A stretch of 35,363 nucleotides of DNA from the IMG/VR virus record IMGVR_UViG_3300006802_000047, positions 1 through 35,363 of that record; one strand, written 5' to 3'. The DNA is from a virus. Shown here piece by piece: positions 1-35,363 of the stretch (its first letter is position 1; each line of letters starts with the position of its first letter). The notes below the pieces were generated by a model that was not told the DNA's origin, did not search any database, and saw nothing but the letters and a program-made list of their open reading frames with translations. Both the position numbers and the translations under genes were made by a program.

Positions 1-124
1 AGCCGTAGCCGGAGCCGTAGCAGTAGCAGTAGCCGTAGCCGTCGCCGGAGCCGTAGCCGGAGCCGTAGCCGTAGCCGTAGCCGGAGCCGTAGCCGTAGCC
101 GGAGCCGTAGCCGGAGCCGGAGCC
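1..124. repeat. Left copy of terminal GCC-G hexanucleotide repeat
   Basis: The first ~124 bases are a degenerate 6-bp tandem repeat, mostly AGCCGT and AGCCGG with some CGCCGG and AGCAGT units. The same repeat in the same orientation fills the right end of the window (35134-35363). On the minus strand it stays in one open frame, encoding Gly alternating with Tyr, Ser, Asp or Cys, and forms the tail of the gene that starts at 337. Direct orientation at both ends is what a circular molecule broken inside a repeat would give. Confidence 0.95.
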
Positions 125-337
125 GTCTTTGATATGCGACCCTTTGTTTTGCTGCTTCAACTCCTCGATCTTAACGAGTCGAACCGCCCCGATAAAGGCC
201 GGCCATGTTGGATCTTCGAGCAGTAAGATCGGACAAACCGGATTTGCTAAAATCCCCTCCGGACAAGAGGCTATAAGTGTTTCCAGTTTTGACTTTGGGG
301 TAAAGGGCAAGATCGAAAGCGCAAGATCACCGAGCAT
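1..337 (-). CDS. Gly-Tyr/Ser/Asp repeat protein, N-terminal part (runs off the window)
   Basis: The ATG at 337-335 follows the upstream stop (341-339) by one base and has GGAG five bases upstream. About 70 ordinary residues (MLGDLALSIL...NKGSHIKD) precede a low-complexity tail in which Gly occupies every second position and Tyr, Ser, Asp or Cys the others. The frame is open to base 1. Joining base 1 to base 35363 keeps the frame, and the protein then ends at the stop at 35112-35110, about 196 aa in total with the repeat number shown here. The function is not recognised. Repeats of this kind can expand or contract, so the true length is uncertain. The gene is cotranscribed with the DUF6948 gene. 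A plus-strand reading of the repeat (Ser-Arg) lacks a ribosome binding site. Confidence 0.7.
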   Translation of the reverse strand, partial: MLGDLALSILPFTPKSKLETLIASCPEGILANPVCPILLLEDPTWPAFIGAVRLVKIEELKQQNKGSHIKDGSGSGYGSGYGYGSGYGYGYGSGYGSGDGYGYCYCYGSGYG

Positions 338-338
338 C

Positions 339-626
339 TTAACTCCAAGCCACGGAGGCAAACGCCTTTGCTGCGCTCTCTGTAACCTCTAAAACAAAGG
401 TGTGATTTTTAATTGCACAATCACACGGAGCGCTCACGCGGCGACCCTCGTCAGGGCCAGCCGCAGCAAGCCCCCAAAGCCCTTTGGTTTCGGCACTCCA
501 ATACACAACCAACCTCGAATCCTTGAGATAGATAATCGGATCGTCGCAGTGATTTGCAGTCCAACCAAAGACTAAAAATTTATCTTCGGTAGATACAAGT
601 ACGGGGCGTAATTTTGTTTTTGTCAT
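339..626 (-). CDS. DUF6948-like small phage protein
   Basis: This 95-aa protein has AGGAGG about eight bases upstream of its ATG. The pattern (RPVLVSTED near the start, VVYWSAETKGLWGLAAAGP in the middle, a late TESAAKAFASVAW) resembles the DUF6948 family of small phage proteins. These have a central aromatic/Trp segment followed by LxxLAxxG and a C-terminal A-x-W. The family has no established function that I know of. It lies downstream of the sigma-like gene, with a UUCG-loop hairpin between them, and is followed almost immediately by the Gly-repeat gene. The family call rests on remembered sequence pattern only. Confidence 0.7.
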   Translation of the reverse strand: MTKTKLRPVLVSTEDKFLVFGWTANHCDDPIIYLKDSRLVVYWSAETKGLWGLAAAGPDEGRRVSAPCDCAIKNHTFVLEVTESAAKAFASVAWS

Positions 627-645
627 TTTTTGAAACCTCCTGAAA

Positions 646-663
646 CTCTATCCGAAGACAGAG
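646..663 (-). other. UUCG-tetraloop hairpin between sigma-like and DUF6948 genes
   Basis: On the minus strand CTCTGTC-TTCG-GATAGAG forms a 7-bp stem with one G.U pair, closed by a stable cUUCGg loop. It sits just before the AGGAGG of the 626 gene. There is no T tract, so it is more likely an mRNA stability or processing element than a terminator. Its loop strand is also part of a bipartite repeat shared with 3419-3456. Confidence 0.5.
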
Positions 664-685
664 CCTAAATTCCTACTCGATTTTT
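649..685 (-). repeat. Bipartite repeat, minus-strand copy
   Basis: Read on the minus strand this is AAAAATCGAGTAGGAA, nine variable bases, then TGTCTTCGG. The same two blocks with the same 9-base gap occur on the plus strand at 3419-3456. This copy overlaps the last codons and TAG stop of the sigma-like gene and lies just upstream of the DUF6948 gene. It is either a shared regulatory site or a duplicated gene-end fragment. Confidence 0.6.
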
Positions 686-1338
686 AGTTTTTTCTTGAGA
701 TTATTTTTAGCCAAAGTTACAGCGTTGTCTGCTGTCTTTGGCGAGATCTGGAGTTTATCCGCGATCTCTCGGTAGTTGTAGCCCTGGAGATACAGCACAA
801 TCGCGGCTCTCTGCTGTGGAGCAAGTCCAGAGATTGCCTCCTCTAACATCTCCCTTAATTTAAAATCGGTCTCAGGGTCGGCCTTCCCTGACTCGACCGC
901 TCCCAGAGTCCAGCCTTCTTTCTCGGCTTGCGCAGACACCCACGCCTCGGCTCTCTTCTGCTCGGCTTGTTGAGCGCGTCGAGCCTCTAAGCAGCGACCT
1001 AGCACCCAACGATAAGGAGCTGCGGGACATCGGCTCGCAGCCTCCCAGAGCAACTTGAGAAGCCCCGACGGATCAGGAGCAACCGTCTCGGCAAGCCGCA
1101 AGCGATAGCCACTACCAATCAAGAGCAGATATAGGGCACCTGTTACCCAACGGCCCGTCGCCGCATCGCATAGCGCTGCTATTGCAGCGGGATCGCGCCG
1201 AAGATTCTCTCGGTAGTCGTCGATTGTTTTGTACTTTACCAGGGCGGGGTAGGTAAGAGTAAAAAGCTCAACGGCCTTAGGAGTCAAAGAAGACTCCTCC
1301 GCGTGCGAGATAAGTCTTTGTAAAAAAGATTGTTGCAA
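673..1338 (-). CDS. Sigma-70 region 4-like regulator
   Basis: The start chosen is TTG at 1338-1336, because AAGGAGG lies five bases upstream. The longer open frame would overlap the preceding gene by ~140 bp. That gives 221 aa. The last ~60 residues (LREMLEEAISGLAPQQRAAI onward, then a helix-turn-helix YREIADKLQISPKTADNAV) match sigma-70 region 4, the domain that binds the -35 box. The first ~150 residues are largely helical by composition and show no recognisable region 2, so this may be a sigma-like activator rather than a complete sigma factor. It lies 10 bp after the antirepressor-like gene in the same operon. A second region-4 protein is encoded at 33367-34101. Confidence 0.75.
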   Translation of the reverse strand: MQQSFLQRLISHAEESSLTPKAVELFTLTYPALVKYKTIDDYRENLRRDPAAIAALCDAATGRWVTGALYLLLIGSGYRLRLAETVAPDPSGLLKLLWEAASRCPAAPYRWVLGRCLEARRAQQAEQKRAEAWVSAQAEKEGWTLGAVESGKADPETDFKLREMLEEAISGLAPQQRAAIVLYLQGYNYREIADKLQISPKTADNAVTLAKNNLKKKLKIE

Positions 1339-1348
1339 GGTGGCCTCC

Positions 1349-2062
1349 TTATCGGTAGTCGTTGGCAACTTCAATCGCTCGAAAGGCGTCCTCGCGAATT
1401 TGCCAACCGTATCGGGTTTGACGTCTCTGGTAGTGGTTGTTAAGACCTGCGGATCTCCACAACGACCAAAAGCGCTCAAAGGAGATCTCAAGAGAGCGTG
1501 CGCAATCCGCTACATCAAACCACTTCAGATCGCGGGATCTATCAAGGAGAGAGCCCTGCAAGGGGGCTTGCCTGGATGGCTGCAATTGCCTCTTGGTTTG
1601 AAGTTGAGGGGCGGTCTGCTGCTGAGAGGCCTGTAGCGAGGTCAAGCGCTCTACTGCGATTGTGAGCGCAGCAACGGCCCCCATTAGATTAGATAGATCT
1701 TGGGTTGGTATTTGCTGCGGTGGTGGGGTCAATTGTCCCCGCTTATAGGCCAGGTACAAATCAATCACTTCCTCTAGCAGTAGATCCGCGATCTGTGTTT
1801 CGGCGTGAGAGATCACAATCAACGCTTGTTTTTCTGTCAGATAAAAGGCGTTCCCCGGCCTACCGCCTTTCTCGGAGGTTTTTATCGGAGCAATAAAAAC
1901 CCCCTTCAGTGTGCCGCGCTTAATCAACTTGCGAATCAAAACGCGAATACTAATCTTGACGGTAAAGCCTAGCCGCTCGGCAAGGTCGAGATCGAGAATA
2001 AGCGGCTCTTGTGTCTTTTCGGCCTGGTGCAAAGTCCAATTATTAACAACAATTTCGTTCAT
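1349..2062 (-). CDS. Phage antirepressor/Rha-like DNA-binding protein
   Basis: The start is MNEIVVNN at 2062 with AAGGAAA upstream; 237 aa. The N-terminal ~110 residues hold GGRPGNAFYLTEKQALIVIS followed by ADLLLEEVIDLYLAYKRGQ. This is the pattern of phage regulatory/antirepressor N-domains, where GRPxxxYYLxExQAL precedes a helix ending in AxxRG. A Gln/Pro-rich linker (about residues 110-170) leads to a C-terminal domain (about 180-237: WFDVADCARSLEISFERFWSLW) that looks like a second DNA-binding or dimerisation unit. The gene sits upstream of the sigma-like gene in the operon. Which family it belongs to is inferred from pattern only. Confidence 0.55.
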   Translation of the reverse strand: MNEIVVNNWTLHQAEKTQEPLILDLDLAERLGFTVKISIRVLIRKLIKRGTLKGVFIAPIKTSEKGGRPGNAFYLTEKQALIVISHAETQIADLLLEEVIDLYLAYKRGQLTPPPQQIPTQDLSNLMGAVAALTIAVERLTSLQASQQQTAPQLQTKRQLQPSRQAPLQGSLLDRSRDLKWFDVADCARSLEISFERFWSLWRSAGLNNHYQRRQTRYGWQIREDAFRAIEVANDYR

Positions 2063-2081
2063 CGCTAAGACTTTCCTTTTC

Positions 2082-2177
2082 CGCGAGATCCTGTAAAGTA
2101 GGTCTCGCGTTTTTGCTGGACGCCGCAATATCTAACCGGAGTATCTTTTTGAGGTGCTCCGGTTTTTTATTTGCGGC
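2082..2177. promoter_or_regulatory. Leader with nested inverted repeats upstream of antirepressor-like gene
   Basis: Two structures lie here. CGCGAGA (2082-2088) pairs with TCTCGCG (2103-2109). AACCGGAG (2134-2141) pairs with CTCCGGTT (2157-2164) and is nested inside GCCGCAA (2122-2128) and TTGCGGC (2171-2177). T runs follow both on the plus strand, so they could stop antisense transcription. On the minus strand they would fold in the 5' leader of the antirepressor-like mRNA. Role undetermined. Confidence 0.4.
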
Positions 2178-2247
2178 AAAGATTATTAGATCAAAAAGAG
2201 GGGTGCGCGTCAAGCGCGAAAAAAGTGTGACAACCTGTCACAGTTGA

Positions 2248-2436
2248 CTACCCAAGAGACGCAGCACAGCGCTTTATGTCGCTGGCTAACTCTGGGTGCT
2301 CTAGCAAAACAAGGGGTAGTTGCGGGCTCTGTAACAGGGCCTCGAAAATCGAGACCGCTAGCAGCCACTGCGTACTATCGTCAAGAATTTCGGCGATAAT
2401 CTCCAAGATCGACTCCCTGGTGAGTTGCTCATTCAT
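2248..2436 (-). CDS. Small unknown protein (62 aa)
   Basis: The start is MNEQL at 2436 with GGAGG six bases upstream. The ATG overlaps the end of the SWIM gene by eight bases, so the two are translationally coupled. The sequence MNEQLTRESILEIIAEILDDSTQWLLAV reads as amphipathic helices with an acidic N-half. No motif is recognised. It is the last gene before the structured leader of the antirepressor-like gene. Confidence 0.6.
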   Translation of the reverse strand: MNEQLTRESILEIIAEILDDSTQWLLAVSIFEALLQSPQLPLVLLEHPELASDIKRCAASLG

Positions 2437-2749
2437 TTTTTGCCTCCGCTCCACCGAATACGATCTCGGTTTTGTTGTGGGCTAGAGTGACCACGATTCC
2501 CCGAGCGATCCGGTGGTAGCACAGCCCGCGAGCAGGGCAGGTACAAGCACCTGGAGATACGCGATAGACCTTGGAGCCGTCCGAAGAGAGCGCCTCAAAA
2601 ATCGGCTCTTTCTCGGAGGTTTCGCCCGCCCACCAAAGACGTGGCCCCTCCGCGAGTTCTAAGGCCTTCTCGATCTTGGCGCTGAGTGCGGGGTACTTGC
2701 TTGCTATTTCTTGCGCGACCCCCTTAAAAGTGATACTTAACTTCTGCAT
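2429..2749 (-). CDS. SWIM zinc-finger protein
   Basis: The start is MQKLSITFKG at 2749 with AAGGAGAGG upstream; 106 aa. The C-terminal half carries VSPGACTCPARGLCYHRIA, which fits the SWIM zinc-binding pattern CxC-x(n)-CxH (ligands about C70, C72, C78, H80). SWIM domains bind DNA or proteins and are common as short stand-alone phage proteins. This protein is only the domain plus an N-terminal helical part. A bidirectional terminator (2779-2820) separates it from the upstream 55-aa gene, so it needs readthrough or its own promoter. Confidence 0.75.
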   Translation of the reverse strand: MQKLSITFKGVAQEIASKYPALSAKIEKALELAEGPRLWWAGETSEKEPIFEALSSDGSKVYRVSPGACTCPARGLCYHRIARGIVVTLAHNKTEIVFGGAEAKNE

Positions 2750-2778
2750 TTTGATCCTCTCCTTTTGTTGGTGCATAT

Positions 2779-2820
2779 AAAAAGAGCGGGGCGGTACATA
2801 CGAGCTACCCCGCTCTTTTT
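2779..2820. terminator. Bidirectional rho-independent terminator
   Basis: AAAAAGAGCGGGG (2779-2791) and CCCCGCTCTTTTT (2808-2820) are perfect 13-base inverted arms around a 16-base loop. A GC-rich core is followed by a T run on either strand. It lies just after the 55-aa gene on the minus strand and would stop most of that transcript before the SWIM gene. Confidence 0.8.
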
Positions 2821-2832
2821 ATTTTTGTTGCT

Positions 2833-3000
2833 CTAGTTTTCCAGCAAGGCTTTCTTCTCGGCGTAAAGATTCTCAAGCTTATTCTCTAAGTTCTCGATTC
2901 TGCGGTGGGTCGCGGTGCCATACTCAAAATCAACCTCTACATATAAAGCGAGTTCCTCTTCTGCGGTTTCGATCTCTTTGTTCAACTGTTCGATTGTCAT
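2833..3000 (-). CDS. Small coiled-coil protein (55 aa) under repeated promoter
   Basis: The ATG at 3000-2998 has AGGAAGC upstream and the frame ends in TAG at 2835-2833. The product (MTIEQLNKEIETAEEELALY... RRIENLENKLENLYAEKKALLEN) is strongly charged with heptad-like Leu/Ile spacing in both halves, so two helices or a coiled coil are likely. It is the first gene of the minus-strand arm. It lies under promoter-operator element A (3001-3120) and is followed by a strong terminator. Function unknown. Confidence 0.65.
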   Translation of the reverse strand: MTIEQLNKEIETAEEELALYVEVDFEYGTATHRRIENLENKLENLYAEKKALLEN

Positions 3001-3120
3001 TTTGCGCTTCCTTTGTCAGCGTTGGTTTTTGTTGCTGACAAGAGATAAGATAGCAACTCTATCAGGATTGTCAACAAAATTAATCAAGATAAAGTAAAAA
3101 TAATTTTGAGCCTTTCGTGG
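3001..3120 (-). repeat. Promoter-operator element, copy A (minus strand)
   Basis: This ~120-bp element recurs on the plus strand at 7620-7751 (B) and 8081-8214 (C). All copies share, in order, an AAAATTATTTT segment, TTATCTTGATTAATTTTG, a TTGACA box, a 16-bp spacer, TATCTT, a TTGTCAG...CTGACAA dyad, a purine-rich ribosome binding site and an ATG. The spacer sequence differs among copies while the functional boxes are kept, which indicates selection rather than recent duplication alone. Confidence 0.85.
3047..3074 (-). promoter_or_regulatory. Sigma-70 promoter of element A, divergent control region
   Basis: On the minus strand TTGACA (3074-3069) is separated by 16 bp from TATCTT (3052-3047). 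The dyad TTGTCAGC (3041-3034) / GCTGACAA (3020-3013) begins at about the predicted transcription start. That is a typical place for a repressor operator, and it would also be a 5'-end hairpin in the RNA. It drives the minus-strand regulatory arm. Confidence 0.75.
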
Positions 3121-3247
3121 TAAGGCTCGGCGCCGTTTCCTGTTTTGGCTGCTACAGTCCTCTCGGTGCAGTAGCCAAGATCGAGCCCTCCCCTCTATTA
3201 ATCAATCAATACCTGAACAGCACTACAGTATACCAGCAAGGAAACCC

Positions 3248-3275
3248 TGTAATCAGATAAATAAATCTGATTACA
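3248..3275. promoter_or_regulatory. Dyad operator 1 (perfect)
   Basis: TGTAATCAGAT (3248-3258) and ATCTGATTACA (3265-3275) form a perfect 11-bp dyad around AAATAA. The symmetry and the 17-bp half-site centre distance suit a dimeric repressor. A degenerate second copy lies 65 bp downstream (3313-3340). Confidence 0.65.
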
Positions 3276-3312
3276 GAATTAAGGGAATCGCCCCAAATTG
3301 AGACAGAAACTT

Positions 3313-3340
3313 TGTAATCAGAGTTATAACTCCGATTCAG
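3313..3340. promoter_or_regulatory. Dyad operator 2 (imperfect)
   Basis: TGTAATCAGAG (3313-3323), spacer TTATAA, then CTCCGATTCAG (3330-3340). The left arm matches operator 1 for ten bases and the right arm is diverged. Same arm lengths and same 6-bp spacer, so it is probably a second, weaker site for the same protein. Confidence 0.5.
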
Positions 3341-3418
3341 AGATATGTAGCACTAAAACATGCAACCATACTAACTTATTGATTTTATAGGTACAAATAC
3401 GATTGTTTAAAAAAGTTG

Positions 3419-3456
3419 AAAAATCGAGTAGGAAAAAGCCTGTTGTCTTCGGTATC
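3419..3456 (+). repeat. Bipartite repeat, plus-strand copy
   Basis: AAAAATCGAGTAGGAA, nine variable bases, then TGTCTTCGG, matching the minus-strand copy at 685-649. It lies about 50 bases upstream of the first plus-strand gene. Here it is not part of a reading frame, since a TGA sits directly upstream in the frame used by the other copy. A regulatory role such as a promoter for a phage sigma-like protein is inference. Confidence 0.6.
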
Positions 3457-3505
3457 CCCCCTAGGATAGATCACAATCTTATTTTTATAGAAAGGATTCT
3501 TAAAG

Positions 3506-3760
3506 ATGCTTCCTGAACAAAACCTTGATACAAAAGATATAGATACAACAGAGGGGGCTGAGCCATCGGGCTCAGTGCTGAGAAGTACAATAAAAGCCCC
3601 TCCTACGCCCTCGGATAAAGCGGCTCAAGTTGACACACTATCAAAGGCGGTCGAGTTTGCAATCAAGCAAGCAAAACTCTCCTTTGAGCAAGAGCATCTT
3701 TTTAAAAGAGCGCTCCGGCAAGAGTACACCCGGCTTGTATTGGGCAGGGGCGAGCAATGA
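3506..3760 (+). CDS. Unknown 84-aa protein, first gene of plus arm
   Basis: Preceded by AAAGGA nine bases before the ATG. The N-half (to about residue 40) is Thr/Ser/Pro-rich and probably disordered. The C-half (KAVEFAIKQAKLSFEQEHLFKRALRQEYTRLVLG) is helical and basic at its end. The stop overlaps the next ATG (ATGA), so the pair is translationally coupled and perhaps interacts. No family is recognised. Confidence 0.65.
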   Translation: MLPEQNLDTKDIDTTEGAEPSGSVLRSTIKAPPTPSDKAAQVDTLSKAVEFAIKQAKLSFEQEHLFKRALRQEYTRLVLGRGEQ

Positions 3761-4920
3761 CCGCAGGCTATTTTTCGAGGCCCAAGAGAGGCCCAAGACC
3801 TATACCCAGAAAGGCAACGACCGTGAGATACGCCCTAGATATTTGGCACAAATTTGAAGCGCTTTGTAAGCAAGAGGATGTCAGCACCGGAGATGCACAG
3901 CGCGCTCTCTTGACGTGGTATGTCACCGAGAGGGCCGCAGGACGCCCAGTGCCTTCCCTGCGATTGGAGGAAGCGATCCTCTCCGGTCCCGCGCAACCGG
4001 AGACGACCAAAGAAGAGACCGCAGAGAGCCCCAAATCTGACCCGTGGGCGGCTGCGATTGAAGGCTTGAGGCGGTTACTGTCGATCGATGACTTTGCGCT
4101 ACTTGCTCCTCTCTCGCTTAAAAAAATCGTATTTACTAACGAACTTGAAACCGCTCTGGTTTGGGTAGAGTCGTACGACTACGGGATGCTCTTGGATCAA
4201 AGGGGGCTCCGGGTTCAATTGCGGGCCGCTCTCGCGGGTGCCACCAAACTCGAAAACTTAAAACTGCTCTGGGTTGCACGCAAGAAGAGCCCTCCGGTTG
4301 CCAGCCCTGCGGTCGAGGTGGTCCCCGTTGTGGTCGCTCCGGTAGTGCCGGTTGCTCCAGTTGCCAGCGCTCCGCTTCCCGTAGAGGTTCCCGATTATCC
4401 TCTATGGCTCCCACAAAGAGCCGCACACGATGATAGCGAAACCTTACCAACCCTAGGTCGTATCTATCAGGCCCGGAGAGGTCTGGCGTCGGTTGGATAT
4501 CTTGCCGAGGTCGATCAACTTACCCGAAAGTTAAGCAAATTGATTGACCTGGAGGGGGTTGCTGCGTTTTACGAGACGCATCTTGCGCAACGTCAACGCG
4601 ACCTGTCCCCGCAACCGGAGGAGACCTCTGCGCCGGTTGAGCCCGCCAGAGAGCCCGACCTTGCCGACAAGGTGAGCGCCAATCTCAAAGAACTCTATCA
4701 GCGATCTCAGGAAGCGAGCCTCGCCAATAAACCGCAGGAGGCTGCCAAACTCGGGCAACAAGCGGCCTTGTTGGTCGCGGGGTGTGAGCAGTCAGTTCTT
4801 GATGATGTGGCCCGGAGGAATCCAATGCACGCCCGTTTGTGGCAAGGCTGGATTGAGAGCGGCAGCAGAAGACAAGCAGCAGAGGACGTCTATAAAAGCA
4901 GCAATCAGAGGAGGCGATAA
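3757..4920 (+). CDS. Ribbon-helix-helix-like multidomain protein, unknown role
   Basis: This 387-aa protein begins in a 4-base overlap with the preceding gene. The basic N-terminus (PKRGPRPIPRKATTVRYALD) leads into a segment (about residues 20-60: ATTVRYALDIWHKFEALCKQEDVSTGDAQRALLTWYV) that resembles a CopG/ribbon-helix-helix fold, with a beta strand followed by two helices. A Pro/Ala/Val-rich linker lies at about residues 175-215 and two mainly helical regions follow, the last ending in an Arg-rich tail (SSNQRRR). DNA binding at the N-terminus is plausible. Placed next to the control region, it could serve in replication initiation or partition, but I see no motif that shows this. Confidence 0.6.
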   Translation: MTAGYFSRPKRGPRPIPRKATTVRYALDIWHKFEALCKQEDVSTGDAQRALLTWYVTERAAGRPVPSLRLEEAILSGPAQPETTKEETAESPKSDPWAAAIEGLRRLLSIDDFALLAPLSLKKIVFTNELETALVWVESYDYGMLLDQRGLRVQLRAALAGATKLENLKLLWVARKKSPPVASPAVEVVPVVVAPVVPVAPVASAPLPVEVPDYPLWLPQRAAHDDSETLPTLGRIYQARRGLASVGYLAEVDQLTRKLSKLIDLEGVAAFYETHLAQRQRDLSPQPEETSAPVEPAREPDLADKVSANLKELYQRSQEASLANKPQEAAKLGQQAALLVAGCEQSVLDDVARRNPMHARLWQGWIESGSRRQAAEDVYKSSNQRRR

Positions 4921-4921
4921 A

Positions 4922-5377
4922 ATGCTAGTCATCACACCGATTACAATCTCAGAGGCGCGCGTCTTCGTGAACCAACACCACCGACATCATAGGGCGCCGC
5001 AAGGTGGATTGTTTGCTTGTGCGGTTTCTCGCGTTGCCGACGATGGCGCCGCCCTGATTTGCGGCGTTGCTATTGTTGGGCGCCCAGTGTCTCGGCACCT
5101 TGACGCCGATAGTTGGTGTGCAGAAGTGACGCGAGTTGCTACGGATGGCACGCCGCACGCTTGCTCTGCCCTATATGGCGCTTGTTGGAGAGCTGCGCGG
5201 GCGCTCGGATATCAGAGACTTATTACCTACACGCTCAAAGAAGAGTCAGGAGTAAGCCTCAAAGCCGCGGGATGGAAAGTGATTGGAGAATCTAAGGGCG
5301 GCTCTTGGAGTTGCAAGAGCCGCCCCCGCGTAGACAAGCACCCGCTACAGGCCAAAATCAAATGGGAAAAAAGTTAA
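4922..5377 (+). CDS. XF1762-family protein, GNAT/Mom-like candidate
   Basis: The start is the ATG at 4922, with GGAGG seven bases upstream and one base after the previous stop; 151 aa. The protein has VNQHHRHHRAPQGGLFACAVS near the N-terminus, GVAIVGRPVSRHLD, EVTRVATDGTPHACSALYGACWRAARALGY, TYTLKEESGVSLKAAGWK and the C-terminal SRPRVDKHP. This string of motifs is the signature I know for XF1762-family phage/prophage proteins. The alternating strands and the R-A-A-R-A-L-G-Y helix suit an acyltransferase-like (GNAT) fold, which is inference. It ends in TAATG with the DpdA-like gene, so the two are cotranslated. A role in DNA modification is suggested by this coupling and by analogy to Mom, and is not shown. 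Confidence 0.75.
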   Translation: MLVITPITISEARVFVNQHHRHHRAPQGGLFACAVSRVADDGAALICGVAIVGRPVSRHLDADSWCAEVTRVATDGTPHACSALYGACWRAARALGYQRLITYTLKEESGVSLKAAGWKVIGESKGGSWSCKSRPRVDKHPLQAKIKWEKS

Positions 5378-6150
5378 TGCTTTTTTATCTGGGAGTACAC
5401 CAGCCCCGCTTTTTAGCACAAACAAGCGTCCCTCTGTTTGTGAGTCACCAGCGGCTCAAAGACCGCAAGAAACTTCCGAGAGCTCTCGGACCGTGGGCAT
5501 TGGATAGCGGCGGCTTTACCGAGTTGAGTCGTAAGGGGTACTGGTCAATCTCTCCCAAAGATTATGTTCTCTCTGTGCGCAGATACGCGCAGGAGATCGG
5601 GAATCTTCAGTGGGCGGCCATACAAGATCATATGTGTGAACCCTTTATCCTAGCCAAGACCGGGCGCTCCTTGCAGCAGCATCAAGAAAGCACAGTGCAG
5701 AGCTATCTTGACTTGATGTCTCTTGCTCCCGATCTACCATGGACCCCGGTACTGCAAGGCTTCGCGCTGGACGATTATTTAAGATGCTTTGATTTATATC
5801 AAGCAAAGGGGGTGGATCTTCGGTCGTTGCCGCTCGTGGGCGTGGGGTCGATTTGTCGCAGACAGGGAACCACAGAGGCCGTGCTGATACTTCGCAAGTT
5901 GGCCTCGCTGGGGCTCAACCTGCACGGGTTTGGATTTAAGACGCTTGGACTGTATCGGGTGAGTGATTTACTTGCGTCGAGCGATTCAATGGCCTGGAGT
6001 TTCCATGCGCGCCACAGCGCCCCTCTTCCAGGCCACACACACAAGACATGTGCGAACTGCTTAGAGCTCGCGCTACTCTGGAGAGGAAATTTACTTAATG
6101 AGCTCAATCAAAGAAAACATATCAGCGAACTACAATTGCAGTTGTGGTGA
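5377..6150 (+). CDS. dpdA: DpdA-like deazapurine DNA modification transglycosylase
   Basis: The start is MLFYLGVHQP at 5377, overlapping the previous stop by one base; 257 aa. DpdA proteins are tRNA-guanine transglycosylase homologues that exchange guanine in DNA for a 7-deazaguanine such as preQ0. Seen here are ALDSGGFTEL (about residues 41-50), equivalent to the DSGGFQ active-site motif of TGT, then QDHMCEPFILAKTG, VLQGFALDDYLRCFDLY, LVGVGSICRR, HGFGFKT, DSMAWSFHAR (possible catalytic Asp) and a C-terminal HTHKTCANC that could hold zinc. The layout matches the short phage DpdA type. No FolE, QueD, QueE or QueC homologue is visible, so the base would come from the host. It overlaps the next gene by 53 bp. 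Confidence 0.85.
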   Translation: MLFYLGVHQPRFLAQTSVPLFVSHQRLKDRKKLPRALGPWALDSGGFTELSRKGYWSISPKDYVLSVRRYAQEIGNLQWAAIQDHMCEPFILAKTGRSLQQHQESTVQSYLDLMSLAPDLPWTPVLQGFALDDYLRCFDLYQAKGVDLRSLPLVGVGSICRRQGTTEAVLILRKLASLGLNLHGFGFKTLGLYRVSDLLASSDSMAWSFHARHSAPLPGHTHKTCANCLELALLWRGNLLNELNQRKHISELQLQLW

Positions 6151-7297
6151 GGCTTTAGATATTGACGATGGTCTACAGTGCCGCGAATGTTACGGAGCCA
6201 AAAATATTGAACTTATTTCGGGGGAGTTGGCAGAGTGCCCCGATTGCAAAAAGGAGAATGAAAAAATGAACGCAGTAGAGCAACTAGATCGTATTTTGAG
6301 AGAGCATGGAGTTTCACAATTGGACAGCGATAAAATCTTAGCAGCCGCAACAGAGGCGGGGATCTTCTTTGCCTCGTTTAAGGAGTTTGAGCTCTTAAGG
6401 GGGGAACTCGAAACAACCAAAGAAGCGCTAGCAAACGAGCGCAAAGCAGTTGCCTTTGACTTGCAGTGTGCTCTTACCTCGACACAAGTCGCAAGAGCCG
6501 AGGCGCAAAAACTCAAAGAAGAACTCGAAACAACCAAGAGGGCACTGGAGGGGCAAATAGCCTCGAATCTTTCGTTGATCGCGGAGCAAGATCCACTGGA
6601 GCAAGATCTGGCAAAGTGTCTTGCTGCTTGCCATAAGCTCAAAGCCGAAAATGAAGCGCTGGCAAAAGAGAGAATGCAAAGCGAGGAGAATCTGAGGCAA
6701 TTTCTGACTACTGAAAAGGAAGTCACCAGGCGGGTGCAGGAGGCTAGCGAGAAGGAGATCGCCAATCTCAAAAATACCCTGAGCATCACGCAAGAACACC
6801 TGGTCGATAAGAACAAAGAGATCGAGCGGCTCCATCAGGAGATCGACGGCTTAAAGTCGGATGTGAGGGTCATCTCCAAACAGCGCGACGGCTTGCGGGC
6901 AATCGATGAACTTGTGAAGTGGGAAGGCGTTGACGTTGAGGCGCTACAGCCTGAGAATGAAGCTCTCAAATCCAGAGTGGTTCTACTGGAATCTACCCTA
7001 AGCGCCAATCTCAAAGAGTACCTTGTAGCGAAGGGCAAGCTTGATAAAGAGATCGAGCGGCTCAATTCTGAGCTTAACGAAGCGCTGCGATTAAAGAGCA
7101 AGTATGATACGGATCGCAACTTCTTAACTGAGGATTTGCACAAGCTCAAAAAAGAATTCGAGGTTCAAAAAGCCGAGCATGCAAAGGCGCTCAAAGCCGA
7201 GGCCGAATTCTTGAATCGTGCCAACGGAGATCGTTTTGATTTACTACAAGAGGGGGTCCGGGTTCTGGCTAAGTTGATTGTAGAAGGGTTGGTATAA
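6098..7297 (+). CDS. Zinc-ribbon plus long coiled-coil protein
   Basis: This 399-aa frame opens inside the end of the DpdA-like gene. Its first ~55 residues carry CSC (14, 16), CREC (28-31) and CPDC (47-50), a likely zinc ribbon. The rest is an almost unbroken coiled coil rich in Glu, Lys and Leu with repeated LKEELETTK-type segments. A second start is marked at 6266 (MNAVEQL), where AAGGAG lies nine bases upstream, so a shorter form without the zinc ribbon may also be made. The function is unknown. Candidate roles are a scaffold or nucleic-acid-tethering protein. Its closeness to the modification genes is the only contextual clue. Confidence 0.7.
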   Translation: MSSIKENISANYNCSCGEALDIDDGLQCRECYGAKNIELISGELAECPDCKKENEKMNAVEQLDRILREHGVSQLDSDKILAAATEAGIFFASFKEFELLRGELETTKEALANERKAVAFDLQCALTSTQVARAEAQKLKEELETTKRALEGQIASNLSLIAEQDPLEQDLAKCLAACHKLKAENEALAKERMQSEENLRQFLTTEKEVTRRVQEASEKEIANLKNTLSITQEHLVDKNKEIERLHQEIDGLKSDVRVISKQRDGLRAIDELVKWEGVDVEALQPENEALKSRVVLLESTLSANLKEYLVAKGKLDKEIERLNSELNEALRLKSKYDTDRNFLTEDLHKLKKEFEVQKAEHAKALKAEAEFLNRANGDRFDLLQEGVRVLAKLIVEGLV

Positions 7298-7298
7298 G

Positions 7299-7514
7299 AT
7301 GGATCGTTTAACGCTGGCAGAGAGAGAGCAATTGAGGCTGGACATACAGGGGCGGACCGCATCAAAGAATGGATTTGTAGATTGGTTTGGTCGTTGGTAT
7401 TGGTTTGATTATTTGAGCGGCCTTATTGAAGGCGCCGCAAGCGTAGAGGTTGTGATTTCAGAGATTAAAAGAGATTTGCGATTGCTACGATTAGCGAGAG
7501 GGGAGGCATCTTGA
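7299..7514 (+). CDS. Small unknown protein (71 aa)
   Basis: The ATG lies one base after the preceding stop, with AAGGG upstream. The sequence has a central aromatic patch (GFVDWFGRWYWFDYLSGL) between two charged helical parts, the last rich in Arg (KRDLRLLRLARG). No known motif. Cotranscribed with the coiled-coil gene. Confidence 0.6.
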   Translation: MDRLTLAEREQLRLDIQGRTASKNGFVDWFGRWYWFDYLSGLIEGAASVEVVISEIKRDLRLLRLARGEAS

Positions 7515-7619
7515 AAAGCAAAAAGTCTATGCGTGTCCAATCAAGGCGCAACTGTACCAAAGAGACCTTGTGTAATATCTTGCTATAAAAATAAGGGGGT
7601 CGCAGAACTTTTACCCACC

Positions 7620-7751
7620 GCAAAGCCGCACCACGAAAGCCACAAAATTATTTTCACATTATCTTGATTAATTTTGTTGACAATCCAGAAGGAAGTGCTA
7701 TCTTATCTCTTGTCAGCAACGAAAACCAACACTGACAAAGGGAGCAACAAA
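7620..7751 (+). repeat. Promoter-operator element, copy B
   Basis: Plus-strand copy of element A, sharing with copy C an additional upstream GCAAAGCCGCACCA. TTGACA (7677-7682), a 16-bp spacer and TATCTT (7699-7704) form the promoter. TTGTCAG (7710-7716) and CTGACAA (7732-7738) form the dyad at the predicted start of the RNA. It drives the 84-aa gene at 7752. Confidence 0.85.
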
Positions 7752-8006
7752 ATGATTCTTACCTCTGTAAAAAACCTGGAAGCCAACTTAAACAAAGAAG
7801 CCGCAAACAAAGCCTTTAGCGAGGCGCCCGTACAGCAAAGAATCGAGATGACCTTATTTAGGTTTGATAACGTAGACTTCAAGTGGAAGTGGAATTTTTA
7901 CCCAGATGTCAACCGAGATACCAACCAACAACTGAAGGAGAAAAAAGCAGAACTGTTGAGCCGAGGCATCAAACTGGACCGATATCAGACACACTACGAG
8001 GAGTAA
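7752..8006 (+). CDS. Unknown 84-aa protein under element B
   Basis: The start is MILTSVKNLEANL at 7752, after GGGAG and inside the repeated leader architecture. The longer open frame runs back through the promoter and is not used. The product has an aromatic stretch (FRFDNVDFKWKWNFYPDVN, about residues 37-55) and then a Lys/Glu-rich helix. No family is recognised. A GC-rich hairpin follows at 8022-8044. Confidence 0.6.
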   Translation: MILTSVKNLEANLNKEAANKAFSEAPVQQRIEMTLFRFDNVDFKWKWNFYPDVNRDTNQQLKEKKAELLSRGIKLDRYQTHYEE

Positions 8007-8021
8007 GGGAGATGACCGGTA

Positions 8022-8050
8022 GGGGGGGCGGGCCCCGCCCCCCCCCTTTG
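8022..8050 (+). terminator. GC-rich hairpin, probable terminator
   Basis: G8022-G8031 can pair with C8035-C8044 to give a 10-bp almost pure G:C stem, followed by CTTTG. It lies 15 bases after the stop of the 84-aa gene and before element C. The T run is short, so termination strength is uncertain. Confidence 0.5.
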
Positions 8051-8080
8051 TCTCCATGTTGATATCTCAAATGGAAGGGT

Positions 8081-8214
8081 GCAAAGCCGCACCATATAAG
8101 CCCCAAAATTATTTTCACATTATCTTGATTAATTTTGTTGACAATCTCAAGGGAGGTGCTATCTTGTCTCTTGTCAGCAACGAAAACCAACAACGCTGAC
8201 AAAGGGAGCACAAA
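8081..8214 (+). repeat. Promoter-operator element, copy C
   Basis: Third copy of the element. TTGACA (8138-8143), a 16-bp spacer and TATCTT (8160-8165) form the promoter. TTGTCAGC (8171-8178) and GCTGACAA (8195-8202) form the dyad, with the ATG at 8215. Together with B it gives two neighbouring single-gene or short units under one common control. Confidence 0.85.
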
Positions 8215-8541
8215 ATGGCAATTTTATTAGAAGCACGCGGAACTGATTCTGAGTTGAGATATTTATTTTGCGACGAGTGCAACACTTGGGAGCACAGGTA
8301 TCCGGGCGCAAGACTGAGACACAGCAAGCGCTGTGATAGCAAAGAGCAGCCCACACCAGAGCAGACGGGCGCAACCGCAGCAAAACCCGCTCCGATTGTC
8401 GTTCGAATGCCGGGCGCAGTCTCACAAAACGAGTATTTAGCCAACGCCAATACAAGAGCCAATACCTACAAGGAAGCCGCCTCTCTTCGTCGCAGCGGTC
8501 ACTCTTGGCAAGATATCAACAACGGCAACCACGATCACTAA
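8215..8541 (+). CDS. Small zinc-finger protein (108 aa)
   Basis: The first gene under element C, with GGGAG upstream. Near the N-terminus is FCDECNTWEHRYPGARLRHSKRC, which supplies C-x2-C and H-x4-C zinc ligands (about residues 19-42). A Pro/Ala/Thr-rich linker and a helical C-terminal part ending in SWQDINNGNHDH follow. Probably a nucleic-acid or protein-binding accessory factor. No closer assignment. Confidence 0.6.
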   Translation: MAILLEARGTDSELRYLFCDECNTWEHRYPGARLRHSKRCDSKEQPTPEQTGATAAKPAPIVVRMPGAVSQNEYLANANTRANTYKEAASLRRSGHSWQDINNGNHDH

Positions 8542-8585
8542 TGGCAGCCCAGAAGGGCGAAACCCCGCAAGGGGTCAGGGTTTAA
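8541..8585 (+). promoter_or_regulatory. Tandem mini-hairpins with a 14-codon leader ORF
   Basis: Two tetraloop hairpins lie between the 8215 and 8603 genes: GCCC-AGAA-GGGC (8547-8558) and ACCCC-GCAA-GGGGT (8562-8575), the second with a GNRA loop. An ATG at 8541 overlaps the previous stop (TAATG) and opens a 14-codon frame (MAAQKGETPQGVRV) spanning both hairpins. It may be a leader peptide or regulatory structure for the next gene. Confidence 0.35.
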
Positions 8586-8602
8586 ACAAAAGGAGAATTA
8601 AA

Positions 8603-8830
8603 ATGCAAAAACACAATGCACCGAGAAAGAAGTCTTTTATTGCGATCTATCGAAACATCGAAGAGGTGTCGATCTTTGAATTGAAGATTGAGGCCGCATC
8701 TGAGAGGGCTGCGCGCTATATTGCCGAGCACGATAAGATAGAGGCAAAAGTAGAGGAGGTTATCTTTATCGACATAATCCCCGATTGTGATGGCTGTATA
8801 GGCTGTGCCGGTTGTCAACGTAGGAGATAA
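8603..8830 (+). CDS. Small Cys-rich protein (75 aa)
   Basis: AAGGAG precedes the ATG. The body (SFIAIYRNIEEVSIFELKIEAASERAARYIAEHD) looks like a small alpha/beta domain. The C-terminus CDGCIGCAGCQRRR has four Cys in CxxCxxCxxC spacing, able to bind zinc or an iron-sulfur cluster. No homologue recognised. Confidence 0.6.
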   Translation: MQKHNAPRKKSFIAIYRNIEEVSIFELKIEAASERAARYIAEHDKIEAKVEEVIFIDIIPDCDGCIGCAGCQRRR

Positions 8831-8841
8831 AAGAAGAATCG

Positions 8842-9102
8842 ATGAAAAAGAAAACACACGGTGGAAGGCGAAGGGGGGCGGGCGCTCCGGTTGAAAATCA
8901 AAACGCTCGCAAAGAACAGAAGTCCAATAAGCGCCTGGTCTCTGCTCGGGTCTCTCCTGAGATTTATCAGCGACTGGAGCTCCGCAGTAAAGAGCGAGGC
9001 GTTGCAGTCTCACGGGTGATCTCGGATTTTCTGGCTACGTTTCCAGGCCATCACCCTTTCGCGATTAACCTGCCGGGGACAACAGACCCCACGCAAGAAT
9101 AA
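8842..9102 (+). CDS. Small RHH-like DNA-binding protein
   Basis: This 86-aa basic protein begins with GGRRRGAGAP, an N-terminal motif common in small phage DNA-binding proteins. It continues with RVSPEIYQRLELRSKERGVAVSRVISDFLATF, which fits a strand followed by two helices as in ribbon-helix-helix (CopG-like) repressors. It could bind one of the dyad operators in this genome, but that link is inference. Eleven bases separate it from the Cys-rich gene. Confidence 0.6.
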   Translation: MKKKTHGGRRRGAGAPVENQNARKEQKSNKRLVSARVSPEIYQRLELRSKERGVAVSRVISDFLATFPGHHPFAINLPGTTDPTQE

Positions 9103-9116
9103 AAGGAGGAGAGGTC

Positions 9117-9362
9117 TTGAGCATATCTCACAACCGCGAAAGGGAGCGCACTCCAAAGAGCAAGAGGCGCAATAGTAAGTCTTATCTCTTGAGCCCGACC
9201 GCAAACCAATACCAGAATCTTTGCTGTATAAAGGGGTGCGGTCGTCCGATGGGGGTTTGTGATAAGATCGAAATTCCTTTTGCTAAAGGCGCTCGGCTTG
9301 GCACGTATGTTTTTCGGGCTCTCTGTTTTCGTCATCACCGGATAATCTTCAGTTTTGGTTGA
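9117..9362 (+). CDS. Small zinc-binding protein (81 aa), TTG start
   Basis: The start is TTG at 9117, seven bases after AGGAGG. No ATG gives a comparable frame. The N-terminus is Arg/Lys-rich. The C-half has CCIKGCGRPMGVC and CFRHHRIIF, giving Cys and His pairs that could bind zinc. It resembles an HNH-type zinc scaffold without clear catalytic residues. It closes the accessory arm before the late promoter. Confidence 0.5.
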   Translation: MSISHNRERERTPKSKRRNSKSYLLSPTANQYQNLCCIKGCGRPMGVCDKIEIPFAKGARLGTYVFRALCFRHHRIIFSFG

Positions 9363-9427
9363 CCCCGGTTTTAAAATCTATCTATATCAAAAAGAGGGGG
9401 TGAGCCTTCCAACCAAATCATAAAAGT

Positions 9428-9456
9428 TTGTATCTTATCGGATAAACGCTTATACT
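9428..9456 (+). promoter_or_regulatory. Late-arm promoter, probably giving a leaderless mRNA
   Basis: TTGTAT (9428-9433), a 17-bp spacer and TATACT (9451-9456) form a good sigma-70 promoter. The ATG of the ParB-like gene is at 9464, seven bases after the -10 box, which is about where transcription should start. There is no ribosome binding site between them. Confidence 0.65.
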
Positions 9457-9463
9457 TAAATCT

Positions 9464-10096
9464 ATGATACAGGACCGCATCAAAGAACTAAAACGCGTTA
9501 AAGCCTCTGAACTTCTCAGGCACCCGCTCAACTATCGCAAGCACCCCGAAAAGCAAAAGCGGCTCTTGTCGCAGCTCCTCTCTGAAATTGGCTATGCCGA
9601 TGCCTTGCTCGCGTATGAAACCCCGCACGGGCTCCGGTTGATTGACGGACACCTGCGCGCTGAGACGACACCGGAGCAGGAAGTGCCTGTTTTGATTCTG
9701 GACGTCAACGAGCAGGAAGCGAATAAGTTGCTTTTGACGCTGGACCCTCTCGCGGGGTTGGCTGAGACCGATAGTGATCTTCTCGCGGAGTTGTTGGCGA
9801 AAACAGAAACAACCGGAGAACTAGAAGTCTGGCTACAAGAAAATGCAACCCCTCCAATTGATAAAAAAGAGCGTTCTGCCTACGCCGCCGAAGAGTGGGA
9901 GGGGATGCCCGAGTTTGAACAAAACGGCGTTACCTTTTTTCGTACCCTGACGGTATACCTCAAGACCGAAGCAGACTTTCTTGATTTCTGTGCTCTGATC
10001 CGTCAGGAGATTTCTGAGAAGGCTAAATATATCTACCATCCTAAGCAAGAGCGGCGTGACCTTGCTGCAAAGCGTTGGGTTTCTGAGGCAAAATGA
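9464..10096 (+). CDS. ParB-like N-terminal domain protein
   Basis: This 210-aa protein opens with a ParB/Sulfiredoxin-like domain: ELLRHPLNYRKHPEKQKRLL (about residues 16-35) then RLIDGHLRAETTPEQEVPVLILDVNEQEANKLLLTLDPLA (about 63-103), where DGHLR is the nucleotide-binding turn. Such phage ParB-like proteins are often found next to DNA-modification or packaging genes, where they may bind or process DNA. The C-terminal half is unassigned. The gene overlaps the glycosyltransferase by four bases, so they are coupled. Translation appears leaderless. Confidence 0.75.
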   Translation: MIQDRIKELKRVKASELLRHPLNYRKHPEKQKRLLSQLLSEIGYADALLAYETPHGLRLIDGHLRAETTPEQEVPVLILDVNEQEANKLLLTLDPLAGLAETDSDLLAELLAKTETTGELEVWLQENATPPIDKKERSAYAAEEWEGMPEFEQNGVTFFRTLTVYLKTEADFLDFCALIRQEISEKAKYIYHPKQERRDLAAKRWVSEAK

Positions 10097-10992
10097 ATCC
10101 ACAATTTCCTCTTTATATTGTTTCAAAGGGGCGTGCGGATACCCGATTTACAAGCAAAGCCTTGGAAGAGATGCGGGTGCCCTATTCAATCGTTGTTGAG
10201 GAGCAGGAATATAATTCTTACGCAGCGGTGATTGATAAAAAGAAGATCCTGGTTTTGGATAAAAAATACCAAGCCGAGTATGATACTTGCGACGATCTGG
10301 GAGATACAAAAAGCAAAGGCCCCGGCGCGGCTCGTAACTTTGCCTGGGAACATTCTATCTCTCTGGGAGCCTCTTGGCATTGGGTTATGGATGACAATAT
10401 CCGAGACTTCAGGGTCTTACAACACAACGCAAGAATCAAAGCAGGAGACGGGGCTCTGTTTGCCTTGATGGAATATTTTGTTTTGCGCTATCAAAATATT
10501 GATATGGCAGGGCCTAATTACACCATGTTCGTACCCGACAACATACGACAACCTCCGTTTATTTTAAATACTCGGATTTATTCTTGTAATCTCATTCGCA
10601 ATTCGTTGCCGTTTCGGTGGCGTGGCAGGTACAACGAAGATACAGATTTGTCTTTACGCATCCTAAAAAGCGGTCGCTGCACAGTACAGTTCAACACCTA
10701 TTTGCAGAAAAAGATCGAAACACAGGCCGTCAAGGGTGGCAATACCGCCGAGTTCTACAAAGAAGAGGGGACTCTACCCAAGAGTAAAATGCAGGTAGCG
10801 TTACACCCGGATGTTTCGCGGCTTGTTTTTAAGTTTAAGCGCTGGCATCACCACGTTGATTATTCTGGATTTACGCAGCGATTGATACGCAATCACGATG
10901 CAACGATACCAGAAATAAAGCTTAATCTGATTGATGCTCCCTTAACGCCTTTACCATTTAAAACAAAGGGGGCTGGCAATGAGCCGCAATAA
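10093..10992 (+). CDS. TET-associated-type glycosyltransferase (TAGT-like)
   Basis: This 299-aa protein begins FPLYIVSKGRADTRFTSKAL. It has RNFAWEHS (about 81-88), HWVMDDNIRDF with DDN at 100-102 (metal/nucleotide-sugar binding in GT-A folds), NTRIYSCNLIRN (about 159-170), RWRGRYNEDTDLSLRILKSG with NEDTDLS at 181-187, and KGGN at 214-217. These motifs are characteristic of the TAGT family, first described beside TET/JBP oxygenases in phage DNA-hypermodification clusters. There it is thought to glycosylate modified bases. No TET/JBP enzyme is seen here, so the acceptor base is unknown. It is coupled to the ParB-like gene and overlaps the small terminase gene by 14 bp. Confidence 0.8.
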   Translation: MNPQFPLYIVSKGRADTRFTSKALEEMRVPYSIVVEEQEYNSYAAVIDKKKILVLDKKYQAEYDTCDDLGDTKSKGPGAARNFAWEHSISLGASWHWVMDDNIRDFRVLQHNARIKAGDGALFALMEYFVLRYQNIDMAGPNYTMFVPDNIRQPPFILNTRIYSCNLIRNSLPFRWRGRYNEDTDLSLRILKSGRCTVQFNTYLQKKIETQAVKGGNTAEFYKEEGTLPKSKMQVALHPDVSRLVFKFKRWHHHVDYSGFTQRLIRNHDATIPEIKLNLIDAPLTPLPFKTKGAGNEPQ

Positions 10993-11374
10993 AACCCCAG
11001 ATGAACGCGCCGCCATGAGCCGTAAGATATTGGCGGCGGTCAAGACCGGAGCAACTGTAGAGGCGGCCTGCTCCTTTGCGCGTACCACGAAGCAATCTTT
11101 TTATGCCTGGCTCAAAAAAGACCCCGAACTGAAAGCAGACTACGAAGAAGCCCTGGCTCACTCTGAGATTTTCTTGTTGGCAGAGATCCGCAAAGACCCC
11201 TCTTGGCAAAGCAAAGCCTGGATTTTAGAGCGTCGCTTTCCCGAGCGTTGGGCAAAGAGAGAGCAATCCACCGCAGAGATTTCTCACAGGGGTGTAATTC
11301 ATGTGCCGATCGCTAAGGGATTTACCAGTGAGGATCTTGAAAAGGCGGCTTCCGATCTCGAACCAGCAAAATAA
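10979..11374 (+). CDS. terS: Terminase small subunit
   Basis: This 131-aa protein carries an N-terminal helix-turn-helix (GATVEAACSFARTTKQSFYAWLKKDPELKADYEEA, about residues 23-57), as in DNA-recognition domains of small terminases. SKAWILERRFPERWAKRE follows, a common element of this protein group. It starts inside the end of the glycosyltransferase gene and is followed by the large subunit 23 bases later. It selects phage DNA for packaging and stimulates the large subunit. Confidence 0.8.
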   Translation: MSRNKTPDERAAMSRKILAAVKTGATVEAACSFARTTKQSFYAWLKKDPELKADYEEALAHSEIFLLAEIRKDPSWQSKAWILERRFPERWAKREQSTAEISHRGVIHVPIAKGFTSEDLEKAASDLEPAK

Positions 11375-11397
11375 ATCTATTTCCTAGGGCGTGCGAA

Positions 11398-12855
11398 GTG
11401 ACGATCTCGAATTGTTTATGGGAACCAAATAAGCCGATCTCGGGCGCTAAACTGTCGTCACAACAACTATTTTTGCTTCGTTCGCAACGTGATTTATTCG
11501 TAGGTGAATTATTATTAGAAGGGGGAAGGGGTGGCGGCAAAACTTCCGTGCTGTTGATGGATTTTGCCAAAGAATGCGGTCAAGGGCTCGGCGCCGACTG
11601 GAAAGGCGTTTTGTTTGCTCGTACCTTCAAAGACCTGGAAAACGTTCGTTCCAAATCGCAAAAGATTTTTCATAAGTGCTTCCCTGGAATTCGTTTTTTT
11701 GAGAGCGGCTCTGCTTATTTTTGGGAGTGGCCCACAGGGGAGCGGCTTTATTTTCGGCATATCAAATCACTTGAGGATTATTGGAGCAACTACCACGGGC
11801 ACGAATTTTCCTGGCAGGGGTGGGAAGAATTGACCGCCTGGCCTGATTTGAAGCTTTATCAGATTATGGTCTCGTGTTTGCGCTCCTCGAATCCAAAAGT
11901 TACCCCGCTCCTTCGGCGTCGAGCTACCTCTAACCCTTGGGGCCCTGGCCACGGCGCCGTGAAGACATACTTTGTCGATCCAGCACCTACCGGAAAAATT
12001 ATCGTTGACGCAGAAGGTAACAAGCGGCTACGCTTGTATTCTCCTCTTGATGAAAACCAGCCTCTTTTAACCGCACAGCCCCGCTACTTAAATCAAATCC
12101 TTGGTGGGGTCGATGATCCCCACCTTGTCAAAGCCTGGAAGGGTGGCGCCGATCGTTGGGAGATCTCCGCCGGCGCATACTTTGCCGATTGTTGGTCTAA
12201 GGGCTCGCACGTCTTACCGAATTTCAAGCCTCCTGCTCACTGGAAAGTAACAAGGTCGTTTGACTGGGGATCGGCAGCTCCCTTTGCTTGTCTGTGGTTT
12301 GCCGAGTCACCAGGGGAGGCAATCACTGTTCGCGGCAAGTCTCTGTTTATCCCTCGCGGATCTCTGATTTTATTTTTTGAATACTACGGGGCTGAGTCTC
12401 CGAACGTTGGCGTCAAACTTCCCGCGCAACAGGTGGCAAAAAATATCCTCGAAATCGAAAAAAAGTTGGGCCTGAAGGGTGTCAGAGGTGTTGCGGATAG
12501 CGCGATGTGGGCCGAGAGTGACCCCCGCAATTCTATCTATAGTAAATTTGAGGGGGTTGGCTGCTATTTTGAGCCCTGCGCGAAAGGTCCAGGCAGCAGA
12601 AAAGCCGGGTGGGAGGAATGCCGCTCTCGTCTTTTGCTGTCGATCTCTCGTGAAGGGTTGCCTCTAGAGAAGCCCGGGTTTTTTGTCACCGATAGTTGCG
12701 TAAATTTTATTCGGACCATCCCTTTATTGCAGCGAGATAAAAACGATCCTGATGATATTGACACCGATGCAGAGGACCATATCGCGGACGCTTGGAGATA
12801 TCGTCTGACGTGGAGATCAGCAGCACGCACAGAACGACAAGTCTATGGGCTTTAA
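11398..12855 (+). CDS. terL: Terminase large subunit
   Basis: GTG start with AGGG nine bases upstream; 485 aa. The Walker A motif GGRGGGKT lies at residues 42-49, and WQGWEEL (about 138-144) supplies the acidic Walker B/catalytic Glu region. The C-terminal nuclease has three acidic patches: RSFDWGS (about 288), GVADSAMW (about 366) and DAEDHIADAWRY (about 457-468). It is the ATP-driven packaging motor and headful or cos nuclease. Which DNA-end type it makes cannot be read from the sequence. Confidence 0.93.
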   Translation: MTISNCLWEPNKPISGAKLSSQQLFLLRSQRDLFVGELLLEGGRGGGKTSVLLMDFAKECGQGLGADWKGVLFARTFKDLENVRSKSQKIFHKCFPGIRFFESGSAYFWEWPTGERLYFRHIKSLEDYWSNYHGHEFSWQGWEELTAWPDLKLYQIMVSCLRSSNPKVTPLLRRRATSNPWGPGHGAVKTYFVDPAPTGKIIVDAEGNKRLRLYSPLDENQPLLTAQPRYLNQILGGVDDPHLVKAWKGGADRWEISAGAYFADCWSKGSHVLPNFKPPAHWKVTRSFDWGSAAPFACLWFAESPGEAITVRGKSLFIPRGSLILFFEYYGAESPNVGVKLPAQQVAKNILEIEKKLGLKGVRGVADSAMWAESDPRNSIYSKFEGVGCYFEPCAKGPGSRKAGWEECRSRLLLSISREGLPLEKPGFFVTDSCVNFIRTIPLLQRDKNDPDDIDTDAEDHIADAWRYRLTWRSAARTERQVYGL

Positions 12856-12867
12856 TGGGTTGACATA

Positions 12868-13020
12868 ATGAAGAGACAAATCATAAAGCGAAACAAAGAG
12901 AAAACAGATTGGGATGAGGAAAATGCTATAACATTTACATCCCTTAAAAAATATAAAGATATGATTCGTTGGCTTAATGAATCAGGGCAATCTTATTTCA
13001 CGAGAACAATTAAAAAATAA
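12868..13020 (+). CDS. Possible 50-aa protein between terminase and portal
   Basis: A 50-codon frame (MKRQIIKRNKEKTDWDEENAITFTSLKKYKDMIRWLNESGQSYFTRTIKK) fills the gap between terminase and portal. It is much more AT-rich than its neighbours and has no clear ribosome binding site, though its length and position suit a small inserted gene. The sequence is basic and helical. Coding status is uncertain. Confidence 0.45.
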   Translation: MKRQIIKRNKEKTDWDEENAITFTSLKKYKDMIRWLNESGQSYFTRTIKK

Positions 13021-13032
13021 GGATATAATAAA

Positions 13033-14442
13033 ATGGCAATACAATACGAACACCCTCAATATACTTATTACAAAGTAGACTGGGTTAAAATCAGAGACGT
13101 GCTTGCGGGCGAGCGAAAGATTCACGACAAAGGCACGACCTATCTCCCAAAGTTGAGCACGCGCCAAACAGAGACCTCTTATGATGCCTACAAGGCCCGT
13201 GCTCGCTTTTACAATGCCAGTAAACGCACCCTTTTAGGCTGGACCGGGGCCGTATTTCGTCGCTTGCCCTCTGTTGCGGTGCCCCCTGGCTTAGAAGATC
13301 GGCTTTTAGATATTAATTTACAGGCCACTCCAGTCAAAGACTTTGCGCGTCAAAGCCTTGTCGAGTTGCTGACAACAGGAAGAATCGGAATATTAGCAGA
13401 GCATCAAGCTGATCCTAATGGTCGAGCCTATTTGTTATTATTTAAGGCAGAGGAGATCATTAACTGGGCCTACACAGTTATTGATGGTGTTAAGAAACTA
13501 ACAATGGTTTTGTTATGCTATACCGTATCGGAACTTGCCGAGGATGGTTTTTCTTATAACACAATTACAGAATATCGAGAATTGCGATTGGTAAACGGAA
13601 TATATATTCAAAATATATATCACGTCGGGGGGGAGAATAAAGAGTGGTCTCTTGTCTCCACTGTTACGCCGCAAGTCAGAGGTGAACCCTTTACCGAGAT
13701 CCCTTTTGTTTTTATTGGTACAGAGAGTCTTTCTCCTGATATTCAAGAATCGCCTCTCTTGGAGATCGCAACGATTAACCTGCACCATTACAAACGCAGC
13801 GCTGATCTTTGTCATGGTCTGCATCTTTCGGCACTACCAACGCCCTATACCCTCAATGCCTCGACGAGCGAGGATGATACTCCGGTTGAGCTTGGATCTG
13901 GTGTGATGCAGAATTTCAACGGCACTGGCGTTGCGGTTGGTTTTTTGGAGTGGGGCGGGTCGGGTATCAATGCGGTTCGGCAAGATATGATCGACATGAA
14001 AGAGGAAATGGCTTCTTTGGGCGCCAGCGCGATCACTCCTCCGCTTCGTATGGCCGAAACGGCGCAAGCGATTGAAGCCAAGCACGACGAGCAGAGCGCT
14101 CCCCTTGTCAACGTCGTTGACGTTCTCTCTCAGGGTTTAACAGAAGCGCTTTCATGGCTGGTGTATTGGGAAGGTGGCGACGAAACAAGCACAAGCCTTT
14201 CCCTGAATAAGCAATTCGTGAATTCAAAACTCAGCGCCGCTGATATTAAGGCACTCTCCGAATCCCTCCAGATCGGCGCAATCTCAGAGGAACTCTTCGC
14301 CTTTTTGCTTGAGAGCGCGGAGAGCCTCCCCCCTCAAGTTGACTATAAACTTTATGCGCAAGAGTTAATGGCGAAAAAAGCCGCAAGATCGCAGCAGACC
14401 CCCGCGCCGATCTCCAATGGTGTTAGTAGTACCCAGATGTAG
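13033..14442 (+). CDS. Portal protein, DUF4055-like
   Basis: AAGGA lies nine bases before the ATG; 469 aa. The opening YYKVDWVKIRDVLAGERKIHDKGTTYLPKLSTR and the following RASFYNxTxRTLxGxxGxxFR-like segment (ARFYNASKRTLLGWTGAVFRRLP) match DUF4055 phage portals. Position after the large terminase and before scaffold and capsid fits. The portal forms the dodecameric DNA channel at one capsid vertex and docks the terminase. The C-terminus is Ser/Thr/Pro-rich. Confidence 0.85.
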   Translation: MAIQYEHPQYTYYKVDWVKIRDVLAGERKIHDKGTTYLPKLSTRQTETSYDAYKARARFYNASKRTLLGWTGAVFRRLPSVAVPPGLEDRLLDINLQATPVKDFARQSLVELLTTGRIGILAEHQADPNGRAYLLLFKAEEIINWAYTVIDGVKKLTMVLLCYTVSELAEDGFSYNTITEYRELRLVNGIYIQNIYHVGGENKEWSLVSTVTPQVRGEPFTEIPFVFIGTESLSPDIQESPLLEIATINLHHYKRSADLCHGLHLSALPTPYTLNASTSEDDTPVELGSGVMQNFNGTGVAVGFLEWGGSGINAVRQDMIDMKEEMASLGASAITPPLRMAETAQAIEAKHDEQSAPLVNVVDVLSQGLTEALSWLVYWEGGDETSTSLSLNKQFVNSKLSAADIKALSESLQIGAISEELFAFLLESAESLPPQVDYKLYAQELMAKKAARSQQTPAPISNGVSSTQM

Positions 14443-14507
14443 CTTGCGCGTCCCCTCTTTGCTGCTATTCTTCTTTTATCGTTTTGAACAAGGCGAAATT
14501 CTACAGG

Positions 14508-14534
14508 GGGCTGCTACAGCGGCCCTTTTCTTTT
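14508..14534 (+). terminator. Rho-independent terminator after portal gene
   Basis: GGGCTGC (14508-14514) and GCGGCCC (14519-14525) pair with one U.G around the loop TACA. TTTTCTTTT follows at 14526-14534. It ends a terminase-portal transcript and implies that scaffold and capsid genes have their own promoter or depend on readthrough. Confidence 0.7.
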
Positions 14535-14584
14535 GGGTGGGTACAAGAGTCTACAGTGCTTCGGCTAATCTTTTGTCATTTTTC

Positions 14585-14617
14585 TTGACTTTTGGCTAAT
14601 ATATTAGCAATTATTGT
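14585..14617 (+). promoter_or_regulatory. Possible promoter with palindromic operator before scaffold/capsid
   Basis: TTGACT (14585-14590) could be a -35 box, although no good -10 stands at 17 bp. The nearest candidate TATTGT (14612-14617) is 21 bp away. A perfect 14-bp palindrome GCTAATATATTAGC (14595-14608) lies between them, and a partial copy GGCTAAT occurs at about 14562. The site is likely regulatory, with the promoter assignment weak. Confidence 0.4.
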
Positions 14618-14698
14618 ATCATAACAAAGCGTCAACCCCCTTTGGATTGCGCTTTAATTTGATTTTACCTTTGTAATTTCAAAGAAAGAGTCTCCGTG

Positions 14699-14923
14699 AT
14701 GCCATTTGATTTACCCTTGATCATTGAAAAAGAGCAGTTGCCCGAGGTTCCCGAAGCTTTACGCGGCTTGTACCGCGAAAAAGAAGGAAAGTTGCATTTT
14801 GATGCAGCCCCAAAATCGGACATTCATCGATTTATGGACTCAAATCGGGCCATTAATTGGAGATGGAAGCCCTTAAAAAGAAATACGAAGGGCTTGATCC
14901 TGATCTCGCAAAAAAAGCCTTAG
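14699..14923 (+). CDS. Scaffold-like protein, N-terminal part (frame-split)
   Basis: The start is MPFDLPLIIEKEQL at 14699. Residues LPEVPEALRGLYREKEGKLHFDA and PKSDIHRFMDSNRAIN are the usual opening of phage scaffold-type proteins, where VPEALRxxYxExxGKFxLD is followed by KLxEFRxxN. After Asn (about 14856) this frame gives an atypical basic tail (WRWKPLKRN...) up to the stop at 14923. The natural continuation (MEALKKKYEGLDPDLA) is found in the -1 frame. The protein is therefore either the product of a broken gene or the zero-frame product of a frameshift pair. Confidence 0.6.
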   Translation: MPFDLPLIIEKEQLPEVPEALRGLYREKEGKLHFDAAPKSDIHRFMDSNRAINWRWKPLKRNTKGLILISQKKP

Positions 14924-15417
14924 AAGAAAAGAAGGCTTTAGAGCAAAAAAGGGCCTTAGAAGCAGGGCAATTCGAGCAGATTTTAGGGCAAACAAAGGCA
15001 GAAGCAGAGGCGGAGCGCGCAAAAATCAAGGCTGAGTACGAGGCGAAATTACAAGCCTCCATTGAGAGAGAAGCCAAGTATGTACGAGGCGAATCGATCA
15101 CGAAGGCAGCTCTTGAAGCGGGTGTTTTAAAAGAGGCCATCGACGATGTTTTATTGCACGCAAGCGTTGCTTTGAAGGTCGTTGATGGAAAATTGATCGA
15201 CTCCGACGGCAAAGAAGTACGCGCCGATGTTTGGTTAAAGGGCCTTTTGGCTACTAAAAAACATTGGCTTGGAAACTCTGTCGGGGGCGGCACAAGTAAA
15301 GACGCGGGCGCAAACGTTCCAAGCGGGAACTTGAAGCGCTCCAAAATGAATCATGAAGAAAAAGCGGCCTACCAAAAAACTCATGGTATGGCTGCCTATC
15401 ATAAACTACCTTTGTAG
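14857..15417 (+). CDS. Scaffold-like protein, C-terminal part (frame-split)
   Basis: Open from 14857 to 15417. It begins LEMEALKKKYEGLDPDLAKKALEEKKALEQKRALEAGQFEQILGQ, the coiled-coil body that normally follows the N-terminal domain of this family. A variable middle and a Gly/Ser-rich region (GNSVGGGTSKDAGANVPSG) come next. There is no usable ribosome binding site for its TTG (14857) or ATG (14863). One extra T near 14856 would fuse both frames into one protein of about 240 aa. The scaffold guides capsid assembly, and the major capsid gene is immediately downstream. Confidence 0.65.
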   Translation: MEMEALKKKYEGLDPDLAKKALEEKKALEQKRALEAGQFEQILGQTKAEAEAERAKIKAEYEAKLQASIEREAKYVRGESITKAALEAGVLKEAIDDVLLHASVALKVVDGKLIDSDGKEVRADVWLKGLLATKKHWLGNSVGGGTSKDAGANVPSGNLKRSKMNHEEKAAYQKTHGMAAYHKLPL

Positions 15418-15462
15418 CCTACCTTAAAAGCAGGTTGCCAAGGTCACTGTGGAGTGTAACAA

Positions 15463-16431
15463 ATGGCAACAGCCTTAATTTCAGATTTTAAGATTTACGA
15501 AGAGCAAATGTTTTCGGGTATGGCTGAGAGAGCCGCAGTGGTTGCGGATATTTTCAACCAGCGATCCAATGGCGCGATCATCCTCGAAACAAAAGAATTG
15601 TTCGGTAACTACAACAAAGCCTCCTTCTTCCCCGCAATCGCGGATCTTGTTGTTCGTCAAGACCTCACCTCTATCTCGGCCGCTACCGCTGTTAAGCCTA
15701 CCCAGGATGAATTTATTGGGGTCAAATGTAACCAGCGCGTAGGCCCGGTTGATTTCACGCTCAACGCCTTACGCCGCTCGATTGGAAAATTTACCCCCGA
15801 GGCTTACTCCATTTATCTCGGTGAGCAGATCGCTGATGCTATCATGCAGCGCATGGTGACTGTCGGTGTCAAGGCACTGGTCGCTGCTATCACTGGCAAC
15901 ACTGCGATGCTGACCGATGTCTCCACCACATCAAAGCTCACCACAGAGCAACTGATCATTGGTACTTCTGTCTTTGGTGATGCTTCTGAAAAGATCGTTT
16001 GCTGGCTCATGCACTCGAAGCCCTGGTTTGATCTCCTCAAAGACCAAGCCGCCCTTGGTTTAGATACCGTCTCTGGGCTCGCCATTGCAAACGGCTCTGT
16101 CGCAACCCTCGGCAAGCCGGTTATCAAGACTGATAACGCCTCTCTCGTTAATTCTGCCAAGTATTACAGCCTCGGCTTAGCCGCCGGAGCCCTCCGAATC
16201 ACCGAGAGCGAAGCGCGTCAAATCACCTCGGAATGGGTTACAGGCTTAGAGCAATTGGTATACCGCGTACAAGGCGAACTCGCTTTCAATGTCGAGGTGT
16301 TAGGGTTCAAATACGACACTGGAAACGGTGGTTCAAACCCCTCTGATGCCACTATCGCAACGACCACCAATTGGGATCAAGCGGCAACTGACGACAAAAA
16401 CACCGCCGGCGTTTGTATTTACACGCTGTAA
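15463..16431 (+). CDS. Major capsid protein, HK97-like
   Basis: This 322-aa protein directly follows the scaffold region and has GTGGAG upstream. It shows the plan of short HK97-fold phage capsid proteins: an N-terminal helical arm (FKIYEEQMFSGMAERAAVVADIFNQRS), a central YLGEQIADAIMQRMVTVGVKALVAAI helix (spine-helix-like), the SKPWFDLLKDQA segment and a beta-rich end (EWVTGLEQLVYRVQGELAFNVEVLGFKYD). It has no long pro-domain, as expected when a separate scaffold is encoded. Confidence 0.85.
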   Translation: MATALISDFKIYEEQMFSGMAERAAVVADIFNQRSNGAIILETKELFGNYNKASFFPAIADLVVRQDLTSISAATAVKPTQDEFIGVKCNQRVGPVDFTLNALRRSIGKFTPEAYSIYLGEQIADAIMQRMVTVGVKALVAAITGNTAMLTDVSTTSKLTTEQLIIGTSVFGDASEKIVCWLMHSKPWFDLLKDQAALGLDTVSGLAIANGSVATLGKPVIKTDNASLVNSAKYYSLGLAAGALRITESEARQITSEWVTGLEQLVYRVQGELAFNVEVLGFKYDTGNGGSNPSDATIATTTNWDQAATDDKNTAGVCIYTL

Positions 16432-16485
16432 TATTTTGATGCTGTGTCAATAAAGTACAACATCTTAACATAAGGATTTTTTCAC

Positions 16486-17124
16486 ATGACCACAATTGCA
16501 TCCCTCGGGCAACCTGCTCTCTTGTTTGATGGTGTGAACCAGGTAGGCACCAAGCGCAATCCTTTGCGTGTAGCCTCCTCTGGCAAGGCTACTTTTCGCG
16601 CTGTCTGGGAGGATATCGCCCCCGCTAATAACAAATATATGATGGTAATTTTCAACGCGAACACCACATACGACGTTGTGATTCAACGTATCAGAGTGGT
16701 ACACTCCAATATTAGCGCCGTCACTGGTGTTTTGCTCAAGCAATCGCTCTTGAGGATTGCTGCGTTTACCACAGGAACCGCAATCACTCCGGTTGCAAAC
16801 GATCCCGAAACAGACACCTTGCCCGCCTCTATTTCCTGCGATCACAACTCCAGTGCGGTCACGGATGGCGTCGTATTAGATCCTGCTATCTTCTGCACCG
16901 CGGAGGAAGTTGTGCTTGCGGCAACCGCGTTTCAGTTAAGCCGCATGAGCATTGAAGGCCAGACGGTATATCAACGCCGAGACGGTGAGCGCGGCATTAC
17001 CTTATCAGGAACAACCGCGGCAAACAGAGGTCTTGCAATTAAAAATCTGACCAATGATACAGCCGGATCTGTTTCGTATATCGTCGATTTTACCGTTGAA
17101 TTAACCACAGCAGCCGACTCTTAA
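16486..17124 (+). CDS. Probable virion structural (decoration-like) protein
   Basis: TAAGGA precedes the ATG; 212 aa. The sequence is rich in Thr, Ala and Val with alternating beta strands and no helix-rich parts, as in beta-sandwich virion proteins. The end (NDTAGSVSYIVDFTVELTTAA) resembles the end of other structural proteins in this genome. The position right after the major capsid gene suggests a capsid decoration or head fibre protein. No specific family recognised. Confidence 0.55.
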   Translation: MTTIASLGQPALLFDGVNQVGTKRNPLRVASSGKATFRAVWEDIAPANNKYMMVIFNANTTYDVVIQRIRVVHSNISAVTGVLLKQSLLRIAAFTTGTAITPVANDPETDTLPASISCDHNSSAVTDGVVLDPAIFCTAEEVVLAATAFQLSRMSIEGQTVYQRRDGERGITLSGTTAANRGLAIKNLTNDTAGSVSYIVDFTVELTTAADS

Positions 17125-17133
17125 TCATATAAT

Positions 17134-17165
17134 CCCCCTATTGTTATAATATAATGGGGGTCTTT
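17134..17165 (+). terminator. Hairpin after capsid/decoration operon, probable terminator
   Basis: CCCCC (17134-17138) and GGGGG (17156-17160) form the stem base, extended by ATT/AAT past a bulged T, with an AT-rich loop and TCTTT following. The T run is short. It lies nine bases after the stop of the decoration-like gene and directly before the tRNA-like element. Confidence 0.55.
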
Positions 17166-17242
17166 GGGATTGCTTGCGGCAGGGAGCCGCGCGCCGATTG
17201 CTTGACGTGGCGTCTTTGCGAGTTCGACTCTCGCCGATCCTG
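17166..17242 (+). tRNA. tRNA-like element with an 11-nt anticodon loop
   Basis: A cloverleaf can be drawn. Acceptor GGGATTG (17166-17172) pairs with CGATCCT (17235-17241), with two wobbles. D stem GCGG/CCGC (17176-17190) has a GGG-containing loop. The anticodon stem CGCCG (17192-17196) pairs with TGGCG (17208-17212), with one wobble, and the variable loop is TCTTT. T stem GCGAG/CTCGC (17218-17234) has the canonical loop TTCGACT. The anticodon loop is 11 nt (ATTGCTTGACG) instead of 7, three bases instead of two separate the acceptor and D stems, and no CCA is encoded. A decayed tRNA, a tRNA mimic or an unusual functional tRNA are all possible. Confidence 0.45.
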
Positions 17243-17262
17243 TTGTGGTCTGTAGGGATTAA

Positions 17263-17362
17263 TAGAGAAACCGCCCCTTCTCTAACAGCGGGGGAGATCC
17301 AGAGTGCAACTCTCTAGCAGGAACCCGACCTTTGTTATAACAAATTGGGGTCAATAAACCCC
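17263..17362 (+). ncRNA. Structured leader with possible pseudoknot before connector gene
   Basis: TAGAGAA (17263-17269) and TTCTCTA (17278-17284) form a perfect 7-bp stem. Its loop CCGC (17271-17274) can pair with GCGG (17288-17291), giving an H-type pseudoknot. Further dyads are AGAGT/ACTCT (about 17301-17313), TTTGTTATAACAAA (17331-17344) and GGGGT/ACCCC (17347-17362). The dense structure just before the GTG start of the connector gene suggests an mRNA regulatory or processing element. Confidence 0.4.
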
Positions 17363-17379
17363 ATGAAAGAGATTGAATC

Positions 17380-17901
17380 GTGGCGCTTGTGGTGGAAGAT
17401 GGCACCGGATTAGCCAACGCAGAAAGCTACTACTCTGTTGCAAATACGGATACGTATTTCAGCAGCAAGCGGGGCGACTCTGTGACCTATGCCGACGATT
17501 GGACCGCTGCGACCACCGCCGTCAAAGAGGCTTGTCTTCGTTGGGCAACCCGTTTGATCGACAAGTATTGGCTCTTTGATGGGGAGAAAAGCACTACAAC
17601 GCAGGCGCTCCGTTGGCCGCGTCGATATGTCTACGATATTGAAGGCGACGAGATCGACGGCGACGACATACCAACCGATCTCGAATATGCAACCGCAGAA
17701 ATGGCCCGGGCTCTCCTCGTTGATCCTGATCGTGTCGAAGATCAAGAGGTTGGATTGTCTGCATTGAGTGTAGGGACAATCAACCTCACCTTTGATAAAT
17801 ACGACAGGATTAAGGTCTTACCCAAAACAGTCCAGAATTTCTTGAGTGACTTTGGCAGAGCAAGAAGCGGCAATGGTTCTCGCGCCGTAGAGAGAGCCTA
17901 A
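17380..17901 (+). CDS. Head-tail connector, DnaT-like ssDNA-binding domain family
   Basis: GTG start at 17380 with AAAGAGATT upstream; an ATG at 17363 lies in another frame. The 173 aa open MALVVEDGTGLANAESYYSVANTDTYFSSK. Then come ACLRWATRLIDKYWLFDGEK and ALRWPRRYVYDIEGDEI, the usual pattern of the phage family annotated as putative DnaT-like ssDNA-binding proteins, with its helical W-P-R motif. Despite that name the family sits at the head-completion position and is taken to be an adaptor or connector. It follows the structured intergenic region. Confidence 0.7.
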   Translation: MALVVEDGTGLANAESYYSVANTDTYFSSKRGDSVTYADDWTAATTAVKEACLRWATRLIDKYWLFDGEKSTTTQALRWPRRYVYDIEGDEIDGDDIPTDLEYATAEMARALLVDPDRVEDQEVGLSALSVGTINLTFDKYDRIKVLPKTVQNFLSDFGRARSGNGSRAVERA

Positions 17902-17904
17902 GCT

Positions 17905-18465
17905 ATGGCGAACTTTGGCAAAATTACCAGCAAGCAACTGAATTTTGTGAAGAACAAAATCATTCCGAGTTTTGAAGGTACGCCGGTTGCGTATTCGGAT
18001 GACTCTGCGCTCGGTAAACTGCTCCAAAGAATCACGGATCGCATCGCTGATTTGACGCCCGATATTGCTCCAAACATCGCCTTTGTACAGGCAACTGAAT
18101 ATATCAAGCCTTCCATTGCTTTTGAGGGCTTTTTTCGTCGTTTCGAAGTCTTAATCGCCAATCAATCCCCAGGCTCTTTTGCTCGCAACTCTGGAGCCTC
18201 CCCCTTTACTTGTGCAATCTATATTGAAATTGGATACCCGGACGGACCCACGACCCTATATGAAAACGAATCCATCTATATTCCAGCCATCAAAGCGAGC
18301 GACCTGCGACAAATTGATGCACTGATGCAGGGAGGAGACCTTACCACCTCACCGACCGATCTTGGAATTGCAATCGCCGTCGTGAAACTGCAGGGTTCTT
18401 ACGATATGGGCAACACCTTACGCCGATTGAATTATACGATTGAAGTTCAAGAGGTGTACCCATGA
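17905..18465 (+). CDS. Head closure/neck-type structural protein
   Basis: This 186-aa protein sits between the DnaT-like connector and the gp10-like protein, the usual place of head-closure or neck proteins. Sequence pattern: basic helix at the start (KQLNFVKNKIIPSF), a middle part rich in Phe and Ile, and a beta-rich end (LNYTIEVQEVYP). It overlaps the next gene by four bases. Function is inferred from position only. Confidence 0.5.
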   Translation: MANFGKITSKQLNFVKNKIIPSFEGTPVAYSDDSALGKLLQRITDRIADLTPDIAPNIAFVQATEYIKPSIAFEGFFRRFEVLIANQSPGSFARNSGASPFTCAIYIEIGYPDGPTTLYENESIYIPAIKASDLRQIDALMQGGDLTTSPTDLGIAIAVVKLQGSYDMGNTLRRLNYTIEVQEVYP

Positions 18466-18791
18466 GTGAATTTGTCGTCAATGAAGCGCAGATGCAGGCG
18501 ATTGCTGATGTATTTGTGTTTTATATCAAGAAACAAATCCGAGACGGCATTGACGGAGAGGGCAATCCTTTCCCGCAAGGTGTCACTCTTTTTGATACAG
18601 GCAATTTTATTGATTCAATCGAGGGGGTTTTAACGGAGCCCGCATATGTCGAGATAAAATCAAACGTGGTCTATGGAGATCGCTTATTAGAAAAATATTA
18701 CGAAACAGGAATAGCCCCCCAATACCAGGAAGATCTAGAGCGAGATATCGAGAAGATTCTTTTTGATGGGGTTTTATATAATACGGAGTAA
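18462..18791 (+). CDS. Small neck/tail-completion protein (HK97 gp10-like position)
   Basis: 109 aa, ATGA-coupled to the preceding gene. Features are a helix (AIADVFVFYIKKQIRDGI), then GNPFPQGVTLFDTGNFIDSIEGVLTEPAYVEIKSNVVYGDRLLEKY. The LFDTGxFxxSI...VxYGxxLexG-like pattern is reminiscent of gp10-type tail-completion proteins, where a 'TGxLxxSI' segment is followed by a strand and 'YAxxxexG'. It is short but complete for this group. Confidence 0.6.
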   Translation: MSEFVVNEAQMQAIADVFVFYIKKQIRDGIDGEGNPFPQGVTLFDTGNFIDSIEGVLTEPAYVEIKSNVVYGDRLLEKYYETGIAPQYQEDLERDIEKILFDGVLYNTE

Positions 18792-18796
18792 CCAAA

Positions 18797-20266
18797 ATGA
18801 CCGCAGTACCAGAGCAATTTCAAAGGATCGCCTTTGCCAAAGAATCCAGTTTTAAGACAGCGGGAACGTGGGTAAACGCAAAGGGTCTTTTGTCCCCAGT
18901 AACAATTTCTCCTGACAGGGAAACGATTGCGCTTGATGTTGCGCTTAACTCCTACGGAGACGTGTATGCAGGTGTACCGGGTAGGCAAAAATACTCTGCT
19001 TCGTTTTCGTACATGCTGACTTTCAACGCCTATGCTGATTTAAAAACTCTCTTCACGGCAGCGCTCGGGAGCGAAAATAGCGCGACCACGCTTACTTTTT
19101 CGAGCACACAAACCAATGTTGGGGTCAATATCTCAGCGGGTGGGCCTGCGACATGGATTAAAGTCACCGGCAACGATAGCAAAACTTACTTTGTGCCTGT
19201 TGATACCAGCGCCGCGAACCTTGTCACCTACGGCGTGTCTCTTCCTTCCGGCGTTACAACGACCGCATGTAGCAACCCTTCGGCAAACTCTGGCGGGTGT
19301 TTCGATTATTCGCAAGGTTTGGCGTGTGACACCTTCTCGATTGAGAGCGATTGGAGCGCTAAGCCCGATAGTTATCAGCAGCAAGTTATCCTTGCAAAAG
19401 GAGCCTGTCTCTCTTCGTGCCAGTTGGTATACGAAAAAGACAAGGTGCTCGCAATGTCGTTCGCGTTTTCAATGGCCGCTGAGTACACCAAATCGGGCGG
19501 GGCGGCTACGAATATTAGCAATCCCGGTGTTTGGTCTGGCACGTTTTTAGGTTGGGCTGGTGATACCATTTTAGAGGCTCCTTCTCAGGGAACGGGCGCC
19601 TCCTATCAAATCAACAACGGGGCGGGCTATGCCGCAGGATCGACAACGGTTGCCGTCGATACCGGCACCGGAACGATCTTGGTAGGCGATACCGTCACCT
19701 TTAACGGCGTGACAGGCACCTACGTTGTCACCGCTGCTTTATCCTCTGGCTCTTTTAGTTTCCAGCCGGGGCTCGCTGGCTCTGTTGCTGACAATGCGGC
19801 GGTAACTTTGGTTGGCACACCGACCTGGAGCACAGCGAAAAAATCCTTACGAAAACTTGAATTAGAACTCAATCCGCAAGTAATCGCGGATACTGGCTCC
19901 AATGGTTTGGATGGGGGAGCCAGCGCAACCGCAACGCTCCCCGGATCAGATATCAAAGGCTACGTCAGGGGGCCAGCGTTTAAAGGCTTGCTTACTGTCT
20001 TGGTTGAGTATGATGTTCGCCACTATACCCGCTTTGATGCGCAGGTCCCTTATAAGTTTGCACACGTCATGTATCCAGGGGTGCCCAACGGCGCGGCCAT
20101 CGGAGCACAGCGCGCATGTCTCTATGTGCGCCGATTGATTCCACAAGGCTTTCCGGTTGTCGTGACAGACGGCGATCTTCGTTGTCATCAACTCACGTTT
20201 CAGGTGGAGCGCGACTTGACCACGAATGGGGTTCCTGAGCGTGTCGCCTTTGCCCTGTTTAACTAA
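18797..20266 (+). CDS. Major tail (tube) protein with inserted beta domain
   Basis: 489 aa, at the major-tail position before the chaperone-like genes. The opening FQRIAFAKESSFKTAGTWVNAKGLLSPVTISPDRE resembles tail-tube N-termini of siphophages. The sequence is beta-rich throughout. A region of about residues 274-340 (AAGSTTVAVDTGTGTILVGDTVTFNGVTGTYVVTAAL) looks like an inserted small beta domain that could decorate the tail surface. Two extra Cys clusters occur around residues 155-215. The protein is longer than many tube proteins because of the insert. Confidence 0.7.
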   Translation: MTAVPEQFQRIAFAKESSFKTAGTWVNAKGLLSPVTISPDRETIALDVALNSYGDVYAGVPGRQKYSASFSYMLTFNAYADLKTLFTAALGSENSATTLTFSSTQTNVGVNISAGGPATWIKVTGNDSKTYFVPVDTSAANLVTYGVSLPSGVTTTACSNPSANSGGCFDYSQGLACDTFSIESDWSAKPDSYQQQVILAKGACLSSCQLVYEKDKVLAMSFAFSMAAEYTKSGGAATNISNPGVWSGTFLGWAGDTILEAPSQGTGASYQINNGAGYAAGSTTVAVDTGTGTILVGDTVTFNGVTGTYVVTAALSSGSFSFQPGLAGSVADNAAVTLVGTPTWSTAKKSLRKLELELNPQVIADTGSNGLDGGASATATLPGSDIKGYVRGPAFKGLLTVLVEYDVRHYTRFDAQVPYKFAHVMYPGVPNGAAIGAQRACLYVRRLIPQGFPVVVTDGDLRCHQLTFQVERDLTTNGVPERVAFALFN

Positions 20267-20285
20267 TAACAAAAAGAGTTTTACT

Positions 20286-20915
20286 ATGCCAATTCGAGTC
20301 GATATTGATTTATTAAACCCAAACTTTCGCGAGTGCTGGATCGTCGTGCCCTGTCACCGTTCCGAGCCTGAGCAGGGTTACGCCTCCGTGAAGATCAGGG
20401 AGATCTCAAAGAAAGACTGGGATCTCTTATGGTCTGATTTGCGACAAAAAGAGAAGGCTTGGTTTGCGGCTCAAAAAGAAAACGCCTCCCCTTTGACAAT
20501 TGCTGATCTAGGGGAAGCAGCTCGCGAAAAGCAACGCGAGATCTTGAGGCGCTGTGTCATCGACCACGACCCTAACGACTTCGCCATTGAGTTTCTACCA
20601 CTGGAGACAGGCGACCCCGGATACTCGGCGCTCTTGGCAAAACTCATCTCTTCTGGTTTCCCTGCCTCTCTCGCGACTAAGATTATTTCAAACGGGGGCG
20701 GGGCACTGCCCTTTGATAAAGAGAAATTTGTGGAGTTGTATGAGCGGTTGACACCGGATCGGGAATTTATCGTAAATTTGACCGCCATCATTGCGCGTTT
20801 TCATGCCGGAGAAGTCTTACACGCGGTTGATTTTTGGAGAAAATCAGGCGTGAAGGATGAGAAAATCCCCCCTCATTTATTAAAAAAAACAGCATTGAGG
20901 ATAGTATCACAATGA
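20286..20915 (+). CDS. Tail assembly chaperone-like protein (gpG position)
   Basis: The start is MPIRVDIDLLNPNFREC at 20286; the longer open frame overlaps the tail gene and lacks a site. 209 aa. It sits between the tail-tube and tape-measure genes, the place of the gpG/gpT chaperones. It is mainly helical in its second half (LYERLTPDREFIVNLTAIIARFHAGEVLHAVDFWRKSG). The next gene overlaps by four bases (ATGA), so the pair may use coupling rather than the usual programmed frameshift. Confidence 0.55.
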   Translation: MPIRVDIDLLNPNFRECWIVVPCHRSEPEQGYASVKIREISKKDWDLLWSDLRQKEKAWFAAQKENASPLTIADLGEAAREKQREILRRCVIDHDPNDFAIEFLPLETGDPGYSALLAKLISSGFPASLATKIISNGGGALPFDKEKFVELYERLTPDREFIVNLTAIIARFHAGEVLHAVDFWRKSGVKDEKIPPHLLKKTALRIVSQ

Positions 20916-21370
20916 ATCAGGCACTGAGACTGACATATCAACTCTCACAGAGCGTTGAACTAAAGCCTTCTACCAAGTCGAGGATGAAATTCTCTGTGAC
21001 TGTGGGGCGCCGCGGTGTGTTTGATTGTCAATCATGCGATGATTCCTTGAAAGAAGAGCGCGGCCTTTGTCCTTTTTTATCGCAACAAAAGCCAGCAACA
21101 AGACCTGTTTTACTTTCGGACACGGGCGATCAAGAAAAAGACGAGATGAAGTGTTGCCCGCGTGGGGTACAACTGAGGAATGAAGGCCTTATCGAAACCC
21201 TCAAGAGTTTTTTTGATATCAAACATATCGGAGTTTTTGATTTTTTTGGAGAGGGCTTGGTGTTTTTGCCACCTCGCATCTCTGATGTTTTCTCTCAGTT
21301 ATCCTCTATCGAAAATCAATTCGAACAAGAGATACTTTTCACCCGTCGTATGATGGATCAAGAGGCTTAA
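20912..21370 (+). CDS. Cys-containing protein, second chaperone position
   Basis: 152 aa, coupled to the previous gene by ATGA. It contains FDCQSCDD, GLCPFLS and KCCPRGVQ, five Cys that could form a metal site. The end (FSQLSSIENQFEQEILFTRRMMDQEA) is helical. Its place suggests a tail assembly factor, but the Cys motif is not typical for gpT-like proteins and no family is recognised. Confidence 0.5.
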   Translation: MNQALRLTYQLSQSVELKPSTKSRMKFSVTVGRRGVFDCQSCDDSLKEERGLCPFLSQQKPATRPVLLSDTGDQEKDEMKCCPRGVQLRNEGLIETLKSFFDIKHIGVFDFFGEGLVFLPPRISDVFSQLSSIENQFEQEILFTRRMMDQEA

Positions 21371-21371
21371 T

Positions 21372-22532
21372 ATGGCAAACCCTGTAAGGCTTTTTGGTAC
21401 TGCGATTATTGTCCCCACGGGTGGAATCACGCTAGCTTGGACTGCGACAATCACCAATGGAACCACGACGGCAACGCTTACCAGTGTAGACGGCGCCGAT
21501 CCAGTTTTGACAGCGGGCACCTATTCCCCGGATGGATTTATCAATCACTGCGCCAAAAAAATACGAGCCTCTATCTATGCGCGCATGGTTGCGGAGGCTG
21601 TAATCACCACCGAGCCCGCGAATGCAGCCGCAATTCCGTTTAAAATCGGCATACAGTCCGGTGGCCTAGTTTCTGGCGTCAATCAAACCCTCTTGCGTAT
21701 AACCTGCTCAACAACAGGGGGCGCTCTTATTGGTGGAGTTGCAACGACGTGGAGTAATTTTACACTCGTCAATACAAGTAATCTTTGGTGCTATCTGGGG
21801 TTTGCATACCCCGGCGAGAGTCGATCTTTAACAATCTCCGGGGGTGGCATCGATGACACTGGGCGTTTCCAGCCTCGTTGGCTATATGTGACGCGCAACG
21901 CGATACAAGACTCCGGGGATCGCGCCACATTTCGCGGGCAATATAGCCGCACTCTCTCCGATGAAACGATCTCGCAATACGCCTCCGGTATGGGCCCGGT
22001 CTACGATCGGGATATGTCGATCCGCACACAGCCTCAGACAATGGCAGGCCCTCCCTTTCTTGTGGGTCGCTTCTCAGCGTTTGGCGCAACCCGTAATCTT
22101 TTGACGCTACAGAGCGTAGACGAAACTTTATTTACAGGTATCTCCAATTCATACAAGCGCACCGACAATTTGACAGCGGGCGCGTATCTTAAGTGTGGGC
22201 GCTGGTGGGCTCGCTATCGCGATGAATCACCCACGGATACCTTCCGTTGCCTGGATGTTTGGCCTACTTCAATTGTGCCTAACGTAGGCGAGCCGATACA
22301 AGTTTACCCTGAGATCTTCGCGATGATCGAAGAGGCGCGACGTGTGGGTTTGTTATTCGTCTATGAGCCGGTTGATAGTACGGGTCTCTCGACCTTTGTT
22401 GCAAAAGCATATTGCCTTCGTGCGAACGGTGAAATTTTAATACAGCACAACCGCACCAGCGAGGGCAACCTGTACTACAACCAAGATCTGCTCTTGCGAT
22501 TGGTTCAAAATCCATCATTAGCGATACCATAA
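21372..22532 (+). CDS. Tail structural protein, unknown
   Basis: 386 aa, one base after the previous stop. The N-terminal ~130 residues are Thr/Ala/Ile-rich beta strands (ITLAWTATITNGTTTATLTSVDGAD). The central part has Trp/Tyr-rich segments (NLWCYLGFAYPGESRSLTISGGGIDDTGRFQPRWLYVT). Its place before the tape measure and its composition suit a virion tail component. No specific family recognised. Confidence 0.5.
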   Translation: MANPVRLFGTAIIVPTGGITLAWTATITNGTTTATLTSVDGADPVLTAGTYSPDGFINHCAKKIRASIYARMVAEAVITTEPANAAAIPFKIGIQSGGLVSGVNQTLLRITCSTTGGALIGGVATTWSNFTLVNTSNLWCYLGFAYPGESRSLTISGGGIDDTGRFQPRWLYVTRNAIQDSGDRATFRGQYSRTLSDETISQYASGMGPVYDRDMSIRTQPQTMAGPPFLVGRFSAFGATRNLLTLQSVDETLFTGISNSYKRTDNLTAGAYLKCGRWWARYRDESPTDTFRCLDVWPTSIVPNVGEPIQVYPEIFAMIEEARRVGLLFVYEPVDSTGLSTFVAKAYCLRANGEILIQHNRTSEGNLYYNQDLLLRLVQNPSLAIP

Positions 22533-22543
22533 AGGGGGCTGCT

Positions 22544-24031
22544 ATGCCGATCAAAATACCACTGAAGCCCGAGACCGAAAAAGCAAAAGACAGCCTCGAC
22601 TCTTGGCGTAAAGATCTCGAAAAAACCTTTGCGGTGAAGATACCGCTCAAGTCAGACGACGTTGCTTTTATTAAGGGCTTGGATCGCGCAAAAGTTGGCG
22701 CTGGCCTGGTGACGGGTGCTCTCGAAAAAGGCGCGGGGATTCTCTCGAAATATCCTGAGATTTTTGGCGAAACAGGTAAGGGCGCCGAAGAGGTCGTAAA
22801 GCAACTCAAGACAGGCGCAGAGACCACGCTTTCCTGGGCCACAACCGGAGCAACACTAGGGTCTATATTCCCCGGCATTGGTACTGCGGTAGGCGGGATT
22901 GTGGGTGGCCTGGCGGGCGCTGCGAGCGCTACCTATGATTGGTGGAGAGGTACGCAAGACGTTGCGGATGAGACCGAAAAAATCTCCAAGCTTCGCAAGA
23001 TTGAAGAGGACCGTCTCAAAGACGAAAATCGCAAACAAAAAGAAGCGTATGATCGTGTCAAAAAGCAGTGGGACGAGGAGAGAGAAGCGAACGATCTTTC
23101 CAAGCAATTCGCGTCTGAGTTCTCTGCGGGCATCCAAAAGATCGCAGAGGACAGCGAAGATACCAATAAGTCTTGGCAGGGCATTTCTAAGAGCACCAAA
23201 GAAGCAACCGAGACGGTCTCCGAGTGGTTGGATCGCACCTATGATCAAGCAATTCGGGCGAGATCGGAGATTGAAGCGCTCAATAAATCTGTCTTGGATC
23301 TGTTGTCGAATGAGTCGGCAAGGCTTGGAAAAATAGCAGGGCGAGAAGGAGCGCCGCGAGACGTAGAAGGCGCGGGTAATCGCGGGATCGGTCGTGATTC
23401 TTTGGGAGATCGACCAGAAGATCCGATGAGCGACTTTAACCGCAAGCAAGCCGATGTTGCTACGCAAGAGCGAGAGCGCGTCCTAAATGAACGCGTTGCT
23501 CAATACGAAAGATACGCCTCCCTGGTAACGTCAATCACCGGAGAACTCACGGACCAACTAGAAGAAAACATCGCAGCGGGCAACGCTCTATTTACGGGTT
23601 TTGGGCTGGCAGCAGAGAGAGGCGTTGCGCAGGTTCTAAAGGCGCTCGCCAAAGAATACAGCGTCAAGGCAATTGGAGAGTTTGCGGAGGGCCTAGCGCT
23701 TGTTACTCAGAATCCAGGCGCAGCGGCAAATCACTTTGCCTCTGCGGCAAAATTTGGAGCAGCGGCGACCGCTGCGGCGATTGGTGGGGCGGTGGTGGGC
23801 GGTGATGCCTCGCGGCGCGAGAGAGCCGAAGAGGGCGCGGGCGGCGGGGGAGGTGGGGCCAGCAGTACCCAGAACCGTTTTTCTGATCCAGGCACACAAC
23901 AACTTTCCACCGTTGTCTATATGGGCGGGGGGCCTGGCTCGACCACGATCTACGCCGGAGAGAGCGAGAGAGAAAAGCAAAACGCGAGAAAGAAACTCAC
24001 CGAGATCTTAACCGTAGGAAAGCCAAAATAA
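22544..24031 (+). CDS. Tape measure protein
   Basis: 495 aa. A long charged helical region (about residues 140-320: EKISKLRKIEEDRLKDENRKQKEAYDRVKKQWDEER) is flanked by Gly/Ala-rich hydrophobic stretches: ATTGATLGSIFPGIGTAVGGIVGGLAGAAS at about 103-130 and FGAAATAAAIGGAVVGG at about 404-420. This is the usual make-up of tape measure proteins, which set tail length and later aid DNA entry. It is short for the class, so a short tail is expected (roughly 70-75 nm if about 0.15 nm per residue applies). A Gly-rich linker precedes the C-terminal part. Confidence 0.7.
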   Translation: MPIKIPLKPETEKAKDSLDSWRKDLEKTFAVKIPLKSDDVAFIKGLDRAKVGAGLVTGALEKGAGILSKYPEIFGETGKGAEEVVKQLKTGAETTLSWATTGATLGSIFPGIGTAVGGIVGGLAGAASATYDWWRGTQDVADETEKISKLRKIEEDRLKDENRKQKEAYDRVKKQWDEEREANDLSKQFASEFSAGIQKIAEDSEDTNKSWQGISKSTKEATETVSEWLDRTYDQAIRARSEIEALNKSVLDLLSNESARLGKIAGREGAPRDVEGAGNRGIGRDSLGDRPEDPMSDFNRKQADVATQERERVLNERVAQYERYASLVTSITGELTDQLEENIAAGNALFTGFGLAAERGVAQVLKALAKEYSVKAIGEFAEGLALVTQNPGAAANHFASAAKFGAAATAAAIGGAVVGGDASRRERAEEGAGGGGGGASSTQNRFSDPGTQQLSTVVYMGGGPGSTTIYAGESEREKQNARKKLTEILTVGKPK

Positions 24032-24032
24032 G

Positions 24033-26612
24033 ATGAGTGATTTTGTATTTGGTTTGGTCATGTACGGTATTCCTGATCCGAGGGTGGCAACGAGCAGCAC
24101 AGTGCCTTGTCTATATACGGACGGCTTTATCAATGCCTCGGATGCGGGGCTTCCTTCGGAGCTTACCGGCTGTACCATGTACCGGATCGTGACAGGAAAG
24201 CCAGGACAAAATTGGGGCGCCGATCCCAGAAACCCCACGGGGCAAAACGAAACGATTACAGTTCTCTTAGAAGAGGATCAAGCCGGAACTCTCTCTCAGT
24301 TATTTTTGTATGATGATGGTTCGGTTCTTTGGGGTTTCAAAGAGAGCACACTTACAGATGTAGACTCGCTCGCATCTATCGTAGGAAGCCCGGAGCCGAC
24401 CGACGACGTGCCTTATTTTCTGGGTCGTGAGTGCGTGACCGTTGTCGCAAATTCAAGCCCGACCCCCTTTTATAGATCGCTAGATATTGGTCTTACTCGC
24501 GCAAGATGCGGCTCTCTCTCGCAAACACATTGCTTGCGCCCCTCCGATTATAGCAATGTGGAGGATGGAACCGATCGCCTGTACCTGAGAGAGAAACCAG
24601 ATTGGGATGCAGGCTTTTATTGTGGGTTGTATCTTTTTAAGCTAGACCAATTTGGGGCAATCTCAGATTATATATTAAGGCGGGGGCGTGTGGTCGGTGC
24701 GCCACAACGAAGGGACGGCAATACCTACGCGATCGAAATTGAGTACCTGGAGGACGCTTTAAATGCTCACGAGGTAGGAGGCACAAGCAAAGAGATCTCC
24801 TTGTCGCATATGATCGTTGTAACAAAAATCGAGCAGCAGCGCCCACAAGAGGTTTCCTTTCTTTTGACAAAAGATCAAGCGGAGGCTTTTTTCAATGAAC
24901 CCGTTTCGCGTCGTGGTTCAAAGACGATTGACAGCGCTACACTTACCGATCTTGAAGCACGGTTGCAGTCTGACACAGAAACAGAATGGCAGATCAAGCT
25001 CAGTCATGGCGACGATTGGATTTTTAAAATCAACGCCCTCTCTTTTTATCAATGGAACTCAGAAGGAGCGCAATACAAAACGGTCAAAGTAGATTGCTCG
25101 CTTGTAGATGATGGTTACTTTCCCGACACGAACATTCAGATTGCGGCAACTGCAAGCGGTCAGCAATCACAACTTAAGCCGTGGTATCTGAACGCAATAC
25201 CGCAAGGCAACGTCGGCAGTATCTCTTTGAGCGGTACGACCGAAGGAGAGCCCCCCAAATTAACCTTACGGGTGAAACTTACAAAGACCGTGGTGCAAGC
25301 CTTCTTGACGCTGGCAACCTCTGTCAACGGTCAAGATGCGGGCGCATATGATACTTTAATCGGCGGCTTTGGTGCGGGGATACCTCTTGCCTATTTCAAT
25401 CTTGGCGCAGTGCAGGCGAACCCTCTCAATGTCAGTGGCACCACTACCGAGCTCTTAGAGCTAGACCAACTCCTTGACGATGTGAACACCTATTATTTTG
25501 ATCTATCTAAGGGGATCAGCCTTCGTGATTTTTTAACAAATGAGTTCATCGCAACACAAGTTTTCCTTGGCTCATTACAAAGCGGTCTCCTTACAATCAA
25601 ACTTTGGAATCACGCAGAGGCCAGCGCTCTTACAATCGCAAGCGATAACGACCCATCACAGCCACCCATAGACCAAGGTCAGCAGCTCTCCGCAATCAAG
25701 CGACTAGACTTGAGCGCCGGTGTTCGCGTGATCGACCTGGAGCCCCAACAAAAAAGATTGGTGCGCTTCTCAAAAACATCTCCAGTGAAAAAAGAGCAAG
25801 TACAAGAGGTTCGTTTTTGGCGCAATGTCAATTTGAGTGTTGGCGCGGATAGCGGAATCACTCCTCTGATTGAGGCTTTTTATCGGCAATTCGGAGGGCA
25901 ACCACTGGTGTTTACAGTCCCCATATCGCTAGAAACCTTCATGGCGTCCTCGGTGGAGTTTGGAGATCGCGTCTCATGGAGCAACGACGATATTTTGACA
26001 CCGACAGGGCGCGGTATTAATGGGATCTTTTTTGTGATCGGCATTGATATTAGTTTTGATACAGGCATTCTACAACTAAAACTACTACAAGACAGATCGC
26101 CTCTTGCTTATTTTGAGACACTGGATAACACGCAGTTTGCGCCCACGATCAAGATAGATGCGATCTCGGTGATTTCCTCGACAGTGATCGATCTCACGGT
26201 ATCAAGGCTGGACGGTGCGACCTTTGATCCCTCAACAGATTTCAGCGGGGTGTTCAGCGCGATACAAAGCGAGGGCTCCTTCGTGCAGGTGGAGAACTTC
26301 GACCACGCGCCTCTTGGTACACAAGAGGAGACCGGCTCCATTGAATCCTTTGGAGTCTTAACGACGATCACAGCCGGACCCCCTGTTGTATTTCGATTGA
26401 CACTAGATAGTGATTTTTTAAGGGGGTCTGCTGCGACGATCGATGATCTCTTTGTCGTGGGAGAGACGCGGCTTTCCTTGCCTCGGAGGGTCTCCGAAGA
26501 GGAACTCAGCGCAACCTTAATTGAGCCCGTTGATACAGTGAGCACGGGTCGTTTTGCAACCTTTACGCAGGCGCGTCCCCTCGGGGCACAGCGCTATAAA
26601 TTTGGAGTTTAA
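24033..26612 (+). CDS. Tail tip/baseplate hub protein (large)
   Basis: At 859 aa it is the largest protein of the window, placed right after the tape measure gene. Beta-rich segments alternate with short helices. The N-terminal ~200 residues include GRECVTVVANSSPTPFYRSLDIGLTRARCGSLSQTHCLRPSDY. From about residue 560 on, domains like those of tail-tip proteins appear (VRFWRNVNLSVG...VEFGDRVSWSNDDI...GRGINGIFFVIGIDISFDTGILQLKLL). Position and size suit the hub or tip that closes the tube. No enzymatic motif is seen. Confidence 0.6.
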   Translation: MSDFVFGLVMYGIPDPRVATSSTVPCLYTDGFINASDAGLPSELTGCTMYRIVTGKPGQNWGADPRNPTGQNETITVLLEEDQAGTLSQLFLYDDGSVLWGFKESTLTDVDSLASIVGSPEPTDDVPYFLGRECVTVVANSSPTPFYRSLDIGLTRARCGSLSQTHCLRPSDYSNVEDGTDRLYLREKPDWDAGFYCGLYLFKLDQFGAISDYILRRGRVVGAPQRRDGNTYAIEIEYLEDALNAHEVGGTSKEISLSHMIVVTKIEQQRPQEVSFLLTKDQAEAFFNEPVSRRGSKTIDSATLTDLEARLQSDTETEWQIKLSHGDDWIFKINALSFYQWNSEGAQYKTVKVDCSLVDDGYFPDTNIQIAATASGQQSQLKPWYLNAIPQGNVGSISLSGTTEGEPPKLTLRVKLTKTVVQAFLTLATSVNGQDAGAYDTLIGGFGAGIPLAYFNLGAVQANPLNVSGTTTELLELDQLLDDVNTYYFDLSKGISLRDFLTNEFIATQVFLGSLQSGLLTIKLWNHAEASALTIASDNDPSQPPIDQGQQLSAIKRLDLSAGVRVIDLEPQQKRLVRFSKTSPVKKEQVQEVRFWRNVNLSVGADSGITPLIEAFYRQFGGQPLVFTVPISLETFMASSVEFGDRVSWSNDDILTPTGRGINGIFFVIGIDISFDTGILQLKLLQDRSPLAYFETLDNTQFAPTIKIDAISVISSTVIDLTVSRLDGATFDPSTDFSGVFSAIQSEGSFVQVENFDHAPLGTQEETGSIESFGVLTTITAGPPVVFRLTLDSDFLRGSAATIDDLFVVGETRLSLPRRVSEEELSATLIEPVDTVSTGRFATFTQARPLGAQRYKFGV

Positions 26613-26614
26613 TT

Positions 26615-27397
26615 ATGGCAGACAATACGGTTTTACCAGCAGGCGGCGCGGGCGATACGATTGCAGCGGATGATATCGCAGGCGTTAAATATCAGAGAGT
26701 GAAGTTGATCTTTGGTGCCGACGGCGTTAATAGTGGCGATGTATCAACCTCGAACATGCTCCCGGTGCAAGTCCTAGCGCAAGCGACCTCGATTGCAAAA
26801 GCAGAGGACGCGGCGCATGCAAGCGGTGATGTTGGCGTTCCTGCGCTCGCAGTACAGAAGCTAACACCGGCGAACCTCGCAGGAACAGACGCGGATTATG
26901 AGCCGTTACAAATCAGCAATGGTCGATTATATACAGCCTCCAATGTTAAAGTAAGAGTGCAAGTTATCCCGACGATTTCGAGCGGCGCCATCTATGCCAC
27001 TGCGGATCAGTTAGGGGGCCTGATGACCATTGCCAACGCTGCACGAAAAAGCGGCGGTTCTGGCATGTTGCGCGCCGTTACAATCCTTGAAAACGGCGGG
27101 GCACAGCGTGCCAACATCGATCTGGTATTCTTCGATCGAAGCGTGACGCTTGCGGCCGATAACGCGGCCTTCGCTGTCAGCGATGCAGATATGGCATTTT
27201 GCCTGGGGGTTGTTTCGATTACTTCGTATAATACCGCGTGGGCCGCAGCAGGAAACGCAATCGCAACCTTGAAAGGTATCGATCTCCCTTTTGTGCTCAA
27301 CGCAACAAGCCTATATTGTGCTGCGGTTGTGAGAGGTACGCCGACCTATACCAGCACAAGCGATCTCACTTTTTCATTTGTGATTGATCAGGATTAA
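26615..27397 (+). CDS. Tail-associated structural protein
   Basis: 260 aa, two bases after the hub gene. The opening GDTIAADDIAGVKYQRVKLIFGADGVNSGDVSTSNMLPVQV follows a pattern widely seen in phage virion proteins (IxGVKYQRVKxxxGADGxxxGDVSxxNPLPV), which typically leads to a beta-rich C-domain. The rest (LFVFFDRSVTLAADNAAF-type strands) is consistent with a tail-tip or fibre-network protein. Function beyond virion structure is not known to me. Confidence 0.65.
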   Translation: MADNTVLPAGGAGDTIAADDIAGVKYQRVKLIFGADGVNSGDVSTSNMLPVQVLAQATSIAKAEDAAHASGDVGVPALAVQKLTPANLAGTDADYEPLQISNGRLYTASNVKVRVQVIPTISSGAIYATADQLGGLMTIANAARKSGGSGMLRAVTILENGGAQRANIDLVFFDRSVTLAADNAAFAVSDADMAFCLGVVSITSYNTAWAAAGNAIATLKGIDLPFVLNATSLYCAAVVRGTPTYTSTSDLTFSFVIDQD

Positions 27398-27400
27398 ACA

Positions 27401-28093
27401 ATGACGCTGCTTACAACGCTCTTTAGTGGCGGATCTCCGGTAGAAGCATTGACGACGTGGGCGCCCAACCGCTTGCCACCTACCTCTTTCTTCGATCTTG
27501 GGATCTTAGAGGTATCGGCAAATAATAATAAAAGTATTGTATTGGGGGCAACCGCTGCGTTGTTCACGGCGGATCTCACCGTATCAGCGGGGCACAATCA
27601 TGTAAGCAGTACAACGCGCATCAAATGGAGACAGATCGCTTCTTTCCCGATGTTGAACAACGCCGATGCTTTCCCGCCTGCGGTGGGCTCTGCGCCGAAT
27701 GAGGCCTTCGATTCTTGGATCGTCAATGCCGCAGGGCCAGTGAGAGAGAAGTGTACACTCCGGCTCTTTCTGAATGCCTATGAGTTGACTGATTTAATCC
27801 CAAGAGTGCGAGCATCAAACGACAATTCAGCAACAACAAATTGCAATATACAGTTCGATTTTTACCAACTAGATCTCACGACGCTTGTTGCTACCTATAC
27901 GTTGACATTCTCCACGGCGACCTTGCGAGATCGGGCGTGGGTGGACGGCGTAACGCAAGATCTCACTGGAGCCGCACAGGATGCTACCATTGCAGGTTGG
28001 TATCCATTGGTGGTTGTGATTTCTGCGAACCTTGACGCAGCAACCGAGCCGGTTGCAATACATGAAATTGCGTTTGGAGTGACCCCTATATGA
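27401..28093 (+). CDS. Virion protein, probable tail-tip/fibre component
   Basis: 230 aa, starting three bases after the preceding stop. Beta-rich, with many Asn/Thr and aromatic residues (RIKWRQIASFPMLNNADAFPP, IQFDFYQLDLTTLVATYTLTF). Its end overlaps the next gene by four bases. The position within the tail-tip cluster supports a virion role. No family recognised. Confidence 0.5.
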   Translation: MTLLTTLFSGGSPVEALTTWAPNRLPPTSFFDLGILEVSANNNKSIVLGATAALFTADLTVSAGHNHVSSTTRIKWRQIASFPMLNNADAFPPAVGSAPNEAFDSWIVNAAGPVREKCTLRLFLNAYELTDLIPRVRASNDNSATTNCNIQFDFYQLDLTTLVATYTLTFSTATLRDRAWVDGVTQDLTGAAQDATIAGWYPLVVVISANLDAATEPVAIHEIAFGVTPI

Positions 28094-28323
28094 GCACACT
28101 AAAGGAAAAGATAGATGCGATCTCAGCAGTGATCGATCTCGCGGTTAAAATCAGCGGATTGTTACAGCAAAAGTGCGAGCATAATTATTTTATTGTGCAC
28201 AATTGGAACAACGCAACCGAGCACGTTGACGAGAGTTATTGCAAATGTAAGCCGCGCTATCAGTGCTTAAAATGCGGGGTGTCCTTTGTTGGTACATCCA
28301 AAGGATTTATTAAAACAAAATGA
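28090..28323 (+). CDS. Small zinc-finger protein (77 aa)
   Basis: ATGA-coupled to both neighbours. N-terminal helix (LKEKIDAISAVIDLAVKISGLLQ), then CEHNYFIVHNW, YCKCKPRYQCLKCGVSFVG with Cys at about residues 28, 51, 53, 59 and 62 and nearby His. This is a likely zinc ribbon. A small Cys finger inside a tail-fibre gene cluster is unusual. It may be a fibre assembly helper. Confidence 0.6.
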   Translation: MSTLKEKIDAISAVIDLAVKISGLLQQKCEHNYFIVHNWNNATEHVDESYCKCKPRYQCLKCGVSFVGTSKGFIKTK

Positions 28324-29972
28324 GCACAATTTATTTTTGGGATGATAGCGATCTCGCTCCTGGCTCGGCAACGGATACGATTGCACTGGAGGTCTTTTGG
28401 ACCAACCCAAAAGCAGTGCTTGATTTAATCTATGGGCCTACGCGACAGATTCAAACGGCAACACCTCCGCACGACCACGACGAGGACGGCGGCGCATCGC
28501 TCTACTTGCCGATTCTCCAGCGCTCTTTTGGGCGCTATCAGCAGACCTTAGAACTAACAGGTATTCCAATCGGCCCACCTTCCACTGGCTCTTTTGCGGC
28601 TGTCACCGAAGACGACACCAAGCAGGTAGATTATACCAACGCCAAGCGCTTAGATTGCGCTTGTATCTGTCTTCCGGGCGGCGTTAAAACGGTACGGGTA
28701 TCGGTAACAGAGTACCACGAAACGAGCGGTAAAGCCGTTGTGTTGTATGTAGCACTGCGCTCACTGGACTCTGTGAATTTTAAGCTTGGCGTTGCCCCCG
28801 AAGAGGTGCGCGGCTTGATCTCCTATACAACCTCGGGCACTGGCACCCGCAGCAATCAAACCGTTTCAATTTCTAATTTGCGATCATTGGGGGATGTCAC
28901 GAAAGATCGTTTTGTAGAGGCGTCTCTGTGGCTTGCCAGTGACTTAGATTCTACAACGCAACATCTCCTCTCGGATTGGGAGATCATCGGCACGGCCTTA
29001 TCAGACGCAGCAAGGGCAACGAATCAAAGCGATCCTGTCTTTGCCCCCCTCTCGGTGCGAGAAATAAAATCTAGCTTGAGCTTAATCAGCCCACCACTCG
29101 CGCAGAAGATTAAGCAGAGAACCAACGCCTTGAATATTGCTCTCTGGGGCAGCACCCCGGGCTTAATGAATAACGGCACGATAGACCGGCGGCGCAGATT
29201 TAGAGAGTCCATCGGGGGGATACATCAGCATCAAGGTCGCATGACGCCGCAAAATGACGGCTCAATTATCGGCGATGGCGCTTGCTTGAAAGATGTACAG
29301 AGCTTTGCATATTTAACCTACCTGGGGGAGACCTTGCCGCTTGTTGCTGCGACCCCTCCGAGCATGGATCACAGACCCAACCAGGGAGCCTTCTTACACT
29401 TCACCGACGATCGCTCGGTGGGATGGGTGCAGTATAATTTCAGGCGCTCTATCCCTGCGGGGTGCGGTGCTCTGATTATTCGTGTCGCTGCGCATCCTGG
29501 CTACCAGGGAGCCGATGCCGCCTATGATTCGAGTCAAACCTTATTAATGTCATGCACGGTGACACCTGTTGCGGGGGGCTCCTCGATTGTAACCTCTATG
29601 CAATGCGGTCCCTTTCGCAATATCATCGATCCGCTTGCCGATGACTTTGGATTTGTGGAGTTGTTGCCGATTGACAATGTGGCCTACCAGAGCAACCAGA
29701 GATTGCAGTTTGCTAATCGAAAAGGGTGGAATAAGAACGCCGAAATACCCACAGTGCGACAGAGCGCGCTCAAGTTGAACTCTGTCCTATACCGTGTGTC
29801 AGAAGAGATCAGAATAAATTTAACCTATCCCCCTGAGAATCCTGATGATACCCTACATGAAACCGGAGACTTCGATATAAAGCTCCGGTTTAAAATGCAA
29901 AACAGCGCGGGTGCTTGCGATGACGAGGCGGGCTGCTTGTGGATTGCTTGCTTTACCGCGAACGGATACTAG
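28320..29972 (+). CDS. Tail fibre/receptor-binding candidate
   Basis: 550 aa, ATGA-coupled to the zinc-finger gene and the last large gene before lysis. It is beta-rich with Gly, Ser and Asn and contains GGIHQHQGRMTPQNDGSIIGDGACLKD (about residues 300-326), a His-Asn-Gly-rich segment that looks like a surface loop. The C-terminus repeats aromatic beta strands (DIKLRFKMQNSAGACDDEAGCLWIACFTANGY). Receptor-binding role is inferred from position and composition. Confidence 0.5.
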   Translation: MSTIYFWDDSDLAPGSATDTIALEVFWTNPKAVLDLIYGPTRQIQTATPPHDHDEDGGASLYLPILQRSFGRYQQTLELTGIPIGPPSTGSFAAVTEDDTKQVDYTNAKRLDCACICLPGGVKTVRVSVTEYHETSGKAVVLYVALRSLDSVNFKLGVAPEEVRGLISYTTSGTGTRSNQTVSISNLRSLGDVTKDRFVEASLWLASDLDSTTQHLLSDWEIIGTALSDAARATNQSDPVFAPLSVREIKSSLSLISPPLAQKIKQRTNALNIALWGSTPGLMNNGTIDRRRRFRESIGGIHQHQGRMTPQNDGSIIGDGACLKDVQSFAYLTYLGETLPLVAATPPSMDHRPNQGAFLHFTDDRSVGWVQYNFRRSIPAGCGALIIRVAAHPGYQGADAAYDSSQTLLMSCTVTPVAGGSSIVTSMQCGPFRNIIDPLADDFGFVELLPIDNVAYQSNQRLQFANRKGWNKNAEIPTVRQSALKLNSVLYRVSEEIRINLTYPPENPDDTLHETGDFDIKLRFKMQNSAGACDDEAGCLWIACFTANGY

Positions 29973-30015
29973 ATAAATTTATACCAGCCCCAAAGAGGGT
30001 TGAGAAGGCGTTGAT

Positions 30016-30390
30016 ATGATGGATCTAAAAGAGGCATTAACTCTGATTACAATTTGCTTTGGATTTGTAGGCGGGCTCGTAGCCTTCGTTGGTTTTCTCT
30101 TTGGCCGGGTGGGGCGCACCGAATTTGAGCAAGCCTACGACCGATTGAATAATTCTCTCAACAAGTTACAAAACGAACTCACCAAAAAAGACCGCGACTC
30201 GGTAGAAGTACACGCGGGCTTTGTAACAAGGAGAGAACTTGAGGTTGTGGTCAACAAGATTGAAGATAAAATAGACAAGCACCTCGGACCGTTAGAGGTA
30301 AGTACGGCTTGCATCAAAGAGACACTCAATGAGGTCTCAATAAAAATAGCAATGATCAACGCTACCCTTAATGTGAACAAGGAGAAGTAA
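30016..30390 (+). CDS. Membrane-anchored coiled-coil protein, lysis cassette
   Basis: GAGAAGG precedes the start; 124 aa. One membrane segment (LTLITICFGFVGGLVAFVGFLFG, about residues 9-31) is followed by a charged coiled coil (FEQAYDRLNNSLNKLQNELTKKDRDSVEVHAGFVTRRELEVVVNKIEDKIDKHL). This is the layout of phage membrane proteins near holins, sometimes called putative holin or i-spanin-like. Its last base overlaps the holin start (TAATG). Confidence 0.55.
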   Translation: MMDLKEALTLITICFGFVGGLVAFVGFLFGRVGRTEFEQAYDRLNNSLNKLQNELTKKDRDSVEVHAGFVTRRELEVVVNKIEDKIDKHLGPLEVSTACIKETLNEVSIKIAMINATLNVNKEK

Positions 30391-30743
30391 TGCAATTTGA
30401 TTCTATCCAACTTTTTTATTTAGCTTTATTGGGGGCGGCGATCTCCGTCGTGACCGCTGCAATAAAATCTGCTTTGCCAGAGCACCAACACCGGATCTTG
30501 CCTCTTGTGCCTCTCTTGCTTGGCGCGGCAGGAGGCCCACTCACGGGATTAGTACCCGGTGAAAGTTTGGGATCTCGGGTGATCTGGGGTATACTCGCGG
30601 GTGCGTTTTCGGGGCAAGCGTACGAAGCTATCAAGCGGCTCGTGAATGCACAGCAACCCCCTATAGGAGCAATCAAAAATGAGCATACGAAGCACGATCA
30701 AAACCCTGATACAAACAGCCAGAGCAAGACGCCTCCGCAATGA
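30390..30743 (+). CDS. Holin-like membrane protein
   Basis: 117 aa with hydrophobic segments at about residues 6-27 (IQLFYLALLGAAISVVTAAI), 36-54 (ILPLVPLLLGAAGGPLTGL) and 65-77 (IWGILAGAFSGQA), then a hydrophilic tail rich in Gln, Asn, His and Lys. It lies between the membrane-anchored coiled-coil protein and the endolysin. This fits a holin that permeabilises the inner membrane to release the endolysin. The exact class is not certain. Confidence 0.65.
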   Translation: MQFDSIQLFYLALLGAAISVVTAAIKSALPEHQHRILPLVPLLLGAAGGPLTGLVPGESLGSRVIWGILAGAFSGQAYEAIKRLVNAQQPPIGAIKNEHTKHDQNPDTNSQSKTPPQ

Positions 30744-30909
30744 AAACAACCTTATAAAGATCTCAAGTGAAACAAAGGCGGCTCTTCTAAATTTATCTAT
30801 AAGCGCTTTCCTCTGTTTGATTGACGGTGAAATTTCCGAGGAAGAGATCGTAGAGTTGACAGAGGAGTGGAAAGAATTCTGTGCTACTCTAAAAGTTCAC
30901 CCCGTATAG
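30679..30909 (+). CDS. Small overlapping lysis-cassette protein (76 aa)
   Basis: AGGAG lies nine bases before the ATG inside the holin C-terminus, overlapping it by ~65 bp in another frame. Basic N-terminus (MSIRSTIKTLIQTARARRLRNENN), then an alpha-helical hydrophobic patch (ALLNLSISAFLCLI) and an acidic tail (DGEISEEEIVELTEEWKEF). It has no signal peptidase II lipobox that I can see. Possibly a small lysis or regulatory protein. Confidence 0.5.
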   Translation: MSIRSTIKTLIQTARARRLRNENNLIKISSETKAALLNLSISAFLCLIDGEISEEEIVELTEEWKEFCATLKVHPV

Positions 30910-30918
30910 AGGCAACAT

Positions 30919-31104
30919 ATGATCGAGCCCGATCCTGATTCACAAATTCAAAAAGCTCTATTTCGGCTTAACAATGCAAGCATAATTGCTTCGTGGCCTA
31001 AATGGAAATGGTCATGCGATTGGCCCGGGCTCGATCCGTTCTTTATGTGGTGGCGATTAATTCAGATTAAAGCAGTTCAAGAAAAGGTTAAAAAGCAAAA
31101 ATGA
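30919..31104 (+). CDS. Trp-rich small protein (61 aa)
   Basis: GAGG precedes the ATG. Six Trp lie in a 24-residue stretch (SWPKWKWSCDWPGLDPFFMWW), followed by a basic tail (KAVQEKVKKQK). The Trp belt with Lys could sit at a membrane interface. It overlaps the endolysin gene by four bases (ATGA), so it belongs to the lysis cassette. Function unknown. Confidence 0.55.
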   Translation: MIEPDPDSQIQKALFRLNNASIIASWPKWKWSCDWPGLDPFFMWWRLIQIKAVQEKVKKQK

Positions 31105-31859
31105 GCACACGGATTAAGGAACTACAAAACGATCTCAAGACCCTCGGCTATGACCCTGGACCCATCGACGGTATTGTGGGGCCTCGCACCAAGGCAGCAC
31201 TAGCAGCTTATGCGAGAGATAACAATCGACTCTCTACCGATCCCGATCTCGCAGATTGTATCGCCACAGACGCCGATAAGAAGACCGCGATCTCTACCAA
31301 CCTGATCATCCCCGTACAAGGCGACATCAATAATCTCAAAAACAAAGCAAGAGACTTTACCAAGCCGCTTTATCTGCAAATCCATCAAACGGATTATTGG
31401 CCGGGTGAGCGTTGCGCCGGGATGAAAACTAATTTCTACGTCAGCACAAAGGCGGTCTACGAGGTGCATTCGATAGATAAAATCGTTGAAGACAACTACT
31501 CTGATTTTGTCCATATCGAAGTGGCCTGGGTAAGTGAGAGCCGAAAGACGGTCGTTGAAAAAGGCAAGACCTACCACAGAGAAGCGGGCGCCTGGACACC
31601 AGAAAGAGAAGCCCTCTTAGAGACCGCCATTGTATACGCAATAGAGCAGCTCCGCGCCAAAGGAGCAGAGCCCACGATTATTACCCACCGCCAAACCTAC
31701 AAGTTCAGAGTGATTGACCCCGATACTGAGATCGCGCAGGCCGCCTATAGGATTACAGCAAAGCACGGATTTAAACTTGATTTTGACTTGGTAAGAGGAA
31801 GCGGCAAGAGTGCTGCGCTCTGGTATCCGGCAGGGTGTGCAGCGTTGGCGGGGCGCTAG
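31101..31859 (+). CDS. Endolysin: peptidoglycan-binding domain plus amidase-like domain
   Basis: 252 aa. The N-terminal ~40 residues (IKELQNDLKTLGYDPGPIDGIVGPRTKAALAAYA) are a peptidoglycan-binding type 1 repeat. The rest fits an amidase_2-like fold: LYLQIHQTDYWPGE (His ligand, about residue 95), VHSIDKIVEDNYSDFVHIEVAWVSE, and IITHRQTYKFRVIDPDTE (second His with following Asp, about residues 196-208). The predicted activity is N-acetylmuramoyl-L-alanine amidase cleaving the cell wall at lysis. No signal peptide, so a holin is needed. Its stop TAG (31857-31859) shares CTAG with the opposing gene's stop. Confidence 0.8.
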   Translation: MSTRIKELQNDLKTLGYDPGPIDGIVGPRTKAALAAYARDNNRLSTDPDLADCIATDADKKTAISTNLIIPVQGDINNLKNKARDFTKPLYLQIHQTDYWPGERCAGMKTNFYVSTKAVYEVHSIDKIVEDNYSDFVHIEVAWVSESRKTVVEKGKTYHREAGAWTPEREALLETAIVYAIEQLRAKGAEPTIITHRQTYKFRVIDPDTEIAQAAYRITAKHGFKLDFDLVRGSGKSAALWYPAGCAALAGR

Positions 31860-32197
31860 GGCAGAGGACAAACAGAAAGCGCATAGAGAGCCAGCCGATA
31901 ATCCGAAGTGCTGCAACACCAAATGCTTTCTCTCTTTTCTATCTTGGAAACAAAAACACTATAGTAGAGAAACGTGCTATCCGTTTGTCGTTCCCAAATA
32001 TCCAACTCCAAAACGGAGGCGTCCGAAAAAACGGCAACCTCCTTAAGTGAAGTTACCGAGGAGCGCAACCCGTTTAGTCGTTCGATCATTTTCACCTCGT
32101 CAATAAATACCCAAAATTCATCTTTAGCTGCCGACGATAACAGCGAAAGTTTACAGTTGGCGTACTCGTTCAGTACGGCGCTAAAGGTTTTATTCAT
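31856..32197 (-). CDS. Unknown 113-aa protein, end of minus arm
   Basis: The last gene of the minus-strand arm, convergent with the endolysin and overlapping it by four bases. MNKTFSAVLNEYANCKLSLLSSAAKDEFWVFIDEVKMIERL looks helical. The C-terminus is rich in Cys and aromatic residues (IWCCSTSDYRLALYALSVCPLP). The start is the ATG at 32197, with GGGGAG 13 bases upstream, so initiation may be weak. No family recognised. Confidence 0.5.
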   Translation of the reverse strand: MNKTFSAVLNEYANCKLSLLSSAAKDEFWVFIDEVKMIERLNGLRSSVTSLKEVAVFSDASVLELDIWERQTDSTFLYYSVFVSKIEKRESIWCCSTSDYRLALYALSVCPLP

Positions 32198-32200
32198 GTT

Positions 32201-32689
32201 CTATTCTGCTACTCCCCTTCTTTGGTATTTTTTGTTTAGCGGTGTCGTCATCGCCTCCTCGGCAGTTTTGCATGTTTTCAATCTGCCAATAAAAGTCTTT
32301 TTGTTGATGCCCAACTTTTCAGCAATTCCCGAAAGAGACAAGCCCGGATAAACCTTCTCTGCTTCGGCTTTGTTTTTAAGGTAGTGCTCGTCATAGCAGC
32401 GATTTAATTGTCTTTTGTTTTCTTGCTTGCTCTGTTTGGGCGCAAGAGCAATCGGCTTTATCTCGGCAACGACCTGACCCGTCAACTCTCTCGCGAGTCG
32501 GTTAAGCACCTCTAGTCTTTCTTCTCTGTTGAGAGGCTCAATTTGATTCAGGCACTCTTGCAGCACAGACAAGATCTCTCCTTGTGCTTGCGCGGATAGA
32601 ATCTTGATCAGGTAAGGGATTTGCTCTTCTTTGAGCGTGGAGATTGCAGCGAGGCAACCCCCATAAATAAATAAAGATTTACGTTCCAT
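32201..32689 (-). CDS. HTH-containing regulatory protein (162 aa)
   Basis: The start is MERKSLFIYGG at 32689 with AGGAAGAG upstream; an earlier ATG overlaps the upstream gene. The N-terminal ~75 residues (LKEEQIPYLIKILSAQAQGEILSVLQECLNQIEPLNREERLEVLNRLARELTGQ) are helical. A C-terminal helix-turn-helix (YPGLSLSGIAEKLGINKKTFIGRLKTCKT, about 118-146) is typical of DNA-binding phage regulators. It lies four bases after its upstream neighbour. Confidence 0.6.
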   Translation of the reverse strand: MERKSLFIYGGCLAAISTLKEEQIPYLIKILSAQAQGEILSVLQECLNQIEPLNREERLEVLNRLARELTGQVVAEIKPIALAPKQSKQENKRQLNRCYDEHYLKNKAEAEKVYPGLSLSGIAEKLGINKKTFIGRLKTCKTAEEAMTTPLNKKYQRRGVAE

Positions 32690-32693
32690 TTTC

Positions 32694-32915
32694 TTACTCT
32701 TCCTCTCTTTCCTCGTATTCGTAATCCTCGCCAAACTCGTGCAGCAATTGTCTTATCTCGTTAATCTCTGGCAGTGAGAGCCCGCGATTATTGAGCGCAT
32801 CAGATAGGGTATAGCGTCTTAGGTTATACTCTTCGGCTAAGTCCTTTTCTTGATAGTCTTGAAGTATGGCTCTTAATAGATTCTTCTCTTCGTCGTCTAA
32901 ATAATGTTGTGACAT
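32694..32915 (-). CDS. Small acidic protein (73 aa)
   Basis: AGGAAGAG precedes the ATG at 32915. The sequence MSQHYLDDEEKNLLRAILQDYQEKDLAEEYNLRRYTLSDALNNRGLSLPEINEIRQLL suggests a small helix-turn-helix-like fold. The C-terminus is a run of Glu (EDYEYEEREEE), DNA-mimic-like in charge. Function unknown. Two bases separate it from the upstream gene. Confidence 0.5.
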   Translation of the reverse strand: MSQHYLDDEEKNLLRAILQDYQEKDLAEEYNLRRYTLSDALNNRGLSLPEINEIRQLLHEFGEDYEYEEREEE

Positions 32916-32917
32916 TT

Positions 32918-33370
32918 TTACTCTTCCTTTTTGATTTTATTTTCCCCTGTTAGGTTTTGATAGGGGGCAAAAACGAGTTGTTCTCTCAGCCAAAACTTAT
33001 AGGCGGCTCCTTCTGGTAAAAGCGTATAGCCAATTTCAGCAAGGGCCTTCTTTGCGTTGGTGGTTGATACCTTAAAATTCTCGGCCTCTGGACCTCTGCC
33101 CACTACCAGCCCCGGCGGTTTTTCGCTTACTTGTACGTAGTGTTCTACGTTTACAAATCGGCTCGTATAAATCACTGCATAACGGAGCTTTGCTAGCTTT
33201 CTGTATTCGCCCTGCACCAGCCCTTTGTAATGTTCAAGTTTGCCGCCTTGTGTATGTCCAAACCACTCCTCTGGCGGTGGTATTTTGCCATAACACCAAT
33301 GCTCTATTGCTGGTGTGAGTCGGTACAGATTCCGATCGAAGCCAGGGATTAAGATTGCGTATGGGGTCAT
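32918..33370 (-). CDS. Unknown 150-aa protein coupled to sigma-like gene
   Basis: The ATG overlaps the stop of the sigma/zinc-finger gene (ATGA). The protein opens YAILIPGFDRNLYRLTPAIEHWCYGKIPPPEEWFGHTQGGKLEHYKGLVQGEYRKLAKLRYAVIYTSRFVNVEHY, a mix of strands and helices with aromatic and Gly-rich loops. The C-terminal KIKKEE is charged. I recognise no family. Coupling suggests it works with the sigma-like protein. Confidence 0.6.
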   Translation of the reverse strand: MTPYAILIPGFDRNLYRLTPAIEHWCYGKIPPPEEWFGHTQGGKLEHYKGLVQGEYRKLAKLRYAVIYTSRFVNVEHYVQVSEKPPGLVVGRGPEAENFKVSTTNAKKALAEIGYTLLPEGAAYKFWLREQLVFAPYQNLTGENKIKKEE

Positions 33371-34101
33371 TCTGCGGCCTCCAATTGCAGCGCTGGTTTA
33401 CGGCTCTTGTGGTAACAAACCGAACTACAAAAAAACGCACGCCTCTTACTAGAATAAAACACTTTACTGCACTGCGAACACGATCTTCGATACTCACGAA
33501 TTCTTGGCGTATCGGTGCTAATATTGGAACCGTCCCCCTCAAGACAATCCACATATTTAGGATCAGCCTGCTCTTTCAATTTGGAGCAAGCAATCGCCTC
33601 GATTTGCCGCACGCGCTCACGAGTCAAGCCAAGGATAGTACCCACCTCTTCCAATGTCTTTTCGCCAGTATCGGCAACGTCCAGCACACAGCTATACTTG
33701 AGCGCCTCCAAACTAACAGCATTCAACTTGACTGTGCCAGCAAAGGACACATCAAATAACATATGATACTTGCATCCTAGCGCGGGGCAGGGGCGAGGCA
33801 TATTGGCACACTCGGCTCTTGTGGTGGGCGCTCTCTCGTCTCTCGGAGTGTCTCTTTTTTTGAGGTCTAGCGTATCGCTTGGATACTCTGCAAAAAGACT
33901 ATAGAGATATTTGAGAGGGCTATTTTCAGATCCCCCGTTGACCTTCTTACGAAGTTCTCTAGTGGGCGCTCTTCGCGCTGCGCTCTCTTTGGCTTGGTTT
34001 GTATAGAGCAACCTTGTGTGTGTTTTAAGGCATTGCTTGCCGCAATAGTTGCTCTTGTGGTTTTCTGGTAGTGGCTTTTGACAAGTATTACATAGTTGCA
34101 T
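33367..34101 (-). CDS. Sigma-70 region 4 protein with zinc fingers
   Basis: The start is MQLCNTCQ at 34101 with AAGGAGAG upstream; an in-frame ATG at 34140 lacks a good site. 244 aa. A Cys finger at the N-terminus (CNTCQKPLPENHKSNYCGKQC, residues 3-23) is followed by a middle Cys cluster (ECANMPRPCPALGCKYHML). A sigma region 4 helix-turn-helix comes next (CVLDVADTGEKTLEEVGTILGLTRERVRQIEAIACSKLK, about residues 137-175), with TRERVRQIE the -35-binding helix. A C-terminal finger (CSQCSKVFYSSKRRAFFCSSVC) completes the layout. A similar PRPCPxxxCxYH...sigma-r4 layout is known to me from deltaproteobacterial proteins, which hints at host relatives. It may redirect host RNA polymerase. Confidence 0.75.
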   Translation of the reverse strand: MQLCNTCQKPLPENHKSNYCGKQCLKTHTRLLYTNQAKESAARRAPTRELRKKVNGGSENSPLKYLYSLFAEYPSDTLDLKKRDTPRDERAPTTRAECANMPRPCPALGCKYHMLFDVSFAGTVKLNAVSLEALKYSCVLDVADTGEKTLEEVGTILGLTRERVRQIEAIACSKLKEQADPKYVDCLEGDGSNISTDTPRIREYRRSCSQCSKVFYSSKRRAFFCSSVCYHKSRKPALQLEAAE

Positions 34102-34121
34102 TTTGACACTCTCCTTTTTCT

Positions 34122-34661
34122 CTATCTCAATTTGAGACATCGCCCTAACGAAGAAAACGCCTCGCTAAAGTTGTCATCACTGCGGGTGCTATTCGCAGAA
34201 CCAAACCAAATTAGACAACAAGGGAACGCCGCACCTCCCTTGCAGACCTTGCCTTTATCCCAAAACTTGACGCGGCCCTTGATAAAACAAACAGCGCGGG
34301 CACGAACTAGCGTTTCATTTTGAAACCAGTCTTGATCGCTCTTGGTGGGCACCAAAAGCAAAACATCCCGGTAAAACAATCGGGCAATGGCGAGGCTTCT
34401 TTTTGCGACCTCTTCGATTGTCTCCTTGTCGTAAGGCGGGTTAATAAAGATCAAATCACCCGGCTCGGTTAGTTCATGCCAGTAAGCGTTTAGGCCGTCC
34501 TGCTCTTTGGTTAAGGCCACCTTCGCCCCGACGTTTGAAAACTCATTACTACAGGGGTCAAGCGCAATCTGGCCACCGGCGAAGAGCCTTACTCTTTCTA
34601 CAACTTCAGGGGGTGTATTCCAGTGCTCACTTTTGCTTGGCTGAATTGTGGGCTGGCTCAT
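34122..34661 (-). CDS. Phage N6-adenine DNA methyltransferase (Dam-like)
   Basis: The start is MSQPTIQPSKSEHW at 34661 in a 4-base overlap with the upstream gene, with AGGGGGAGG upstream; 179 aa. EHWNTPPEVVERV, IALDPCSNEF (35-38 DPCS, the cofactor/loop region), DGLNAYW and FINPPYDKE with NPPY at residues 73-76 are the motifs of the phage N-6-adenine methyltransferase family. The NPPY motif binds the target adenine. It likely protects phage DNA or marks it for regulation. The recognition site cannot be told from the protein. Confidence 0.85.
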   Translation of the reverse strand: MSQPTIQPSKSEHWNTPPEVVERVRLFAGGQIALDPCSNEFSNVGAKVALTKEQDGLNAYWHELTEPGDLIFINPPYDKETIEEVAKRSLAIARLFYRDVLLLVPTKSDQDWFQNETLVRARAVCFIKGRVKFWDKGKVCKGGAAFPCCLIWFGSANSTRSDDNFSEAFSSLGRCLKLR

Positions 34662-34891
34662 TCCTCCCCCTCTTTCTTGTCCTTTGTTATTGAGAAACAA
34701 AGAACAATGCTCACCACAAGAGACATTTGCTCAATGTGCCAACCAAGCGCCTCGTAGTGTTTCGCAACATCGGGCGCCAAAACACTCTCCACATGATGCA
34801 CAACAACCCCTTTTTCGAGTTCTCGGTTTATCTCTTTGATGATTTTCGGCAAGGCTTTAAGCCTAATCTCTCTAAATTGTGCAGGTGTCAT
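34658..34891 (-). CDS. Small unknown protein (77 aa)
   Basis: AAGGG precedes the ATG at 34891. The stop overlaps the methyltransferase start (ATGA), so both are translated together. The sequence is MTPAQFREIRLKALPKIIKEINRELEKGVVVHHVESVLAPDVAKHYEALGWHIEQMSLVVSIVLCFSITKDKKEGEE. It has helices and a C-terminal hydrophobic strand. No family recognised. Cotranslation suggests an accessory role to the methyltransferase. Confidence 0.55.
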   Translation of the reverse strand: MTPAQFREIRLKALPKIIKEINRELEKGVVVHHVESVLAPDVAKHYEALGWHIEQMSLVVSIVLCFSITKDKKEGEE

Positions 34892-34895
34892 TTTG

Positions 34896-35099
34896 TTACC
34901 CTTCTTTGTCCTCTGTTAAGCTTTCGATCACATCCAAGGGGGTGTATTCCAGTGCTCGGACCATATCGCGCTCGGCTATGAAGGCTTCGCGCTCGGTCTC
35001 GAATACTTTTTTATTTCCGTCGTCCTCTTTTAGATTCTTGACGGCGTGAATCAAAACACCCCACGCTTTTAATTTTTCCAGTAGTTCTTTTTTGCTCAT
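34896..35099 (-). CDS. Small unknown protein (67 aa), next to repeat gene
   Basis: The start is MSKKELLEKLKAWG at 35099 with AGGA seven bases upstream. The sequence is charged and helical (HAVKNLKEDDGNKKVFETEREAFIAERDMVRALEYTPLDVIESLTEDKEG). It begins just after the end of the Gly-repeat gene (35110) and precedes the unknown gene at 34891. No family recognised. Confidence 0.6.
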   Translation of the reverse strand: MSKKELLEKLKAWGVLIHAVKNLKEDDGNKKVFETEREAFIAERDMVRALEYTPLDVIESLTEDKEG

Positions 35100-35109
35100 T
35101 TTAAACATC

Positions 35110-35363
35110 CTATTTTTTGTTTGGTAAATAAATGCCGGAGCCGTAGCCGGAGCCGTCGCCGGAGCCGTCGCCGTAGCCGTCGCCGTCGCCGGAGCCGTAG
35201 CCGTCGCCGTCGCCGGAGCCGTAGCCGGAGCCGTAGCCGTAGCCGGAGCCGTCGCCGGAGCCGGAGCCGTAGCCGGAGCCGTCGCCGGAGCCGTAGCCGT
35301 AGCCGGAGCCGGAGCCGTAGCCGGAGCCGTCGCCGGAGCCGGAGCCGTAGCCGGAGCCGTAGC
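35110..35363 (-). CDS. Gly-Tyr/Ser/Asp repeat protein, C-terminal part (continues from base 1)
   Basis: From 35363 the minus frame reads Gly with Tyr, Ser or Asp alternately for about 76 residues, then a unique end GSGIYLPNKK and the TAG stop at 35112-35110. The reading frame matches that of the N-terminal part at 1-337 when the window ends are joined, giving a Cys codon at the joint. This piece alone has no start codon. The unique C-terminus argues that the repeat is a real coding tail and not an end artefact. Confidence 0.65.
   Translation of the reverse strand, partial: YGSGYGSGSGDGSGYGSGSGYGYGSGDGSGYGSGSGDGSGYGYGSGYGSGDGDGYGSGDGDGYGDGSGDGSGYGSGIYLPNKK
35134..35363. repeat. Right copy of terminal GCC-G hexanucleotide repeat
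   Basis: About 230 bases of the same 6-bp degenerate repeat as 1-124, in the same orientation, made of AGCCGT, AGCCGG, CGCCGT and CGCCGG units. On the minus strand it is coding without stops. The window edge falls inside the repeat, so copy number is not known. Confidence 0.95.

Follow-up and report, generated by a model that had tools for sequence, protein, structure and literature searches.

Two genes that share a single base raise the question of whether their products, a protein of the XF1762 family and a relative of the guanine transglycosylase DpdA, act towards a common end in a phage. The pair is carried by a virus record of IMG/VR that spans 35,363 bases and is called the window below. 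Phages commonly encode XF1762 proteins, whose function has yet to be settled, and, to our knowledge, most phage DpdA genes come without preQ0 synthesis genes, their role having been unclear since 2019. The two side-by-side genes probably disguise the phage DNA chemically. On balance, we lean towards a two-enzyme DNA hypermodification operon, in which Mom-type modification would be combined with 7-deazaguanine insertion and the XF1762 protein would stand in the place usually taken by Mom.

The gene pair and its setting in the record

The first gene of the pair (4922..5377, + strand, 151 aa), closely preceded at its 5' side by a GGAGG Shine-Dalgarno-like sequence, encodes the XF1762-family protein, a Mom-like, GNAT-fold putative DNA base acyl/carbamoylmethyl transferase. 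The second, dpdA-like gene (5377..6150, + strand, 257 aa) encodes a putative DNA guanine transglycosylase of the short phage type. The TAATG overlap of the two genes (5375..5379, + strand), on which the original prediction was built, was read directly from the sequence: the XF1762 stop codon TAA (5375-5377) and the dpdA start codon ATG (5377-5379) have the base at 5377 in common. The pair is embedded in a tightly packed run of six genes on the + strand (3506..7514), which starts with a gene at 3506-3760 and ends with one at 7299-7514. The gene directly 5' of XF1762 (3757-4920, + strand) shows a weak ribbon-helix-helix match, and no relatives of it were found in the viral contigs searched. The gene 3' of dpdA (6098-7297, + strand) begins inside dpdA, with 53 nt in common, and has CxC/CxxC motifs at its start, followed by a long coiled coil; it matched no family in Pfam or PHROGs. 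The genes flanking the pair are packed as tightly as the pair itself, and 17 of the 28 same-strand junctions examined in the window are overlapping or at most 5 nt apart. Since close packing is usual in this genome, the XF1762-dpdA overlap alone is weak evidence of joint function.

Outside the pair, a gene for a TET-associated glycosyltransferase (TAGT; 10093..10992, + strand; PF20691, E 4.5e-39; phrog_842) may contribute a further DNA modification of this phage. It is overlapped by a ParB-like gene, both together spanning 9464-10992 just ahead of the terminase genes, and its nearest relatives are found in large Aeromonas, Tenacibaculum and Vibrio phages; no TET-type gene was detected among the window ORFs scanned. 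Also outside the pair, a Dam-type DNA adenine methyltransferase is encoded at 34122..34700 on the - strand (PF05869, E 2.4e-13; phrog_111, E 2.3e-26). Two proteins with sigma-70 region-4-like domains are encoded near opposite ends of the record (673-1491 and 33367-34140, - strand), and a low-complexity Ala-Thr-Ala-Pro repeat protein occupies 34896-35363 on the - strand. As the ORF of this repeat protein runs off the record, the latter may be incomplete at that end.

The two predicted enzymes and their substrate supply

The XF1762 protein matches the family model NF045478 (XF1762_fam) over positions 2-143 of 143 (E 1.4e-58, 196.8 bits at a cut-off of 50) and phrog_1384, which carries the annotation 'Mom-like DNA modification protein' in PHROGs (E 4.5e-37). 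Against the Pfam model of Mom (PF25680) it scores 15.9 bits, below the cut-off of 27.1, a result that we count against a two-enzyme operon; one XF1762 relative, encoded in the genome of locus L395, passes this cut-off with 28.8 bits, and a Mom HMM detects XF1762 proteins with E-values down to 2.7e-9. Comparison of the XF1762 profile with an alignment of eight Mom proteins by hhalign resulted in an E-value of 4e-8 (8.7e-8 with a larger set), a single Mom sequence being too weak alone, while a sequence search of the PDB with the XF1762 and DpdA profiles returned nothing meaningful. The AlphaFold2 model of XF1762 (pLDDT 88.6) retrieved Mom of phage Mu (8bv8) at rank 1 of a Foldseek search against the PDB (E 1.7e-6), and VIA-align gave a Z of 13.5 over 145 residues for Mom, tied with other GNATs. 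The GNAT- and Mom-likeness that had been proposed for this protein was thus borne out at three levels, namely profile matches, profile-profile comparison and the predicted fold. On sequence and model, XF1762 is best classed as a member of the Mom superfamily, not as a classical Mom.

In 92 XF1762 sequences, the residues H20, R71, S82, E108 and G110 are conserved at 100% and E68 at 97%. The hhalign alignment pairs XF1762 with Mom at H20/H58, E68/E108, R71/R111, S82/S124 and G110/G156, and Mom S124, the partner of the invariant S82, is the residue that is mutated (S124A) in the 'inactive' 8bv8 structure according to the title of the entry. Across the Mom motif set that was compared (H58-Y59, E108, R111, N121, E123-S124, D149, G156 and Y159), the H, E, R, S and G are kept in XF1762, whereas other residues stand in place of Y59, E123 and Y159, and D149 lacks a clear counterpart. 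These replaced or unmatched residues also count against a two-enzyme operon, and because of them the acceptor of XF1762 may differ from that of Mom.

The second protein had been predicted to be a DpdA with motifs like those of tRNA-guanine transglycosylases (TGTs), and our analysis supports this assignment. It matches PF23859 (E 4.3e-87, 292.2 bits at a cut-off of 27, model positions 5-259 of 291) and phrog_1279 (E 6.3e-86), and its AlphaFold2 model (pLDDT 90.8) resembles bacterial DpdA (7ui4, Z 18.7) and TGTs (Z about 18). The motifs go beyond chance, as D43, D84, Q127-G128, H183-G184-F185-G186 and D203, the catalytic aspartates (D43, D84 and D203) included, do not vary among 20 relatives. 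The DSGGF motif (residues 43-47) pairs with TDSGGF of E. coli TGT in hhalign, although such comparisons with a single TGT or with 7-11 DpdA sequences are weak alone. By motif reading, QDxMCE would correspond to FDECT of TGT, LQG to IQG and the aspartate of SSDS to the TGT nucleophile motif, all of them invariant in the 20 relatives. The region corresponding to the zinc site, HxHKTCANC (HTHKTCANC at residues 220-228), contains two Cys and a nearby His, the first TGT Cys being replaced, in comparison to the three Cys and one His of the TGT site. Judged by its sequence, the window DpdA belongs to the short 'singleton' type of mycobacteriophages; the closest isolates by DpdA are Streptomyces phage Gilgamesh and many mycobacteriophages, and Scoot17C and other 68-kb mycobacteriophages possess the same DpdA type at about 47% identity.

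The absence of preQ0 biosynthesis genes, likewise part of the original prediction, was confirmed for those window ORFs, a part of the total, that were scanned with Pfam and PHROGs; the same scan revealed no dpdB-dpdK, and Rfam gave no match at all, hence no sign of a preQ1 riboswitch. As no synthesis gene was seen in the record, the 7-deazaguanine would be supplied by the host, which may either make or import it. In 37 of 221 DpdA loci, a gene resembling Vut_1 (PF02592), which we take to be the family of the queuosine-precursor transporter YhhQ, adjoins dpdA, in 36 cases directly upstream on the same strand and in one downstream; loci with such a Vut_1/YhhQ-like neighbour include L034, L140, L144, L153, L395, L421 and L524. 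Because of the 36 genes directly upstream, salvage of 7-deazaguanine is favoured for this type of DpdA, and the gene arrangement suggests that singleton DpdA enzymes with an adjoining Vut_1-like gene use the imported base. For the window phage, no Vut_1-like gene was detected among the part of the ORFs scanned in this possibly incomplete record. Phage homologs of YhhQ have been noted by Hutinet et al., without correlation to a phage group (PMC6884629). In the same study, the DNA of Orion, a member of the singleton-DpdA mycobacteriophage group, contained no detectable 7-deazaguanine, which was ascribed to a host without preQ0 (PMC6884629); we count this finding, which was obtained with a laboratory host, against a two-enzyme operon.

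Neighbours of XF1762, Mom and DpdA genes elsewhere

A conserved neighbourhood of XF1762 and dpdA, as expected by the original prediction, did not emerge. DpdA was found within about 5 kb of XF1762 in none of 111 viral XF1762 loci, and nowhere in 82 whole XF1762 records. Conversely, none of 101 viral DpdA loci has XF1762 near DpdA, some of the loci in these viral counts being the same record, and the two of 71 DpdA records that do contain XF1762 carry it 17 kb or more away. In random control contigs, chosen by chance matches to a DNA pattern of XF1762 followed by the DSGG motif of DpdA, XF1762 occurred in 0 of 50 and Mom in 1 of 50; the pattern itself produced chance matches only and no true pair. 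Relatives of the terminase, as a route to sister phages with the pair, were uninformative, since one was a short contig of identical sequence and the other two were distant. Among the 80 top DpdA loci of bacterial genomes, a single one (L395, a prophage of Streptomyces diastatochromogenes) has an XF1762 gene, 1.6 kb downstream, and none of the 42 XF1762 genes in Micromonosporaceae lies near dpdA. This missing linkage was counted against a two-enzyme operon as well.

The neighbourhood idea survives in a changed form, as it is classical Mom, the sister family, that is strongly linked to dpdA. In Dactylosporangium siamense (L440), dpdA is followed by a Mom gene with an ATGA overlap; a DpdA-Mom fusion was considered for this locus and rejected, as the long open frame is that of high-GC DNA and the two genes lie in different frames with the ATGA overlap between them. 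Because of this find, 355 Micromonosporaceae genomes were surveyed. DpdA is present in 31 of them, and the Mom model matched at 45 places; judged by position, 18 of these are XF1762 genes, which leaves 27 genes for classical Mom. Of these 27, 15 are located within 8 kb of dpdA (14 within 3.5 kb), all on the strand of dpdA, compared with 0.05 expected if the genes were placed at random in these genomes. Sampling was built around the genome of the initial lead, which is itself one of the 15, and related elements are counted more than once: L529-L533 form one closely related set, L536 and L537 another. The 26 genomes with Mom share 16 with the 31 that have DpdA (2.3 expected, p 5e-13), and the nearness of classical Mom to dpdA differs from that of XF1762 (0 of 42) with a Fisher p of 3e-8. 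No Mom-DpdA link was detected by the Mom profile in about 100 viral DpdA loci, nor, beyond L440, in the 80 top bacterial ones. Thus, the link is strong but clade-limited.

We define a recurrent Mom-DpdA cassette as a dpdA gene that has a gene of the Mom superfamily no more than 3.5 kb away on its own strand. A typical cassette (L530) has the order ParB-like gene, mom, N6_N4 methylase and dpdA with overlapping ends. Overlapping ends also mark the operon mom - N6_N4 DNA methylase - dpdA in L529-L533, L536 and L537, five of which have the ParB-like gene ahead; in L533, all that separates mom from dpdA seems to be a leftover of the methylase start. Many of the comparison cassettes have no methylase, and mom and dpdA are directly adjacent in L517, L533, L535 and L540, with L517 (mom-dpdA) displaying the same order as the window pair. 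Judged by sequence, several cassettes carry genes that look like those of an actinobacterial conjugative element. PAPS-reductase-like (DndC/BrxP-like) genes are located a few genes from dpdA in the unrelated elements L535, L537, L539 and Gilgamesh (gene 116, L342:2008-3099). By its 1-nt overlap on the same strand, the window pair counts as a recurrent cassette, here without a classical Mom and without an N6/N4 methylase between the genes. On the DpdA tree, the label 'Mom neighbour' needs seven changes, six of them forced by well-supported branches, where L395 and the window were counted as Mom-type and gains are indistinguishable from losses. The exact XF1762-dpdA version is rare; the pairing of the superfamilies looks meaningful, as relatives of both recur together on bacterial mobile DNA.

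Possible functions and relation to known systems

In the two-enzyme operon that we consider somewhat better than an even bet, DpdA would exchange guanines of the phage DNA for preQ0 or preQ1 as the 7-deazaguanine base, while XF1762, as a Mom-type GNAT, would transfer a small group, acyl or carbamoylmethyl-like, onto a DNA base, most likely onto the amino group of adenine as for Mom. Both enzymes together might provide two layers of protection against restriction, with XF1762 holding the position of classical Mom in the recurrent cassettes of actinobacterial mobile elements. While this chemistry is inferred, the analysis shows the two ORFs with their families and predicted folds, the conserved catalytic motifs and the repeated clustering of both superfamilies elsewhere. 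The known target of Mom is the N6 of adenine. Given this target and the ordinary DNA methylase of the cassettes, it is at least as likely that different bases are modified in parallel as that XF1762 acts on the inserted base; parallel action is also backed by the many XF1762 proteins that occur without DpdA and by the TAGT glycosyltransferase and the Dam-type methylase in the same phage.

A distinctly less probable alternative is that both enzymes modify DNA independently and came into contact by accident, as early phage operons collect small anti-restriction genes; the XF1762-dpdA overlap would then carry no information on shared action. XF1762 indeed occurs in varied neighbourhoods without dpdA, including all 42 Micromonosporaceae genes, and most window genes are packed just as tightly; however, classical Mom, of the same superfamily and the same PHROG, is strongly linked to dpdA, and the neighbour state has changed repeatedly on the DpdA tree. 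We regard it as unlikely that the chemistry is sequential, with XF1762 acylating or otherwise decorating the base inserted by DpdA, for example at the aminomethyl group of preQ1, to yield a new 7-deazaguanine derivative. Such a route would agree with the coupled genes, with the overlapping ends of the recurrent cassettes, with a GNAT fold suited to the acylation of primary amines and with active-site residues unlike those of Mom. It is at odds with the adenine N6 acceptor of Mom and with the N6/N4 DNA methylase of the cassettes, which suggests that several bases are modified in parallel; moreover, most XF1762 proteins come from records that contain no DpdA at all, so that they must act on something else. 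We give an equally low probability to the broader idea that DpdA and the GNATs of the Mom superfamily make up a functional unit not recognised so far, with the GNAT acylating the inserted 7-deazaguanine to create a new class of hypermodified DNA, and with XF1762 as the phage version. That XF1762 is no DNA modifier and instead acetylates RNA polymerase, a ribosomal protein or some other protein of the host is the least probable explanation, since, although the fold matches RimI, NatA and other protein acetyltransferases at near-equal Z in VIA-align and phage GNATs acting on RNA polymerase are known (PMC7824862), the best Foldseek E-value belongs to Mom, and phrog_1384 and hhalign tie XF1762 to Mom specifically.

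With XF1762 placed in the Mom superfamily, the specific prediction is that a base in DNA is modified; should the two enzymes be interdependent, a modified nucleoside of a new kind would be expected. For the role of phage DpdA, two testable handles emerge: a transporter of the vitamin/queuosine-precursor uptake family, often encoded directly upstream, and a Mom-type enzyme as a recurrent neighbour. Both enzyme families are already known, and the literature describes phages that combine the two chemistries (PMC7824862). Neither a compact Mom-DpdA cassette, nor its XF1762 version, nor a paper naming XF1762 was found in the literature searched, which is no proof of absence.

Compared to Mom of phage Mu (PF25680, 8bv8), XF1762 has the GNAT fold and five aligned residues (H, E, R, S and G) in common, but is shorter (151 aa versus 241), lacks the C-terminal part, has R21 in place of Y59 and C81 in place of E123, and offers no clear counterpart to D149; a com gene was not seen in the window. 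The window DpdA shares with 7ui4 and the TGTs the TIM-barrel TGT fold, DSGG(F), D84, Q127-G128, D203 and a Cys/His cluster, in which the first zinc Cys of the TGT-type site is replaced by His/Thr; unlike bacterial DpdA, it is 257 instead of 413 aa long and, judged by the window ORFs scanned, lies outside a bacterial dpd cluster. To the singleton DpdA of mycobacteriophages (of the Orion kind) and Gilgamesh, which falls into the same PHROG, it is 47-54% identical over 93-94% of the protein. Like the window phage, these phages show no preQ0 genes alongside; in contrast to the window, the DpdA loci examined in them have no annotated Mom-like neighbour, and neither terminase nor portal places the window phage near them. 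Jumbo phages with several momylating enzymes and deazaguanine genes are represented by vB_PaeM_PA5oct (PMC7824862), where both systems occur in one phage, reported as co-occurrence in a large genome and not as a two-gene cassette. The Micromonosporaceae cassettes (L517, L529-L537, L540 and L440) have a classical Mom, often an N6/N4 methylase in between and a ParB-like gene upstream, whereas the window has XF1762 and neither of these genes adjoining; they share with the window the combination of phrog_1384 and phrog_1279, on the same strand and adjacent or nearly so.
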